NCBI RefSeq assembly: GCF_033110285.1
Contig: NZ_CP136995.1
Coordinates: 806,001-870,000 of the forward strand
Direction: 5' to 3'
DNA from: Ottowia sp. SB7-C50
GTDB taxonomy: Bacteria > Pseudomonadota > Gammaproteobacteria > Burkholderiales > Burkholderiaceae_C
Length of the DNA stretch: 64,000 bases
Below, piece after piece: positions 1 through 64,000 of this stretch (positions are counted from its first letter, which is position 1; every line of letters begins with the position of its first letter). A program made the translations under genes and the position numbers. The notes beneath the pieces are model-generated. The model was not told the DNA's origin. It saw only the letters and a list, made by a program, of their open reading frames with translations, and ran no database searches.

Positions 1-1059
1 CCGCTCGGGACACTCGACTCCACGGCCAAGGTTCAGTTGCTCGAAAAGATCGAACGGCTTGCCCGTGCGAAAGACCCGCGCGTGGTGCAGGTGATGGCCG
101 GTTTGGCCAATGAATATGACGTCGTTCTCGTCGCGCGACTGGACGGCACCCTGGCTGCCGATGTGCGGCCGCTGGTGCGTCTCTCGGTGACGGTGATCGC
201 CGAGCAAAAGGGGCGACGGGAGATCGGCTCGTTTGGCGGCGGCGGCCGGTTTGGCTTGTCGTATTTTGACGATGCGCTGGTGGCGGACTACGTCGATCAG
301 GCGGTGCAGGCCGCGCTCACCAACCTCGAGTCGCGGCCGGCACCGGCGGGCGAGATGACGGTGGTGCTGGGTCCGGGCTGGCCCGGCGTGCTGTTGCACG
401 AAGCGGTGGGCCACGGGCTGGAGGGCGATTTCAACCGCAAGGGATCGAGCGCGTTCAGTGGCCGCATCGGTCAGCGCGTGGCGGCCGAGGGCGTGACGGT
501 GCTGGACGATGGCACGATGGCGGACCGGCGCGGCAGCCTCAATGTGGACGACGAAGGCCATCCGACACAACGCAACGTGTTGATCGAGGACGGCATTCTC
601 AAAGGCTATATCCAGGACGCCATGAACGCGCGCCTGATGAAGGTCAAGCCGACCGGCAACGGCCGGCGTGAGAGTTACGCCCATATTCCGATGCCGCGCA
701 TGACCAACACCTACATGCTGGGGGGCGACAAGGACCCACGCGAAATCGTCGCCAGCATCCAGAAGGGGCTGTATGCGACCAATTTTGGCGGTGGCCAGGT
801 AGACATTACCAGCGGCAAGTTCGTGTTTTCCGCCAGCGAAGCGTTCTGGGTCGAGAACGGAAAAATCCAGTATCCGGTGAAAGGCGCCACCATCGTCGGC
901 AGCGGCCCCGAATCGCTCAAGCGCATCACCATGATCGGCAACGACATGCAGCTGGACTCGGGTGTCGGAACCTGCGGCAAGGAAGGTCAGAGCGTGCCTG
1001 TCGGTGTCGGTCAGCCCACCTTGCGTCTGGATGGGTTGACCGTGGGTGGTACGGGCTGA
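1..1059 (+). CDS. tldD: Metalloprotease TldD, C-terminal part (5' end outside window)
   Basis: The frame is open from the first base and ends at a TGA, giving 352 residues. Family members are about 480-490 residues, so roughly 130 N-terminal residues lie outside the window. The zinc-protease signature HEAVGHG (HExxxH type) sits near bases 391-417, followed by the family's [14 protein letters not shown] stretch and a glycine-rich C-terminus. TldD works with PmbA/TldE as a heterodimeric protease that degrades unfolded peptides and matures some modified peptides; the partner gene is not in view. The first in-frame start-like codon at base 37 is internal to the family alignment and should not be taken as the start. 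Confidence 0.93.
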
Positions 1060-1204
1060 CGAATGTTGCTTCGCGCCGACAGTGTCGATGCGCTGTCGTC
1101 CGGGCGCTTCGCGCTTTTATTTTGATAGCAAAGTCAATTATGGCGCCCGTCAACCGCCGCCTGTCAGCGGCATGGACGGCGCACTGTGCTACATTCACCC
1201 AGTC

Positions 1205-1276
1205 ATGAAAACGCGCGTCGCTTTCGGTTTTTACTTTTGGTTCTCTGTCCTCGGCGGACGAGAGGCGAACGTGTAA
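1205..1276 (+). CDS. Candidate aromatic-rich leader peptide of the aroG attenuator (23 aa)
   Basis: A 23-codon ORF starts with ATG at 1205 and ends with TAA at 1274-1276, about 95 bp before aroG. Its centre reads FGFYFWF: four Phe, one Tyr and one Trp within seven codons. This is the hallmark of a leader peptide through which ribosome stalling senses charged aromatic tRNA. A terminator hairpin follows at 1302-1333. There is no strong Shine-Dalgarno sequence. A possible extended -10 (TGC-TACATT, -10 hexamer 1190-1195) would put transcription start only a few bases before the ATG, so translation could be close to leaderless. The composition and the order leader-terminator-gene are seen directly; the function is inferred. 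Confidence 0.72.
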   Translation: MKTRVAFGFYFWFSVLGGREANV

Positions 1277-1333
1277 CCTGACAAGCGCACTTCCCGACAA
1301 GACCGCCGACGCGATGAGCCCGGCGGTTTTTTT
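1251..1333 (+). promoter_or_regulatory. Putative attenuator of aroG: antiterminator segment plus terminator
   Basis: Bases 1251-1257 (TCGGCGG), inside the leader ORF just after the aromatic codons, are fully complementary to 1303-1309 (CCGCCGA), the left arm of the terminator. The same segment can also be masked by a short local hairpin (GTCC at about 1247-1250 with GGAC at 1256-1259). This gives the usual three-way choice: a stalled ribosome frees the segment to pair with the terminator arm, while a fast ribosome lets the terminator form. Excess Phe, and perhaps Tyr or Trp, would then reduce DAHP synthase. The pairing model is inference from complementarity. Confidence 0.6.
1302..1333 (+). 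terminator. Intrinsic terminator in the aroG leader
   Basis: The arms ACCGCCG (1302-1308) and CGGCGGT (1321-1327) form a perfect 7-bp stem around a 12-nt loop, followed by a run of seven T (1327-1333). It lies upstream of aroG and downstream of the leader ORF, where an attenuator terminator belongs. Confidence 0.75.
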
Positions 1334-1371
1334 GTGTCTTTTTTCTTCTCCATTCTTCAAGGACCGATCCC

Positions 1372-2496
1372 ATGAACGCCAAGAACGCACAGGCCACTGC
1401 CGATGCCTGGGCCTCGTCGCCCGAACGAACCAGCCAGACCGACGACCAGCGCATCAAGGACATCACCGTGTTGCCCCCGCCCGATCATTTGATCCGTTTC
1501 TTCCCCATTCGCGGCACCCCGGTGGAGTCGCTCATCACCGACACCCGCAAGGCGATTCGCCGCATCATCGCCGGCAAGGACGACCGGCTGCTGGTGGTGA
1601 TCGGCCCTTGCTCGATCCACGACCCGGCCGCCGCCATCGACTACGCGAAGCGCCTGAAGGTGTTGCGCGACCGATACGCCGATTCGCTTGAAATCGTGAT
1701 GCGCGTCTACTTCGAGAAGCCCCGCACCACGGTGGGCTGGAAGGGCCTGATCAACGACCCGTACCTCGACGAAAGCTACCGCATCGACGAAGGCCTGCGC
1801 ATCGCCCGCCAGTTGCTGATCGAGATCAACCGCCTGGGCCTGCCCGCCGGCAGCGAATTTCTCGACGTCATCTCGCCGCAGTACATCGGCGACCTGATCA
1901 GCTGGGGCGCCATTGGCGCGCGCACGACCGAGAGCCAGGTACACCGTGAACTGGCCAGCGGCCTGTCGGCACCCATCGGCTTCAAGAATGGCACCGACGG
2001 CAACATCCGCATCGCCACCGATGCCATCCAGTCGGCCTCGCGCGGGCACCACTTCCTGTCGGTGCACAAGAACGGCCAGGTTGCCATCGTCCACACCGAC
2101 GGCAACAAGGACTGCCACGTCATCCTGCGTGGCGGCAAGGCGCCCAATTACGACGCCGCCAGCGTCGCGACCGCCTGCAAGGAGCTGGAGTCCTCCAAGC
2201 TGCCCGCCACGCTGATGGTCGACTGCAGCCATGCCAACAGCAGCAAGCAGCACGAGCGTCAGCTCGACGTGGCGCGCGACGTGGCCGCGCAGGTGGCCAG
2301 CGGTTCGCGCTGCGTGTTCGGGCTGATGGTCGAAAGCCACATTCAGGGCGGTGCGCAAAAGTTCACCCCCGGCAAGGACGACGCGGCAGCGCTGGAATAC
2401 GGCAAGAGCATCACCGACGCCTGCATTGGCTGGGACGGGACGGAAGTCATCCTGCAGTCGCTGTCGGACGCGGTCAAGGCGCGACGCGCGGGCTGA
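1372..2496 (+). CDS. aroG: 3-deoxy-7-phosphoheptulonate synthase (DAHP synthase, class I)
   Basis: This 374-residue protein is the AroF/AroG/AroH-type enzyme that condenses phosphoenolpyruvate and erythrose-4-phosphate in the first step of the shikimate pathway. Family signatures visible are LLVVIGPCSIHD near residue 80, EKPRTTVGWKGLINDP, SWGAIGARTTESQ, GFKNGTDG and VDCSHANSSK. The ATG at 1372 follows an AAGGA ribosome-binding site and matches the usual family N-terminus and length. Expression is probably controlled by the attenuator just upstream. Which aromatic amino acid inhibits the enzyme cannot be read safely from the sequence; the Phe-rich leader points to phenylalanine as the main signal. 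Confidence 0.96.
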   Translation: MNAKNAQATADAWASSPERTSQTDDQRIKDITVLPPPDHLIRFFPIRGTPVESLITDTRKAIRRIIAGKDDRLLVVIGPCSIHDPAAAIDYAKRLKVLRDRYADSLEIVMRVYFEKPRTTVGWKGLINDPYLDESYRIDEGLRIARQLLIEINRLGLPAGSEFLDVISPQYIGDLISWGAIGARTTESQVHRELASGLSAPIGFKNGTDGNIRIATDAIQSASRGHHFLSVHKNGQVAIVHTDGNKDCHVILRGGKAPNYDAASVATACKELESSKLPATLMVDCSHANSSKQHERQLDVARDVAAQVASGSRCVFGLMVESHIQGGAQKFTPGKDDAAALEYGKSITDACIGWDGTEVILQSLSDAVKARRAG

Positions 2497-2593
2497 TGCG
2501 CATCAAGGTCGACGGCGGTGAATCGACTACATTCGCTGGGTGCGCCGCCGTCGGCGCGTTCAGGCAACGACATTCAGGAAGGATCCGCCCATC

Positions 2594-2905
2594 ATGCAGA
2601 GCGAAGTTCGCGTCATCCAGGACGAGCGCACCGAATGGCGCTTCGAGCTCGATTCGGCCGCCCCCATGGCCAATGCCGAAGCCCGCGACTGGCTGGATGC
2701 GCAGTTCACTCAGCTGGGCAGCGAGCCGCTGCGCCCCACCGGCAAGCTGCTGCTGGCCGACAAGGTGCTGGTGGTCGCGCGCGACGCCGGCGCGACGCTG
2801 CTGAGCGATGCGAAATGGGGCCACGAATTTGCCCGCGCGGTCAGCGGGGCGCTGGCCAAGCCCGTGGTGCGCATCGACCTGGGTGCGATGTCGGTGTCCT
2901 ACTGA
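2594..2905 (+). CDS. Conserved-looking hypothetical protein (103 aa)
   Basis: I do not recognise this protein. The chosen start (ATG 2594, MQSEVRV) follows an AGGAAGG ribosome-binding site; a longer frame from 2540 begins with an arginine-rich stretch that looks non-coding. The protein is acidic, soluble-looking, without a signal peptide or membrane segment, and has two roughly equal alpha/beta stretches. It lies about 95 bp after aroG on the same strand and converges with mpl. A GC-rich imperfect hairpin at about 2930-2966 between the two genes could serve as terminator. Coding potential is judged from normal GC3-type composition and a clean Shine-Dalgarno sequence. Confidence 0.7.
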   Translation: MQSEVRVIQDERTEWRFELDSAAPMANAEARDWLDAQFTQLGSEPLRPTGKLLLADKVLVVARDAGATLLSDAKWGHEFARAVSGALAKPVVRIDLGAMSVSY

Positions 2906-2986
2906 CGGCGCTGAGCGGCGCGGGAGGGCGCGCCAGTTCAGGCACCAATCAGGCCCTGGCGCCCGTTGATCCAGCGCATGCAGCTA

Positions 2987-4402
2987 CTATTTTTGTAGCG
3001 ATTCAAGCAGCTTGAGGTGCACGCCGCCGAAGCCGCCGTTGCTCATGCACAGCAGGTGATCGCCCGGTCGCGCGGCTGAAAGCACCTGTTTCACCACGTC
3101 GTCCACGCTGCCAGCGACCTGCGCGCGGCCGCCCAGCGGCTGCAGCGCCTCGGCGGCATTCCAGTCCAGCCCGCCCGTGTGGCAAAAGCTCAGGTCGGCG
3201 TGTTCCAGCGACCACGGCAGCTGTGACTTCATCGTGCCCAGCTTCATCGTGTTGCTGCGCGGCTCGAAGATGGCGAGGATGCGCTCGTCCTGACGGCCAG
3301 CGGCGTCCAGTTGCCGGCGCAGGCCGTCCACGGTGGTGCGGATCGCCGTGGGGTGGTGCGCGAAATCGTCATACACGGTGATGTCGGCGCCACCTGCCTG
3401 CGCCACGCGGCCGCGCACTTCCATGCGGCGGCGCACGTTCTGAAAGCGGCCCAGCGCGTTGCAAGCCTCGGTTGGCGCCACGCCCACGTGCTCAGCGGCC
3501 GCAATGGCCGCCAGCGCGTTGAGCTGGTTGTGCGTGCCCGACAGATCCCACCGCACGCGACCCACCGTGCGGCCCGCGTGCTGCACCTCAAAGTCGGACG
3601 CGTCGCCCAGCGCCGTGAAGTCACTCACCGCCGCGCCAAAGGTGCGCTGCTCGCTCCAGCAGCCTTGCGCCAGCACCCGCGTCAGGCTTTCCTCCAGCCC
3701 GTTGACCACCACCCGGCCGGACGCCGGCACCGAGCGGATCAGGTGGTGAAACTGCCGTTCGATGGCGGCTAGGTCGTCAAAGATGTCGGCGTGGTCGAAC
3801 TCCAGGTTGTTCAGCACCGCCGTGCGCGGTCGGTAATGCACGAACTTGCTGCGCTTGTCGAAGAAGGCGGTGTCGTATTCGTCCGCCTCGATCACGAACA
3901 GCGGACGCGCCTGCCCCGCCGCCAGCGCGCCAATGCGGGCCGAAATGCCGAAGTTGAACGGCACGCCTCCCACCAGGAAGCCCGGCGTCAGCCCCGCGCT
4001 TTCCAGTATCCAGGTCAGCATCGACGTGGTCGTGGTCTTGCCGTGCGTTCCGGCCACCGCCAGCACGTGGCGGCCCGCCAGCACGTGCTCGGACAGCCAT
4101 TGCGGCCCGCTGGTATAGGGCGCGCCAGCGTCCAGAATCGCTTCCATCAGCGGGTACTTGGGTGTGCCGTCGGCCAGGCGTGCGCGGCTCACCACGTTGC
4201 CGATGACGAACATGTCTGGCTTCAGTGCCATCTGGTCGACGCCGTAGCCCTCGATCAAGTCAATGCCCAGCGCGCGCAGCTGGTCGCTCATGGGCGGGTA
4301 CACGCCCGCGTCGCAGCCGGTCACCGTGTGCCCCGCCTCGCGCGCCAACGCCGCCACGCCGCCCATGAAGGTACCGCAAATGCCCAGAATGTGAATGTGC
4401 AT
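2987..4402 (-). CDS. mpl: UDP-N-acetylmuramate:L-alanyl-gamma-D-glutamyl-meso-diaminopimelate ligase
   Basis: Mpl re-attaches the recycled murein tripeptide to UDP-MurNAc in the cytoplasm, feeding peptidoglycan recycling; AmpD, further along this window, supplies that tripeptide. The 471-residue protein starts MHIHILGICGTFMGG, the Mur-ligase N-terminal fold with the Mpl-specific GICGTFMGG, has the ATP loop GTHGKTTT near residue 107, then the central and C-terminal Mur domains (DDFAHHPTAI, FEPRSNTMK). The start was set at 4402 because the longer frame adds 48 residues with no family match. The stop lies in an AT-rich piece resembling the dispersed R1-type repeat. Confidence 0.95.
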   Translation of the reverse strand: MHIHILGICGTFMGGVAALAREAGHTVTGCDAGVYPPMSDQLRALGIDLIEGYGVDQMALKPDMFVIGNVVSRARLADGTPKYPLMEAILDAGAPYTSGPQWLSEHVLAGRHVLAVAGTHGKTTTTSMLTWILESAGLTPGFLVGGVPFNFGISARIGALAAGQARPLFVIEADEYDTAFFDKRSKFVHYRPRTAVLNNLEFDHADIFDDLAAIERQFHHLIRSVPASGRVVVNGLEESLTRVLAQGCWSEQRTFGAAVSDFTALGDASDFEVQHAGRTVGRVRWDLSGTHNQLNALAAIAAAEHVGVAPTEACNALGRFQNVRRRMEVRGRVAQAGGADITVYDDFAHHPTAIRTTVDGLRRQLDAAGRQDERILAIFEPRSNTMKLGTMKSQLPWSLEHADLSFCHTGGLDWNAAEALQPLGGRAQVAGSVDDVVKQVLSAARPGDHLLCMSNGGFGGVHLKLLESLQK

Positions 4403-4582
4403 GGGGCGAATTCTAGGCGGGAAAGCAAGCCGAATAAGCCGCCGGCCCGCGTATTTTGGCGCTATGGCGCTTTGCTTTTGATAGCCACACGCGGCTGAGG
4501 GGTGGCGCGGTGCGACGCACCACCTTCCTCGTCCGCGTGCTTTCATTCACCAGCATCGGGACTGCCTTCAGCCCGGCACACA

Positions 4583-6214
4583 TCACTTGGCGAACCGCTC
4601 GCGCAGCTTGAGTTTCCAGAATTTGCCGGTCGACGTGCGCGGCACGGCGTCGATGATTTCGTAGCGCTCGGGCAACTGCCATTTGGCGAAACCCTTGGTG
4701 AGCAACAGGGCGTTCAAGTCCTCGGTCGCGGCTTGTTCGCCGGGTTTGAAGGCGACGCAGGCGAGCGGGCGCTCGCTCCACTTTTCGTCGGGAATGGCGA
4801 TGACGGCCGCCTCGGCCACCGCCGGGTGCGCCATGAGGGCGTTTTCCAGGTCGACGGAGCTGATCCATTCGCCGCCGGACTTGATCAAGTCCTTGGTGCG
4901 GTCGCTGATCTTGACGAAGCCGATCTCGTCCACGCTGGCCACGTCGCCGGTGCGCAGCCAGCCGTCGGCGGTGAACTTGTCTTCGGGCGAACCCACGCCG
5001 TGGTAGCTGCCGGTGATGAAGGGGCCGCGCACCTGGATTTCGCCCACGCTGGTGCCGTCCCACGGCTGGTCGCGCCCGTCGTCGCCGCGCGCACGCAACT
5101 CGACCAGCGGCACGGGTGAACCGGCCTGGGCGGCGCGGCGGTATTTCTCATCCTGGCTGGCGCCGGCGAGTTCGGCGCGCGGGTAGCTGATGGTGGCGAC
5201 GGGGCTGGTTTCCGTCATGCCCCAGCCTTGCTGGATCCAGATGCCGTGCGCGTCGAAGGCGCGGATCAGGCTCTCGGGCACGGCCGCGCCGCCGACCAGC
5301 GACTTCATGCCCTTGGGCAACTTCCAGCGCCCGGCGTGGGGCGAACCGGGTTTGAGCGACTGGTCATAGGTCTGGATCAGCGACAGCCAGATGGTAGGCA
5401 CGCCCAGCGCCAGCGTGGGCGGCTCCTGCGTCATCAGGTCGAGCAGGTCGTCGGGGTGCAGGTGCGGGCCGGGGAAGACCAGCTTGGCGCCCAGCATGAC
5501 CGCGATGTAGGGCATGCCCCAGCTGTTGGCGTGGAACATGGGGGTGACGGGCAACACCACGTCGGTGCTCCCCACGTCGGTGTAGTCGGGCAGCGCGGCG
5601 ACCAGCGAATGCAGCACGGTGGAGCGGTGCGAATAGACCACGCCCTTGGGCTTGCCGGTGGTGCCGCTGGTGTAGCACATGCTCACCGGGTCGTTCTCGT
5701 CGTGCGGCAGGTACTGGAAGGCGTCGGGATCGGCGGACGCCAGCAAGGCCTCGTAGTCGGCAAATCCGGGCGGCACGGGTGCGCCGCTGAAGGGGAAGAC
5801 GATGATTTTCTCGAACGCGTGAAGGTGGGCGAACTGCTGGTACAGCGGCAGCAGCACGTCGTCGATGACGAGAAAGCGGTCTTCAGCGTCGCCCGCGATC
5901 CAGCCGATTTCGTCGGGCGACAGCCGCAGGTTCAGCGTGTGCATCACGCCGCCTGCAGCGGGGATGCCGAAATAGCATTCCAGGTGGGCATGGTGGTTCC
6001 AGCACAGGGTGGCGACCCGGTCGCCCTTTTTCAGCCCCAGCTGCTGCAGCGCGCTGCCCAGGGCGCGCGTGCGGCGGTAGAACTCGCCATAGGTGTGGCT
6101 GCGCAAGGACTTGTCCGGCAGGCGCGACACGATGGTGTTGTTCCAGAAAATCTTGCCCGCACGCTCCAGCAAATGGTTGAGCGACAGCGGCGTGTCCATC
6201 ATCGTCGTCTTCAT
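4583..6214 (-). CDS. Medium/long-chain acyl-CoA synthetase (AMP-binding, AlkK-like)
   Basis: This 543-residue ANL-superfamily enzyme should activate a fatty acid, or a similar carboxylate, to its CoA thioester through an acyl-adenylate. The P-loop-like YTSGTTGKPKG is at residues 181-191. Further motifs are GWGMTETSP, DGWLRTGDVA with D for ATP ribose binding, DRTKDLIKSGGEWIS, and a C-terminal PRTSTGKFWKLKLR carrying the catalytic lysine. The start at 6214 follows AAGGAG with good spacing. The overall pattern recalls medium-chain synthetases of the AlkK type, but chain length cannot be read from sequence. It is monocistronic here and divergent from the next gene. Confidence 0.9.
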   Translation of the reverse strand: MKTTMMDTPLSLNHLLERAGKIFWNNTIVSRLPDKSLRSHTYGEFYRRTRALGSALQQLGLKKGDRVATLCWNHHAHLECYFGIPAAGGVMHTLNLRLSPDEIGWIAGDAEDRFLVIDDVLLPLYQQFAHLHAFEKIIVFPFSGAPVPPGFADYEALLASADPDAFQYLPHDENDPVSMCYTSGTTGKPKGVVYSHRSTVLHSLVAALPDYTDVGSTDVVLPVTPMFHANSWGMPYIAVMLGAKLVFPGPHLHPDDLLDLMTQEPPTLALGVPTIWLSLIQTYDQSLKPGSPHAGRWKLPKGMKSLVGGAAVPESLIRAFDAHGIWIQQGWGMTETSPVATISYPRAELAGASQDEKYRRAAQAGSPVPLVELRARGDDGRDQPWDGTSVGEIQVRGPFITGSYHGVGSPEDKFTADGWLRTGDVASVDEIGFVKISDRTKDLIKSGGEWISSVDLENALMAHPAVAEAAVIAIPDEKWSERPLACVAFKPGEQAATEDLNALLLTKGFAKWQLPERYEIIDAVPRTSTGKFWKLKLRERFAK

Positions 6215-6284
6215 GGGTGTCTCCTTGAGGGCCTTTGGGCAACTGTAAGCCAAGCTTTCACGGCGACAGGGCAGAATCGGGTGA

Positions 6285-6881
6285 ATGGAAACCCTGACGC
6301 ACGAGATGGCCGCCCACGCGGCGCGCCTGGTGGTGGAAGAGGGGCTGGACTACGGCTCGGCCAAGCGGCGGGCGCAGAAGCTGCTGGGTGTGCCGCCGCG
6401 CAGCGCGCTGCCGGACAACGATCTGGTCGATGCCGAAGTGCGTGCCTACCTGGCGCTGTTCTGCGCCGACACCCAGCCGCGCGAACTGGCGGCGCTGCGG
6501 CGCCTGGCGCTGGTGTGGATGGATCGGCTGAGCGAATTCCGTCCCTACATCGTGGGCGCGGTGTGGAACGGCACCGCTACGCGGCTGTCGGACATCCACC
6601 TTCAATTGTTTTGCGACGACCCCAAGTCGGCTGAAATTGCGCTCATCGACCAGCGCGTGGCCTACCAGCCGCACGCGGTGGCCGGGGTGCGGGGCCAGGA
6701 CGTGGACGCGCTGAGTTTCAGCGACCACTGCGCAGAACTGGGCGAGACGATCGGCGTGCATTTGATGATTCACGACCACGACGATCTTCGTGGCGCGCTC
6801 AAGCCGGACGCGCAAGGCCGGCCCGTGCGCGGCGACCGCAAGGCGCTGGCCCAGCGGCTGGCAGAAAGCGAGCAGGCATGA
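6285..6881 (+). CDS. Nucleotidyltransferase-like protein, probably degenerate (198 aa)
   Basis: No family is certain. The segment GAVWNGTATRLSDIHLQLF (about residues 90-108) resembles the Pol-beta-type nucleotidyltransferase signature (G[GS]-x9-DxD), but the second acidic residue is replaced by His and the GS by GA, so catalysis as such is doubtful. The rest is mostly helical, with no signal peptide. The stop overlaps the ATG of the following thioredoxin-like gene (ATGA), so the two are probably translationally coupled. The start at 6285 is the first ATG of the frame. Confidence 0.72.
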   Translation: METLTHEMAAHAARLVVEEGLDYGSAKRRAQKLLGVPPRSALPDNDLVDAEVRAYLALFCADTQPRELAALRRLALVWMDRLSEFRPYIVGAVWNGTATRLSDIHLQLFCDDPKSAEIALIDQRVAYQPHAVAGVRGQDVDALSFSDHCAELGETIGVHLMIHDHDDLRGALKPDAQGRPVRGDRKALAQRLAESEQA

Positions 6882-7441
6882 CCGACCCGAAGACGACCTT
6901 GCCGGCGCCGCCGAACCGCGCCTGGTCGCGCCGCGGCGCGCTGGCCGCCGTCGCGGCTGCGGCCGCAGGTGCGGGCGCGCTGCTGGGCTGGCAACGCTAT
7001 CGACTGACCGAAGCGGGTGATCTGGCCGATTTCTGGGCGCGCAGCTTCCACACGCCGGAAGGCGGCTCGCTGGCGCTGGCGTCGCTAAGAGGCCGGCCGC
7101 TGCTGATCAACTTCTGGGCCACCTGGTGCCCGCCTTGTGTGGAAGAAATGCCGTTATTGAGCGGCTTTTATGCCGATAACAAGGCCAACGGCTGGCAACT
7201 GCTGGGACTGGCGGTAGACAAGCCCGAGCCGGTGGTGCGTTTCCTTGCCAAGTCTCCGGTGACCTTTCCGATTGGGCTGGCGGGCCTGGAAGGGGTCGAC
7301 TTGGCGCGCGAACTGGGCAATTCGGCCGGTGGATTGCCCTTCAGCGTGCTGTTTGACGGCACCGGCCGGCTGCGCGAGCGCAAGCTGGGCCAGCTTCACG
7401 CCAGCGACCTGGCACGCTGGCGGCAAGCCATGACCGCCTAG
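6878..7441 (+). CDS. TlpA/ResA-family thiol:disulfide oxidoreductase
   Basis: A membrane-anchored thioredoxin-fold protein of 187 residues facing the periplasm. An N-terminal hydrophobic segment (about residues 21-37) is preceded by SRRG, so export may be through Sec as an anchor or possibly through Tat. The active site WCPPC is at residues 83-87 (NFWATWCPPCVEEMP), and the cis-proline loop is GGLPFSV near 152. Such proteins reduce cytochrome c haem-binding cysteines or other periplasmic disulfides. It overlaps the upstream gene by 4 bp (ATGA), implying joint expression; the partner substrate is unknown. Confidence 0.9.
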   Translation: MTDPKTTLPAPPNRAWSRRGALAAVAAAAAGAGALLGWQRYRLTEAGDLADFWARSFHTPEGGSLALASLRGRPLLINFWATWCPPCVEEMPLLSGFYADNKANGWQLLGLAVDKPEPVVRFLAKSPVTFPIGLAGLEGVDLARELGNSAGGLPFSVLFDGTGRLRERKLGQLHASDLARWRQAMTA

Positions 7442-7538
7442 CGCAGGTCGCGCCGTTCCACGAAATTGAACTCAAATCAACGGCGTTAGGGTAGATTTAG
7501 GTTAGATTCGCCCTTCCCCCTATTTGGATGGCCTAACC

Positions 7539-8021
7539 ATGGATTTGCGCAAACTCAAGACCCTGATCGACCTGGTATCGGAGTCGAACGTGTCGGAACT
7601 GGAGATCACCGAGGCCGAAGGCAGGGTTCGTATCGTGAAGGGCGGTCCGCAGGCGGCGCCTCAGGTGGTGGCGTACGCGCCGGTGCAGCAAGCCGTGCCG
7701 GCGCCGGTGGCGGCGTCTGCTGCGCCCGTCGCGGCCGACGCCCCCGCCAGTGCACCGGCCTCGGCTGGCGCGGCGGAATTGCCGGCGGGCTTCCTGGTCA
7801 AGTCGCCCATGGTGGGCACGTTCTACCGCTCTTCCAGCCCCGGCGCCAAGCCTTTCGTCGAAATCGGGCAGCAGGTGAAGGAGGGCGACACGCTCTGCAT
7901 CATCGAGGCGATGAAGATCCTGAACGAGATCGACGCCGAAAAAGGCGGTACCGTCGTCAAGATCATGGGCGAAAACGGTCAGGCGGTGGAATATGGCCAG
8001 CCGCTGTTCGTGATTGAATGA
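7539..8021 (+). CDS. accB: Acetyl-CoA carboxylase biotin carboxyl carrier protein
   Basis: AccB carries the biotin that AccC carboxylates in the first committed step of fatty acid synthesis. The 160-residue protein has an N-terminal region ([13 protein letters not shown]), an Ala/Pro/Val linker, and a C-terminal biotinyl domain with EAMKILNEI, whose lysine is the biotinylation site. The start at 7539 fits the family N-terminus; an upstream ATG at 7524 would add five residues. accC follows after a 162-bp spacer, longer than usual for this pair, which holds an accC-like echo. Confidence 0.96.
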
Positions 8022-8122
8022 GCTTGCCGTTGCGCGCGTCGGGCCGCACGGCTGTCGCGGCGGCGTGCCCTTCAAGGCATCCGTCCGATGCCGGCCACGC
8101 CACAGCGCCATGGATAACTGAC

Positions 8123-8183
8123 ATGTTCAAAAAAGTACAGGTCGCTGATCGCGGCGTTGTGGCGATGAGCCGCGGGGGCAATC

Positions 8184-8191
<8 letters not shown>
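8123..8191 (+). other. Degenerate copy of the accC start (22-codon ORF overlapping accC)
   Basis: Bases 8123-8156 repeat the first 34 bases of accC (8184-8217) with seven differences and start a short ORF, MFKKVQVADRG..., against [11 protein letters not shown] in AccC. The ORF ends with TAA at 8189-8191, inside the first codons of accC, so its stop overlaps the accC start in another frame. It could be a remnant of a local duplication or recombination, or it could act as a coupled upstream ORF. It has no good Shine-Dalgarno sequence. Confidence 0.6.
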
Positions 8192-9533
<1,342 letters not shown>

Positions 9534-9625
9534 CGACGCGCCCATGGATCGCGTCGCGGCTTCCGACGGGGTGATTGGGTTGCCGGGTCAACAACCCGGA
9601 TTTGAGGTGTCAGGCTAAATCTGCC

Positions 9626-9670
9626 GCCACCGCTTGTCCATAAAGCGTGAGCAGCTATAATTTTTGAAGC
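9626..9670. repeat. R1-type dispersed intergenic repeat
   Basis: The copy shows the R1 layout: an inverted pair CGCTTG-N6-AAGCG followed by an AT-rich piece around AGCTATAATTTTTGAAG. It sits in the spacer between accC and prmA, 11 bp before the prmA ATG. Similar copies occur at least six more times in this window. Confidence 0.6.
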
Positions 9671-9680
9671 GGATGCCGAT

Positions 9681-10568
9681 ATGTTCGAGCTGTGCCTGAT
9701 TTGCCCCGAAGAGCGCGTCGAGCCCTTGACCGACGCGCTGGAGGCGCTGGAGGCGCTGTGCGTGTCGGTCGAGGACGCCGATGCAGACACCGACGCCGAG
9801 CGCGCGCTGTTCGGTGAACCGGGCATGCCGGCACCGGCGCAGCGCTGGTCGCGCTCGCAGGTCGTGGCGCTGTTTGGGTCCGAGGCGGAAGCGCGCGAGG
9901 CGGCGCGCCTGCTGTCCCTGCAAGACTTCTTCGCCGGCTGCGAGGTGGCGCGAATCGCCGGCGTGCCCGAGCAGGACTGGGTGCGGCTGACGCAGTCGCA
10001 GTTCGAGCCCGTGCCGGTGACGCCTGCGTTCTGGATCGTCCCCACCTGGCACGACGTGCCGGCCCAGGCCTCGCATGTGATCCGGCTCGACCCTGGCCTG
10101 GCCTTCGGCACGGGCACGCACCCCACCACGCGCATGTGCCTGCGCTGGATCGCCGCGCATCCGCCCACGGTGCAGCGCGTGCTTGACTATGGCTGCGGCT
10201 CGGGCATCCTGGCCATTGGCGCCGCGCTGCACGGCGCGGCCAGCGTCGACGCGGTGGATATCGACCCCGCCGCCGTGCAATCGACCCACGACAACGCGGT
10301 GGCCAATGGCGTCAGCCTGATGGCCGGCCTGCCCGACCGCGCGCAGGGCGTGTACGACACGGTGCTGGCCAACATCCTGGCCACCCCGCTGAAGGTGCTA
10401 GCGCCCCTGCTGGCGAGCCATGTCGCGCCCGGCGGCGCCCTGGTGCTGGCCGGCGTGCTGGAGCGCCAGACGGCCGCGCTGCAGCAAGCCTACGCGCCGT
10501 GGCTGGCCCTGGAATCAGCCGACGCCGAGGACGGCTGGGTGCTGCTGGTGGCGCGCCGTCCGGGCTGA
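9681..10568 (+). CDS. prmA: Ribosomal protein L11 methyltransferase
   Basis: PrmA trimethylates residues of ribosomal protein L11 using S-adenosylmethionine. The 295-residue protein has the typical N-terminal substrate-recognition domain, the linker DPGLAFGTGTHPTTRMCL, and the SAM-binding motif LDYGCGSGILAIGA followed by the acidic ribose ligand in VDAVDIDP and the NILATPL catalytic-loop motif. The start at 9681 is conventional (MFELCLICPE). It lies 34 bp before the DUF3426 gene on the same strand, and this accB-accC-prmA-DUF3426 order is one I associate with Burkholderiales. Confidence 0.95.
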   Translation: MFELCLICPEERVEPLTDALEALEALCVSVEDADADTDAERALFGEPGMPAPAQRWSRSQVVALFGSEAEAREAARLLSLQDFFAGCEVARIAGVPEQDWVRLTQSQFEPVPVTPAFWIVPTWHDVPAQASHVIRLDPGLAFGTGTHPTTRMCLRWIAAHPPTVQRVLDYGCGSGILAIGAALHGAASVDAVDIDPAAVQSTHDNAVANGVSLMAGLPDRAQGVYDTVLANILATPLKVLAPLLASHVAPGGALVLAGVLERQTAALQQAYAPWLALESADAEDGWVLLVARRPG

Positions 10569-10601
10569 CCGCCGCGCGCGGCTGCCTACAATCGCTGCAC
10601 G

Positions 10602-11861
10602 ATGAGCCTTGTCACGCGCTGCCCCGCATGCCTGACCATGTTCAGGGTCGTGCCGGATCAGCTGCGCATTTCGGGCGGCTGGGTGCGCTGCGGACACTGC
10701 AACGAGGTATTTGACGGCGCCGGACACATGCTGTCGGGCGAGGAGAGCGCGGCGGTGCTGGGGGCATCGCCACCGCCACCGCCACCGCCACTGGCGCGGC
10801 TCCAGGATGATCGGGCGACAACGGCGCCGTGGCGCGATGAGGTTCCCGTGGCTTCGGGAGCGGCGTCCGTGGCAGCTTCCTCCGGCGCGCCGTCGATTGC
10901 TCACGAACCGGACGACATCTCTAAGTCGAGCTTCGCCGCCACCGTTGCGCCGCCCCCCGTGCATGCGCACGCAGGCTCCGACGACCAAACTCCCGAGGCC
11001 GGCCCGGCCACCACAACGCCACCGTCCGTCGAATCGGTGTCGAAGTCGCACGTCGAGCCGAGTGCAGCGCACGACACCCCGGGCGCTGTGGCCACGCCCA
11101 TCGCGCAGGACGATGTTTCGCGCGCCAGTGAGGCGGACCTTGGCGAAGGGCCGCTCGCGCCACCGCCGACCCACACCGCTGCGGAGCACCCATGGTCAGC
11201 GCATGATCTTCCGGCGCCGGCATCCGCGGTCGCTGAAGAAGACACAAGCCAAGCAGTTGCGGTGCCGACGGAGCCGGAGGCGTCCGCCCACCCGTTCGCA
11301 TCGGTCGTGACAGCGGCGGCCCTTGAGCAGCCCGCGCCCACCGCGCCGTCGTTCGTCGCGGCCGCCCAGCGGCGCGCATTCTGGTCGTCGTGGCCCGTGC
11401 GGGCCGCCCTGTGGCTGTTGCTGATCGGGCTGTTGCTGGGGCTGGCGGCGCAGGCAGCCTTGAGCCAGCGCGATTGGCTGGCAGCGCGCGAGCCGCGGCT
11501 GACCCCGCTGCTTCAGGCCTTGTGCCAACCCATGGGTTGCGAGGTGTCACCGTACCGCATGCTGGACGCCATCGTCATCGACAGCTCGGCGTTCAACCGC
11601 GCGAGCGGCGACGAATTCCGGTTCACGGTCGTGCTGCGCAACACGTCCGACATGCCCATCGCCACGCCCGCGCTGGAGCTGGTGCTGACCGACGCGCAAG
11701 ACCGCCAACTGGTGCGGCGCGTGGTCACCGCGGCCGAACTGGGCGCGCCGGTGACGCTGGCGGCGCGCGACGAGTTCAGCGGCGCGCGCACGCTCACCGT
11801 GGCGGATTCCAGCGTTTCACCGCTCATCACAGGCTATCGCCTGATGGCGTTCTATCCCTGA
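10602..11861 (+). CDS. Zinc-ribbon and DUF3426 membrane protein
   Basis: The N-terminus (residues 1-40) is an MJ0042-type zinc ribbon with two CxxC pairs, CPAC and CGHC. A long low-complexity Ala/Pro/Ser/Thr linker follows, then one transmembrane segment at about residues 264-288 (ALWLLLIGLLLGLAAQAAL), then a C-terminal periplasmic DUF3426 domain of about 130 residues with the LDAIVIDSSAF pattern and a beta-rich fold. Function is unknown; the arrangement suggests a cytoplasmic metal-binding tip linked to an envelope domain. It is probably co-transcribed with prmA. Confidence 0.88.
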   Translation: MSLVTRCPACLTMFRVVPDQLRISGGWVRCGHCNEVFDGAGHMLSGEESAAVLGASPPPPPPPLARLQDDRATTAPWRDEVPVASGAASVAASSGAPSIAHEPDDISKSSFAATVAPPPVHAHAGSDDQTPEAGPATTTPPSVESVSKSHVEPSAAHDTPGAVATPIAQDDVSRASEADLGEGPLAPPPTHTAAEHPWSAHDLPAPASAVAEEDTSQAVAVPTEPEASAHPFASVVTAAALEQPAPTAPSFVAAAQRRAFWSSWPVRAALWLLLIGLLLGLAAQAALSQRDWLAAREPRLTPLLQALCQPMGCEVSPYRMLDAIVIDSSAFNRASGDEFRFTVVLRNTSDMPIATPALELVLTDAQDRQLVRRVVTAAELGAPVTLAARDEFSGARTLTVADSSVSPLITGYRLMAFYP

Positions 11862-11916
11862 CATCGCGCGCCTGCCGGGGCGTCGCATATTCTTTTTCAT
11901 TGCAAGAGCACACACC

Positions 11917-12822
11917 ATGGCGACACTGATCTGCGGCTCGCTCGCGTTCGACACCATCATGACTTTCGAGGGGCGCTTTGCCGAGCAGATCCTGCCCGAC
12001 CAGCTGCATATCCTGAACGTCTCGTTCCTGGTGCCGGGCCTGCGGCGCGACTTTGGCGGCTGTGCCGGCAACATTGCCTACGCCATGCGCCAGTTGGGCG
12101 GCGTGCCGCTGCCGGTGGCGACCCTGGGCAACGACGGCGCGGACTACCTTGAGCGGCTGCGCGCGCTGGGCATCGGTACCGATTTCGTGCGCCAGATCGA
12201 GGGCACGTACACCGCGCAGGCCATGATCATGACCGATCGCGACAACAACCAGATCACGGCTTTTCACCCCGGCGCCATGATGCAGGCGCATCTCACCCGC
12301 ATCGAGGCCCGGCCCGACGTGAAGCTGGGCATCATCTCGCCCGACGGGCGCGACGCCATGCTGCAGCACGCCGAGCAGTTTCATGCCGCCGGCATTCCCT
12401 TCGTGTTCGACCCGGGCCAGGGCCTGCCGATGTTCGGAGGCGCCGAACTGTCGCACTTCGTCGACCTGGCGACCTGGGTCACGGTGAACGACTACGAAGG
12501 CCGCATGCTCTGCGACCGCATGGGCGTTGAACTTCATGATCTGTCGCGGCGCGTGAAAGGCCTGGTAGTGACGCTGGGCGGCGATGGTTGCGACATCTGG
12601 GAGGCGGGCGTCAAAACCCATGTGCCCGCGGTACAGCCGGCCGCCGTGGTCGACCCCACCGGCTGTGGCGACGCCTGGCGCGGCGCGCTGCTGCATGGGC
12701 TGGAGCAAGGCTGGCCGCTGGCGCGTTGCGCCATGCTCGGCAACCAGCTCGGCGCACTCAAGATCGCCAGCCGCGGTCCGCAGAATTACCAGGTGGACGC
12801 GACGGTGCTGGCGCAGGCTTGA
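11917..12822 (+). CDS. PfkB-family carbohydrate/nucleoside kinase
   Basis: A 301-residue ribokinase-superfamily enzyme. The N-terminal substrate lid region has GGCAGNIAYAMRQLGG, and the C-terminal catalytic motif is DPTGCGDAWRGALLHG with the GxGD anion hole and catalytic Asp. The short length and the pattern around DFGGCAGNIA resemble bacterial adenosine-kinase-like members, but ribose, fructose or nucleoside cannot be distinguished by reading. It starts 56 bp after the DUF3426 gene and may be in the same transcript. A strong hairpin follows at 12905-12931. Confidence 0.85.
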   Translation: MATLICGSLAFDTIMTFEGRFAEQILPDQLHILNVSFLVPGLRRDFGGCAGNIAYAMRQLGGVPLPVATLGNDGADYLERLRALGIGTDFVRQIEGTYTAQAMIMTDRDNNQITAFHPGAMMQAHLTRIEARPDVKLGIISPDGRDAMLQHAEQFHAAGIPFVFDPGQGLPMFGGAELSHFVDLATWVTVNDYEGRMLCDRMGVELHDLSRRVKGLVVTLGGDGCDIWEAGVKTHVPAVQPAAVVDPTGCGDAWRGALLHGLEQGWPLARCAMLGNQLGALKIASRGPQNYQVDATVLAQA

Positions 12823-12904
12823 CGACGCGGCGTCACCAAGCGCAGCATGGCAGGACAGCGCTTGAGAAGAAGGACGCCTTGTGCCGCGGCGAGCCATGAA
12901 GAAA

Positions 12905-12931
12905 GCCCGCACACGATCGCTCGTGGCGGGC
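12905..12931 (-). terminator. Hairpin between convergent pfkB-like and histone genes
   Basis: GCCCGC (12905-12910) pairs with GCGGGC (12926-12931), and the inner bases ACGA/TCGT extend the stem with a one-base bulge. On the minus strand it is followed by TTTCTTC, which suits a terminator for the histone-like gene. It may work in both directions because the two genes converge. Confidence 0.6.
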
Positions 12932-12986
12932 TCTTGACGGGATTCCACCGGCGCCGAAGCGCGCGGTGGATGACCGTGTCAGCCGA

Positions 12987-13514
12987 TCAGGGCTTGGAAG
13001 CCGTCGGGAACGGCCACGCTGCCTGAGGGTTCAGCGTGGTTTGCGCTGCCGGCTTCTTGGGGGCAGCGGGCTTCTTGGTCGCCGCCTTCTTGGCAGGGGC
13101 CTTTTTGGCCGCCGGGGCTTTCTTGGCGGCCGGGGCTTTCTTGGCTACGGCCTTTTTGGCTGCGGGCGCTTTCTTGGCGGCCGGTGCCTTCTTGGCGACC
13201 GCTTTCTTGGCGGCCGGTGCCTTCTTGGCTACGGCCTTTTTGGCGACGGGGGCCTTCTTGGCGACGGCTTTTTTCGCTGCCGGGGCCTTCTTCGCTACGG
13301 CTTTCTTGGCGGCCACTTTCTTGGCGGCGGGTGCCTTCTTCGCTACGGCCTTCTTGGCCGCCGGTGCCTTCTTGGCTACCGCTTTTTTAGCAGCAGCGGG
13401 GGCCTTCTTGGCGACGGCTTTCTTGGCGGCCGGGGCCTTCTTTGCGGCCGCTTTCTTCGCCGGCGCTTTCTTCGCAGCGGCCTTCTTGGCCGGGGCTTTC
13501 TTTGCAGTTGCCAT
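12987..13514 (-). CDS. Histone H1-like DNA-binding protein (lysine/alanine repeat protein)
   Basis: A 175-residue protein made almost wholly of AAKKAPA / AVAKKAPA-type repeats (about residues 3-150), strongly basic and disordered, ending in an ordered tail TTLNPQAAWPFPT. It resembles the eukaryotic histone H1 C-terminal tail and bacterial proteins such as Bordetella BpH1, thought to bind and compact DNA. The start at 13514 follows AAGGAG and leaves out six residues of a longer frame. The repeats make the length prone to variation between strains by slippage or recombination. Confidence 0.9.
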   Translation of the reverse strand: MATAKKAPAKKAAAKKAPAKKAAAKKAPAAKKAVAKKAPAAAKKAVAKKAPAAKKAVAKKAPAAKKVAAKKAVAKKAPAAKKAVAKKAPVAKKAVAKKAPAAKKAVAKKAPAAKKAPAAKKAVAKKAPAAKKAPAAKKAPAKKAATKKPAAPKKPAAQTTLNPQAAWPFPTASKP

Positions 13515-13721
13515 TTTTTTCTCCTTGATCAAGTTGAATTACCTATCAACAGCAGGAAACGCTTCACGTCTGTTGGACACGCAAAGCGATTCATGGCACT
13601 GGCGCCACGCATCTGCCGCGCAGACTCCTGGGGCCATCACCATGAACACGGGAGCAACGCAGCCTGCCGGCGCGGCATTCAGGCTGGGTTGCGGATTCAT
13701 CAGGGGCATGGCTGGCGTCAG

Positions 13722-14918
13722 TCAGTCCCAGGACAGGGCGCCACCGGTCTGGTACTCGATGACGCGGGTTTCGAAGAAGTTGCGCTCCTTCTTCAGGTCG
13801 ATCATTTCGCTCATCCAGGGGAAGGGGTTTTCCTCGTTGGGGAAAAGCGCCTCCAGCCCGATCTGCGTCGCGCGCCGGTTGGCGATGTAGCGCAGGTAGC
13901 CCTTGAACATGGACGCGTTCATGCCGAGCACGCCGCGCGGCATGGTGTCTTCGGCGTAGCGGTATTCCAGCTCGACGGCTCTTTCGAACAGCGCCTTGAT
14001 CTCGGCTTTGAACGCCGGCGTCCACAGGTGGGGGTTCTCGAGCTTGATCTGGTTGATGAGGTCGATGCCGAAGTTGCAGTGCATCGACTCGTCGCGCAGG
14101 ATGTACTGGTACTGCTCGGCCGCGCCGGTCATCTTGTTCTGCCGACCCAGCGCCAGGATCTGCGTGAAGCCAACGTAGAAGAACAGGCCCTCCATCAGGC
14201 AGGCGAAGACGATCAGGCTCTTAAGCAGCAGCTGGTCGGCTTCGGGCGTGCCGGTGTGGAAGTTCGGGTCCATGATCGCGTCGATGAACGGGATCAGGAA
14301 CTCGTCCTTGTCGCGGATCGATTGCACCTCGTGGTAGGCGTTGAAGATCTCGGCCTCGTCCAGCCCCAGCGATTCGACGATGTACTGGTAGGCGTGGGTG
14401 TGGATGGCTTCTTCAAACGCCTGGCGCAGCAGGAACTGGCGGCACTCGGGCGCCGTGATGTGCCGGTAGGTGCCCAGCACGATGTTGTTGGCCGCCAGCG
14501 AATCGGCGGTGACGAAGAAGCCCAGGTTGCGCTTGACGATGCGGCGCTCGTCCTCGGTCAGGCCGGTGGGCGACTTCCACAGCGCGATGTCGCGGTTCAT
14601 GTTCACTTCCTGCGGCATCCAGTGGTTGGCGCAGGTGGCCAGGTATTTTTCCCAGGCCCACTTGTACTTGAACGGCACCAGCTGGTTGACGTCGGTGTGG
14701 CCGTTGATGATGCGCTTGTCTGCCGCGTTGACGCGGCGATGGCTGGCGTTGGCGGCGTTGTTGCCCGGCGCTGCTGCGGCCGGCGATGCCGTGGCGGGCA
14801 TCACGGTGGCTGCCGGCTGGAAGGAAGCCAGCTCGCGCACAGCGGCGGCCGGATCGGACACCGGCTGCAGTCGTGGCTGCAGCACGTGAGGGGTGGCGTC
14901 GTCGTCCCAAGTCAACAT
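13722..14918 (-). CDS. nrdB: Ribonucleoside-diphosphate reductase class Ia, beta subunit
   Basis: NrdB holds the diiron-tyrosyl radical cofactor for deoxyribonucleotide synthesis. The 398-residue protein has iron ligands in the expected contexts: D/E in [13 protein letters not shown] and H in [17 protein letters not shown] in [11 protein letters not shown], and E/H in [11 protein letters not shown] 60-residue Ala/Pro-rich N-terminal extension precedes the core. The C-terminus ([16 protein letters not shown]) is the tail that docks to NrdA. It lies 132 bp downstream of nrdA in the same direction and is probably on the nrdA transcript. Confidence 0.96.
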
Positions 14919-14998
14919 GGTTTTTCCAATGCTCCGATTATGGGAGCAACGCTATGAAATGCAAAGTGTTCGTTCACATCGTTGCTCGATTTGTGTTG

Positions 14999-15039
14999 CG
15001 ACAAGGCATCGCATGCGTGTGATGTCGCGCGCCTTGTCG
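14999..15039 (-). other. Hairpin in the nrdA-nrdB spacer
   Basis: CGACAAGGC (14999-15007) and GCCTTGTCG (15031-15039) form a perfect 9-bp inverted repeat with a 23-base loop, just after the nrdA stop on the minus strand. No T-run follows in the reading direction, so a simple terminator is unlikely. It may be an RNA-processing or stability element that sets the NrdA:NrdB ratio. Confidence 0.45.
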
Positions 15040-15050
15040 GGTGGTTTCGA

Positions 15051-17966
15051 TCACTGGCAGGCTTCGCAGCCCGGATCGTCGATGGCGCAGAACTTGATGT
15101 CGGTGGCAGGCTCGAGCGCCCCCTGCGCTTGCGCGGCAGCCGCGGCGGCATCGAGTGCGCTCATGCGCGCGCCACCCGATTCGTCGCCCGAGGGCACGGC
15201 GTTCAGGCGGCCCGACTGCACGGTGGATTTCTCGGCGTGCGTGGCGCTGGTGGTGCGCAGGTAGTACGTGGTCTTCAGGCCACGCACCCACGCCAGCTTG
15301 TAGGTGTCGTCGAGCTTCTTGCCGCTGGCGCCGGCCATGTAGATGTTCAGGCTCTGCGCCTGGTCGATCCACTTCTGGCGGCGCGCGGCGGCGTCGACCA
15401 GCCACTGAGGCTCGACCTCGAACGCCGTGGCGTACAGCTGCTTGATGTCGGGCGGCACGCGGTCGATGGGGCGCAGCGAGCCGTCGAAGTGCTTGAGGTC
15501 CATCACCATCACGTCGTCCCACAGGCCCAGGCGCTTCAGGTCCTTCACCAGGTAGTGGTTGATGATGGTGAATTCGCCCGACAGGTTGCTCTTGACCGAC
15601 AGGTTGCCGAAGCAGGGCTCGATCGACGCATCGACGCCGATGATGTTGCTGATGGTGGCCGTGGGCGCAATGGCGACGCAGTTGCTGTTGCGCATGCCGT
15701 CCTGCGCGATCTTGCGGCGCAGCGCATCCCAGTCCAGCGTGCTGCTGCGGTCGACTTCGACATAGCCGCCGCGCGCCTGCTGCAGCAGGTCCAGCGTGTC
15801 CAGCGGCAGCACGCCCTGGTCCCACAGCGAGCCTTTGTAGCTGGAATAGCGCCCGCGCTCGGCCGCCAGGTCGGTGCTGGCCCAGTAGGCGTGGTAGCAC
15901 ACGGCTTCCATCGACTCGTCGGCGAACTGCACCGCCTGTTCGGACGCATAGGGGATGCGCAGCGCGTACAGCGCGTCCTGAAAGCCCATCACCCCCAGCC
16001 CCACCGGCCGGTGGCGCAGGTTGGAGTCGCGCGCCTTCTTGACCGCGTAGTAGTTGATGTCGATCACGTTGTCGAGCATGCGCATGGCGGTGGCGACCGT
16101 GCGCCGCAGCTTGTCGTGGTCCACGCCGCCGTCCTTCAGGTGCTGCAGCAGGTTGACCGAGCCGAGGTTGCAGACGGCGGTCTCGGTGTCGCTGGTGTTG
16201 AGCGTGATCTCGGTGCACAGGTTGCTGGAGTGCACCACGCCGGCGTGCTGCTGCGGGCTGCGCACGTTGCAGGCGTCCTTGAAGGTGATCCAGGGGTGGC
16301 CGGTCTCGAACAGCATCGAAAGCATCTTGCGCCACAGGTCGATGGCGGGCAGCGTCTTGCTGGGCTGGATCTCGCCGCGCGCGGCCTTCTCTTCGTAGGC
16401 CACATAGGCGCGCTCGAAGTCGGCGCCGAACCTATCGTGCAGATCGGGCACTTCGCTGGGCGAGAACAGCGTCCAGGTGCCCTTTTCCATCACGCGGCGC
16501 ATGAACAGGTCAGGAATCCAGTTGGCCGTGTTCATGTCGTGCGTGCGGCGGCGGTCGTCGCCGGTGTTCTTGCGCAGCTCCAGAAACTCCTCAATGTCGA
16601 GGTGCCAGGTTTCCAGATAGGTGCAGACCGCGCCCTTGCGCTTGCCGCCCTGGTTGACGGCGACAGCGGTGTCATTGACCACCTTCAGGAACGGCACCAC
16701 GCCCTGCGATTCGCCGTTGGTGCCCTTGATGTGGCTGCCCAGGGCGCGCACGCGCGTCCAGTCGTTGCCCAGGCCGCCGGCAAACTTGGACAGCAGGGCG
16801 TTTTCCTTGATCGACTCGTAGATGCCGTCCAGGTCGTCCGGCACCGTGGTCAGGTAGCAGCTCGACAGCTGCGAGCGCAGCGTGCCGCTGTTGAACAGCG
16901 TGGGCGTGCTGCTCATGAAGTCGAACGACGACAGCACTTCATAGAACTCGATGGCGCGCGCCTCGCGGTCGATCTCGTTCAGCGCCAGGCCCATGGCCAC
17001 GCGCATGAAAAAGACTTGCGGCAGCTCAATGCGCGTCTTGCGCACGTGCAGGAAGTAGCGGTCGTACAGCGTCTGCAGGCCCAGGTAGTCAAACTGCAGG
17101 TCTCGCTCAGGCTTCAGCGCCGCACCCAGGCGGGCCAGGTCGAACTGCAGCAGGCGCTCGTCCAGCAGTTCGTTGTCAACACCCTTCTTGATGAACTGCG
17201 GGAAATAGTCCGCGTAGCGGTCGGCCAGTTGCGGCAGGCTCACCGTCTCGCCCAGGATTTCCTTGGCGATGGTGTGCAGCAGCAGCCGCGCCGTGACGTA
17301 GGTGTAGTCGGGCTCTTTTTCGATCAGCGTGCGCGCGGCCAGGATGGCGGCCTTGTACACCTCGTCCACCGGCACGCCGTCGTACAGGTTGCGCAGCGTC
17401 TCGGCCAGGATCGGCTCGGGGCGAACCTCGGCGTCCAGGTTGGCGCAGGCCTGGGCAAAAAGTGCTTCCAGCGCTTGCTGGTCCAGCGCAACGCGCTCTC
17501 CTTTTTCTAGCACGTGAAGGACGGGCGCGACCGGCGCGGCTTCGGTCTTCTGCTGCGCGCGCTCCTGCGCGCGACGCTCGCGGTACAGCACGTAGGCGCG
17601 CGCCACCTCGTGATGGCCGCTGCGCATCAGGCCCAGCTCGACCTGGTCCTGCACGTCTTCGATGTGAAAGGTGCCGCCGCCTGGGCGCGAGCGCATCAGC
17701 GCGCGCACCACGGCCTGCGTCAGGCCGTCGACCACCTCGCGCACGCTGGCCGAGGCCGCGCCCTGCGTGCCATGCACGGCCAGGAAGGCTTTCATCATGG
17801 CCACGGCGATCTTGCTCGGCTCGAAGGACACCACGGCGCCGTTGCGGCGCATGATCTGGTAGTGCGACAGCGTGTGGCTGGCCGACATCAGTGGCTGGGC
17901 GGCATCGGCGCGCAGCGGGGTGGCCGGCGTGTCGAACGCAGGCGTGATGACATGCGGTGTCTGCAT
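15051..17966 (-). CDS. nrdA: Ribonucleoside-diphosphate reductase class Ia, alpha subunit
   Basis: The 971-residue catalytic subunit. The N-terminal ATP-cone (about residues 35-130, IMRRNGAVVSFEPSKIAVAM) is the allosteric activity site. The barrel domain follows with SCYLTTVPDDLDGIY, the radical-site region NLCTEITL and AVCNLGSVNL, and the finger-loop cysteine context. The C-terminal CEACQ pair (FCAIDDPGCEACQ) is the redox-active tail reduced by thioredoxin or glutaredoxin. nrdB follows on the same strand. Two NrdR boxes sit upstream. An N-terminal stretch of about 30 residues before the ATP-cone is variable, so the exact start is less sure. Confidence 0.96.
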   Translation of the reverse strand: MQTPHVITPAFDTPATPLRADAAQPLMSASHTLSHYQIMRRNGAVVSFEPSKIAVAMMKAFLAVHGTQGAASASVREVVDGLTQAVVRALMRSRPGGGTFHIEDVQDQVELGLMRSGHHEVARAYVLYRERRAQERAQQKTEAAPVAPVLHVLEKGERVALDQQALEALFAQACANLDAEVRPEPILAETLRNLYDGVPVDEVYKAAILAARTLIEKEPDYTYVTARLLLHTIAKEILGETVSLPQLADRYADYFPQFIKKGVDNELLDERLLQFDLARLGAALKPERDLQFDYLGLQTLYDRYFLHVRKTRIELPQVFFMRVAMGLALNEIDREARAIEFYEVLSSFDFMSSTPTLFNSGTLRSQLSSCYLTTVPDDLDGIYESIKENALLSKFAGGLGNDWTRVRALGSHIKGTNGESQGVVPFLKVVNDTAVAVNQGGKRKGAVCTYLETWHLDIEEFLELRKNTGDDRRRTHDMNTANWIPDLFMRRVMEKGTWTLFSPSEVPDLHDRFGADFERAYVAYEEKAARGEIQPSKTLPAIDLWRKMLSMLFETGHPWITFKDACNVRSPQQHAGVVHSSNLCTEITLNTSDTETAVCNLGSVNLLQHLKDGGVDHDKLRRTVATAMRMLDNVIDINYYAVKKARDSNLRHRPVGLGVMGFQDALYALRIPYASEQAVQFADESMEAVCYHAYWASTDLAAERGRYSSYKGSLWDQGVLPLDTLDLLQQARGGYVEVDRSSTLDWDALRRKIAQDGMRNSNCVAIAPTATISNIIGVDASIEPCFGNLSVKSNLSGEFTIINHYLVKDLKRLGLWDDVMVMDLKHFDGSLRPIDRVPPDIKQLYATAFEVEPQWLVDAAARRQKWIDQAQSLNIYMAGASGKKLDDTYKLAWVRGLKTTYYLRTTSATHAEKSTVQSGRLNAVPSGDESGGARMSALDAAAAAAQAQGALEPATDIKFCAIDDPGCEACQ

Positions 17967-18061
17967 GAAGTCCTCTCGGTAAACAGTTGTCGGGACGGGG
18001 ATGTCTCAGCGTTACGAGGCGCTCTTGTGCTTTTATTGAGTGAGCGAAGCTGACCCCGGGG

Positions 18062-18108
18062 ACACTATATCTAGTGTTCGGCGTGAGTTCAAGCCACTAA
18101 ATGTTGTG
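18062..18108 (-). promoter_or_regulatory. nrdA promoter with two NrdR boxes
   Basis: Two NrdR-box-like palindromes lie upstream of nrdA: ACACTATATCTAGTGT (18062-18077) and a match CACTAAATGTTGTG (18095-18108). Their cores are offset by 32 bp, about three helical turns, as is typical for NrdR operators. On the minus strand a promoter fits exactly between and across them: -35 TTGAAC (18087-18092), a 17-bp spacer, and -10 TATAGT (18064-18069). The repressor NrdR would therefore cover the promoter. Confidence 0.82.
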
Positions 18109-18302
18109 CTTTTGGCAAAAACGCGCGTTTTGTCGACGGCACGTCTACAGCGAGGTCTGGTTCGTTCATCACGAAGGCCCGCCTGCCAGAAACGGGCACC
18201 CAGGCAGCATGCGGCCCGCAGCCGCATTCACGGCCGAAGGCCGCGTGGATGCGGAGGTTGTGGCAAGCAGTTCTGGTCTGGCGCCGCGCGCGGCGCGGCC
18301 GC

Positions 18303-18914
18303 TCAGCCCAGTGCGCCGGGGGCGAAGCAGTGCGCGGGCCAGCCCAGGCTGCGCTGCAGCCGGTGCCAGTCGAACCCGTCGCCAGGGTCCTGCTTGCGGC
18401 CCGGCGCCACGTGCTCGTGGCCGGCGATGGCGCTGATGGGATAGCGTGCGCGCAGCGCCTGCGACAGCCGGCACAGCGTGTCGTACTGCGCGGACTCGAA
18501 CAGGCCGCCTTCCAGCCCTTCCAGTTCGATGCCGACCGAATAGTCGTTGCAGTTGTCGCGCCCGCAGAAGCTGGACGCGCCCGCATGCCAGGCGCGGTCG
18601 TCCACGCTGACGAACTGCCACAGGCCGCCGTCGCGCGTGACGTAGAAGTGCGCCGACACCTCCAGCCCCCGGATCTCCTGGAAGTAGGGATGGGCGTCCC
18701 AGTCCAGCGCGTTGGTGAACAGCGCCTGTACGTGGTCGCCGCCGAATTCGCCTGGCGGCAGGCTGATGGAATGCACGACGATCAGTTCGACCTGCGCGCC
18801 GGGCGGGCGCGGGCCGAAGTTGGGCGAGGGCAGGCGCCGGGCGGGGGCGTACCAGCCCCCGTCCCAGTCGTTGGCGGCCGCGCGCTCAACCGGCATCGCC
18901 GTTGGATTCGTCAT
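18303..18914 (-). CDS. ampD: 1,6-anhydro-N-acetylmuramyl-L-alanine amidase AmpD
   Basis: A cytoplasmic zinc amidase of 203 residues that cuts the peptide from anhydro-MurNAc during murein recycling; its loss commonly derepresses AmpC beta-lactamase in other bacteria. Zinc-ligand contexts seen are LIVVHSISLP (His), AGHEHVAPGRKQDPG (His and Asp) and the substrate loop FCGRDNCNDYSVGIELEG. The frame overlaps the pilR stop by 29 bp; an internal ATG at 18896 would reduce this to 11 bp. Mpl in this window uses the tripeptide AmpD releases. Confidence 0.93.
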   Translation of the reverse strand: MTNPTAMPVERAAANDWDGGWYAPARRLPSPNFGPRPPGAQVELIVVHSISLPPGEFGGDHVQALFTNALDWDAHPYFQEIRGLEVSAHFYVTRDGGLWQFVSVDDRAWHAGASSFCGRDNCNDYSVGIELEGLEGGLFESAQYDTLCRLSQALRARYPISAIAGHEHVAPGRKQDPGDGFDWHRLQRSLGWPAHCFAPGALG

Positions 18915-20391
18915 GGTGGGGCGCGGTGATGCCCAGGCGCGACATGCGGTAGCGCATCTGCCGCAGGTTCAGCCCCAGACGGGCGGCGGCGGCGGTTCGG
19001 TTGAAGCCGGTCTCGGCCAGCGCGCGCACCAGCACAGCGCGCTCCTGCGCGTCCAGCCAGGTTTCCAGGTTGGCGGGCAGCGGCACGGCATCGTCGGCCG
19101 TCGGCGCGGGCAACGGCGGCGTCGCGTTTGCTTCCAATTCGATAGCTGAATACGCGCCCTGGATGGGCGCTGGCGGCTCGTCGAATACCGAATCTCCGGC
19201 ATCGCCTAGCGCTACCGCGCGGTGCAGCAGGTTCTCCAGCTCACGCACGTTGCCTTCCAGCGGCGCCTGCAGAATTTCGTCGAGCTGCGCGGCCGTCAGG
19301 CGCGGCACCGGCAGGCCGGCGTCGGCGCCGATGCGCGCCAGCAGCGTGTCGCACAGCGCGGGCAGGTCTTCGCGCCGTTCGCGCAGCGGCGGCACCACGA
19401 TCTCGATCACGTTCAGGCGGTAATACAAGTCCTGCCGGAAGCGCCCGGCCTGCACTTCGGCGGCCAGGTCCTTGTGCGTGGCGCTGACCACGCGCACGTC
19501 CACCGCTTCTTCCTGCGTTTCGCCCAGCGGGCGCACGCGCCGCTCCTGAATGGCGCGCAGCAGCTTGGCCTGCATCTGCAGCGGCAGGTCGCCGATCTCG
19601 TCCAGAAACAGCGTGCCGCCGCGCGCCGCCTGAAAAAAGCCTTCGCGGTCGGCCACGGCGCCGGTGTACGAGCCCTTGCGCGCGCCGAAGAATTCGGCTT
19701 CCAGCAAGTTCTCGGGGATCGCGCCGCAGTTGACCGGCACGAACGGCCCGCCGCCGCGGTGGCTGCAGCCATGGATGGCCTGCGCGACCAATTCCTTGCC
19801 GGTGCCGGATTCACCCCGTACCAGCACCGGCGCCATGCTGCGCGCCACCTTGGTGATGCGGTGCTTGACCGCACGCATGGCGGCGGAATCGCCCACCATG
19901 CGCGCCAGCACTGGGGAGGGTGCGGGGGCGGCATCCGCAGCGGCGGCAGGCGCCGCCGGGGGCTCTGCCGCGGCCTGCGCCCTGAACGCGGCGTGGGGCG
20001 GTTGGGGCGAATTCAGTGCGGACTGCACGACCGACCGGAACTGCTTGAGGTCGACCGGCTTGGTCAGGTAGTCGAACGCGCCGCACTTCAGCGCCTCCAC
20101 CGCGTTCTCGGCCGAGCCGTAGGCGGTGATCATGATGCAGCGCTCACGCCGCTGCGCGGCCGCCATCTCGCGCAGCAGTTCCAGCCCCAGCCCGTCGGGC
20201 AGACGCATGTCGGTGATCACCACGTCGTAGGCCTGGGCCTGCAGCAGCGCGCGCGCCTCGGTCAGCGATCCCGCGGCCTCGACCTGGTGGCCCTCGCGCA
20301 GCAGGGTCAGTTCGTACAGGGTGCGCAGATCCGGTTCGTCGTCCACCACCAGCAGGCGGGCGGCCTCGGGTGCCATCGCTGAAGCATTCAT
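18886..20391 (-). CDS. pilR: Sigma-54-dependent response regulator PilR
   Basis: An NtrC-family activator of 501 residues. The receiver domain (about 12-125) has the acidic pair in LLVVDDEPD and phosphoacceptor Asp61 in VVITDMRLPDG. The AAA+ domain has Walker A GESGTGKE, the sigma-54 contact loop GSYTGA (a GAFTGA variant) and GTLFLDEIGDLP as Walker B. A Fis-type helix-turn-helix is at the C-terminus (NRTAAAARLGLNLRQMRYRM). It follows pilS by 27 bp. By analogy PilR activates the type IV pilin gene, which is not in this window. A piece of the linker (about 19135-19175) resembles R1 repeat sequence. Confidence 0.9.
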   Translation of the reverse strand: MNASAMAPEAARLLVVDDEPDLRTLYELTLLREGHQVEAAGSLTEARALLQAQAYDVVITDMRLPDGLGLELLREMAAAQRRERCIMITAYGSAENAVEALKCGAFDYLTKPVDLKQFRSVVQSALNSPQPPHAAFRAQAAAEPPAAPAAAADAAPAPSPVLARMVGDSAAMRAVKHRITKVARSMAPVLVRGESGTGKELVAQAIHGCSHRGGGPFVPVNCGAIPENLLEAEFFGARKGSYTGAVADREGFFQAARGGTLFLDEIGDLPLQMQAKLLRAIQERRVRPLGETQEEAVDVRVVSATHKDLAAEVQAGRFRQDLYYRLNVIEIVVPPLRERREDLPALCDTLLARIGADAGLPVPRLTAAQLDEILQAPLEGNVRELENLLHRAVALGDAGDSVFDEPPAPIQGAYSAIELEANATPPLPAPTADDAVPLPANLETWLDAQERAVLVRALAETGFNRTAAAARLGLNLRQMRYRMSRLGITAPHHDESNGDAG

Positions 20392-20418
20392 GGGAGCGAA
20401 TTGTCTTTCAGACCCAGA

Positions 20419-22161
20419 TCAAACCGTGGAGTGTCCCGCGTGCGCGCGCCGCAGGCCGATGAAGAATTCGTTGCCTTCCACCAGTTGCCCGCCCTGGTCG
20501 CGCGATGTGCGCTCGTGCGAGATGGTGGCGCCGTGGCGTTCGCACAGCTCGCGGCTGATGAACAGGCCCAGGCCGCTGGATCGGCTTTCGGACGAGAAGA
20601 AGGGCTCGAACAGGTGGCGGCGCACGGCGGGTTCCATGGCGGCGCCGTCGCTCCACACCATCAGCATCACCGGGCCGTGCCGCACCGCATAGCTGGCCAC
20701 CTGGATCGCGCCGGGGCGCTGCGATGCGTAGCGCGCCGCGTTGTCCAGCAGGTTGACCAGTACCCGGCGCAGGTGCGCGGGGGCAAACTGCACGTGCACG
20801 CCGGTGGCATGCAGCTCCACGCGCATGCGCTCGCCCACGGCGTGCTGCTGGCGCCATTCGTCACAGCACACGCCGACCTCGTCGTCCAGCGCCATCGCAT
20901 GCCACTGCGTGGCATCGCCCGTGCCCTGGGCGCGCGCCACGTCCAGCACGTCTTCGACGATGTGCTGCAGCCGCTCGGCGTTCTGCCGCACCATGGCCGT
21001 CAGACGACGCTGCGCGGGCTGGCTCAGGTCTTCGTCCAGCAAGGCGTTGGCCTGGCTGATGGCGGCCAGCGGGTTGCGGATTTCGTGCGCCACCGCGGCC
21101 GACATGCGGCCCATCGAGGCCAGCTTCTCGGTGCGCAGCCGTGCCTCCATTTCACGCAGGTCCTGCAGGAACATCACGCACAGGCTCACGCCGCTGTCGT
21201 CGATGGAGGGCGTGCGCTGCGTGCGCACGCGCAGCCGGCTGCTCTGGCGGTCGTCGTGGTGCAGCACGATGTCGGTGGCGTCGACGGGCGCGTCGGCAAA
21301 GGTCTGCCGCGCAATGGCGGTGAGCTGTTCCCACGCCGGATCGTCGTGCAGGCTGAAGAAGTGCGGTGTCACTTCCTGGTCGGAGCCGAGCAGCACGCGC
21401 GCCGCCGGGTTGGCCGTGCGCACCATGAAGGTCGAGTCCACCACCAGCACGCCGTCGGGCAGCGATTCGACCACCAGGTCGTTGACCAGCGCCTGCACCT
21501 GCGCTTCGACCTGGTTGCGGCGTGCGATGACCTCCTCGCGCGCCAGGCGTGCGGCCATCTGGTGGGTCAGCAGCGCCAGCGCCAGCAGGCCCGCGCCTGT
21601 CAAACCCGCCTGCGGCAGATCGGCGGTGTTGAGCCAAGCGTCGGCATGCACCGTCCACGCCGCGTGCCCCAGCAGCAGCAGCGCCACCATCGCCGCGGTG
21701 CCCAGCGCGAGCGTGCGCGAGCCAAGCGCCGCCGCCATCAGCACCGGCAGCACCAGCAACGGCGTGTAGTTGATGGCGGCCGTGCCCGGCGTCAGCTGCA
21801 GCAGGGCAAAGAAGCACAGGTCCACCCCCACCGTGGGCAGCCACAGCGCATCGAACGCGCTGCCCGGCCCGCGCGGGCGGGCCTTGGCCTGCACCGCAAT
21901 GGTGGCGGCCAGGTAGGCCACGCAACTGCCCAGAACGAGGGGCGGCGGCGCGCGCCCGGCCAGATACAGCCCCAGGTGCAGCAACAGCAGGGCCAGCGCG
22001 ATGAACACCCGCGCCGCCATGAACGTCGTCCACAGGCGCGCGAAGCCGCCCGCCGCGTCCTGTTCGGCAGCGGAGCTAAGCGAGGTGGGCGACGGCGGGA
22101 AACGGCTGGCTGGCATGGGGTCGAAACGCAAAGGCAGCGGCGACCTTGGTAGCGGCGGCAT
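20419..22161 (-). CDS. pilS: Sensor histidine kinase PilS
   Basis: A 580-residue membrane kinase: about six hydrophobic segments (residues 48-215), a PAS domain (LVVESLPDGVLVVDSTFMV), a HisKA domain with the phosphorylatable His in AVAHEIRNPLAAI, and an HATPase domain with NLLDNAARYAS and the G-box SSGLGLFISREL. It pairs with PilR downstream for type IV pilus regulation. Its ATG at 22161 is one base from the CTAG flank of a MITE-like insertion, so upstream signals were displaced; an in-frame ATG 15 codons later is an alternative start. Confidence 0.9.
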   Translation of the reverse strand: MPPLPRSPLPLRFDPMPASRFPPSPTSLSSAAEQDAAGGFARLWTTFMAARVFIALALLLLHLGLYLAGRAPPPLVLGSCVAYLAATIAVQAKARPRGPGSAFDALWLPTVGVDLCFFALLQLTPGTAAINYTPLLVLPVLMAAALGSRTLALGTAAMVALLLLGHAAWTVHADAWLNTADLPQAGLTGAGLLALALLTHQMAARLAREEVIARRNQVEAQVQALVNDLVVESLPDGVLVVDSTFMVRTANPAARVLLGSDQEVTPHFFSLHDDPAWEQLTAIARQTFADAPVDATDIVLHHDDRQSSRLRVRTQRTPSIDDSGVSLCVMFLQDLREMEARLRTEKLASMGRMSAAVAHEIRNPLAAISQANALLDEDLSQPAQRRLTAMVRQNAERLQHIVEDVLDVARAQGTGDATQWHAMALDDEVGVCCDEWRQQHAVGERMRVELHATGVHVQFAPAHLRRVLVNLLDNAARYASQRPGAIQVASYAVRHGPVMLMVWSDGAAMEPAVRRHLFEPFFSSESRSSGLGLFISRELCERHGATISHERTSRDQGGQLVEGNEFFIGLRRAHAGHSTV

Positions 22162-22165
22162 CTAG

Positions 22166-22429
22166 GGCCTGTTCACGCTATTTTTAGCAATGCGAACATG
22201 CTTGAAAAAGCGCCAATCTAGGCGCGCGACGACGCCCAGACCGGGCGTCTGCGCTAGGCGCGCAACGACGAGTGGCGGTTTTTCAAGCATGTTCCCTCCG
22301 GGTTGCGATCAAAAAGGCCATCGCCGGCGTTGCCATCCTTGCCAAGGTACCTACCTTGGCGGCGGCTGGCGCCTTGGCGAGTGGCCTTTTTGACTCGCAA
22401 CGCATGGCTAAAAATAGCGTGAACAGGCC
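22166..22429. mobile_element. MITE-like element with perfect 23-bp terminal inverted repeats
   Basis: A 264-bp non-coding element. Bases 22166-22188 are the exact reverse complement of 22407-22429 (ends GGCCTGTTCACGC...). Both outer flanks read CTAG (22162-22165 and 22430-22433), consistent with a 4-bp target duplication. Inside are two further hairpin units: arms 22193-22208 with 22279-22294, and arms 22302-22320 with 22382-22401. No transposase ORF is present, so it would move only with help from an enzyme elsewhere. It lies between the small membrane protein gene and pilS. Confidence 0.8.
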
Positions 22430-22654
22430 CTAGGCGCCTTCGCCGTCGCGGCGATGCTCGGCCGAGCAGTAGCTGCCCAGGCGGCCGGCCACGGCTTCAT
22501 GGCCCGGCACGTGCATGCCGCATTGCTGGCAGCGCACCATGGGCAAGGCGGCGCGTTCGCCGCGCGGCGGCGGGGCCTTCTGCGACAGCCGGCGCCCGCG
22601 CTTCCACAGCCAGACACCCGCCAGCAGCACCAGCAGCAAGACCAGCAGCTTCAT
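22430..22654 (-). CDS. Small membrane-anchored protein with MYND/zinc-finger-like cysteines (PP0621-like)
   Basis: A 74-residue protein with an N-terminal hydrophobic helix (residues 2-17, LLVLLLVLLAGVWLW), a basic stretch, and a C-terminal metal-binding-like set MVRCQQCGMHVPGHEA...SYCSAEH with CxxC, His and Cys. I recall this layout from the PP0621 family of unknown function. Its ATG overlaps the stop of the CcsA/YpjD-like gene (ATGA), so they are coupled. Its stop codon TAG is formed by the CTAG flank of the MITE-like element. Confidence 0.82.
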   Translation of the reverse strand: MKLLVLLLVLLAGVWLWKRGRRLSQKAPPPRGERAALPMVRCQQCGMHVPGHEAVAGRLGSYCSAEHRRDGEGA

Positions 22655-23460
22655 GGCGTGCGGCCCAGCAGCACTTCCAGCACGAAGCGCGAGCCCGCGT
22701 AGCCCAGCAGCAGCAGCGCCGCGCCCGTGTACAGCACGCGCACGGCGCGCCGGCCGCGCCAGCCGAACTGCGAGCGACCCAGCAGCAGCAGCGCGAAGGT
22801 GATCCACGACAGCAGCGTGAAGATGCGCTTGTGGTCCCAGCGCCAGCCGGTGTAGTCGGCGCCGTACAGGTGCTCGCCAAACAGCACGCCGGCCAGCATG
22901 GTCAGCGTCAGCAGCACGAAGCCGGCGCCGACGAAGCGGAACATCAGCCGTTCCAGCGTCAGCAGCGGCACGCCGCCTTCGGCCACCGGCGAAACCTGAC
23001 GCATCTGCGCTTCGGCGCGCGTCATGAGCCAGCCATGCGCCACCGCGGCCGCAAACAGCCCATACGCCGAAATGCCCAGCGCCCAATGCAGCGGCAGCAG
23101 CGGCGACGACGTGGGCGGCAGGTGCCCGCCCGGAAACAGCAGTGCCAGCACGATGGCGAGGGTGCCGAAGCCGGCCAGCGTCCAGCGCGCGCGCAGGCGG
23201 GGATACAGCTGGCTTTCCACCACGTAGGCCGTCAGCACCAGCCACACGGTGATCGACAGCGCGGGCGCGAAGCCGAAGCGCGGCTCGCCGCCAAACAGCG
23301 TCCATGCCAGCAGCAGCCCGTGCAGCGCCCACGCCAGCAGCAGCACGCGCCGCGCCGCCAGGTCGCCCAGCGTGCCCGCCGCCACCGCCGGCACGGCGTA
23401 GGCCAGCGCCGCCGCAATGCCCAGCAGCAGGCCGACGGAGGAGGTGCTGGCTAGAATCAT
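22651..23460 (-). CDS. CcsA/YpjD-family cytochrome c assembly-like membrane protein
   Basis: A 269-residue integral membrane protein with about eight hydrophobic segments and the family pattern WRWDHKRIFTLLSWITFALLL near the C-terminus. CcsA/HemX-like proteins handle haem in cytochrome c maturation; the YpjD group, commonly next to ffh as here, has no settled function. The start at 23460 was chosen because the longer frame runs into an R2 repeat. It is divergent from ffh and coupled to the small zinc-finger-like gene downstream. Confidence 0.87.
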   Translation of the reverse strand: MILASTSSVGLLLGIAAALAYAVPAVAAGTLGDLAARRVLLLAWALHGLLLAWTLFGGEPRFGFAPALSITVWLVLTAYVVESQLYPRLRARWTLAGFGTLAIVLALLFPGGHLPPTSSPLLPLHWALGISAYGLFAAAVAHGWLMTRAEAQMRQVSPVAEGGVPLLTLERLMFRFVGAGFVLLTLTMLAGVLFGEHLYGADYTGWRWDHKRIFTLLSWITFALLLLGRSQFGWRGRRAVRVLYTGAALLLLGYAGSRFVLEVLLGRTP

Positions 23461-23473
23461 AAAAATCGAGTTT

Positions 23474-23585
23474 ACCCCCCCTGAGGCGCTGTCGCGCCTT
23501 CCCCCCTGGAGGGGGGACGCCGCCAGCGGCCGGGCCAAGCCCGCTCCGCGGCGGCCACCCTAATGGCCTGCTCCGCGGCCTTCTG
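23474..23585. repeat. R2-type dispersed repeat, copy 1
   Basis: About 110 bp starting CCCCCCTGAG, with a C-run/G-run hairpin, the block GGGCCAAGCCCGCTCCGCGG and ending TGGCCTGCTCCGCGGCC. Three more copies lie near 46.7, 57.0 and 59.8 kb. This copy differs in context: it occupies the spacer of two divergent genes, the YpjD-like gene and ffh, where promoters must be, while the other copies follow stop codons. Confidence 0.75.
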
Positions 23586-23630
23586 ATTCGTTCCCTTGGA
23601 TGCGCCGCGCTGCCGCACAGGACTATTGAT

Positions 23631-25061
23631 ATGGCCACTGCCCTCACCGACAAACTCTCCAGCCTGGTCAAGAAGATCAGTGGACAGGCGCGCATCACCG
23701 AAAGCAACGTGCAGGACATGCTGCGCGAGGTGCGCATGGCGCTGCTTGAGGCCGACGTGGCGCTGCCCGTGGTGCGCGACTTCATCGCGCGCGTCAAGGA
23801 CAAGGCGATGGGCCAGGAGGTGCTGGGCAGCCTGAAGCCGGGGCAGGCGCTGGTCGGCATCGTCAACCGCGAACTGGCCGCCACCATGGGCGAGGGCGTG
23901 GCCGACCTGGACCTGGCCGCGCAGCCGCCCGCCGTCATCCTGATGGCCGGTCTGCAGGGCTCGGGCAAGACGACGACCACCGCCAAGCTGTCGCGCCACC
24001 TGATCCAGAAGCGCAAGAAGAAGGTGCTGACGGTGTCAGGCGACGTGTACCGCCCGGCGGCCATCGAGCAGCTGAAAACCGTCACCGCGCAGGCGGGGGC
24101 CGACTGGTTTCCGTCCACGCCCGACCAGAAGCCGCTGGACATCGCCCGCGCCGCGCTCGACCACGCCAAGCGGCATTTCTACGACGTGCTGATCGTCGAC
24201 ACCGCCGGCCGGCTGGCGATTGACGAGGCGCTGATGCAGGAGATCAAGACCCTGCACGGCGCGCTGAACCCGGTCGAGACGCTGTTCGTCGTCGACGCCA
24301 TGCAAGGCCAGGACGCCGCCAACACCGCCAAGGCGTTCAAGGACGCGCTGCCGCTGACCGGCATCGTGCTGACCAAGATGGACGGCGATTCGCGCGGCGG
24401 CGCGGCGCTGTCGGTGCGGCAGGTGACGGGCGCGCCGATCAAGTTTGCCGGCGTCAGCGAAAAGATCGACGGCCTGGAAGTGTTCGACGCTGAGCGCCAC
24501 GCGGGCCGCATCCTGGGCATGGGCGACGTGGTGGCGCTGGTCGAGCAGGTCACCGCCAACGTCGACATCGAGGCGGCCAAGAAGCTGGCCGAAAAGGTCA
24601 AGAGCGGCAGCGGCTTCGACCTGCAGGACTTCCTGGGTCAATTGCAGCAGATGAAGCAGATGGGCGGCCTGGGCAGCCTGATGGACAAGCTGCCCGCGCA
24701 GATGGCCGCCAAGGCGACCGACGCCGACCTGGCGCGTGCCGAGAAGGACATCAAGCGCAAGGAAGGCATCATCAACAGCATGACGCCGCTGGAGCGCCGC
24801 AAGCCCGAACTGCTGAAGGCCACGCGCAAGCGCCGCATCGCCGCCGGTGCCGGCGTGCAGGTGCAGGAAGTCAACCGCCTGCTGAAGGAATTCGAGCAGA
24901 TGCAGGGCATGATGAAGCAGTTCAAAGGCGGCGCCATGGCCAAGATGATGCGCAAGATGGGCGGCATGAAGGGCCTCGGCGGCCTGCTGGGCGGCGGTGG
25001 CGCCATGCCGCCGCTGCCGCCGGGCTTTGGCGGGCCGGGCGGGCCGAAGCGGCCGTTCTGA
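23631..25061 (+). CDS. ffh: Signal recognition particle protein Ffh
   Basis: The SRP54 GTPase of 476 residues that binds 4.5S RNA and signal peptides for co-translational targeting to the membrane with FtsY. It shows the N domain (residues 1-90), the G domain with P-loop GLQGSGKTTTTAKL, DTAGRL and TKMDGD, and a methionine-rich M domain (about 300-450) with MTPLERRKPELLK and the RNA-binding ATRKRRIAAGAG. The C-terminus is a Gly/Pro/Met tail. The ATG at 23631 gives the conserved start MATALTDKLSSLVKK. Confidence 0.97.
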   Translation: MATALTDKLSSLVKKISGQARITESNVQDMLREVRMALLEADVALPVVRDFIARVKDKAMGQEVLGSLKPGQALVGIVNRELAATMGEGVADLDLAAQPPAVILMAGLQGSGKTTTTAKLSRHLIQKRKKKVLTVSGDVYRPAAIEQLKTVTAQAGADWFPSTPDQKPLDIARAALDHAKRHFYDVLIVDTAGRLAIDEALMQEIKTLHGALNPVETLFVVDAMQGQDAANTAKAFKDALPLTGIVLTKMDGDSRGGAALSVRQVTGAPIKFAGVSEKIDGLEVFDAERHAGRILGMGDVVALVEQVTANVDIEAAKKLAEKVKSGSGFDLQDFLGQLQQMKQMGGLGSLMDKLPAQMAAKATDADLARAEKDIKRKEGIINSMTPLERRKPELLKATRKRRIAAGAGVQVQEVNRLLKEFEQMQGMMKQFKGGAMAKMMRKMGGMKGLGGLLGGGGAMPPLPPGFGGPGGPKRPF

Positions 25062-25086
25062 AAACAGCCGAACAGCCGGGCACAGC

Positions 25087-25198
25087 CGGAGATCCGGACG
25101 CAGAGGACGCAAAGGATTCGCAGAGGACGCAAAAGAACAGCCAAAAAGGTTGTTTTGGATTCTTTTGCGTCCTCTGCGGAATCTTTGCGTCTGGCGGT
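25087..25198. repeat. R3-type dispersed repeat, copy 1 (GACGCAAAGGA family)
   Basis: A palindromic element built of the units GAGGACGCAAAGGATTCGC and GAGGACGCAAAAG. The left arm (about 25098-25137) pairs with the right arm (about 25160-25192). It lies just after ffh and could act as a bidirectional terminator or RNA stabiliser. Related copies are at about 28139-28195 and 30306-30400. Confidence 0.65.
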
Positions 25199-25220
25199 TA
25201 TTTCTTGGTCATAACGGCCT

Positions 25221-25261
25221 GCAGCGCTTGACTGTCAAGCGCGAGTAGCTATGAAATCATG
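25221..25261. repeat. R1-type dispersed repeat overlapping a start codon
   Basis: GCGCTTG-N5-CAAGCGC followed by AGTAGCTATGAAATCATG. The last bases include the ATG taken as the start of the phosphatase gene, so either the repeat supplies the start codon or the true start is further in. Confidence 0.6.
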
Positions 25262-25795
25262 AGCAATCGACGTCATTTGCCCAGCCTCGACCTGCCCGCC
25301 GCCACGCCCGCGCGCCCGCTGCGCGTGCTGATGGTGTGCATGGGCAACATCTGCCGCAGTCCGACGGCGCATGGCGTGCTGGAACGCAAGGTGGCCGACG
25401 CCGGGCTGGCCGACCGCATCCAGGTCGATTCGGCCGGCACGCACGACTACCACGTCGGCCGTCCGCCCGACGAGCGCTCGCAGGCGCATGCGCTGCGGCG
25501 CGGCGTCGACCTGAGCGCGCAGCGCGCGCGCCAGCTCACGCGGCAGGACTTCGACGATTTCGACCTGGTGCTGGTGATGGACGACGCCAACGAGCAGGCC
25601 GCGCGCCGCCTGTGCGCGCCCACGCAGCGCCACCGCCTGCGGCGCCTGACCGACTTCTGCACCCGCCACAGCGCCCACGAAGTGCCCGACCCGTACTACG
25701 GCGGCGCCGACGGCTTCGAGCACGTGCTGGACCTGGTCGAGGACGCCTGCGACGGCTTGCTGCGGCAACTGGCGGCGGCCGGCCGACACTCCTAA
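25259..25795 (+). CDS. Low-molecular-weight protein-tyrosine phosphatase
   Basis: A 178-residue cytoplasmic phosphatase. The P-loop CMGNICRS (CX5R; nucleophile Cys27, Arg33) is followed by SPTAHGV, and the general-acid Asp lies in VPDPYYGG near residue 148. Members dephosphorylate tyrosine kinases or other proteins, and some also act in exopolysaccharide control; no kinase or polysaccharide gene is adjacent here. The ATG lies inside an R1 repeat; the first 20 residues before LRVLMVCMGN do not belong to the fold, so the exact start is uncertain. Confidence 0.92.
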   Translation: MSNRRHLPSLDLPAATPARPLRVLMVCMGNICRSPTAHGVLERKVADAGLADRIQVDSAGTHDYHVGRPPDERSQAHALRRGVDLSAQRARQLTRQDFDDFDLVLVMDDANEQAARRLCAPTQRHRLRRLTDFCTRHSAHEVPDPYYGGADGFEHVLDLVEDACDGLLRQLAAAGRHS

Positions 25796-25952
25796 CGGCC
25801 GCGCACCGCTTCGGCGTGTGTGGCGCCGGGCGCGTCACCACGTTGGCGCGCAACTTGCATTCCCCCAGTGCATCGCACCGCCCCGGCGCGAAACGCACCG
25901 AAATGGTGATTCACGTCGGGTCGGGCGGCCACTCAACGACGGGGATTGCACG

Positions 25953-27155
25953 ATGGATGCACTGAATCAGGGCGCGAACGCGCTGTTTGTGTTGCTCGGC
26001 GGGATCATGGTGCTGGCCATGCACGCCGGCTTTGCCTTTCTGGAACTGGGCACCGTGCGCAAGAAGAACCAGGTCAATGCGCTGGTCAAGATCCTGGTGG
26101 ATTTCTCGGTGTCGACGGTGGTGTATTTCGTCGTCGGCTACGGCGTGGCGTACGGCACGCACTTCTTCATTGGCGCCGAGCAGCTGGCCGCCAAGAACGG
26201 CTACGAGCTGGTCAAGTTCTTCTTCCTGCTGACCTTTGCGGCCGCCATCCCGGCCATCATTTCGGGCGGCATCGCCGAGCGCGCCAAGTTCTGGCCGCAG
26301 CTGATCGCCACCGCCATCGTGGTGGGCTTCATCTACCCGTTCTTCGAGGGCATTGCCTGGAACCAGCACTTTGGCGTGCAGGGGTGGATCAAGTCGCTGA
26401 CGGGGGTGGAATTCCACGACTTCGCCGGCTCGGTGGTGGTGCATGCCGTGGGCGGCTGGATCGCGCTGCCCGCCGTGCTGTTGCTGGGCGCGCGCTACAA
26501 CCGCTACCGCAAGGACGGTGGCGTCAGCGCGCACCCGCCGTCGAGCATCCCCTTCCTGGCGCTGGGCGCGTGGATTCTGGTGGTGGGCTGGTTCGGCTTC
26601 AACGTGATGAGCGCACAGACGCTGGACAAGATATCGGGCCTGGTCGCCGTCAATTCGCTGATGGCCATGGTCGGCGGCACGCTGGCGGCGCTGGCGCTGG
26701 GCAAGAACGACCCCGGCTTCGTGCACAACGGCCCGCTGGCCGGGCTGGTGGCGGTGTGCGCCGGGTCCGACCTGATGCACCCCATCGGTGCATTCGTGGT
26801 CGGCGCGGTCGCGGGCGCGCTGTTCGTGGCCATGTTCACGCTGGTGCAGAACCGCTGGCGCATTGACGACGTGCTGGGTGTGTGGCCGCTGCACGGCCTG
26901 TGCGGCACCTGGGGCGGGCTGGCGGCCGGCATCTTCGGCACGCACGCGTTGGGCGGCCTGGGCGGCGTCAACTTCGGCGCCCAGCTGATCGGCACCGTGC
27001 TGGGCGTGGCCTGGGCGGTGCTGGGCGGATTCGCGGTGTACGGCACGCTGAAGAAGCTGTTTGGCCTGCGCCTGTCGCAGGAAGAGGAGTACAACGGCGC
27101 CGACCTGTCGATCCACCGCATCACCGCCATGCCGGAGCGCGAAGTCACCTGGTGA
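25953..27155 (+). CDS. amtB: Ammonium transporter Amt
   Basis: A 400-residue inner-membrane protein with about eleven hydrophobic helices that conducts ammonia/ammonium. The family signature is GFAFLELGTVRKKN near the N-terminus. The twin pore histidines lie in VVVHAVGG and PLHGLCGTWGG; DPGFVHNGPLAGLVAVCAG and DLMHPIGAFVVG are also conserved. The start at 25953 skips 45 non-family residues of a longer frame. No signal peptide is evident at the N-terminus. No glnK is adjacent, unlike the common glnK-amtB pair. Confidence 0.94.
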   Translation: MDALNQGANALFVLLGGIMVLAMHAGFAFLELGTVRKKNQVNALVKILVDFSVSTVVYFVVGYGVAYGTHFFIGAEQLAAKNGYELVKFFFLLTFAAAIPAIISGGIAERAKFWPQLIATAIVVGFIYPFFEGIAWNQHFGVQGWIKSLTGVEFHDFAGSVVVHAVGGWIALPAVLLLGARYNRYRKDGGVSAHPPSSIPFLALGAWILVVGWFGFNVMSAQTLDKISGLVAVNSLMAMVGGTLAALALGKNDPGFVHNGPLAGLVAVCAGSDLMHPIGAFVVGAVAGALFVAMFTLVQNRWRIDDVLGVWPLHGLCGTWGGLAAGIFGTHALGGLGGVNFGAQLIGTVLGVAWAVLGGFAVYGTLKKLFGLRLSQEEEYNGADLSIHRITAMPEREVTW

Positions 27156-27177
27156 CGCCGAGGCGCCGGCGCGGCGC

Positions 27178-28113
27178 TCAGCCGCCCGGCACGCGCAGGC
27201 AGCGCCCCTCGCGCGCCAGTTGGTCGAAGCCGGCCGCCAGCGCGTCCAGCAGCTGCCGCAGCGCCGGCCGCATGCCCTGCCGGCTGGCGAAGGCCGCCTG
27301 AACCAGCCCGGGCGGCGGCGCCCAGCCGGGCAGCAGCTCCTGCAATTCGCCCCGCGCCAGCGGGCCATGCGCCATCAGCCGGGGCAGGGCGGCGCAGCCC
27401 ACGCCCGCCAGCGCGGCGCACAGCAGCGCGCCCATGTCGTCGGCCACCAGGCGCGGCGCCAGCGGCACGTCGGCCTGCGCGCCCTCGGGGCCGCTCAGGC
27501 GCCAGCGCGTTTCGTCGGGTGAATTGCCCAGCGCCAGCGTGGGCAGGCGCGCCAGGTCGGCCGGCGTGGCGGGCGGCGGCGCATTGGCCAGCAGGCGGGG
27601 CGCGGCCACCAGCACATGCGGGCTGAGCGCCAGCGCCTTGACCACCTCGTCCTGCGGCAGTGCGGCGCCGGGGGCGCGCACGCGCAGCGCCAGGTCCACG
27701 CCGTCCTGCCACACGTCGACGTTGCGGTTGCTGGCCTGCACGCGGATGTCGACCTGCGGCCAGGCGTTGAGAAAGCGCGCCAGCATGTCGCCCACGGCGT
27801 GCTGCAGCAGCGCGGGCGGGCACGACAGGCGCACGGTGCCGCGCGGTGCGGCGGTCTGTTCATGCACCAGCGCCTGCACGCCGGCGGCCTCGGCCAGCAT
27901 GGCGTGGGCGTGCTGCAGCGTGCGCTGGCCGATCTCGGTCAGCGCAAAGCGCCGCGTGGTGCGCTGGATGAGCCGCACGCCCAGTTGCGATTCCAGCTCG
28001 GCCACGCGGCGGCTCAGCTTGCTTTTGGGGATGCCGGTGGCGCGCTCGGCCGCGGCAAAGCCGCCGTGATCGTCCACCTGGGCGAAGTAGGCGAGGGCGT
28101 TCAGGTCTTGCAT
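27178..28113 (-). CDS. LysR-family transcriptional regulator
   Basis: A 311-residue regulator with an N-terminal winged helix-turn-helix (residues 3-62, DLNALAYFAQVDDHGGFAAAERATGI...SRRVAELESQLG) and a C-terminal periplasmic-binding-like effector domain. It is divergent from the first pirin gene, with a palindrome in between, the usual arrangement for a LysR regulator that controls its neighbour. The start at 28113 (MQDLNALAYF) fits the family; a longer frame adds 14 residues. Confidence 0.92.
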   Translation of the reverse strand: MQDLNALAYFAQVDDHGGFAAAERATGIPKSKLSRRVAELESQLGVRLIQRTTRRFALTEIGQRTLQHAHAMLAEAAGVQALVHEQTAAPRGTVRLSCPPALLQHAVGDMLARFLNAWPQVDIRVQASNRNVDVWQDGVDLALRVRAPGAALPQDEVVKALALSPHVLVAAPRLLANAPPPATPADLARLPTLALGNSPDETRWRLSGPEGAQADVPLAPRLVADDMGALLCAALAGVGCAALPRLMAHGPLARGELQELLPGWAPPPGLVQAAFASRQGMRPALRQLLDALAAGFDQLAREGRCLRVPGG

Positions 28114-28138
28114 GGGGCTTTGAGGCTTTAAAACGGCC

Positions 28139-28195
28139 GGACGCGAAGGACGCAAAGGATTCGCGAAGGACGCAAAAGAAAATCCAAAAGATTTT
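28139..28195. repeat. R3-type dispersed repeat, copy 2 (partial)
   Basis: GACGCGAAGGACGCAAAGGA and a second GCGAAGGACGCAAAAGAAAA unit, closely matching the left arm of the copy after ffh. The right arm is eroded. It lies directly upstream of the LysR gene on the minus strand. Confidence 0.6.
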
Positions 28196-28236
28196 TTGGG
28201 GCTGCGTCAGCGGCTTTTGCCTGCGGACGGCTCATT

Positions 28237-28252
28237 GTTCTGAATTTAGAAC
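28237..28252. promoter_or_regulatory. Palindromic operator candidate between LysR gene and pirin
   Basis: GTTCTGAATTTAGAAC is a near-perfect palindrome (GTTCT-N6-AGAAC) with the T-N11-A form favoured by LysR regulators. It is the most AT-rich part of the spacer and lies about 125 bp from each start codon. Confidence 0.6.
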
Positions 28253-28379
28253 GATATGGTGGATTTTTAATTGTTTAAACCCGATTGCCGCGCCCATACC
28301 ATTCAATCATGCGCCGACGATCCGGTGGGCGCCCCACTTGGCGCGGCTCGGTCCGCGCACTGACGAAGAGCTTATCGAC

Positions 28380-29267
<888 letters not shown>

Positions 29268-29350
29268 TGCGGCGGGCCGCGCGTCGGCACCCCGATGCGC
29301 GGCCCTTGTCACGGCGCGCGGCCGCGGCGATGATGGGGTGCCAAACCGGC

Positions 29351-29400
29351 CGCCAGCGTTTGTCCAGAAAGCGCACATAGCTATTGATTTGATAGTATTC
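29351..29400. repeat. R1-type dispersed repeat
   Basis: GCGTTTG-N5-AAAGCGC followed by ATAGCTATTGATTTGATAGT. It occupies the spacer between the two pirin genes, 15 bp before the second ATG. Confidence 0.6.
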
Positions 29401-29414
29401 TGACGGAGCCTGCC

Positions 29415-30308
29415 ATGACCCCATCACCCCTGCGCATCCCCGCACGCACCGCCCACATCGGCGGTGGTGCGCCCGTGGCACGCACGCTGCCGTCGCGGCT
29501 CAAGCGCACCATCGGCGCCTGGTGTTTTCTGGACCACGCCGGGCCGGCGGACTTTGCGCCCGGCCAGGGGCTTCGCGTGGGGCCACACCCGCACACGGCG
29601 CTGCAGACCTTCACCTGGATGCTCGAAGGCGAGGTGCTGCACCGCGACAGCCTGGGCCACGAGCAGGTCATCCGCCCCGGTCAGGTCAACCTGATGACCG
29701 CGGGCCACGGCATCGCGCACACCGAGGAATCGCTGCCCAACCAGACCCGGCTGCACGCCGCGCAGCTGTGGATCGCGCTGCCCGCGCATGCGGCCGACAT
29801 GGCGCCGCGCTTCGACCACTACCCCGATCTGCCGCGCTGGCAGCACGACGGCATCGACGTGGTGCTGCTGGCGGGCGAATGGCAAGGCCGGCGCGCGCCG
29901 ACGCAGGTGCATACGCCGCTGGTTGGCGCCGACCTGTTCTCGGCCGCGGGCGCGCAGGCCTCGCTGCCGCTCGACCCGGCGTTTGAATACGGCCTGATGC
30001 CGCTCACCGGCACCGCCGCCGCGCAAGGCCAGGCACTGGCGCAGGACGAACTGCTGTACCTGCCGCCCGGCGCCACCGAGCTGGCGCTCGATCTGCCCGC
30101 CGGTACGCGCGCCATCCTGATCGGCGGCGAGCCGTTCACCGATGACATCACCATCTGGTGGAATTTCGTCGGCCACGGCAAGCCCTACATCACGCAGGCC
30201 CAGCGCGACTGGCAGGCAAACAGCCCGCGCTTTGGCGAAGTGAAGGGCTTTGACGGCCCCAGGCTGGATGCGCCGCCGGTGCCGTGGGCAAGCGGCAACA
30301 GCCCGTGA
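29415..30308 (+). CDS. Pirin-family protein (second of two)
   Basis: A 297-residue bicupin with the metal site in HPHTALQTFTWMLEGEVLHRDS and GQVNLMTAGHGIAHTEE. It is clearly related to, but quite different from, the pirin upstream, so the pair is not a recent duplication. The C-terminal cupin ends with IWWNFVGHGKPYITQA, typical of the YhhW/YhaK side of the family. The ATG at 29415 follows GGAGCC. It may be read with the first pirin, although an R1 repeat and a hairpin lie between. Confidence 0.9.
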   Translation: MTPSPLRIPARTAHIGGGAPVARTLPSRLKRTIGAWCFLDHAGPADFAPGQGLRVGPHPHTALQTFTWMLEGEVLHRDSLGHEQVIRPGQVNLMTAGHGIAHTEESLPNQTRLHAAQLWIALPAHAADMAPRFDHYPDLPRWQHDGIDVVLLAGEWQGRRAPTQVHTPLVGADLFSAAGAQASLPLDPAFEYGLMPLTGTAAAQGQALAQDELLYLPPGATELALDLPAGTRAILIGGEPFTDDITIWWNFVGHGKPYITQAQRDWQANSPRFGEVKGFDGPRLDAPPVPWASGNSP

Positions 30309-30400
30309 ACGCAAAGCGCGCAGAGGTGGCGCGAAAGGCGCAGAAAACCCCGGTTTTCTTCTGCGGCCTTTGCGCTGCTTTTGTGATCCTTGCGTTTTAA
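30306..30400. repeat. R3-type dispersed repeat, copy 3 (diverged)
   Basis: AACGCAAAGCGCGCAGAGG... pairs with ...CCTTTGCGCTGC and CCTTGCGTT; the inner part GGCGCAGAAAACCCCGGTTTTC forms its own hairpin. It follows the second pirin gene immediately and could be its terminator. Confidence 0.5.
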
Positions 30401-30402
30401 GG

Positions 30403-30445
30403 TATCAAAAATGATAGCTGCATGCGCTTGTCAGACCAGCGCTGC
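30403..30445. repeat. R1-type dispersed repeat
   Basis: TATCAAAAATGATAGCTGCATGCGCTTG followed by a degenerate AGCGC arm; the layout is the R1 repeat in reverse order. It is in the convergent spacer between the second pirin and the YnfA gene. Confidence 0.5.
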
Positions 30446-30465
30446 AGCCCAGAATCGCTTGAAGA

Positions 30466-30813
30466 TCAGCCGCCCTGGCGCCCGCCCCACACGATGATCA
30501 GCATGCCGGTCAAGGCCACGGCGCTGCCCGCCATGTCCCACGCCGTGGGGCGCACGCCATCGACCAGCCACAGCCAGGCGATTGCCGTCGCGACGTAAAC
30601 GCCGCCATAGGCCGCATACACGCGCCCCGACGCCGTCGGGTGCAGCGCCAGCAGCGCGACGAAGGCGGCCAGCGCCAGCGCCGCCGGCAGCAGCACCCAA
30701 CTGCCCGCGCGGCCGCGCAGCCACAGCGTGGGCAGGAAGCAGCCGACGATTTCCATCACGGCGGTGAGCACGAACAGCGCGGCGGTGGGCAGCGGGTGAG
30801 AGGGCAGCGTCAT
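30466..30813 (-). CDS. YnfA/UPF0060 family small membrane protein
   Basis: A 115-residue protein with four hydrophobic helices and the family signatures [17 protein letters not shown] and [18 protein letters not shown]...[11 protein letters not shown]. YnfA resembles small multidrug-resistance transporters, but its substrate is not established. The start at 30813 (MTLPSHPLP) removes 12 residues of a longer frame; the family start is close to the first helix. Confidence 0.92.
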
Positions 30814-30910
30814 GGGGTGGGCGCGAAGCACGGGCAGCAGGGTTGGCAATGCCCTATGCTATACATAAAATAGCTGCAGACGCTGGCGCCATCAGCGCAG
30901 CAAGACCCAA

Positions 30911-31586
30911 ATGCCCCATTTTTCAACCGACCGCACCCCGCACCTGCCGCCCACGCGCCGCCAATGGCTGGCCAGCCTGGCCGGCGCGGCGCTGCTGGCC
31001 GGGTGCGCCAGCCGCACGGCATCGCGGGCTAGCGCGCCGGTGCCACCCGTCGTCGCGCGCCGCGCGCCACCGCCCGCCGTGCCGCCCACGCAGGCGGTGC
31101 TGGGGCTGGACCCGGCGGCGCGCGAGGCCTGCGTGGCGCAGGCCATGCTGCTGGTCAACACGCCTTATCGCTATGGCGGCAATACGCCCGAAGGCGGCTT
31201 CGACTGCAGCGGGCTGGTGCACTACGTGTTCGGCCAGGTGGCCGCGCGGGGCGCGCGCCTGCCGCGCAGCACGGCGCAGTGGGCGGCGGCCACGCTGCCG
31301 GTGGACGAGGCACGGCTGCAGCGCGGCGATCTGGTGTTCTTCAACACCAGCGGTGCGGCGTTTTCGCACATGGGGATTTACGTGGGAGGCGGGCAGTTTG
31401 TGCATGCGCCTTCGACGGGGGGGGACGGTGCGCAAGGACGCGGTGAGTGGGCGGTATTTTGGGCCGCGGTATTTGGGGGGGGCGGACGGTGTTTGCGGGG
31501 TGAGGGGGTGGGGGTGGAGGCGCTGTCGGCCGGGAGTTCGCCCCGGCGGGCGACCTACTTTTCTTTGCTCCGCCAAAGAAAAGTAG
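30911..31586 (+). CDS. NlpC/P60 peptidoglycan hydrolase lipoprotein, C-terminus frameshifted
   Basis: A signal peptide with lipobox LLAGC (residues 25-31 region) is followed by a short linker and an NlpC/P60 domain: catalytic Cys in GGFDCSGLVHYVF, His in FSHMGIYVGGG and the third residue in FVHAP. An 8-G run at 31417-31424 shifts the frame. With seven G the protein would continue GGTVRKDAVSGRYFGPRYLGG, the expected family ending, and stop at 31584-31586. As given, the frame instead runs on to 31909 through repeat sequence. All three catalytic residues precede the shift, so activity may survive. The cause could be an assembly error, phase variation or true decay. Confidence 0.8.
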
Positions 31587-31820
31587 GCAAAAGAAAGGCG
31601 GCCCCACTGGCCGTGTCCCTTCGCTGCGCTGCGGGCAGCCTGCGATGCTCGGGCGCGGGGCGGCGCTGCGGAACTCGCTTCGCGCTTCGCGCTGCGCTCA
31701 GACATCCGCAGCGAGTCAGAGCACGAAGCGCGCATGCTGCGCTGCGCGCCCGCCCCACGCCCTGCGCTTCTCGGCACGGCCAGAGGGGTGGCAAGTCCGC
31801 ACACGGGCCATCGCTGCGCT
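31554..31820. repeat. Long intergenic repeat-like element with a perfect palindrome
   Basis: It begins with 14-bp perfect arms (31554-31567 and 31574-31587, CCTACTTTTCTTTG...) around CTCCGC and continues AAAAGAAAGGCGGCCC, then about 230 bp of GC-rich non-coding DNA with many GCTGCGCTGCG-type units. I recognise the opening palindrome as common in Burkholderiales spacers. It could act as a terminator in both directions. No gene is seen in 31587-32187. Confidence 0.55.
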
Positions 31821-31985
31821 CGGCCTTGGCATTTACGCCCTCTTCCTCTGGGAGAGAGCCTACCCCCGCGAAGGCGGGGGGTGAGGGCAAAGCACTTCAA
31901 AAACCATAGCTGCGTGCGCTCTTTCCAGCACACGTTCAAACGCTTTCACCCCACAACGCAGGCCCATCAAGCGCAAGCCGCTATC

Positions 31986-32023
31986 AAAAAATAACCCGCC
32001 CGTTCTTTCCAGTCCGGGCGGGT
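31986..32023 (-). terminator. Terminator of metK
   Basis: On the minus strand, ACCCGCCCGG and CGGGCGGGT form a strong hairpin (31994-32023), followed by TTATTTTTT (plus-strand 31986-31994 is A-rich). It lies 165 bp after the metK stop, beyond the metK-tail echo. Confidence 0.7.
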
Positions 32024-32048
32024 GGGGCGGGCAGGGCGTTTGACAGGC

Positions 32049-32090
32049 TTACAGCCCGGCCGCTGCCCTCAGGGCCGCAGCCTAATCGGT
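32049..32090 (-). other. Diverged copy of the metK 3' end
   Basis: These 42 bases match the last 42 bases of metK (32188-32229) at 36 positions. Read on the minus strand, the copy encodes [12 protein letters not shown], against [13 protein letters not shown] in MetK, so most differences are synonymous. It lies 98 bp downstream of the real stop codon. Confidence 0.75.
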
Positions 32091-32187
32091 GCATTAGCGT
32101 CGGCCGGCGCCTGACGGCGCCTTCACGTCGGCTGCGCCGACATGAGCCTGCGCTGAAAGACCGATGCCGCGCTGGCGCGCGGTGGGT

Positions 32188-33375
32188 TTACAGCCCTGCT
32201 GCGGCCTTGAGGGCCGCAGCCTTATCGGTCTTTTCCCACGTGAATTCCGGTTCGTCGCGGCCAAAGTGGCCGTAGGCGGCGGTCTTCTCGTAGATGGGGC
32301 GCAGCAGGTCGAGCATCTGAATGATGCCTTTCGGGCGCAGGTCGAAGTGCTCGCGCACCAGTTGGGCAATCTTCTCGTCGCTGATCTTGCCGGTGCCTTC
32401 GGTGTAGACGGTGATGTTCATCGGTTCGGCCACGCCGATGGCGTAGGCCACCTGAATCTGGCACTGGCGCGCAATGCCGGCGGCGACGATGTTCTTGGCC
32501 ACGTAGCGCGCGGCATAGGCGGCGCTGCGGTCGACCTTGGTCGGGTCCTTGCCGCTGAAGGCGCCACCGCCGTGCGGGCAGGCGCCGCCGTAGGTGTCGA
32601 CGATGATCTTGCGGCCCGTCAGGCCACAGTCGCCCTGCGGGCCGCCGACGACGAAGCGGCCGGTGGGGTTGACCAGGTAGCGCGTGTCCTTCAGCCATTC
32701 CTTGGGCAGCACGGGCTTGATGATTTCCTCGATGACGGCCTCGTTGAAGCTGGCCTTCATCTTGGTCTGCGTCTCGCTCTGGTCGGGGTGGTGCTGGGTG
32801 GACAGCACCACGGTGTCGATGCTGTGCGGCTTGCCGTCGACGTAGCGCATCGTCACCTGGCTCTTGGCGTCGGGGCGCAGGAAGGGCAGCTTGCCGCTCT
32901 TGCGCAGCTGCGCCTGGCGCTCGACCAGGCGGTGCGCGTAGTAGATGGGCGCGGGCATCAGGGTGTCGGTCTCGTCGCAGGCGTAGCCGAACATCAGGCC
33001 CTGGTCGCCGGCGCCGGTGTTCAGGTGGTCGTCTGACGCGTGATCTACGCCCTGGGCGATGTCGTTGCTCTGCTTGTCATAGCAGACCATGACGGCGCAG
33101 CCCTTGTAGTCGATGCCGTACTCGGTGTTGTCGTAGCCGATGCGCTTGATGGTGTCGCGCGCGACCTGGATGTAGTCGACCGTGGCGTTGGTGGTGATTT
33201 CGCCGGCCAGCACGACCAGGCCGGTGTTGGTCAGCGTCTCGGCGGCCACGCGGCTGCGCGGGTCTTGCGCAAAGATGGCGTCGAGGATGGCATCCGAAAT
33301 CTGGTCGGCCACCTTGTCGGGGTGGCCTTCGGACACGGATTCAGAGGTGAAGAGAAAGCTGTTCGCCAGTTCCAT
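32188..33375 (-). CDS. metK: S-adenosylmethionine synthetase
   Basis: MetK makes S-adenosylmethionine from ATP and methionine in the cytoplasm. The 395-residue protein has [21 protein letters not shown], the ATP-binding [16 protein letters not shown] and the P-loop-like [19 protein letters not shown]. The start at 33375 follows CAGGAG and matches the family; a longer frame adds 17 residues. No recognisable SAM riboswitch was found in the spacer upstream. The C-terminal codons are echoed downstream at 32049-32090. Confidence 0.96.
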
Positions 33376-33511
33376 TGAATAAACTCCTGAGGTTTGAACA
33401 CTGCGTTGCCAAACTTTCGGGAGCACTGGCGAACGCTTTAGCAGAATGGTTTAACGTCGCCCTGCAAGTAGTTCCGTAACTCGGCGACCGCGCGATTTTA
33501 ATGCACTTGTC

Positions 33512-34348
33512 ATGCTGGCCTTGTATCGCTTCGCTTCGCGCTGGCCGCTCTGGCTGCTGCATGCGCTGGGCGCCGGGTTGGGCTGGCTGACGTGGGCGGC
33601 CTCGCCCACGTACCGGCGCCGCATCCGCGAAAACGCCGCCCAAGCCGGCTACGGCTTCGGCCAGGTGCGGGCCTGCGTGGCGCATGCCGGCCGCATGGCG
33701 CTGGAGATGCCGCGGCTGTGGTTCGGCGCGCCGGTGCCGCTGCAGTGGCTGCAGCATCAGGATGTGCTGGACGCGGCCTACGCCAGCGGGCGCGGCATCG
33801 TCTTCATGACGCCGCACATGGGCTGCTTCGAGATCACCGCGCAGGTGGTGGGCGCCCACTACGCCGCGCGCTTTGGCCCCATGACAGTGCTGTACCGGCC
33901 CGCGCGCCAGCCGCTGCTGCGCGACGTGGTCGAGCAGGCGCGCCGGCGCGAGGGTGTCGACACGGCGCCCACCACGCTGGCCGGCGTGCGGCAGATGATC
34001 CGCGCGCTGCGCGCCGGCCGCGCCGTCGGGCTGCTGCCCGACCAGGTGCCGCCGCAGGGGCAGGGCGTGTGGTCGCCGGTGTTCGGCCGGCCGGCCTACA
34101 CCATGACGCTGGCCGCCCGCCTGATCCAGCAGACCGGTGCCACGCCGCTGCTGGCCTGGGGCGAGCGGCTGCCGCACGCGCAGGGGTTCCGGCTGCACCT
34201 GCGGACTTTTCCTGAAGCGCTGAGCGACGATTTGGAGACCGCCGTCGCGCAGATCAACGGCGCGCTGGAGTCGCTGATCCGCGAGCGGCCCGGCCAGTAC
34301 CTGTGGGGCTATGGCCGCTACAAGACACCGAGGAGCGAAGCGGCATGA
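33512..34348 (+). CDS. LpxL/HtrB-family lipid A acyltransferase (first)
   Basis: An inner-membrane-associated acyltransferase of 278 residues. The N-terminal hydrophobic segment (about 9-30) is followed by the catalytic HX4E in TPHMGCFEI and by LLPDQVPPQGQG. It should add a secondary acyl chain to lipid A, though some paralogues act on other lipids. Its stop overlaps the ATG of a second acyltransferase (ATGA). It is divergent from metK. Confidence 0.9.
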   Translation: MLALYRFASRWPLWLLHALGAGLGWLTWAASPTYRRRIRENAAQAGYGFGQVRACVAHAGRMALEMPRLWFGAPVPLQWLQHQDVLDAAYASGRGIVFMTPHMGCFEITAQVVGAHYAARFGPMTVLYRPARQPLLRDVVEQARRREGVDTAPTTLAGVRQMIRALRAGRAVGLLPDQVPPQGQGVWSPVFGRPAYTMTLAARLIQQTGATPLLAWGERLPHAQGFRLHLRTFPEALSDDLETAVAQINGALESLIRERPGQYLWGYGRYKTPRSEAA

Positions 34349-35208
34349 AGCACCCTGGCGTCCTTCTGATGCGCGCGCTGGCGCACCTGCCGCTGCCGGT
34401 GCTGCGCGCGCTGGGTGGCGGGCTGGGGCGGTTGCTGTTCGTGCTGGCGCGGCGGCGGCGGCATGTGGCGCTGACCAACCTGCGGCTGTGCTTTCCGGAA
34501 TGGAGCGAGCGCCAGCGCATCGACGTGGCGCGGCGCAGCTTCGTGCTGTTTACACAGTCGTTCATCGACCGCGCCTGGGTCTGGCACGCGCCCGACGCCG
34601 TGGTGCGGGCGCGCATCCGGCTGGTGGGCGCGGTGGACGAGTTGCGCAAGCCCGAGGCCGCGGTGCTGTTCGCGCCGCACTTCTACGGCATGGATGCCGG
34701 CGGCGCGGCCATCATGCAGCAGGCGGTGCGCATTGGCGGCAGCATCTACAGCCCGCAGTCGGGCGCGGCGACCGACGCCTGGGTGCGCGCGGGGCGCGAG
34801 CGCTTCGGCGACGTGGTGCTCATCAACCGCCGCGACGGCATCAAGCCGGTGATCAAGTCACTGCGCGAAGGGCGCTACCTGTACCTGCTGCCCGACATGG
34901 ACCTGGGGCCGGAAGAGTCCATCTTCGTGCCCTTCTTCGGCGTGCCCGCCGCCACCGTGCCGTCGCTGCCGCGGCTGGCGCGCCTGGGCCGGGCGCGCGT
35001 GGTGCCCACGGTGACGCGCATGACGCGAGGCGGCTACGAAGTGCAGGTCGAACCCGCGTGGGCCGGCTATCCGGGCGACGACGTCGAGGCCGACACGGCG
35101 CTGATGAACCAGCGGCTGGAGGCCTGGATCCGCACCATGCCCGAGCAGTACTACTGGGTGCACAAGCGCTTCAAGACCCGCCCGCCGGGGCAGCCACCGG
35201 TGTATTGA
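34345..35208 (+). CDS. LpxL/HtrB-family lipid A acyltransferase (second)
   Basis: A 287-residue paralogue of the upstream gene with catalytic HX4D in FAPHFYGMDAGG and YLLPDMDLGPEESIFVPFFG. Low identity between the two suggests different acyl positions or chain lengths, as with LpxL and LpxM. The start at 34345 overlaps the first gene's stop, implying translational coupling and a fixed ratio. The C-terminal YYWVHKRFKTRPPG is the usual family ending. Confidence 0.9.
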   Translation: MKHPGVLLMRALAHLPLPVLRALGGGLGRLLFVLARRRRHVALTNLRLCFPEWSERQRIDVARRSFVLFTQSFIDRAWVWHAPDAVVRARIRLVGAVDELRKPEAAVLFAPHFYGMDAGGAAIMQQAVRIGGSIYSPQSGAATDAWVRAGRERFGDVVLINRRDGIKPVIKSLREGRYLYLLPDMDLGPEESIFVPFFGVPAATVPSLPRLARLGRARVVPTVTRMTRGGYEVQVEPAWAGYPGDDVEADTALMNQRLEAWIRTMPEQYYWVHKRFKTRPPGQPPVY

Positions 35209-35237
35209 CCCGCCGCCCGGCGGCATGGCGGCGCGCC

Positions 35238-35263
35238 AAAAAAAACCGCGCCCGAAGGCGCGG
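35238..35263 (-). terminator. Terminator of the BMP/purine transport operon
   Basis: ACCGCGCC...GGCGCGGT hairpin (35245-35263). On the minus strand it is followed by TTTTTTTT (plus A-run 35238-35245). It lies between the convergent second acyltransferase and the substrate-binding protein gene. Confidence 0.75.
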
Positions 35264-35290
35264 TCATTCGTCGCGGTGCAGCGACGGGAA

Positions 35291-36448
35291 TTACTTCTTC
35301 TCGCCGCCCGGCACCTTGCCCTCGACGCCCTTGACGAAGAAATTGATGCCGCCCAGGAACTGGTCGTCGCCCACGGCGTCCTTGGCCAGCACTTCCTTGC
35401 CGGTGTTGTCGCTGATCGGGCCTTTCCAGATCTGGTAGGTGCCCGCCTTCAGGCCGGCGCGGACGTCGTCCAGCGCCTTCTTGGCGTCTTCAGGCACGTC
35501 GGCCGCCAGCGACACCAGGTCGATGGTGCCTTCCTTCACGCCCCACCAGGTCTTGCCCGAGGCCCACTTGCCGTCCAGCGCCTCGCCCACGGCCTTGATG
35601 TAGTACGGGGCCCAGTTGATGATGGCCGAACCCAGGTGCGCCTTGGGCCCGTAGGCGGTCATGTCGCTGTCCCATCCGAAGCCGCGCTTGCCCATCTTCT
35701 CGGCCGTCTGCAGCACGGCGGAAGAGTCGGTGTTCTGCATCAGCACGTCGGCGCCGCCGTTGATGAGGGCGGTGGCGGCCTCGGTCTCTTTCGGCGGGTT
35801 AAACCATTCGTTGACCCACACCACCTTGGTCGTGACCTTGGGGTTGGTGCTCTGCGCGCCCAGCGTGAAGCTGTTGATGTTGCGGATCACCTCGGGAATC
35901 GGGATCGACGCCACCACGCCCAGCACGTTGGACTTGGTCATCTTGCCGGCGATCACACCAGCCATGTAGGCGCCTTCGTAGGTGCGGCTGTCGTAGGTGC
36001 GCAGGTTCTCGGATTGCTTGTAGCCGGTGGCGTGCTCGAACTTGACGTCCTTGCTGTCGGCGGCCACTTTCAGCATCGGCTCCATGTAGCCGAAGGTGGT
36101 GCCGAAGATCAGCTTGTTGCCCTGGCCGACCATGTCGCGCAGCACGCGCTCGGCGTCGGCGGATTCGGGCACGCTCTCGACGTAGCTGGTGACGATGCGG
36201 TCACCGTATTCCTTTTCGACGGCCTTGCGCGCGTTGTCGTGCGCGAAGGTCCAGCCGCCGTCGCCCACCGGGCCGACGTAGGCGAAGGCGACCTTCAGCG
36301 GGTCGGCCTTGGCAGCGGCCGGGGCGGGCGCAGGCGCGGGGGCCGGCGCAGGGGCGGCTTCTTCCTTCTTGCCGCAGGCCACCAGCGTGGCGGCGGCGGC
36401 CGACAGGGCTGCCAGCTTCAACAGGTTGCGTTTGTTCAGTTTCGTCAT
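35291..36448 (-). CDS. BMP-family substrate-binding lipoprotein of a purine/nucleoside ABC transporter
   Basis: A 385-residue exported lipoprotein: signal peptide with lipobox LVAC (Cys25), an Ala/Pro linker (about residues 32-50), then a BMP/PnrA domain with FAYVGPVGDGGWTFAHDNAR and FGTTFGYMEPM. Such proteins bind nucleosides or purine bases in the periplasm. It is the last gene of a minus-strand run: deaminase, ATPase, permease, permease, binding protein. The start at 36448 (MTKLNKRNLLK) fits a signal peptide; the longer frame adds six residues. Confidence 0.92.
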   Translation of the reverse strand: MTKLNKRNLLKLAALSAAAATLVACGKKEEAAPAPAPAPAPAPAAAKADPLKVAFAYVGPVGDGGWTFAHDNARKAVEKEYGDRIVTSYVESVPESADAERVLRDMVGQGNKLIFGTTFGYMEPMLKVAADSKDVKFEHATGYKQSENLRTYDSRTYEGAYMAGVIAGKMTKSNVLGVVASIPIPEVIRNINSFTLGAQSTNPKVTTKVVWVNEWFNPPKETEAATALINGGADVLMQNTDSSAVLQTAEKMGKRGFGWDSDMTAYGPKAHLGSAIINWAPYYIKAVGEALDGKWASGKTWWGVKEGTIDLVSLAADVPEDAKKALDDVRAGLKAGTYQIWKGPISDNTGKEVLAKDAVGDDQFLGGINFFVKGVEGKVPGGEKK

Positions 36449-36505
36449 GGCCTTCCTCGTCGGCATGGTGGGTTGGAAAAGGGATTCTAGAACCGGGATG
36501 CCAGA

Positions 36506-37426
36506 TCAGCCCCCCGGATGGAACGGCTTGCCCAGCGACGCCGGCATGTTGACGCGGATCCAGGTGGGATTGCGCGAAATCAGCGCCAGCACCACGATGG
36601 TGGCGATGTAGGGCAGCATGGTAAGGAATTGGCTGGGCACCTGCACGCCCTGGCCTTGCAGGTGGAACTGCAGCATGGTCACGCCGCCGAACAAATAGGC
36701 GCCGAGCAACACGCGCGCCGGCCGCCAGGTGGCGAAGGTGGTCAGCGCCAGCGCGATCCAGCCCTTGCCCGCCACCATGCCTTCGACCCACAGCGGCGTG
36801 TAGATGACCGACAGGTAGGCGCCGGCCAGTCCGCACATGGCGCCGCCGAAGATCACCGCCAGCAGGCGGATCAGCCGCACGTTGTAGCCCAGCGCGTGGG
36901 CCGACTGGGGCGACTCGCCGACCGAGCGCAGCACGAGGCCGCCGCGCGTGCGGTACAGAAACCAGATCAGCCCCGCGGCCAGCAGCATGGCGCCATACAC
37001 CAGCGGATGATGGCGAAACAGCGCGGGCCCGAGGATGGGCACGTCGCCCAGGCCCAGCCAGTTGAACTGCGGCCGCTCGGGCAGCTTGGCCTGCACGTAG
37101 CGGATGCCGACGAAGGCCGAGAAGCCGACGCCGAACAGGCTGAGTGCCAGCCCGGTCGCGTACTGGTTGGTGTTCAGCCAGATCACCAGCCAGCCAAAGA
37201 TGGCCGCCAGCACCGCGCCGGCGGCCATGCCGGCGGCAAAGCCGGCCCAGTCGTTGCCGGTGTTCACCACCGTGGCAAAGCCGGCGATGGCGGCGCACAG
37301 CATGATGCCTTCGGCACCCAGGTTGACGATGCCGGCCTTTTCGTTGATCAGCAGGCCCAGCGCGGCCAGCGCCAGCACGGTGCCGGCGTTGAGCGTGGCG
37401 GCCAGGAGCAGGGCGTAGGCGTCCAT
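36506..37426 (-). CDS. ABC transporter permease (purine/nucleoside type), second
   Basis: A 306-residue membrane protein with eight to nine hydrophobic helices. It carries the family stretch LLINEKAGIVNLGAEGIMLCAA and EAA-like LRSVGESPQSAHALGYNV. It belongs to the RbsC/YufQ side of branched permeases that pair with BMP-type binding proteins. Its ATG overlaps the stop of the first permease by one base, so the two are coupled and likely form a heterodimer. The stop lies 57 bp before the binding-protein gene. Confidence 0.92.
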   Translation of the reverse strand: MDAYALLLAATLNAGTVLALAALGLLINEKAGIVNLGAEGIMLCAAIAGFATVVNTGNDWAGFAAGMAAGAVLAAIFGWLVIWLNTNQYATGLALSLFGVGFSAFVGIRYVQAKLPERPQFNWLGLGDVPILGPALFRHHPLVYGAMLLAAGLIWFLYRTRGGLVLRSVGESPQSAHALGYNVRLIRLLAVIFGGAMCGLAGAYLSVIYTPLWVEGMVAGKGWIALALTTFATWRPARVLLGAYLFGGVTMLQFHLQGQGVQVPSQFLTMLPYIATIVVLALISRNPTWIRVNMPASLGKPFHPGG

Positions 37427-38487
37427 CAGCGGCCCCTTCCCATGCGGATGCGGTAATTCACCAAGGTGTCGCACGCCAGCAGCGTGAACAGCAGCAGCCC
37501 CTGGAACACGCCCGTCAGCGACTTGGGCAGGCCCAGGCGCGACTGCGCCAGTTCGCCGCCGATGTAGAACATGCTCATCAGAATGGCCGCCAGCACCATG
37601 CCGAACGGGTGCAGCCGCCCGACGAAGGCGACGATGATGGCGGCGAAGCCGTAGCCGGCCGGCACGTAAGGGGTCAGTTGGCCGATGGGCCCGGCGACTT
37701 CCAGCGCGCCGGCCAGGCCCGCCGTGCCGCCCGAGATCAGCAGCGCCGTCCACAGCGCGCGGCGCGACGAAAAGCCGGCATAGCGCGCCGCCGCCGGTGC
37801 CAGCCCGCCCACCTGCTGCGCAAAGCCGCCCCGGGTGCGAAACAAGAACACCCACAGCAGCGCCGCCCCCGCCAGCGCGATCAGCGCGCCGACGTTCACG
37901 CGCGAGCCCGTCATCAGTTTGGGGATCTGCGTGACGGCCTCAAAGGTGCGCGTCTGCGGAAAGTTGTAGCCCGCCGGGTCTTTCCACGGCCCATAGACCA
38001 GGTAGCCCAGCAACTGGATGGCCACGTACACCAGCATCAGGCTGACCAGAATTTCACCCGCGTTGAACCGGTCGCGCAGAAACGCCGTGATGGCCGCCCA
38101 CAGCATGCCGCCCAGCACGCCGGCCAGCAGCACGGCAAAGACGATCCAGCGCCCGGTGTCCTTGCCGGCCAGCAGCGCCACGCCGCCGGCCGCAATGGCG
38201 CCGATGACGAACTGGCCTTCGGCGCCGATGTTCCACACGTTGGAGCGAAAGCACACCGCCAGCCCCAGTGCGATCAGCAGCAGCGGCGTTGCCTTCACGC
38301 CCAGTTCGCCCAGCGCGTAGGCCGACTTGACCGGCTCCCAGAAGAACACCTGCAGCCCGCGCACCGGGTCCTTGCCCATGGCGCTGAACAGGATGACGCC
38401 GATGACCACCGTGATGGCCAGCGCCAGCAGCGGCGAGCCCCAGGTCCAGGCGCGCGACGGGGCGGGGCGGGGTTCAAGGCGCAGCAT
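37426..38487 (-). CDS. ABC transporter permease (purine/nucleoside type), first
   Basis: A 353-residue membrane protein with nine to ten helices. The conserved block is CFRSNVWNIGAEGQFVIGAIAAGG, and the cytoplasmic coupling segment is FAQQVGGLAPAAARYAGFSSRR. Its start overlaps the end of the ATPase gene by 14 bp. It is the YufP-type partner of the second permease and should form the membrane channel with it. Confidence 0.92.
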   Translation of the reverse strand: MLRLEPRPAPSRAWTWGSPLLALAITVVIGVILFSAMGKDPVRGLQVFFWEPVKSAYALGELGVKATPLLLIALGLAVCFRSNVWNIGAEGQFVIGAIAAGGVALLAGKDTGRWIVFAVLLAGVLGGMLWAAITAFLRDRFNAGEILVSLMLVYVAIQLLGYLVYGPWKDPAGYNFPQTRTFEAVTQIPKLMTGSRVNVGALIALAGAALLWVFLFRTRGGFAQQVGGLAPAAARYAGFSSRRALWTALLISGGTAGLAGALEVAGPIGQLTPYVPAGYGFAAIIVAFVGRLHPFGMVLAAILMSMFYIGGELAQSRLGLPKSLTGVFQGLLLFTLLACDTLVNYRIRMGRGR

Positions 38488-40018
38488 GCGTGGCCTCCAT
38501 GTGCTGCAGGTGCTGCTGCACGTCGCCGTGCCACAGCCCGCTCATCCATTCGCCAATGCGCTCCACCGTGGCGTGCTTGCGGTGCACCGAAGGAGACAGA
38601 TGCCCCTTGGCAATGACGTGCAGGCGGTCGCAGATCTCGAACAGTTCGTCCAGCTCTTCGCTGACCACCAGCACCGCGCAGCCGGCATCGCGCAGCGCCA
38701 GGATTTCGCCGCGGATCTGCGCCGCGGCACCCACGTCCACGCCCCAGGTCGGCTGCGACACGATCAGCAGCGTCGGCTTGGCGTCGATCTCGCGCCCCAT
38801 GATGAACTTCTGCAGGTTGCCGCCCGACAGCGAACGCGCCGGCGCGTTCGGCCCCGCCGCTTTCACCTTGAAGCGGTCGATGATGCCCACCGCCTGCTCG
38901 CGCAACTGGCCGGTGCGCAGCCAGCCCAGCGTGCCGACGGCCTCGCGCCGCGTCAGCAGCAGGTTGTGCGCCAGGCCCAGCTCGGGCACGGCGCCGCGGC
39001 CCAGCCGCTCTTCCGGCACAAAGTGCAGGCCCAGGGCGCGCCGGCGCCCCGGCGGCAGCTTGCCCGCGGGCTGGCCGGCGATCACGATCGACCCGGCAGC
39101 CGCGCGCTGGTCTTCGCCCGACAGCGCAAACAGCAGTTCTCGCTGCCCATTGCCCGACACGCCGGCAATGCCCACCACCTCGCCCGCGCGCACCTCCATC
39201 GACACGTCGACCAGGTCGACACCGAAGGGCGATTCGCGCGGCAGGTCCATCGCGTCCACGCGCAGCACCACGTCGCCGGGGCTGCGGTCGCGGTAGGCCA
39301 GCGCGGGCGGCTCGGCGCCGATCATCATGCGGCTGAGCGAGGCATTGCTTTCCTGCCGCGGATCGCAGGTGCCCGTCACGCGGCCGCCGCGCATCACCGT
39401 GCAGGCGGTGCACAGCGCGCGAATTTCGTGCAGCTTGTGGCTGATGTAGAGGATGCTGCAGCCTTCGGCCGCCAGCTGGCGCAGCGTGACGAACAGCTTG
39501 TCGACCGCCTGCGGCGTCAGCACCGAGGTCGGTTCGTCCAGGATCAGCAGGCGCGGCTGCGTCAGCAGCGCGCGGATGATTTCCACCCGCTGCATCTCGC
39601 CCACGCCCAGGGTGTGCACGGGCCGCCCGGGGTCCACGTCCAGCCCGTAGGCGCTGGCCACTTCGACAATGCGCCGCGTGACTTCGGGCAGCGCCAGCGA
39701 CTTGTCGAGCCCCAGCCACACGTTCTCGGCCACGCTCAGCGTCTCGAACAGGCTGAAGTGCTGGAACACCATCGCGATGCCGAGCTGCCGCGCCTCCTGC
39801 GGGTTGCGGATGTGCATCGGCTGGCCGTCGAAGCGCACCTCGCCGGCGTCGGGCTTGACGGCGCCGTAGATGATCTTCATCAGCGTGCTTTTGCCGGCGC
39901 CGTTTTCACCCAGCACGGCGTGGATTTCGCCCGGCTGCACGGTGAGCGAGACCCCGTCATTGGCGACGACGCCCGGATAGCGTTTGGTGATGCCGGAAAG
40001 TTGCAGGCGGGCGGTCAT
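38474..40018 (-). CDS. ABC transporter ATPase with two nucleotide-binding domains (purine/nucleoside type)
   Basis: A 514-residue protein. The first ATPase domain has Walker A GENGAGKST, a signature-like HTLGVGEMQRVEI and Walker B LLILDEPTSVLT. The second (from about residue 255) has a changed P-loop (GVSGNGQREL, without the Lys), signature LSGGNLQK and LLIVSQPTWGVD. One normal and one altered site is usual for RbsA/YufO-type transporters. It lies 110 bp downstream of the deaminase gene and directly before the permease, so purine uptake and deamination are probably co-expressed. Confidence 0.93.
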   Translation of the reverse strand: MTARLQLSGITKRYPGVVANDGVSLTVQPGEIHAVLGENGAGKSTLMKIIYGAVKPDAGEVRFDGQPMHIRNPQEARQLGIAMVFQHFSLFETLSVAENVWLGLDKSLALPEVTRRIVEVASAYGLDVDPGRPVHTLGVGEMQRVEIIRALLTQPRLLILDEPTSVLTPQAVDKLFVTLRQLAAEGCSILYISHKLHEIRALCTACTVMRGGRVTGTCDPRQESNASLSRMMIGAEPPALAYRDRSPGDVVLRVDAMDLPRESPFGVDLVDVSMEVRAGEVVGIAGVSGNGQRELLFALSGEDQRAAAGSIVIAGQPAGKLPPGRRRALGLHFVPEERLGRGAVPELGLAHNLLLTRREAVGTLGWLRTGQLREQAVGIIDRFKVKAAGPNAPARSLSGGNLQKFIMGREIDAKPTLLIVSQPTWGVDVGAAAQIRGEILALRDAGCAVLVVSEELDELFEICDRLHVIAKGHLSPSVHRKHATVERIGEWMSGLWHGDVQQHLQHMEATHAAP

Positions 40019-40128
40019 GTCGGGCCGTGGGTCGATGTGGTGCGCGCGCGGGCAGCTATGGAATGTGTAGTGTCGGGGCGGTCCGGTGTGGCGGTGCCGT
40101 TACGCAATGTATCACCGGCGCGAGGGTT

Positions 40129-40605
40129 TCAGTCGGGTCCGCCCGCCGCGTCGCGCAGCACGGCCAGCGCCTCGTCGGCCAGCACCCCGCCTGTCACCGC
40201 CACCGGCGGTGCGGCGGCGCCCAGCAGGTCGGCCGCGCGCGCCGGCAGCAGCGGGCCGCCCAGCAGCGCTGCCATGTCGGGCTGCGCGGCGGCGTACACC
40301 ACGCGGCCCACGCCTGCCCAGAACAGGGCGCCGGCGCACATGGCGCAAGGTTCGCCACTGGCAAACACGGTGGCGCCGTGCAGCGCCGCGGCGCCCAGCT
40401 GATCGGTGGCTCGGCGCACCAGCACCATCTCGGCGTGCGCGGTGCAGTCGTTGGTACTCACCTGCCGGTTGCGCTCGGTCAGCAGCACCTGTCCGCTGGG
40501 CGACAGCAGCGTGGCGCCGTAAGGCATGTCGCCTGCAGCCAGCGCCTGGCGCGAGGCCTCGATGGCAAGACGCATGGCGGCGGTGTCGGTGTCAAAGTGC
40601 GGCAT
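40129..40605 (-). CDS. Purine deaminase of the CMP/dCMP deaminase fold, guanine deaminase-like
   Basis: A 158-residue zinc deaminase. The zinc site is HAEMVLVRRA (His ligand and catalytic Glu) and PCAMCAGALFWAG (two Cys ligands). It is like the tRNA deaminase TadA and the GuaD-type guanine deaminases. Next to a purine transporter and divergent from xanthine dehydrogenase genes, guanine to xanthine is the most sensible reaction, but adenine or cytosine-type substrates cannot be excluded. The start at 40605 (MPHFDTD) removes 13 residues. Confidence 0.85.
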   Translation of the reverse strand: MPHFDTDTAAMRLAIEASRQALAAGDMPYGATLLSPSGQVLLTERNRQVSTNDCTAHAEMVLVRRATDQLGAAALHGATVFASGEPCAMCAGALFWAGVGRVVYAAAQPDMAALLGGPLLPARAADLLGAAAPPVAVTGGVLADEALAVLRDAAGGPD

Positions 40606-40715
40606 CTTCAACCCTGGGTGGTGGAAAGGCCAAGCGTAGCCCACATCCCTGCGCGCCGCGCAGGTTCAGGCGCGCCCACGCCGCAGGCGCCGGTTTTCGC
40701 GCGATACTGCCGCGC

Positions 40716-42190
<1,475 letters not shown>

Positions 42191-42194
<4 letters not shown>

Positions 42195-42355
42195 CCACCC
42201 ACCGACCCATGCCGCTGCCGGGCCAGGAGCCGCCCGTGCGCGACCCCGACCCGTTTGCGCCGCCCGCGCCCGCCGAAGACCCGGGCGCCCCGCCGCTGCC
42301 GCGCCGCGACCCGGGCGACGCGCCACCCGTGCAAGACCCCGAGCCCACGCCATGA
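42191..42355 (+). CDS. Proline-rich micro-ORF between xdhA and xdhB (54 aa)
   Basis: A 54-codon ORF whose ATG overlaps the xdhA stop (ATGA at 42191-42194) and whose TGA overlaps the xdhB ATG (42352-42355). It encodes an acidic, proline-rich (about 40 percent) peptide with repeated PPxxDP units and no cysteine, signal or membrane helix. The exact double coupling argues it is translated, even if only to pass ribosomes from xdhA to xdhB. I do not recognise a family. Confidence 0.62.
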
Positions 42356-44799
42356 GCGATTCGCCGTTTCACAGCGCCCCGTATGCCGCCCGGTCGGCGG
42401 ACGCGCCGGTCAGCCGCGACGCTGGCAGCAGCGGCGTGCCGTCCAGCGCGCCCGAGGACGTGGGCGCGCGCGCGGGACCGGCCGCGCCCGCGGCGCCGGC
42501 CGTGGGCGACGCGCCGAGCTGCGGCACGTCGCCCCCGCACGAAAGCGCGCGCGCGCAGGTGCAGGGCCTGGCGCCCTATGTGGACGATGTGCCGGAGCCG
42601 CGCGGCACGCTGCACGCCGCGCCCATCCTGTCGCCCGTGGCGCACGGCCGGCTGTTGGGTATGGATGCGTCGGATGCGCTGGCTCGGCCTGGGGTTCGCG
42701 CTATTGTTTTGGCAGCAGACATTCCGGGCGACCCGGTGCTGGCCACCTTCGTGCACGACGAGGCCATCTTTGCGCGCGACGTCGTGCAGCACGTCGGCCA
42801 GGTCGTGGGGCTGATCGTGGCCGACACGGTGCAGGCCGCGCGCCACGCGGCGCGCGCGGTCAAGCTCGACATCGCCCCACTGCCCGCGGTGCTGACCATC
42901 GAGCAGGCCATGGCCGTGCAAAGCTTCGTGCTGCCGCCCGTCACGGTGGCGCGCGGCGATGCGCCGGCCGCGCTGGCGCAGTCCGCGCATCGGCTGCAAG
43001 GGCGCTTCGCCGTCGGCGGGCAGGAGCACTTCTATCTGGAAGGGCAGATCGCCCTGGCCGTGCCGCGCGAACAGGACCAGTGGCACATCCTCAGCAGCAC
43101 GCAGCACCCCGGCGAAGTGCAGCACTGGGTGGCGCATGCGCTCGGCATCGACAACCACCGGGTCAGCGTCGAATGCCGGCGCATGGGCGGCGGCTTTGGC
43201 GGCAAGGAGACGCAGGCCGGTCACATGGCGGTATGGGCGGCGCTGGCCGCGCGCAAGACGGGCGCGCCGGTCAAGCTGCGGCTCGACCGCGACGACGACT
43301 TCATGATCACCGGCAAGCGGCACCCGTTCGCCTACGACTACGACGTCGGTTTTGACGACCAGGGCCGCATCACCGGCCTGGCGCTGGACATGATGGCCAA
43401 CTGCGGCTTCAGCGCCGACCTGAGCGGGCCGGTGGCCGACCGCGCGGTGTTCCACGCCGACAACGCCTACTACCTGGGCGACGTAGTGATCCGCAGCTTC
43501 CGCTGCAAGACCAATCTGCAAAGCCACACGGCGTTTCGCGGCTTCGGCGGGCCGCAGGGCGTGATCGCCATCGAGACCATCCTGGGCGACATCGCGCGCA
43601 CGCTGGGCAAGGACGCGCTGGACGTGCGCTTGGCCAACCTGTACGGCCCGCGCGGCGCCACCGAGCGCTGCACCACGCATTACCAGATGCGGGTGGACGA
43701 CAACATCCTGCACGAGCTGCTACCAGAATTGGAGCGCTTGGCCAAGTACCGGCAGCGCCAGCAGGCCATCGATGCCTGGAACGCCCGCCAGCCGCACCTC
43801 AAGCGCGGCATGGCCATCACGCCGGTCAAGTTCGGCATCAGCTTCACCGCCACGCTGTTCAACCAGGCCGGCGCGCTGGTGCACGTCTACACCGACGGCA
43901 GCGTGCAGGTGAACCACGGCGGCACCGAAATGGGCCAGGGCCTGCACACCAAGGTGGCGCAGGTGGTGGCCGACGAACTGGGCGTGCCCCTGGCGCGCGT
44001 GCTGGTCACCGCCAGTGCCACCGACAAGGTACCCAACGCCAGCGCCACCGCGGCATCGAGCGGCACCGACCTGAACGGCAAGGCCGCACAAGCCGCCGCG
44101 CGCACCGTGCGCGACAACCTGGCCGCCTTCGTCTGCGGGCTGGATGGCTGCGGCGCAGGCGCGGTCGAATTCCGCGGCGGAAAGATCGTCACGCCCAAGG
44201 CCGAACGCGCCTTTGCCGACGTGGTGAAAGCCGCCTATGCCAACCGCATCCAGCTGTGGAGCGACGGCTTCTACCGCACGCCCAAGATTCACTACGACAA
44301 GACCACGCTCACCGGCCGGCCGTTCTTCTACTTTGCCTATGGCGCCGCTTGCAGCGAAGTCGCCATCGACACGCTGACGGGCGAATACCGCGTGCTGGCC
44401 GTGGACATCCTGCACGACGTCGGCCGCAGCATCAACCCGGCCATCGACGTCGGCCAGATCGAAGGCGGCTTTGTGCAGGGCGCGGGCTGGCTGACAACCG
44501 AAGAACTGGTCTGGAACGAGCAGGGCGCGCTGACCACCAAGGCGCCCAGCACGTACAAGATCCCCGCCGCCGGCGACGTGCCGCCGCACTTTGCCGTGCA
44601 CCTGTGGCCCGAAGCCAACGCCGAAGACACCGTGTTCCGCAGCAAGGCCTTGGGCGAGCCGCCCTTCATGCTCGCCATCAGCGTCTGGGAAGCCATGCGC
44701 CAGGCCGTGGCCGCCGCCCGCGCCGACGGCAAGCCGGTGCAGATGGACGCCCCGGCCACGCCGGAACGCGTGCTGCGCGCGGTCAGCGGCGCCTGGTGA
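42352..44799 (+). CDS. xdhB: Xanthine dehydrogenase large subunit (molybdopterin-binding)
   Basis: An 815-residue molybdenum hydroxylase subunit that oxidises hypoxanthine and xanthine to urate. It has the substrate-domain motif GGGFGGKETQAGH, FRGFGGPQG, EMGQGLHTK and the C-terminal LGEPPFMLAISVWEA with the catalytic Glu. The first 60 or so residues are Ala/Pro/Ser-rich and outside the family core, which begins near AQVQGLAPYVDDVPEP. The start at 42352 overlaps the micro-ORF stop. No xdhC insertion factor gene follows; it must lie elsewhere. Confidence 0.95.
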   Translation: MSDSPFHSAPYAARSADAPVSRDAGSSGVPSSAPEDVGARAGPAAPAAPAVGDAPSCGTSPPHESARAQVQGLAPYVDDVPEPRGTLHAAPILSPVAHGRLLGMDASDALARPGVRAIVLAADIPGDPVLATFVHDEAIFARDVVQHVGQVVGLIVADTVQAARHAARAVKLDIAPLPAVLTIEQAMAVQSFVLPPVTVARGDAPAALAQSAHRLQGRFAVGGQEHFYLEGQIALAVPREQDQWHILSSTQHPGEVQHWVAHALGIDNHRVSVECRRMGGGFGGKETQAGHMAVWAALAARKTGAPVKLRLDRDDDFMITGKRHPFAYDYDVGFDDQGRITGLALDMMANCGFSADLSGPVADRAVFHADNAYYLGDVVIRSFRCKTNLQSHTAFRGFGGPQGVIAIETILGDIARTLGKDALDVRLANLYGPRGATERCTTHYQMRVDDNILHELLPELERLAKYRQRQQAIDAWNARQPHLKRGMAITPVKFGISFTATLFNQAGALVHVYTDGSVQVNHGGTEMGQGLHTKVAQVVADELGVPLARVLVTASATDKVPNASATAASSGTDLNGKAAQAAARTVRDNLAAFVCGLDGCGAGAVEFRGGKIVTPKAERAFADVVKAAYANRIQLWSDGFYRTPKIHYDKTTLTGRPFFYFAYGAACSEVAIDTLTGEYRVLAVDILHDVGRSINPAIDVGQIEGGFVQGAGWLTTEELVWNEQGALTTKAPSTYKIPAAGDVPPHFAVHLWPEANAEDTVFRSKALGEPPFMLAISVWEAMRQAVAAARADGKPVQMDAPATPERVLRAVSGAW

Positions 44800-44805
44800 T
44801 CAGAC

Positions 44806-44844
44806 AAAAAAAGGCCCTGAGCGGCGCATCGCCGTTCAGGGCCT
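44806..44844 (-). terminator. Terminator between xdhB and tRNA-Met
   Basis: AAGGCCCTGA...TCAGGGCCTT forms a long stem with an inner GCGGC/GCCGT part (44811-44844). On the minus strand it ends in TTTTTTT (plus A-run 44806-44812), so it mainly serves the tRNA transcript; it may also stop xdhB transcripts. Confidence 0.8.
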
Positions 44845-44850
44845 TCGGTA

Positions 44851-44927
44851 TGGTGGTGGTAGGTGGAATCGAACCACCGACCTTGGGGTTATGAATCCCA
44901 CGCTCTAACCGACTGAGCTATACCACC
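44851..44927 (-). tRNA. tRNA-Met (anticodon CAT)
   Basis: A 77-nt cloverleaf on the minus strand: acceptor GGTGGTA pairs with TACCACC, D arm GCTCAGTCGGTTAGAGC, anticodon loop TTCATAA (CAT at plus 44891-44893), T arm GGTGGTTCGATTCCACC, and CCA encoded at the 3' end. Position 1 pairs with 72 (G-C), so it is not the initiator. tRNA-Ile with modified CAT cannot be fully excluded by reading, but elongator Met is more likely. Confidence 0.93.
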
Positions 44928-44982
44928 GACAACCGCGCATTATAGGCCAATCGCGGCGACCGGCGGTGCGGTTTTTTTGCCT

Positions 44983-45762
44983 TTACTGGTTCTTGAACAC
45001 CGCCGCGCGCTTGTTGACGAAGGCGTCCATGCCTTCCTTCTGGTCGGCGGTGGCGAACAGCGCGTGGAACAGGCGGCGCTCGAACATCACGCCGTCGGCC
45101 AGCGTGCCTTCAAAGGCCTTGTTGACGCATTCCTTGGCCGCCATCACGGCCATGCGGCCATAGCCGCTGATCATCAGCGCGGCGCCCAGCGCTTCGTCCA
45201 TCAGCTTGTCGAGCGGCACCACGCGGCTGACCAGGCCGGCGCGCTCGGCCTCGGTGGCGTCCATCATGCGGCCCGTCAGGGCCAGGTCCATGGCCTTGGA
45301 TTTGCCCACCGCACGCGGCAGGCGCTGCGTGCCGCCGGCCCCGGGGATGATGCCCAGCTTGATCTCCGGCTGGCCGAATTTGGCGTTGTCGGCGGCAATG
45401 ATGAAGTCGCACATCATCGCCAGCTCGCAGCCGCCGCCCAGCGCAAAGCCGCTGACGGCGGCAATCACCGGTTTGCGGATGCTGCGGATGGTTTCCCAGT
45501 CGCGCGTGATGTAGTCATCGCGGTAGACGTCGGCGAAGGTGTAGGTCGCCATGGCACCGATGTCGGCACCGGCGGCAAAGGCTTTTTCGTTGCCGGTGAT
45601 GATGATGCAGCCGATGGCGTCGTCGGCGTCGAAGGCCTTCAACGCCTGGCCCAGTTCCACCATCAGCGCCGGGCTGAGGGCGTTGAGCTGCTTGGGCCGG
45701 TTGAGCGTGATGACGCCGACCTTGTCGCCCTCGGTGCGGGTGGTGATGAATTCATAGGCCAT
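44983..45762 (-). CDS. Enoyl-CoA hydratase (probably phenylacetate or beta-oxidation type)
   Basis: A crotonase-fold enzyme of 259 residues. The oxyanion-hole segment is [10 protein letters not shown], and the two catalytic Glu lie in [13 protein letters not shown] and [19 protein letters not shown]. It hydrates 2-enoyl-CoA to 3-hydroxyacyl-CoA. It is divergent from paaG with a shared palindrome between them, so it could be the PaaF step of the phenylacetate pathway; sequence alone fits general short-chain enoyl-CoA hydratase equally well. The start at 45762 follows AAGGAG. Confidence 0.92.
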
Positions 45763-45829
45763 GGGGTTCTCCTTGTGTGATGAATGCGCTTTCGCTGGCA
45801 CTATAACCAGCCGGCACGACGCGACGAAG

Positions 45830-45853
45830 TTAACCGACCGTCGGGTCGGTTAA
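45830..45853. promoter_or_regulatory. TetR/PaaR-type palindromic operator between ech and paaG
   Basis: TTAACCGACC (45830-45839), four bases, then GGTCGGTTAA (45844-45853) form a perfect 10+10 bp inverted repeat. It is 33 bp before the paaG ATG and 68 bp before the divergent hydratase ATG. The ACCGACC/GGTCGGT form resembles operators of TetR-family repressors of paa genes. No regulator gene is adjacent. Confidence 0.72.
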
Positions 45854-45885
45854 TGGTAAATTGCCGCTTGAGGAGACAAGAAACC

Positions 45886-46704
45886 ATGAACACCCCCGCA
45901 CCCGGCGCTGCCGCCGAGCCTGCTGTCCTGTTCGCGCGTGAAGGCGCCACCGCCGTCCTGACGCTGAACCGTCCCGCTTCGCTGAACAGCTTCACGCGCC
46001 AGATGCACCACGACCTGTGGGCCGCGCTCGATCAGGTCGAAGCCGACAAGTCCATCCGCGCGCTGGTGCTGACGGGCGCGGGCCGCGCCTTCTGCGCCGG
46101 TGCCGATCTGTCCGAATTCGACTTCGCTGCCGGCGACGACATCATGTTCCGCGCCGATCCCGGCCCGGTGATCGACCAGGCCTTCAACCCGACCACGCGC
46201 CGCCTGATGGCCGTGCGCGTGCCCACGGTGTGCGCCGTCAACGGCGTGGCGGCGGGCGCCGGCGCGTCGGTGGCCATGGCGTGCGACATCGCCATCGCCG
46301 CGCCGGGCGCCAGCTTCATCCAGGCCTTCAGCAAGATCGGCCTGGTGCCCGACTCCGGCGGCACCTGGCTGCTGCCGCAGCGCGTGGGCCTGGCGCGCGC
46401 CATGGCGCTGTGCATGACGGGCGACAAGCTCGGCGCTGCCGACGCCAAGGCCATGGGCATGATCTGGGACGTGGCCGACGACGCGGTTGCCGCCGCCAAA
46501 GCGATGGCCGAGCGTCTGGCCGCCATGCCGACCAAGGCGCTGGTCGCCACGCGCGCGCTGCTGCGCGGCGCGCACACCCACAGCCTGGACGAGCAGCTCG
46601 ACCTGGAGCGCGACGTGCAATCGCGCCTGGGCTTCACGCACGACTACATCGAAGGCGTCACCGCCTTTCTGCAAAAGCGCCCCGCGCAGTTCAAGGGCGA
46701 ATGA
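45886..46704 (+). CDS. paaG: 2-(1,2-epoxy-1,2-dihydrophenyl)acetyl-CoA isomerase
   Basis: PaaG converts the ring epoxide of phenylacetyl-CoA to the oxepin form. The 272-residue crotonase-fold protein shows GRAFCAGADLSEF, VNGVAAGAGASVAMACDIAIA, AFSKIGLVPDSGGTWLLPQRVG and DLERDVQSRLGFTHDYIEGVTAFLQKR, which closely follow known PaaG. The ATG at 45886 has GGAGA upstream and the frame before it is not family-like. It is the first gene of paaG-paaI-paaK, although an R2 repeat separates it from paaI. Confidence 0.93.
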   Translation: MNTPAPGAAAEPAVLFAREGATAVLTLNRPASLNSFTRQMHHDLWAALDQVEADKSIRALVLTGAGRAFCAGADLSEFDFAAGDDIMFRADPGPVIDQAFNPTTRRLMAVRVPTVCAVNGVAAGAGASVAMACDIAIAAPGASFIQAFSKIGLVPDSGGTWLLPQRVGLARAMALCMTGDKLGAADAKAMGMIWDVADDAVAAAKAMAERLAAMPTKALVATRALLRGAHTHSLDEQLDLERDVQSRLGFTHDYIEGVTAFLQKRPAQFKGE

Positions 46705-46714
46705 TCCATGAAGC

Positions 46715-46824
46715 ACCCCCCTGAGTCGCCTTCGGCGCCTTCCCCCTCCAGGGGGACAACGCGGGTGGCCGGGCCAAGCCCGCTCCACCGCGTTCGCTGG
46801 CATGGCCTGCTCCGCGGCCGTCTG
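46715..46824. repeat. R2-type dispersed repeat, copy 2
   Basis: CCCCCCTGAGTCGCC...GGCGCC, a CCCCCTCC/AGGGGG hairpin, GGGCCAAGCCCGCTCC, and TGGCCTGCTCCGCGGCCGTCTG. It starts about 10 bp after the paaG stop and ends 18 bp before paaI, so it lies inside a presumed operon. Confidence 0.75.
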
Positions 46825-46841
46825 TTTTTTGGGGTGCTGAC

Positions 46842-47315
46842 ATGAGTTCACACCTGACGGACGTGGAAGCACAGCAACTGGCGCGCCGTGTGGGCGAATC
46901 GATGTACGCGCTGGACGCGGCATCGAAAGACACGATGGGCATGGAACTGCTGGCCTGCGCGCCCGGCCGCGCCACCATGCGCATGGTGGTCAGGCCCCTG
47001 CACCTCAACGGCCACAAAATCTGCCACGGCGGCTTCATCTTCACGCTGGCCGATTCCACCTTTGCCTACGCCTGCAACAGCCGCAACCACAACACCGTGG
47101 CCAATGGCTGCAGCATCGAATTTCTGCGCCCGGCGCACGAAGGCGACGTGCTGACCGCCGAAGGCTTCGAGCAGAGCCTGGCCGGCCGGCACGGCATTTA
47201 CGACATCCGTGTTAGCAACCAGAAGGGCCAGACCGTGGCGCTGTTTCGCGGCAAGAGCACGCAGATCAGCGGCACGGTGATTCCCGCGGACGAACCACCC
47301 AAGGAGACCTCATGA
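46842..47315 (+). CDS. paaI: Hydroxyphenylacetyl-CoA thioesterase PaaI
   Basis: A hotdog-fold thioesterase of 157 residues with HLNGHKICHGGFIFTLADSTFAYACNS, the PaaI signature with the catalytic Asp. It releases CoA from dead-end ring-hydroxylated phenylacetyl-CoA. Its stop overlaps the paaK ATG (ATGA at 47312-47315). The ribosome-binding site is weak (GGGGTG). Confidence 0.93.
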   Translation: MSSHLTDVEAQQLARRVGESMYALDAASKDTMGMELLACAPGRATMRMVVRPLHLNGHKICHGGFIFTLADSTFAYACNSRNHNTVANGCSIEFLRPAHEGDVLTAEGFEQSLAGRHGIYDIRVSNQKGQTVALFRGKSTQISGTVIPADEPPKETS

Positions 47316-48613
47316 GCGCCGCCAGCTTTCCCCTGGAGCCGATCGAGAAAGCCAGCATCGACGAGTTGCGCGCGCTGCAGTTGCAGCGCCTGCAGTGGTC
47401 GCTGAAGCACGCCTACGACCACTCGCCCATCTATCGCGCCAAGTTCGACGAAGCGGGCGTGCACCCGGATGACTGCAAGCAGCTCTCCGATCTGGCGAAG
47501 TTTCCGTTCACCACCAAGAAGGACCTTCGCGACAGCTACCCCTTCGGCATGTTCGCCGTGCCGCGCGCGCAGTGTGCGCGCATTCATGCCAGCAGCGGCA
47601 CCACCGGCAAGCCCACGGTGGTCGGCTACACGCTCAAGGACATCGACACCTGGGCCGGTGTGGTGGCGCGCAGCATCCGCGCCAGCGGCGCGCGGCCGGG
47701 CGACATGGTGCACATCAGCTATGGCTACGGCCTGTTCACCGGCGGCCTGGGCGCGCATTACGGCGCCGAAAAGCTGGGCCTCACGGTGGTGCCCTTCGGC
47801 GGCGGGCAGACTGAAAAGCAGATCCAGCTCATCCAGGACTTCAAGCCCGAGATCATCATGGTCACGCCCAGCTACATGCTGGCCATTGCCGACGAGATCG
47901 AGCGCATGGGCATCGACCCGCGTTCCACCAGCCTGCGCACCGGCATCTTTGGCGCCGAGCCGTGGACCAACGAAATGCGCAGCGCCATCGAGCAGCGCAT
48001 GGGCATCGACGCGGTCGACATCTACGGCCTGTCCGAAGTGATGGGCCCCGGCGTCGCCAACGAATGCGTCGAGACCAAGGACGGCCCGACCATCTGGGAA
48101 GACCATTTCTACCCCGAGATCATCGACCCCGACACCGGCGAAGTGTTGCCCGACGGGGCCGAGGGCGAGCTGGTCTTTACCAGCCTGACGAAAGAGGCAC
48201 TGCCCATCATCCGCTACCGCACGCGCGACCTGACCAGGCTGCTGCCCGGCACCGCGCGCACCATGCGCCGCATGCAGAAGATCACCGGCCGCTCGGACGA
48301 CATGATGATCATCCGCGGCGTCAACGTGTTCCCCACGCAGATCGAGGAGCTGATCCTCAAGCGGCCCGAACTGTCGCCGCACTACCAGTGCGTGCTGACG
48401 CGCGAAGGGCCGATGGACAACCTGAAGGTCGCCATTGAATGTGCTCCGGGCGTCGACCCGGCCGGCATTGCCGCACGCTCGGCGGCCAAGCTGCTGCAGC
48501 ACGAAATCAAGGTCTACGTCGGCAGCAGCGTCGAGATCGACCTCAAGGGCGAAGGCGGCATCGAGCGCAGCGTCGGCAAGGCGCGGCGCGTGGTGGACCT
48601 GCGCAAGAAGTGA
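47312..48613 (+). CDS. paaK: Phenylacetate-CoA ligase
   Basis: PaaK activates phenylacetate to its CoA ester, the entry step of aerobic phenylacetate breakdown. The 433-residue ANL enzyme has RIHASSGTTGKPTVVGYT, DIYGLSEVMGPGVANEC, YRTRDLTRLLPG and the C-terminal RSDDMMIIRGVNVFPTQIEE typical of PaaK. It is coupled to paaI. The ring epoxygenase genes paaABCDE and the later genes are not in this window. Confidence 0.95.
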   Translation: MSAASFPLEPIEKASIDELRALQLQRLQWSLKHAYDHSPIYRAKFDEAGVHPDDCKQLSDLAKFPFTTKKDLRDSYPFGMFAVPRAQCARIHASSGTTGKPTVVGYTLKDIDTWAGVVARSIRASGARPGDMVHISYGYGLFTGGLGAHYGAEKLGLTVVPFGGGQTEKQIQLIQDFKPEIIMVTPSYMLAIADEIERMGIDPRSTSLRTGIFGAEPWTNEMRSAIEQRMGIDAVDIYGLSEVMGPGVANECVETKDGPTIWEDHFYPEIIDPDTGEVLPDGAEGELVFTSLTKEALPIIRYRTRDLTRLLPGTARTMRRMQKITGRSDDMMIIRGVNVFPTQIEELILKRPELSPHYQCVLTREGPMDNLKVAIECAPGVDPAGIAARSAAKLLQHEIKVYVGSSVEIDLKGEGGIERSVGKARRVVDLRKK

Positions 48614-48680
48614 GTGCGCGCCAGGCTGCGGGGCGGCTCGTTTCGGTGTCGAATACGGCCCGTGCGCTGTTCTGGTAAGC

Positions 48681-48715
48681 GTATATAGCTATATAAAATA
48701 TAGCATCAGCGCTGT
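48681..48715. repeat. R1-like AT-rich repeat at the 3' end of the DUF3108 gene
   Basis: GTATATAGCTATATAAAATATAGC followed by ATCAGCGCTG. It overlaps the last codons of the DUF3108 frame and separates it from the convergent paaK. Confidence 0.45.
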
Positions 48716-49894
48716 TCGATGGAATCCACCAGCAGGTCGATGTAAGTGTCCGGCCCCTGCGTCAGGCGGATGCGCACGGGCAGAAACTGCAGCGTGGGCG
48801 CATACCAGATCTCGGCCGAGATGGGCCCGCGCGGCTTGGCCAGCGGGCGCGGCTTCAGGTGCACCGCCTGCACCGCGCCCAGGCTGGGCAGCTGCAGCGT
48901 TTCCTCGCCCACCACGTCATAGGTCCATTCGTCCACCCCACCGGGGCGCGCCAGCCAGAAGTTGATCTGCGTGCCGGGCACGGCCTTCAGCTGGCCGGTG
49001 GCGAAGCGGTGGCTCAGCTCGACGAACTGGCTGGCGGCGTCCTGCACGGCGTTGGGGCGCGACACGCGCTCGCCGTTGTCCAGCCGCACGTCCTCGCCCA
49101 GCCGCACACTGCGGCGCCGCTTGCCCACCTGCTCTTCGTACGCGCCCGGCTGCAGGCCCGTGGGGGTGATCTCGCCCTGGCTGGTCAGGCTCATCGACAG
49201 CAGCAGGCCCATGTCGAGCTGCACCGACGTGTGATAGCGCGTGCCCTCGCGCTGCCACAGCACGCGCGCATCGCCGCGCAGTTCGCCGCGGTAGTTGCCG
49301 CCCAGCTGGTATTTCAGCCGCGTGTCGCCCGGCCACTGGCGCAGGAAGGCGGTGTCGGTGCCGCTGGCCGACGCTGCCGCCGAAGCCGCGGCCACCGCCG
49401 TGCCGGGGCGCGCCTCCGGTGTGGACGCGGGGGCTGATGCCGACGGCTGCGCCGGTGCGCTGGCCGACGCGACCTGCGCGGGCGGCACGGGTGGCTCGGT
49501 CGCGTGGGGCGTTTCGGCCCACGCTGGCGCTTCGCTGGCGGCCGGTTCCTCGGCCGAGGCCGCGGGGGGTGGGCGCCTGCGCCACCTGGGGCGGTTCAGC
49601 CGCGGACGTCTTTGCTTTGTTTTTAGGAGCGGCCTTCGCAGTAGTAATGCGCGCGCTGGGCCGATTCGGCTTGGCGGCTGGCGCGGCGGGCGTCACCGCC
49701 ACGGCGGCCGGGGGCGCTTCGGGCGCGATGGTGCGGGTGTAGAAGGGCGGGGCCACGTCCTTCAGGATGCTGGGCGGTCGCAGCAGCAGCGACAGGGCGA
49801 CCCAGGCCAGCGCATGCAACACCACCACCAGCACGGTGGTGACCAGCAGGGCGCGCGCCTGCCGTGCGGGACGGGGCGTCAGCGGGCGGGCCAC
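48706..49894 (-). pseudogene. DUF3108 domain protein, frameshifted at a C/G run
   Basis: The first frame from 49894 encodes a TonB-like N-terminal membrane anchor (ALLVTTVLVVVLHALAWVAL) and an Ala/Pro/Lys linker, then loses sense. The second frame, to 48706, encodes the linker and the DUF3108 domain (LKYQLGGNYRGELRGDARVLW ... WTYDVVGEETLQLPSLGAVQAVHL). They join smoothly if the six-G run at 49564-49569 (plus strand) has five G. The shift separates anchor and domain. It may be an assembly error or a real inactivation. The 5' end overlaps the M61 gene by 16 bp. Confidence 0.8.
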
Positions 49895-51699
49895 GCGCTG
49901 GCGTCGGCGTGCTCGCGCGCGGCGAGGCGCCAGGTGGTGGATTTTTCAGGCAGCGCCAGCGGCAGGCGCAGCAGGCGCCGGTCGCGCGCCACCAGCGCCG
50001 TGACCTGGCGCGCCATGCCGGCGTACAGCGGCAGGTCGTCCAGCTTGGTCAGGCGCCAGGCCGATACCTCGGTGGCGTCGGCATTCTTGGTGCGCGGCGT
50101 GGCGGGCACTTCCACACCCAGCCATTCGTCGCCCGCGGCCAGCCCGGCCTGCGCGGCGGCGCTGCCGTCCAGCACCATCTTCAGCGTGACGAGGCCGTCG
50201 CCCTCGGCCACGCGCAGGCCCAGCGTCTGCGCCAGTTGCGAAGGCTCTTCCAGCACCTGCACGCCCTGGGCTTGCAGCAGCGCCTTCAGCGGCAGCTCGC
50301 CCGTGCCGTGCACCCAGTCGGCGATCTCGCGGTCGAAGCGGCGGCCGGCCACTTCGGCCAGCGTGTGGGCAAAGTCGTCTTCCGTCATCGGGCCGCCCTG
50401 GCAGCGCTGCCACAGCGCGCGCATCACCTCGTCCAGCGTGGTGCGGCCTTCCTGGCGCAGGGTCAGGTCGAAGCACAGCGCCACCAGCGCGCCCTTGGTG
50501 TAGTAGCTGATGGTGCTGTTGGGCGTGTTCTCGTCCGGGCGGTAGTAGCGCAGCCAGGCGTCGAAGCTGGCCTGCGCCACCGACTGCACCTGCCGGCCCG
50601 GCGCCTGCAGCACCTGGTTCACGGTCTTGGTCAGCAGCTTGAGGTAGCCCGCGTCGTCCAGCAGGCCGGCGCGGCGCAGCAGCAGGTCGTCGTAATAGCT
50701 GGTGAAGCCTTCGAAGAACCACAGCAGGCGCGTGTGGTTCTCGCTCTGATAATCGTAGCGCGTGAACTCGGCGGGGCGCAGGCGCTTGACGTTCCAGGCA
50801 TGAAAGTATTCGTGGCTGATCAGGCCCAGCAGCGTGATGTAGCCGTCGCCCACGCGCGCCGCGCTGGCGGGCGAATCGTGCCGCGGCAGATCGCGCCGGC
50901 CGCAGATCAGCGCCGTGCTGGCGCGGTGTTCCAGCCCGCCGTAGCCGTCGTCGATCACGTTCAGCAGGAACACGTAGCGCTTGAACGGCGGCTTGCCCCC
51001 GCCGTGCCAGAAGCGGACGGCCGCTTCGCAAACCTGTTGCGTGTCGCGCAGCAGCCGCGCGCCGTCAAACGAAGCGGGCGCGCCGCTGACCACCAGGCGG
51101 TGCGGCACGCCAGCAACGCGAAAATCGCCCTGCCAGAAAGCGCCCATCTCGACCGGGTGGTCGACCAGTTCGTCGTAGCCGTCCGCGCGGTAGCGGCCGA
51201 AGCCGCGCGCGTCGACCGTCACTGGCGTCATCGACGTTGCCAGCCGCCAGTCGCGCCGGCCCGCGGGCGCGCGGACGGTGAGCTCGTGCGCCTCGTCTTC
51301 TTGCCCGTGCACGCGCAGCAGCAGGCTGGTGCCGTTGAAGAAGCCGCGCGCATCGCCCAGCCAGGCGGTGCGCACCGACGCGTCGAAGGCGTAGACCTCG
51401 TAGTTCAGCGTCAGCGCCCGGCGCGGGTCGCAGTCGATGTCCCAGGTGGCCTTGTCGATCTGGCGGCAGGGCAGTTCGGCGGCGCCCTGCGTGGCGTGCA
51501 GGGGCTGCAGGTGGCGCGCGAATTCGCGGATCAGGTAGCTGCCGGGGATCCACGCCGGCAGCGACACGCGCTGCGTGGCCACCGGCCGCGCAATGACGAT
51601 GCGCACGCCAAAGCGGTGGCCCGCCAGGCTGGCCACGCGCACCTCATGGCGCACCGGCGCGGGCGGCGGTGGCGTGGAAGCGGTGGGTCGGCGAGCCAC
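49879..51699 (-). CDS. M61-family glycyl aminopeptidase-like metallopeptidase
   Basis: A protein of about 606 residues. The zinc site is LISHEYFHAWNVKRLRP with the third ligand in WFFEGFTSYYDD. An N-terminal beta-rich domain precedes it, and a C-terminal PDZ-like domain (GLRVAEGDGLVTLKMV...GLAAGDEWLGV) follows. Several starts are possible; GTG at 51699 was chosen because it gives the family length and avoids overlap with dsbC, whereas the longest frame adds 42 residues antisense to nothing recognisable. Substrate unknown. Confidence 0.88.
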   Translation of the reverse strand: MARRPTASTPPPPAPVRHEVRVASLAGHRFGVRIVIARPVATQRVSLPAWIPGSYLIREFARHLQPLHATQGAAELPCRQIDKATWDIDCDPRRALTLNYEVYAFDASVRTAWLGDARGFFNGTSLLLRVHGQEDEAHELTVRAPAGRRDWRLATSMTPVTVDARGFGRYRADGYDELVDHPVEMGAFWQGDFRVAGVPHRLVVSGAPASFDGARLLRDTQQVCEAAVRFWHGGGKPPFKRYVFLLNVIDDGYGGLEHRASTALICGRRDLPRHDSPASAARVGDGYITLLGLISHEYFHAWNVKRLRPAEFTRYDYQSENHTRLLWFFEGFTSYYDDLLLRRAGLLDDAGYLKLLTKTVNQVLQAPGRQVQSVAQASFDAWLRYYRPDENTPNSTISYYTKGALVALCFDLTLRQEGRTTLDEVMRALWQRCQGGPMTEDDFAHTLAEVAGRRFDREIADWVHGTGELPLKALLQAQGVQVLEEPSQLAQTLGLRVAEGDGLVTLKMVLDGSAAAQAGLAAGDEWLGVEVPATPRTKNADATEVSAWRLTKLDDLPLYAGMARQVTALVARDRRLLRLPLALPEKSTTWRLAAREHADASAWPAR

Positions 51700-51712
51700 G
51701 GGCAAACGGGCG

Positions 51713-52429
51713 TCAGCGCTTGGCCAGCAGCTCCTCGAGCTGCTGCGTGTTGATGGCGCCCGGCACGCGCGAGCCGTTTTCGAACACCAGTGTCGGCGTG
51801 CCGGTGATGCGGTACTTGCGCGCAAACGCCAGGTTGGCGTCCAGCGCCTCGGTGTTGCAGGCGGCTTCGCCCTTGGGGGCTTGCTCGCGCAGCATCCAGT
51901 CGTCCCAGATCTTGGTCTTGTCGGCGCTGCACCAGACCTGGCGCGACTTGGTGACCGAGTCGGCCCCCAGGATCGGGATCAGGAAGGTGTAGACGGTGAC
52001 GTTGTTGATCTTGGCCAGGTCTTTCTCGAAGCGCTTGCAGTAGCCGCAGTTGGGGTCGGCAAACACCGCCAGCTTGCGCTTGCCGTTGCCGCGCACGGTG
52101 GTGAAGGCGTTCTTCAGCTGCAGGTCCTTGAAGTCGATGGCCGTGAGCTTCTCGACGCGCTCTTCCGTCAGGTTCTTGCGCGTCTTGGTGTCCAGCAGGT
52201 TGCCGTGCAGCAGGTAGTTGCCTTCGGCGTCGGTGTACAGGATTTCGGTGCCGACGCGCACTTCGAACAGGCCGTTCATTGGCGTCTTGCGCACTTCGTC
52301 GATGTCGGCCAGGCCCGGCACGCGGTCGGCCAAGTTCTTGCGGATGGTGGCCTCTTGGGCGGCCGCGACAAGCGGCAGCGCTAAGGCCAGGGCCGTCAGG
52401 CCGGTGCGCAGCAAAGCAAAAGGTTTCAT
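51713..52429 (-). CDS. dsbC: Thiol:disulfide interchange protein DsbC
   Basis: A periplasmic disulfide isomerase of 238 residues with a Sec signal peptide (cleavage likely after AAAQ region, residue about 25), an N-terminal dimerisation domain, and a thioredoxin domain with active site CGYC (FADPNCGYCKRF), a second cysteine pair (VWCSADK...AACNTEA) and the cis-proline in ITGTPTLVF. It keeps exported proteins with correct disulfides, working with DsbD. Its stop is 14 bp before the chosen M61 start. Confidence 0.95.
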   Translation of the reverse strand: MKPFALLRTGLTALALALPLVAAAQEATIRKNLADRVPGLADIDEVRKTPMNGLFEVRVGTEILYTDAEGNYLLHGNLLDTKTRKNLTEERVEKLTAIDFKDLQLKNAFTTVRGNGKRKLAVFADPNCGYCKRFEKDLAKINNVTVYTFLIPILGADSVTKSRQVWCSADKTKIWDDWMLREQAPKGEAACNTEALDANLAFARKYRITGTPTLVFENGSRVPGAINTQQLEELLAKR

Positions 52430-52480
52430 GGTATGAATTCGGTCAGACAGACAAAAAGACAGGTGAGAGCGGCGCAGGCG

Positions 52481-53614
52481 TCAGGCAGTTCCCATCGCCA
52501 GCCGGGCGATGCGGCGCTTGATCGGTCCGCTGGCATCAAAGGCGGCCATGCCCCAGTTGCGCAGCAGCACGGCGGCCGGCTCGGCGCGGCCAAACAGTTG
52601 CTGCAGGCCGTCGGTGGCCAGGCTCATGCGCAGCCAGTCGCCCTGGCGGGCGCGCTCGTAGCGGCGCAGCAGCTTCAAATCGTTGACGGGCCGCCAGGCC
52701 TCGCGCTCGCCCAGCACGCGCGCCAGTTCTGCGGCATCGCCCAGGCCGACGTTGAGGCCCTGGCCGGCCAGCGGGTGCATGGCATGGGCGGCGTCGCCCG
52801 CCAGCGCAAAGCTTTCGCCCGGCCGGCCTGGCATGGCGCCCACCCAGCGCGTGGCGCGCGCCAGCAGCAGCGGCCAACTGGCCCGCGGCGCGATGAGCTG
52901 CACCGCACCCAGCGCCTGTCCGCTGATGTCGTGCAGGCGCGCGGCGAAGGCGGCGTCGTCCAGCCCCTGCAGCTCGGCCACGCGTTCGGTGCGCACCGAC
53001 CAGACCACGGCGACCTGGTGGCCTTGTGCGCCGTCCAGCGGCAGGAATGCCACGATGTCGCCATCGGCCGTGAACCACTGGCGCGCCACCTGGCCGTGCG
53101 GGCGCTCGCAGTCCAGCCGTGTGGCGATGGCGTGCTGCGGGTAGCGCGTGGTGTCGAATTCGACGCCCAGTTCGGCGCGGGTGCGGCTGGCGCGGCCTTC
53201 GCACACCACGGTGAGCGGCGCGGCGACCGGCGCGGTCACGCAGTCGATATCACTTTGATAGCGCACCGCCTCGGCCAGCAGGCGCTCGAGCGCGGGTACG
53301 TCGACGATCCAGTTGAGCGCGGGCACGTCCAGTGCATCGGCGCTGAACTCGGTCGCGCCGCTTTGATCGCCGTGCACCTGCATGGCCAGCACCGGCGTCG
53401 CAGCGCGCTCGTCGGGCCAGCAGCGCAGGCCTTGCAGCAGCGTGCGTGAGGCGGGGCTGAGCGCGTACGCCCGCACGTCGCCATGCCCGCTGGCCGGGTC
53501 GGCCGCCGGCGAGACCAGGGCCACGCGCAGGCGCTGGCGCGCCAGCAGCAGGGCCAGCGTGCGGCCCACGATGCCCGCGCCGCGAATGCATACGTCATGA
53601 GTGGAAGCGGCCAT
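52481..53614 (-). CDS. UbiH/UbiF/VisC-family FAD monooxygenase
   Basis: A 377-residue flavoprotein: N-terminal Rossmann VCIRGAGIVGRTLALLLA, and the second FAD motif GDAAHAMHPLAGQGLNVGLGD. The family hydroxylates the ubiquinone ring; UbiH, UbiI and UbiF cannot be told apart here. The start may be 53614 (MAASTHDV) or 53623 (MARMAAS). It lies 52 bp upstream of dsbC in the same direction and is divergent from the MOSC gene. Confidence 0.87.
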   Translation of the reverse strand: MAASTHDVCIRGAGIVGRTLALLLARQRLRVALVSPAADPASGHGDVRAYALSPASRTLLQGLRCWPDERAATPVLAMQVHGDQSGATEFSADALDVPALNWIVDVPALERLLAEAVRYQSDIDCVTAPVAAPLTVVCEGRASRTRAELGVEFDTTRYPQHAIATRLDCERPHGQVARQWFTADGDIVAFLPLDGAQGHQVAVVWSVRTERVAELQGLDDAAFAARLHDISGQALGAVQLIAPRASWPLLLARATRWVGAMPGRPGESFALAGDAAHAMHPLAGQGLNVGLGDAAELARVLGEREAWRPVNDLKLLRRYERARQGDWLRMSLATDGLQQLFGRAEPAAVLLRNWGMAAFDASGPIKRRIARLAMGTA

Positions 53615-53683
53615 GCGGGCCATTGTAGGCGGCGCCCATGGCCGACAATGGGCCGCTTCATCCCTTTTGGCCCAACGACGCCG

Positions 53684-54562
53684 ATGAGCTCCACGCCTAC
53701 CCCTGCCGACCTGCAAGCCACCCTGAGCGGGTTGTTCGTCCACCCCGTCAAATCCTGCGCCGGCGTGGCGCTGCGCGAGGCGCAGCTGACGGACACCGGA
53801 CTCGACCTGGACCGGGCCTGGATGGTGGTCGACGCGCAGGGCCGCTTCGTCACCCAGCGCGACGCGCCGCGCATGGCGCTGGTGCGGCCGCAGATCAGGC
53901 GCCTGGAAGTCGTGCTGCGCGCGCCCGGCATGCTGGCGCTGCATCTGGGCATCAACGAGGTCGAAAAACCCACCCGCGTGCAGGTGTGGAAGGACGAGCT
54001 GAACGCCTGGGACATGGGCGATGTGGCGGGGCAGTGGTTCAGCGACTTTCTGGGCCGACCCGGCCTGCGGCTGGCGCGCTTCGATCCCGATGTGACGCGG
54101 CTGGCGTCGAAGCAGTGGACGGGCGAGATCGACGCGCCGGTCGAGTTTGCGGACGGCTTTCCGCTGCTGGTGGTGAGCGAAGCCTCGCTGGACGAGCTGA
54201 ACCGCCGGCTGGCGCTGGCGGGCCACGCCGCCGTCGGCATGGAGCGTTTTCGTCCCAACTTGGTGCTGTCAGGCCTGGAGGCGCACGACGAGGACCGGCT
54301 GGCCGAACTGCGCATTGCCACGCCCGAGGGCGAGATCGTGGTGCTGCGCCCAGTCAAGCCTTGCCCGCGCTGCCCCATCCCCAACGTCGACCCGTCCACC
54401 GGCGAATCGTCGCCGGAGGTGCTGGAGGCGCTGCGCGCTTACCGCGCCGATCCGCGCCTGGACGGCGCGCTGACGTTCGGCATGAACGCGGTCATCGTGC
54501 GCGGCGCCGGGCTCACCCTGCGCGTGGGGGACGCGGTCAGCGCAGATTGGCATTTTGATTGA
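53684..54562 (+). CDS. MOSC-domain protein (molybdenum cofactor sulfurase C-terminal type)
   Basis: A 292-residue protein with an N-terminal MOSC_N beta-barrel (LFVHPVKSCAGVALREAQLTDTGLDLDR) and a C-terminal MOSC domain with the conserved cysteine in VKPCPRCPIPNVDPSTGE. Such proteins carry sulfur or bind molybdenum cofactor; xdhA/xdhB elsewhere in the window need sulfurated cofactor, so a link is possible but not shown. ATG at 53684 starts the family's usual N-terminus. Confidence 0.9.
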   Translation: MSSTPTPADLQATLSGLFVHPVKSCAGVALREAQLTDTGLDLDRAWMVVDAQGRFVTQRDAPRMALVRPQIRRLEVVLRAPGMLALHLGINEVEKPTRVQVWKDELNAWDMGDVAGQWFSDFLGRPGLRLARFDPDVTRLASKQWTGEIDAPVEFADGFPLLVVSEASLDELNRRLALAGHAAVGMERFRPNLVLSGLEAHDEDRLAELRIATPEGEIVVLRPVKPCPRCPIPNVDPSTGESSPEVLEALRAYRADPRLDGALTFGMNAVIVRGAGLTLRVGDAVSADWHFD

Positions 54563-54606
54563 TGCTATTTTTAGTGTAGCTATAGACGCTTGTCTGCCAA
54601 GCGCAA
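54561..54606. repeat. R1-type dispersed repeat
   Basis: GATGCTATTTTTAGTGTAGCTATAGA followed by CGCTTG-N5-CAAGCG. It starts at the MOSC stop codon and resembles the copies before prmA and after alkB. Confidence 0.6.
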
Positions 54607-54768
54607 GATGCCGATTTCATTTAAGAAAAGGTTCCGACGTGCCCATAGGGTCCATCCATCCTGCGCTGCCTGCCTATTTTTAGGCGGAGACCGCAAGCTC
54701 GGAACGTGGCCTTTTAGACCAACTCTTCCAGCCTATTCAATTGCCACGTTCGATCGTGCGGATTCTGT

Positions 54769-55410
54769 TCATGGCTTCAGGCCGTGTCGGCCTGCGTTAC
54801 TGCGCACGGCCGCCACCGCCACCAACAGCCCCAGCAAGGCCAGGGCAATCTGGCTCAAGGTCGGCACCGACGTCGGGTTGGTGCAGCCTGCAGTGAGCGT
54901 GGCGTACCCATCCAGCTGGTCGACTGTGATCAACAAGTGGGTTAAACCCGCCGTAGTCGCCTTGTACGTCAGTGTGCTGCCCAGCGTACCCCCTGAAGCG
55001 ACGATGGTGGTGGGAGGATAGGTGGTCGTCGGTGGGTCATAAGTGATCAACGCCGGATCAAAGGTTTCCAAACGCCATTGAGCTACCGTAGCAACAGGCG
55101 TCAGAGCGGGCGCGCCGCTTTCGCTCACGCCAGGCGACAGCGTGACAGTGAACGCGTCGCCGGGACGGGTGAACAATGAAATCGTTCTCAAGAACCTTAA
55201 GGTGCCGCCGGTGCTGGTCGACACCGTGAACACATTGTCGGGGCCGACAACAGTTTTTTGTGCCCCGCCGGTATTGTTGATGGCCGCGCATGTTGCCCCT
55301 GTGGTGGTGCCGTCTTGCGCATGCGCCGATGTCGCCCATCCAAGGCAAAGCATCTGCAGCATGAGCGTGAACAGCCATTTCATGACGGCCCAGCGTCGGA
55401 TGAAGTTCAT
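54769..55410 (-). CDS. Exported IPTL-CTERM protein
   Basis: A 213-residue exported protein with an N-terminal signal (MKWLFTLMLQMLCLGWATSAHA), a Thr/Gly/Pro-rich beta-type body with two cysteines (ATCAAINN and TAGCTNP), and a C-terminal sorting tail: VPTLSQ, a hydrophobic helix LALLGLLVAVAAV, then a basic end. This matches the IPTL-CTERM signal cut by an exosortase-like enzyme. No exosortase gene is near. GC content and codon use look lower than the neighbours. The start at 55410 (MNFIRRW) follows the first plausible site. Confidence 0.85.
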   Translation of the reverse strand: MNFIRRWAVMKWLFTLMLQMLCLGWATSAHAQDGTTTGATCAAINNTGGAQKTVVGPDNVFTVSTSTGGTLRFLRTISLFTRPGDAFTVTLSPGVSESGAPALTPVATVAQWRLETFDPALITYDPPTTTYPPTTIVASGGTLGSTLTYKATTAGLTHLLITVDQLDGYATLTAGCTNPTSVPTLSQIALALLGLLVAVAAVRSNAGRHGLKP

Positions 55411-55587
55411 GGATTGGCGCTCCTGTGTCTGTTGAGTGCGAAGCTCGAGCGAGTCAAATTGAATCTGGTTCTTCCAACATACCCCGTTCATTCGCCGCTA
55501 TGGAGGGGGCTCAAGCCTTGTCTGAAACACTGTGCCGAGTGTATGAGCGGCCTCATAATAACAACCATAACGTCTTGATAGAGTGCG

Positions 55588-55610
55588 AAAAAAGCCGCAA
55601 ATGCGGACTT
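55588..55610 (-). terminator. Weak terminator-like hairpin upstream of the IPTL gene
   Basis: CCGCA/TGCGG stem with flanking AG/CT, followed on the minus strand by TTTTTT (plus A-run 55588-55593). It would end a minus-strand transcript starting near 55900, where no gene is visible, except the ychF echo. Confidence 0.35.
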
Positions 55611-55840
55611 TCTTCGCATCCGAGAGGCCGCTGGGTTGTTGCGTCCTAGGACGGTCGCACCCTCTTCAGAAGCGGCTGCAACGAACGTGCCATGCCTCAC
55701 CTCGCGGGCACCGGCAACACTCGGCGGTGCCCCATCAGCGCCTCGGTGATCAGTACAATCGCCATCACTTTCCCCTAGGCAAAACGAGGACAAAATCCCT
55801 CGAAATCGGAGCCGCGCACCCGGATGATCAGCGCTTGTGG

Positions 55841-55900
55841 CGCACAGCGCGGGTCGGGCACCTCCACCACGCCGGTGTTCGGCTCGATGGTGCGCAAGGG
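55841..55900 (-). other. Inverted, diverged copy of early ychF codons
   Basis: Read on the minus strand, these 60 bases match ychF 56018-56077 at 47 positions and share the peptide [15 protein letters not shown]. Most differences are synonymous (CCG/CCC, AAC/AAT, ACC/ACG, CCC/CCT, GAC/GAT, CGC/CGT). It lies just before ychF in opposite direction. The rest of the 55411-55921 spacer shows no gene I can support. Confidence 0.75.
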
Positions 55901-55921
55901 GTTGATCCACAAAGGAATTCC

Positions 55922-57016
55922 ATGGCACTGCAATGCGGCATCGTTGGGCTGCCCAACGTCGGCAAATCCACGCTTTTCAACGCGCTGACCAAGGCGGGGA
56001 TCGCGGCGGAGAATTACCCCTTCTGCACGATCGAGCCCAATACGGGCGTGGTGGAGGTGCCTGATCCGCGTCTGGCCCAGTTGGCCGAGATCGTGAAGCC
56101 CGAGCGCGTGCTGCCGGCCATCGTCGAGTTTGTCGACATCGCCGGCCTGGTGGCGGGCGCGAGCCAGGGTGAGGGGCTGGGCAACCAGTTTCTGGCGCAC
56201 ATCCGCGAGACGGATGCGATCGTCAACGTGGTGCGCTGCTTTGAGGATCCGAACGTGATTCATGTGGCGGGCAAGGTCGATCCGATTTCGGACATCGAAG
56301 TGATCCAGACCGAGCTGTGCCTGGCCGACCTGGGCACGGTCGAAAAAGCCGTGCAGCGCTACACCAAGGCCGCCAAGTCGGGCAACGACAAAGAGGCCAC
56401 GGCGATGCTGAAGGTGCTCGGCCCGGTGCAAGCGGCGCTGGACGAGGGCAAGCCGTTGCGCACGCTGACGCTCTCGAAAGAAGAGCAGGCGTTGCTCAGG
56501 CCGTTGTGCCTGATCACCGCCAAGCCGGCCATGTTCGTCGGCAACGTGAGCGAACACGGCTTCGAGAACAACCCCTTCCTTGATCGTCTGAGCGAGTACG
56601 CTGCCACGCAGAACGCGCCGGTGGTGGCGATCTGCGCCAAGATGGAAGCCGACATGGCCGAGATGAGCGACGAGGACAAGTCGCTGTTCCTCGAAGAAAT
56701 GGGACAGACCGAGCCGGGGCTGAACCGCCTGATCCGCGCCGCCTTCAAGCTGCTGGGCCTGCAGACCTACTTCACCGCCGGCGTGAAGGAGGTGCGCGCC
56801 TGGACGATCCGCATCGGCGACACGGCGCCGCAGGCGGCGGGCGTGATCCACGGCGATTTCGAGCGCGGCTTCATCCGCGCGCAGACCATCGCGTTCGACG
56901 ACTACCTTCAGTTCAAGGGCGAGCAGGGCGCGAAGGACGCGGGCAAGATGCGCAGCGAGGGCAAGGAATACGTCGTCAAGGACGGCGACGTGATGAACTT
57001 CCTGTTTAATGTGTAG
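55922..57016 (+). CDS. ychF: Redox-regulated ATPase YchF (Obg-like)
   Basis: A universally conserved P-loop protein of 364 residues that prefers ATP and binds ribosomes; it is tied to stress responses. Visible are [21 protein letters not shown], the switch region with [22 protein letters not shown], the NMxE-type variation typical of YchF (AICAKMEAD), and a C-terminal TGS domain ([18 protein letters not shown] ... [15 protein letters not shown]). The ATG at 55922 follows AAAGGA and matches the family length exactly. Confidence 0.97.
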
Positions 57017-57017
57017 G

Positions 57018-57110
57018 CACCCCCCTGAGCGGCTGACGCCGCTTCCCCCTTCTCCTGCGGGAGGGGGACAACGCCTGCGGCCGGCGCGGGTCCGGCCGCG
57101 GCGTTCCCGA
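57018..57110. repeat. R2-type dispersed repeat, copy 3 (diverged)
   Basis: CACCCCCCTGAGCGGCTGACGCCGC, then TCTCCTGCGGGAGGGGGACAACGCC and CGGCGCGGGTCCGGCCGCGGCG. It begins one base after the ychF stop. Confidence 0.7.
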
Positions 57111-57159
57111 CATCGGTTTGCGCCCAAGGGGTTGGTTCGGGTGCTCACTGCCGCTGCTG

Positions 57160-57825
57160 CTATCTGGCGCGTCGCAGCGTGACGTTGATGCGCTGGGCGC
57201 CGGTCAGCGAGTGGTGGGCTTGCCGCAGCGGCGCTATGCCGTGAAAGCGCAATCGGTCGACGCCGCCCCACACGGCCACGTCGCCATGCAGCAGGGGCAC
57301 GCGCTCGGTGCGGTCGGCGCGTTGCAGGCCGCCCCAAATGAACAGCGCGGGCAGTCCGAGCGAGACGGACACGATGGGGTGCGACAGGTCGCGCTCGTCG
57401 CGGTCCTGGTGCAGCGACAGGCGCGCGCCGGGAAGGTAGCGGTTGACCAGGCAGGCGTCGGGCTCGAAGCGGCCGAAGCCGGTTGACCGGGCGCCTTCGC
57501 GTGCCAGCTCAGCCAGCGGCGCCGGCAAGGCGGGCCAGGGCAGGCCGCTGTCGGGATCGCGCGGTGTATAGCGGTAACCGTGGCGGTCGCTGACCCAGCC
57601 CAGCGCGCCGCAGTTGGTCAGCGCGACCGACATGCGCTGGCCGCCGGGAGTCTCCATGTGCCGAAAGGGCGCCTGCGTGATGACCGACTGCAGCGCCGGC
57701 CACAGCGCGTCGAGCCACGGCAGCGCAAAGCCGCGCAGCACGTAGGCCTGCGGTCCCAACCGGGCGGTGCCGGTCTGCGGAGGATCGTCGGCAAACAGGT
57801 CGGCGCTGGGGGCTCCGTCAAGCAT
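57160..57825 (-). CDS. alkB: Alpha-ketoglutarate-dependent DNA repair dioxygenase AlkB
   Basis: A 221-residue Fe(II)/2-oxoglutarate dioxygenase that removes alkyl groups from DNA bases. The iron ligands are HxD in LSLHQDRDERDL and His in LRFHGIAPL; 2-oxoglutarate contacts are in NRYLPGARL and the terminal RINVTLRRAR (RxxxxxR). It matches E. coli AlkB in length and motif order. No ada gene is adjacent. It shares a spacer with an R1 repeat upstream. Confidence 0.94.
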   Translation of the reverse strand: MLDGAPSADLFADDPPQTGTARLGPQAYVLRGFALPWLDALWPALQSVITQAPFRHMETPGGQRMSVALTNCGALGWVSDRHGYRYTPRDPDSGLPWPALPAPLAELAREGARSTGFGRFEPDACLVNRYLPGARLSLHQDRDERDLSHPIVSVSLGLPALFIWGGLQRADRTERVPLLHGDVAVWGGVDRLRFHGIAPLRQAHHSLTGAQRINVTLRRAR

Positions 57826-57832
57826 TTCACAC

Positions 57833-57896
57833 CATAAAAATGACCGTCAGCGCTTGTGTATAAAGCGCATCAAGCTACAAACAGTGTAGCAAGCGA
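57833..57896. repeat. R1-type dispersed repeat
   Basis: CATAAAAATGACCGTCAGCGCTTG, then TGTATAAAGCGC and CAAGCTACAAACAGTGTAGC. It covers the alkB upstream region and overlaps the last codons of the VTT gene, so that gene's C-terminus may come from the repeat. Confidence 0.55.
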
Positions 57897-58370
57897 CAGC
57901 TTGTCAGGCCACACCTGGAGCAGCGCCACCGTCATCACCACATAGCGCGCGAACTTGCCCGCAGCCATCCACGCGGTGCAGGGCAGCAGCGGCATCTTCA
58001 GCCAGCCGGCCACGGCGCACAACGGGTCGCCAATGACGGGCAGAAACGACAGGAAGCACGCGCGCGGGCCGATGCGGCGCAGCCAGTCGAGCGCGCGCAG
58101 GTGCGTGGGCGAGTCGCGCCACTGGTCGACGGCGCGGTGGGCGCCCAGTCCCATCCACCACGTGACCACGCCGCCCAGCGTGTTGCCGGCCGTGGCCACC
58201 AAGATGGCGGGCCAGAACAGGTGCGGGTTGAGCTTGATCAAGCCGAAGACCGCCGGTTCAGAGCCCAATGGCAGCAGCGTGGCCGACACGAAGGCCACCA
58301 CGAAGACCGTCGACAGCCCGTATTCCGGCAGCGCCAGCGCCGTGAGCAGTTGTTGCATCCACGCTTCCAT
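57870..58370 (-). CDS. VTT/YqaA-family membrane protein
   Basis: A 166-residue DedA-like protein with about five hydrophobic segments: STVFVVAFVSATLLPLGSEP, ILVATAGNTLGGVVTWWMG and SFLPVIGDPLCAVAGWLKM are the typical VTT-fold pieces. DedA/VTT proteins move lipids or keep membrane potential; the exact task is unknown. The start at 58370 (MEAWMQQLL) is used in place of a 37-residue longer frame. Confidence 0.88.
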   Translation of the reverse strand: MEAWMQQLLTALALPEYGLSTVFVVAFVSATLLPLGSEPAVFGLIKLNPHLFWPAILVATAGNTLGGVVTWWMGLGAHRAVDQWRDSPTHLRALDWLRRIGPRACFLSFLPVIGDPLCAVAGWLKMPLLPCTAWMAAGKFARYVVMTVALLQVWPDKLSLATLFVA

Positions 58371-58501
58371 CAGGCCAGAGTGTAGGCAGGTGGGCCAGGG
58401 CGGCGGCGGGTTTCGGTTGCTGAAATTTTGGGCAGGTAGAATGCGCTCCCCTGCCGCGTTCCGGCCCTGCCGGCCACGCACACGCGCGCGCCTTGTTCAT
58501 C

Positions 58502-59539
58502 ATGCAGATCGGTTCCCACAGCCTGCCCAACCGCCTGTTCGTCGCCCCGATGGCCGGGGTGACGGATCGGCCGTTTCGTCAGCTGTGCCGCGCGTTCGGC
58601 GCGGGCTACGCGGTCAGCGAAATGGTGACGTCGCGGCGGGACTTGTGGCACACCCTGAAGACCTCGCGCCGCGCCGACCACACGGGCGAGCCCGGGCCCA
58701 TCGCCGTGCAGATCGCCGGTACCGACGCCGCCATGATGGCCGAGGCCGCTGCCTACAACATCGACCGCGGCGCGCAGATCATTGACATCAACATGGGTTG
58801 CCCGGCCAAGAAGGTGTGCAACAAATGGGCGGGCAGCGCGCTGATGCAGGACGAAGCGCTGGCGCTGCAGATCATCGAGGCCGTGGTGGCTGCCTGCGCG
58901 CCGCGCGGCGTGCCGGTGACGCTGAAGGTGCGCACCGGCTGGTGCGCAAGCGCCCGCAACGCGGTGCCGATCGCGCTGGCCGCCGAAAGCGCTGGCGTGC
59001 AGATGGTCACGGTGCATGGCCGCACGCGCGAGCAGGGCTACAAGGGCCAGGCCGAATACGACACCATCGCCGAAGTGAAGTCGCGCCTGCGGGTGCCGGT
59101 GGTGGCCAATGGCGACATCGATTCGCCCGCCAAGGCCGAAGCGGTGCTGCGCGCCACCGGCGCCGATGCGGTGATGATTGGCCGCGCTGCACAGGGCCGG
59201 CCCTGGATCTTTCGCGAGATCGCGCATTACCTGGCGACGGGCCAGTCGCTGGCGCCGCCGCTGGTGCTGGAAGTGCGCCGCGCGCTGCTGGAACACCTGC
59301 AGGACCACTATGCGCTGTATGGTGAATACAGTGGGGTGCGGTCGGCGCGCAAGCACATTGGCTGGTATGTGCGCGGCCTGCCGGACGGCGCCGCGTTTCG
59401 CGAGCGCATGAACACACTGGACGACGCCGGCCTGCAGTGGCAGGTGGTGGCCGATTATTTTGAGGAACTGGCTGACCGGCACGAGCGCCTGCCCGTGGCG
59501 CCCGTCGCCCAGCCCGAGGGAGCGATGGAGGCCCGATGA
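58502..59539 (+). CDS. dusB: tRNA-dihydrouridine synthase B
   Basis: A flavin enzyme of 345 residues that reduces uridine to dihydrouridine in tRNA. Seen are VAPMAGVTDRPFRQLCR, DINMGCPAKKVCNKWAGSALM with the catalytic Cys, VTVHGRTREQGYKG, VANGDIDSP and GADAVMIGRAAQGRPWIF. It is directly followed by fis (4 bp after its stop), the same order as in E. coli, where both share one promoter. Confidence 0.95.
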   Translation: MQIGSHSLPNRLFVAPMAGVTDRPFRQLCRAFGAGYAVSEMVTSRRDLWHTLKTSRRADHTGEPGPIAVQIAGTDAAMMAEAAAYNIDRGAQIIDINMGCPAKKVCNKWAGSALMQDEALALQIIEAVVAACAPRGVPVTLKVRTGWCASARNAVPIALAAESAGVQMVTVHGRTREQGYKGQAEYDTIAEVKSRLRVPVVANGDIDSPAKAEAVLRATGADAVMIGRAAQGRPWIFREIAHYLATGQSLAPPLVLEVRRALLEHLQDHYALYGEYSGVRSARKHIGWYVRGLPDGAAFRERMNTLDDAGLQWQVVADYFEELADRHERLPVAPVAQPEGAMEAR

Positions 59540-59543
59540 CATC

Positions 59544-59777
59544 ATGAGCAAGAAGGACATCGAGGAGAGCGTTCGAGACAACCTGCAGGCCTACTTTCGC
59601 GACCTGCGCGGCACCGAGCCGGATGGGCTGTACGACATGGTGCTGCGCGTGGTAGAGCGGCCGCTGCTCGACGTGGTGATGGAACACGCGGGGCAGAACC
59701 AGTCCCGCGCGGCGGAGTGGCTGGGCATGAACCGCAACACGCTGCGCAAGAAGCTGGTCGAACATAAGTTGTTGTGA
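59544..59777 (+). CDS. fis: DNA-binding protein Fis
   Basis: A 77-residue nucleoid protein that bends DNA and activates rRNA promoters. The C-terminal helix-turn-helix is AGQNQSRAAEWLGMNRNTLRKKLVEHKL, and the central helices carry GLYDMVLRVVERPLLDVVME. It lacks the longer N-terminal beta-arm of E. coli Fis (98 aa), the common short form in betaproteobacteria. The ATG at 59544 lies 4 bp after dusB. Confidence 0.94.
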   Translation: MSKKDIEESVRDNLQAYFRDLRGTEPDGLYDMVLRVVERPLLDVVMEHAGQNQSRAAEWLGMNRNTLRKKLVEHKLL

Positions 59778-59778
59778 A

Positions 59779-59896
59779 CCCCCCTGAGTCGCCTGCGGCG
59801 CCTTCCCCCCCTTTGCTTCGCAAGGGGGGACAACGCCAGCGGGCGGGCCAAGCCCTTCCGCGGCGTTCGCTGGATTGGCCTGCTCCGCGGCCATCG
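59779..59896. repeat. R2-type dispersed repeat, copy 4
   Basis: ACCCCCCTGAGTCGCCTGCGGCGCC, then the C-run/G-run hairpin with TTTGCTTCGCAA at the tip, GGGCCAAGCCCTTCCGCGGC, TGGCCTGCTCCGCGGCC. It starts directly after the fis stop. An R1-like AT-rich piece (59905-59984, TTTTGATAGCTGG) follows before purH. Confidence 0.75.
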
Positions 59897-59984
59897 GTGA
59901 GGGGATGCTTTGGTTTTGATAGCTGGCGGCGCTGATTTGGTGGGCGCTGGCGGCCTGTTTTATCTTTAACTATCGTTTGTTGTC

Positions 59985-61616
59985 ATGAATGCACTGATTT
60001 CCGTTTCCGACAAGACGGGCGTGGCCGAGTTTGCGGCGGCGCTGGTGGGGCTGGGCTTCAACCTGCTGTCGACCGGCGGCACGGCCAAATTGCTGCAGGA
60101 GGCGGGGCTGCCTGTGACCGAGGTGGCCGAGGTGACGCGCTTTCCGGAGATGCTGGATGGCCGCGTGAAGACGCTGCACCCGGCCGTGCATGGCGGCCTG
60201 CTGGCGCGGCGCGACCTGCCGGCGCACATGCAGGCGCTGGCCGACCACGGCATCGGCACCATCGACGTGGTGGTGATCAACCTGTACCCGTTCGAGTCGA
60301 CAGTGGCCAAGCCTGGCTGCACGCTGGCCGACGCGATCGAGAACATCGACATCGGCGGGCCGGCCATGGTGCGCAGCGCGGCCAAGAACTGGCAGCACGT
60401 GGCCGTGCTGACCGACGCCAGCCAGTACGCGCCGGTGCTGGCCGAATTGCAGGCCCAGCAGGGCAAGCTGTCCGACAAGACGCGCTTCGGGCTGGCGGTG
60501 GCGGCGTTCAACCGCATCAGCAACTACGACGCGGCCATCAGCGATTACCTGTCCGCTATTGATTTCGAAGCTGACGGCGCAGATGGCGTGCCGGCCAGGG
60601 GCCTGTTTTCGGCGCAAAGCAACGGCCGCTTCGTCAAGCTGCAGGACTTGCGATACGGCGAAAACGCGCACCAGCAGGCGGCGCTGTACCGCGACCTGTA
60701 CCCGGCGCCGGGTTCCATCGTCACGGCCGAGCAGTTGCAGGGCAAGGAACTGAGCTACAACAACATCGCCGACGCCGACGCGGCGTGGGAATGCGTCAAG
60801 CAGTTCGACACGGGACCGAACGCGACCCTGGGGGCGGCCGCGGCCTGCGTGATCGTCAAGCACGCCAACCCGTGCGGCGTGGCGCTGGGTGCCGACGCGC
60901 TGCAGGCCTACCAGAAGGCCTTCAAGACCGACCCGACCAGTGCCTTTGGCGGCATCATCGCCTTCAACGTGCCGGTCGATGGTGCAGCGGCCGAAGCGGT
61001 GTCCAAGCAGTTCGTCGAGGTGCTGATGGCGCCCGATTTCACGCCCGAGGCGCTGGCCGTGTTGCAGGCCAAGGCCAACGTGCGCGTGCTGCGCATTCCG
61101 CTGGCCGGCGTGCAGCGCGACGGCGCCACCGACTGGGCGCGCGGCCAGAACGCCATCGACGTCAAGCGCGTGGGCTCGGGCCTGTTGATGCAGACCGCCG
61201 ACAACCACGAGCTGAAGCTGTCGGACCTGAAAGTGGTGACGAAGAAGGCGCCGACCGATCAACAGTTGCAGGACCTTCTCTTCGCCTGGAACGTGGCCAA
61301 GTTCGTCAAGAGCAATGCCATCGTCTTCTGCAAGGATGGTATGACGATGGGCGTGGGGGCGGGGCAGATGAGCCGCCTGGATTCGGCGCGCATCGCCAGC
61401 ATCAAGGCCGGCCACGCCGGCTTGTCGCTGCAGGGCACGGCGGTGGCGAGCGACGCGTTCTTCCCGTTCCGCGACGGGCTGGACGTGGTGATCGACCACG
61501 GCGCCACCTGTGTGATCCAGCCCGGCGGCTCGATGCGCGACCAGGAAGTGATCGACGCGGCCGACGAGCGCGGCGTGGCGATGGTGTTCTCAGGCGTGCG
61601 GCACTTCAGGCACTGA
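59985..61616 (+). CDS. purH: Bifunctional AICAR transformylase / IMP cyclohydrolase
   Basis: PurH catalyses the last two steps of IMP synthesis. The 543-residue protein has an N-terminal MGS-like cyclohydrolase domain ([34 protein letters not shown]) and a C-terminal transformylase domain ([45 protein letters not shown]). A short stretch, [12 protein letters not shown] (from about 60556), has AT-rich R1-like DNA and may be an insertion between conserved parts. The fis-purH order is common in betaproteobacteria. Confidence 0.96.
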
Positions 61617-61817
61617 GGCAAGGCTGAACAGGCCCCTCGCAGCGCTGGCAACTGTGGATGGGGGCATTCTGCGGCGTTGCAAATCCTCGCCACAGCCCAC
61701 GCTCTGGTTGCGGTTCGCGTCTTGCAGCCCATCGCAAACCACAGCGCCAGCCGTCACAGGACTCCTTCAGCGTCGCCCGCACCCGCTTGGGGGCGCCACG
61801 CGGTGGGCCCCGGCGGA

Positions 61818-62087
61818 TCAACGCCGGCAGCGCGCAGGGTACAGCGTGCAGTCGACGCCACGCGCGTCGTAGGTGTGGGCCGGGTTGGCCTGCCACAGCG
61901 GGCGGCGCGCCGTGGTGCCGTATTCGGTGGTTTTCAGCGTACTCAGATCGACTTCGCGCGGCTGCGCCGGCGCGCTGACGTCGGCCTGCGCGCGCGGAGC
62001 ACGCGGCTTGGTGCTTCGCGCTTCGGCGGCCAGCGGCAGCAACACCAGGGCGGCGGACAGGGTCAGGGTGAGCTTGGTCAAGGGCAT
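61818..62087 (-). CDS. Small exported hypothetical protein (89 aa)
   Basis: An N-terminal signal peptide (MPLTKLTLTLSAALVLLPLAAEARS) is followed by a basic linker and a C-terminal stretch LKTTEYGTTARRPLWQANPAHTYD with two cysteines (DCTLYPARC). No family is known to me. The start at 62087 gives a proper signal peptide; a longer frame adds eight residues. The 200-bp spacer 61617-61817 towards purH holds no gene I can support; its minus strand looks like a repeat element. Confidence 0.65.
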   Translation of the reverse strand: MPLTKLTLTLSAALVLLPLAAEARSTKPRAPRAQADVSAPAQPREVDLSTLKTTEYGTTARRPLWQANPAHTYDARGVDCTLYPARCRR

Positions 62088-62191
62088 CGCTCCATGGAAG
62101 GGTAGACGCACATGCTAAACGAGCCGACGCGCAACGGCTCAACCGGTCGTCAAGTGGGGCGGCGAGCCGTGGTGCAGAGCACGTCCGGGCC

Positions 62192-63499
62192 TCAGCGCAG
62201 CGGCGCCAGCGCGTCGCGGAACGCGGACAGCGTGGCGTCGATGTCGGCATCGGTATGGGCGCCGCTGACGAAGCCGGCCTCGTACAGCGCCGGCGCGATG
62301 TAGACACCACGGTCCAGCAGGCCATGGAACAGCTGGTTGAAGCGCGTGCCGTCGGTCTTCATCACCTGCGTGTAGTTCTGCGGCAGCTCGGGCAGCAGGA
62401 AGAAGCCGAACATGCCGCCCTCGCAGTCCGCGCTGAAAGGCACGCCGGCCTGCGCGGCCTCGGCCTTCAGGCCGTCGACGAGGCGGCGCGTGCGGGCGCT
62501 CAGCGCGTCGAAGAAGCCGGGCTTCCTGATTTCGCGCAGCGTGGCCAGCCCGCATGCGGTGGCCACCGGGTTGCCCGACAAGGTGCCGGCCTGATAGACC
62601 GGGCCGAGCGGCGCCAGTTGCTCCATCACCGCGCGCTTGCCGCCGAAGGCCGCCAGCGGCATGCCGCCGCCGATGACCTTGCCCATCACGGTGATGTCGG
62701 GCTCGAAGCCGGGGATGGCCTGGGCGTAGACGCTTTGCGCGCTGCCCAGCGCCACGCGGCAGCCGGTCATGACTTCGTCGTAGATCAGCAGCGCGCCATG
62801 CTGCGTGCACAGCTCGCGGCAGCGGCGGGTGAATTCGACACTGGCGCGCACGAAGTTCATGTTGCCGGCAATCGGCTCGATGATCAGGCCGGCGATCTGG
62901 ACGCCGTGCAGTGCAAAGGCTTCTTCGAGCTGCGTGACGTTGTTGTATTCGAGCACCAGCGTGTGCTGCACCACGTCGGGCGGCACGCCGGCGCTGGTCG
63001 GGTTGCCGAAGGTGGCCAGCCCCGAGCCGGCCTTGACCAGCAGCGCGTCGGCGTGGCCGTGGTAGCAGCCCTCGAACTTGATGATCTTGTTGCGCCCGGT
63101 GGCGCCGCGCGCCAGTCGGATCGCCGTCATGCCGGCCTCCGTGCCGCTGCTGACCAGGCGCAGCATCTCCATGCTGGGCACCAGCGAGAGGATTTCCTCG
63201 GCCAATTCGATCTCGCGCTCGGTCGGCGCGCCATACGAAAAGCCCTCGACGGCGGCCTTCTGCACGGCTTCGAGCACGGCGGGGTGGCCGTGGCCCAGGA
63301 TCATGGGGCCCCAGGAGCCGATGTAGTCGATGTAGCGGGTGCCATTGGCGTCCCAGAAATAGGCGCCTTCGGCGCGCTGCACGAAGCGCGGCGTGCCGCC
63401 CACGGCGCGAAACGCCCGTACCGGCGAGTTGACGCCGCCAGGAATCACCTGGCGCGCGCGCGCCATCAGGGTTTCGTTCAGGTCAGTGCTTGGTTTCAT
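62192..63499 (-). CDS. hemL: Glutamate-1-semialdehyde 2,1-aminomutase
   Basis: A PLP enzyme of 435 residues that makes 5-aminolevulinate for haem in the C5 pathway. Seen are [45 protein letters not shown] (Cys where Phe is usual), the PLP lysine in [17 protein letters not shown] and [12 protein letters not shown]. The start at 63499 overlaps the end of the ThiD-like gene by 17 bp, so the two are likely co-expressed. Confidence 0.95.
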
Positions 63500-64000
63500 T
63501 GGAGGGGTGGGGAATGTCGATGAGGGTTTGTTCGCCGTCCCTCGTGTCGTCGTCCGGCCCGGAATCGGCCCAGAACAGGCGGTCGGCCACGGCGCGACCC
63601 ATGCCGGGCCGAAACCCGTGGTCCAGCGCCTGATCGAGGTATTGCAGCGCTTCACCCACCGCGTCCGTCAATTCGGAGCCGGTGGCGATCAGCGCGGTCA
63701 GTGCGGCCGACAGGATATCGCCCGCGCCGAGAAAGCCGGCGTCGATGCGTTCGAAGCTCTGGCTGAAGAGTTCGGCCTGCGGCGTGGCCAGCACGTTGCC
63801 CACTTGGTCGCCCGGCGTGGGCGCGCCGGTGATCAGCACATAGGACACACCCGCGTCGGCAGCGGCGCGCGCCAGGTCGACCGGGCGCGCGCGGCGGTCG
63901 GTGGCCGATTCGGGCAGCAGCCAGTGCCGCAGCGTCGTGTTGTTGCCCACCAGCACCGCCGTCTGCGGCAGCAGCAGCTCGCGGAAGGCGTCGAGATAGG
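63483..64000 (-). CDS. thiD: ThiD-like hydroxymethylpyrimidine/phosphomethylpyrimidine kinase, C-terminal part
   Basis: The 3' 518 bases of a ribokinase-fold gene that continues beyond the window. The visible 172 residues contain [37 protein letters not shown] and the catalytic [15 protein letters not shown] with the GxGD anion hole. This matches the ThiD position beside hemL in Comamonadaceae, but the motif differs somewhat from classical ThiD (GTGCTLSAAIA), so another small-molecule kinase of the same fold is possible. A thiD role would place it in thiamine synthesis. Confidence 0.78.

Follow-up and report, generated by a model that had tools for sequence, protein, structure and literature searches.

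What does a short open reading frame (ORF) crowded with aromatic codons do in front of a DAHP synthase gene? In the window (the whole 64-kb stretch of DNA analyzed), aroG occupies positions 1372–2496 of the plus strand and encodes a type I DAHP synthase, scoring 537 bits with TIGR00034 (cut-off 173) and 546 bits with the AroG model NF006723, slightly under the cut-off of the latter (568). It is preceded by the Shine-Dalgarno-like sequence AAGGA (1359–1363, plus strand), and the stop codon of the upstream gene, tldD, lies at 1057–1059. A reading of this DNA from its letters and ORFs (the sequence-only reading) had proposed a 23-codon leader ORF with the peptide motif FGFYFWF and a terminator before aroG. 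Both are present on the plus strand: the ORF at 1205–1276 (MKTRVAFGFYFWFSVLGGREANV; stop codon at 1274–1276), which has no Shine-Dalgarno-like site, and the terminator at 1299–1333. The sensor codons TTC GGT TTT TAC TTT TGG TTC, for F G F Y F W F, span 1223–1243 (plus strand). A short ORF rich in codons for products of the pathway, and predicted to be translated, therefore stands before the gene; a terminator lies between the two, together with a mutually exclusive antiterminator whose arms a ribosome could mask. From these sequence features, we conclude that the element is very probably a classical ribosome-mediated transcription attenuator of aroG, in which ribosome stalling, the transcription start and termination are predicted. 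The sequence-only reading did not mention the 1:2 hairpin, the promoter position or the conservation described below.

Aromatic-rich ORFs are a common property of the regions upstream of aroG homologues. We counted ATG ORFs of 8–60 codons in 100 such regions with a full 300 nt, a set that takes in distant relatives and the paralogue L002, and in 20 dinucleotide shuffles of each of 99 regions. An ORF with at least six F/Y/W in ten residues was found in 74 of the 100 regions versus 3 of 1980 shuffles, and one with at least five in 79 regions versus 27 shuffles, an excess on which we rejected a chance ORF. Elsewhere in the 64-kb window, another aromatic-rich ORF (26442–26607, plus strand) has six F/Y/W in ten, and two ORFs on the minus strand have five. 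Two start codons in the same frame would lengthen the leader ORF (GTG at 1046, ATG at 1171); both were rejected, since by reading the conserved part starts at the -10 box and the ATG at 1205.

Comparison among relatives is what places the promoter. The extended -10 element TGcTACATT (1187–1195, plus strand) predicts that transcription starts at about 1202–1204, on the leader AUG or beside it. When the best -10 hexamer in the 45 nt ahead of the leader ATG was taken from each of 55 window-type leaders, it ended 6–10 nt from that ATG in 53; L043 and L095 are the exceptions, and by reading L095 would fit if it started at an ATG that lies in frame six bases further upstream. A strong hexamer (5 points or more, the TG extension counted as one) was found at this distance in 52 of the 55, versus 18 of 2750 dinucleotide shuffles. 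The sequence-only reading is at odds with a transcription start downstream of 1276; consistent with it, none of the 55 window-type relatives had a strong -10 hexamer between the leader stop codon and aroG. A sigma-70 consensus scan of 800–1800, which required both -35 and -10 hexamers, identified no promoter-like site and no -35 match for the 1187–1195 element. The motifs GGAG, GAGG, AGGA or AAGG were found at the usual distance before none of the 55 leader ATGs, and before 44 of the 55 aroG starts. From the position of the -10 box and the lack of a Shine-Dalgarno-like site, transcription would start at or next to the AUG, and the leader mRNA is thus probably leaderless in window-type relatives. 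In Burkholderia- and Massilia-like records, the -10 box was read roughly 25–40 nt before the ATG, so that leaderlessness is not general.

Leader mRNAs that begin at the leader start codon are described for rnTrpL of Sinorhizobium meliloti (in the portions available of PMC7298713) and for several Streptomyces attenuators (likewise for PMC8079986). These leaders differ from that of aroG in their amino acids and target genes, and the leaderless start of the aroG leader is a prediction from promoter position. By analogy with rnTrpL/peTrpL, the terminated aroG leader RNA or its peptide might also act in trans; the probably leaderless RNA would be in line with this, but the peptide ends differ between families, and we regard such an additional role as unlikely.

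The codons that the attenuator would read can be seen in the leader alignments, where the aromatic block is conserved. Phe is present in all 77 window-type leaders and in all 46 others, Tyr in 77/77 and 43/46, and Trp in 73/77 and 26/46 (a tally that leaves out L037, L067, L103, L104 and the G280 leader). Judging from these sequences, the constant signal is Phe, with Tyr nearly so; Trp is nearly fixed within window-type leaders and optional beyond them. The signal of Phe, Tyr and Trp proposed by the sequence-only reading is thus supported for the first two, with Trp as an optional part outside window-type leaders. TTT makes up 138 of 240 Phe codons in 55 leaders versus 87 of 461 in their aroG genes, a preference that may help stalling or keep the stretch unstructured.

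The order and spacing of the aromatic residues differ among leaders (FYFYFWF, FFFGYFWF, YFFAYFW, FFTGYFYF), although a core, FYFWFS, is common to many window-type rows. Downstream of the block, 99 leaders were compared for the frame of the arm GGCGG (or GGTGG): 49 read it in frame 0, 47 in frame 2 and 3 in frame 1; the arm being read in all three frames, it is the RNA that is kept here, and not the peptide end. The sequences therefore indicate selection on the RNA at the arm and on the aromatic codons upstream of it. The leader of L100, which the 56-row window-type alignment leaves out, has nearly the RNA of the window and reads SPADER where the window reads LGGRE; by its sequence, it is a natural frameshift that separates selection on the RNA from selection on the peptide. 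This leader (minus strand of its locus, about 2646–2830) keeps the aromatic block and has SPADERLACC where the window has VLGGREANV. The aroG leader is a clean example of an RNA segment that persists through changes of reading frame.

TnaC is an arrest peptide that senses a free aromatic amino acid, and the short conserved core would suit a nascent aroG leader peptide that did the same instead of reporting tRNA charging. With aromatic residues that vary in order and spacing, a Trp that can be missing and downstream codons read in different frames, this seems to us very improbable.

The plus strand offers three alternative RNA structures. Segment 1 (1242–1250), defined by fold and pair counts, is the left arm of a 1:2 (anti-antiterminator) hairpin, in which TCTCTGTCC at 1242–1250 pairs with GGACGAGAGG at 1256–1265, with one bulged base; its fold is -10.2 kcal/mol, with a z of only -1.16. 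This is the classical 1:2 structure, and it shares part of segment 2 (1251–1265), of which 1256–1265 pairs with segment 1 and 1251–1257 with segment 3. Segment 3 (1303–1309) forms the antiterminator with segment 2 and, as 1303–1308, the terminator with segment 4. TCGGCGG (1251–1257) is the exact reverse complement of CCGCCGA (1303–1309), as the sequence-only reading had stated in calling it perfectly complementary to the left arm of the terminator. The same alternatives, 1:2, 2:3 and 3:4, make up the anatomy of the Escherichia coli pheL and trpL leaders.

The intrinsic terminator (1299–1333) consists of the 3:4 hairpin (1299–1330) and a T run (1327–1333), with the stem formed by ACCGCCG (1302–1308) and CGGCGGT (1321–1327). 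The 7-bp stem with seven T of the sequence-only reading is found as its core and T run, and the stem extends to 10 bp once A-U and G-U pairs are counted. The fold is -17.6 kcal/mol (z -4.16), and none of 200 shuffles was equally good. A simple terminator scan did not list it because its loop exceeds the 8-base limit of that scan. Searching 900–1700 with Rfam covariance models (E up to 5) gave three unrelated matches, all far under the gathering score, and no matching family among amino-acid leaders, T-box elements and riboswitches.

All 56 aligned rows have at least five T behind the hairpin, and the hairpin of the window ends 28 nt before the Shine-Dalgarno-like site of aroG and excludes it; control of aroG translation through sequestration of that site, in place of transcription termination, found no supporting point and is hardly credible. 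Least of all can we credit that the terminator belongs only to the end of tldD or is a constitutive damper, with an accidental ORF: a similar hairpin without an aromatic ORF, a second model hit that we rejected (24.9 bits, G000:C1:1384373), does occur elsewhere in the genome, but against it stand the excess of aromatic ORFs over shuffles, a conserved -10 box and a conserved ORF that lie between tldD and the terminator, and the antiterminator arm kept in three reading frames.

Compensatory changes in the aligned sequences support the attenuator's 1:2 and 2:3 pairings and, across clades, 3:4; the shuffles used here leave relatedness in place, and the figures are therefore not probabilities. For 1:2, 80.3% of cells were paired versus 73.2% shuffled, with 22 double-change cells versus 8.9 and a covariation score of 0.188 versus 0.107. 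Other measures of this hairpin were close to the shuffles: three pairs changed on both sides versus 2.2 (reached by 94 of 500 shuffles) and nine pair types versus 10.8 (reached by 486 of 500), and one of the nine pairs, 1246–1261, forms in just 11 of 55 rows. The aromatic codons and the pairing of 1251–1257 with 1303–1309 are kept among relatives, which is the conservation that the sequence-only reading had proposed to look for. For this 2:3 pairing, 87.2% of cells were paired versus 86.1% in the shuffles, sliding the arms gave at most 61.4%, and there were six double-change cells versus 2.2, all within one pair, the only one with changes on both sides (a value that 471 of 500 shuffles reach). 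The paired cells and the two-sided changes stay near the shuffles because both arms are nearly invariant.

Within the clade, the inner seven of the ten 3:4 pairs are invariant in all 56 rows, so that covariation of 3:4 was drawn from a cross-clade comparison. This set comprised 110 leader loci, of which 102 had both terminator arms in the form searched for and 98 also had GG[CT]GG in the leader (absent from the expected place in four leaders, L004, L078, L109 and L112). The first flanking pair was Watson-Crick in 94 of the 98 loci for 3:4 (52.6 shuffled) and in 73 for 2:3 (44.6 shuffled); among 57 distinct triples, the counts were 54 versus 30.0 and 36 versus 24.0. The second flanking pair was weak, with 67/98 versus 62.1 for 3:4 and 59/98 versus 52.5 for 2:3 (among distinct triples, 37 versus 32.2 and 29 versus 25.5).

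In the mechanism that we propose, RNA polymerase would start just past the extended -10 box (1187–1195), the mRNA would begin on the leader AUG or a few bases from it, and a ribosome would translate the leader. Scarcity of charged Phe-, Tyr- or Trp-tRNA would make the ribosome stall at 1232–1243 and cover segment 1; 1251–1257 would then pair with 1303–1309, no terminator would form, and aroG would be transcribed. If all charged tRNAs were plentiful, the ribosome would reach the stop codon and cover segment 2, segments 3 and 4 would form the terminator, and transcription would end at about 1333. If the leader were not translated, 1:2 would form first, and termination would again follow.

Folds of the growing transcript can be set beside these steps. 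Unmasked RNA ending at 1309 or 1315, before segment 4, kept 1:2. When the transcript to 1315 was masked to the ribosome edge, assumed to lie 11 bases past the start of the A-site codon, 2:3 formed at all six stall sites tried (1223–1241). The sites at 1223 and 1229 leave segment 1 unmasked and so lend no support to the stall mechanism; by the same geometry, stalls at Tyr 1232, Phe 1235, Trp 1238 and Phe 1241 hide segment 1 partly or wholly, and at 1241 the ribosome edge already covers two bases of segment 2. When the ribosome was placed on the stop codon, 3:4 alone remained in the masked fold. Full-length minimum-energy folds contained 3:4 under every mask tried, which in such models is expected for a kinetic choice but is no test of one.

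We searched for the element beyond the window with a covariance model, R1, built from 56 window-type leaders (alignment A2). At E up to 1e-6, the model matched 149 of the 150 family genomes, with a single hit in each, and 114 of the 115 genera; at least three of the 150 (G000, G002 and G027) also contributed rows to R1, and some may share species with its named rows. Twenty hits sampled down the list of 149 all lay directly before aroG with an aromatic leader ORF. G280 is the sole family genome that the model did not match; its aroG is preceded by a diverged leader, MPVLCFAFVFAYFPILPVSDDRER, with the same kind of -10 box; by reading, the core of its antiterminator has changed on both sides, to CCGACG in the leader and CGTCGG in the terminator. 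Of 29 genomes from the genus of the window, 21 had an aroG match (E up to 1e-150), and the leader was found in 19 of the 20 genes with upstream sequence. The exception is L099 (G011), where aroG lies about 50 nt behind the upstream gene, with neither a leader nor a model hit.

Across the order Burkholderiales in the GTDB sense (roughly the former betaproteobacteria), we identified 114 aroG homologues in 87 of 110 genomes and 37 families (E up to 1e-80). The element precedes 27 of them, in 27 genomes and 14 of the 37 families: 6 of 8 genes with at least 70% identity to the window AroG, 17 of 57 with 60–70% and 4 of 49 below 60%. Among the 113 loci outside the rows of the model, 26 score at least 30 bits, and 25 of these were also read by script as an aromatic ORF with a terminator. 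The count includes L167 (41.8 bits with the model; four F/Y/W in ten, under the ORF threshold) and leaves out L137, L177 and L214, which have ATG ORFs at the threshold without a terminator or a model hit. We found the leader in records of Polaromonas, Acidovorax, Variovorax, Hydrogenophaga, Rhizobacter and Comamonas, and also of Caballeronia, Paraburkholderia, Massilia, Rugamonas and Janthinobacterium; the Comamonadaceae, to which the sequence-only reading had looked for conservation, do keep it, but it spreads wider. Three Polynucleobacter and two Cupriavidus records were without the leader, and neither ORF nor model hit was found at L035, L036, L038, L039, L041, L055 and L099 (L024 and L102 are without upstream sequence). 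In the class survey, besides L001 and L103, one of the 28 loci nearest in sequence had the leader: L252 (G144), from the same class and outside the order, with a model score of 38.9 bits.

In a FastTree tree of 123 proteins, two DAHP synthase groups are well separated, and each contains genes with the leader. The leader label changes at least ten times on this tree, in which L045 was labelled as having none although it has a leader; five changes are forced by well supported branches, and the shuffled mean is 27.0. The distribution would fit an old element with several losses. The AroG homologues L048, L050 and L051 (64–68% identity) come from metagenome-assembled genomes (MAGs) labelled Planctomycetota, Verrucomicrobiia and Gemmataceae, respectively; in a quick tree they fall with sequences of Burkholderiales type, reflecting either transfer or mis-binned contigs. 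In a MAG labelled Anaerolineae (L067), an aromatic-rich ORF, MSRYFSFFSWYGYFAAGQVERAVVRPRDV, lies upstream of an aroG homologue and behind a TACAAT box; it precedes a strong hairpin without a T run, has no R1 hit, and is possibly part of an unrelated attenuator.

The closest precedent comes from Corynebacterium glutamicum. Its aroR-aroF attenuator (Neshat et al. 2014, according to the part of PMC11802643 available) has a leader peptide with Phe-Tyr-Phe before a DAHP synthase operon; the ribosome is reported to stall there under Phe limitation, in response to Phe and not Tyr. Both systems have an aromatic leader peptide before a DAHP synthase gene; the host of aroR-aroF, however, is an actinobacterium, whereas the aroG leader also has Trp and is conserved in many Burkholderiales. 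The same portion of PMC11802643 covers pheL-pheA and trpL-trpEDCBA of E. coli, which have a leader ORF like that of aroG; unlike them, the aroG leader targets the common entry step, combines several aromatic amino acids and, in window-type relatives, has no Shine-Dalgarno-like site before it. Putative attenuators are also listed for Vibrio DAHP synthase-tyrA operons, from Merino's database (Table 7 of PMC1173090, among the parts available), likewise predictions at a DAHP synthase gene, in gammaproteobacteria as hosts. Three Vibrio/Enterovibrio AroG homologues (L065, L070 and L081) had no ORF with at least four F/Y/W in ten within 300 nt, and may be other isozymes. Available passages of three further papers concern the possible origin of amino-acid attenuators in gammaproteobacteria (PMC3766115), the TrpR and TyrR regulons of this group (PMC5343134), and predicted regulatory RNAs upstream of Shewanella aroH and aroF (PMC2659441).

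Our literature search, which had most subscription papers outside its reach, found no aroG attenuator described in Burkholderiales and no described control of this committed step for the group. The statement of the sequence-only reading that no such case was known in this group agrees with the search, with the C. glutamicum attenuator to be set beside it. The mechanism is ordinary and classical; an aroG attenuator in Burkholderiales is apparently undescribed. On balance, we lean slightly towards a broader view, in which an old, undescribed attenuator family is the main control of shikimate entry in much of this order, with a peptide that senses Phe and Tyr, joined by Trp in the Comamonadaceae group, from a leaderless mRNA. 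If this is true, the family would fill in Burkholderiales the role that the repressors TyrR and TrpR have in gammaproteobacteria. The aroG attenuator is itself a probable single-copy regulator, near-universal in one large family, of the committed step of aromatic synthesis. The small leader could serve as a sensor for the charging of Phe, Tyr and Trp tRNAs.

Among the genes looked at in this genome, aroG alone, by its sequence, carries aromatic leader control. Upstream of trpE and pheA there was no aromatic leader (the best ORFs have three and one F/Y/W in ten, respectively), and a second DAHP synthase gene, 58% identical, is without one. This gene (L227, G000:C1:91870-92928) has directly upstream a short cysteine-rich ORF, which we take to be ferredoxin-like. 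The DAHP synthase domain has a third match in this genome; among the proteins that match this domain is KDO-8-phosphate synthase. Behind tldD, a terminator-like hairpin (1102–1116, plus strand) is no better than chance (one found versus 1.1 expected in shuffles), and, if real, would insulate the aroG leader from tldD transcription.
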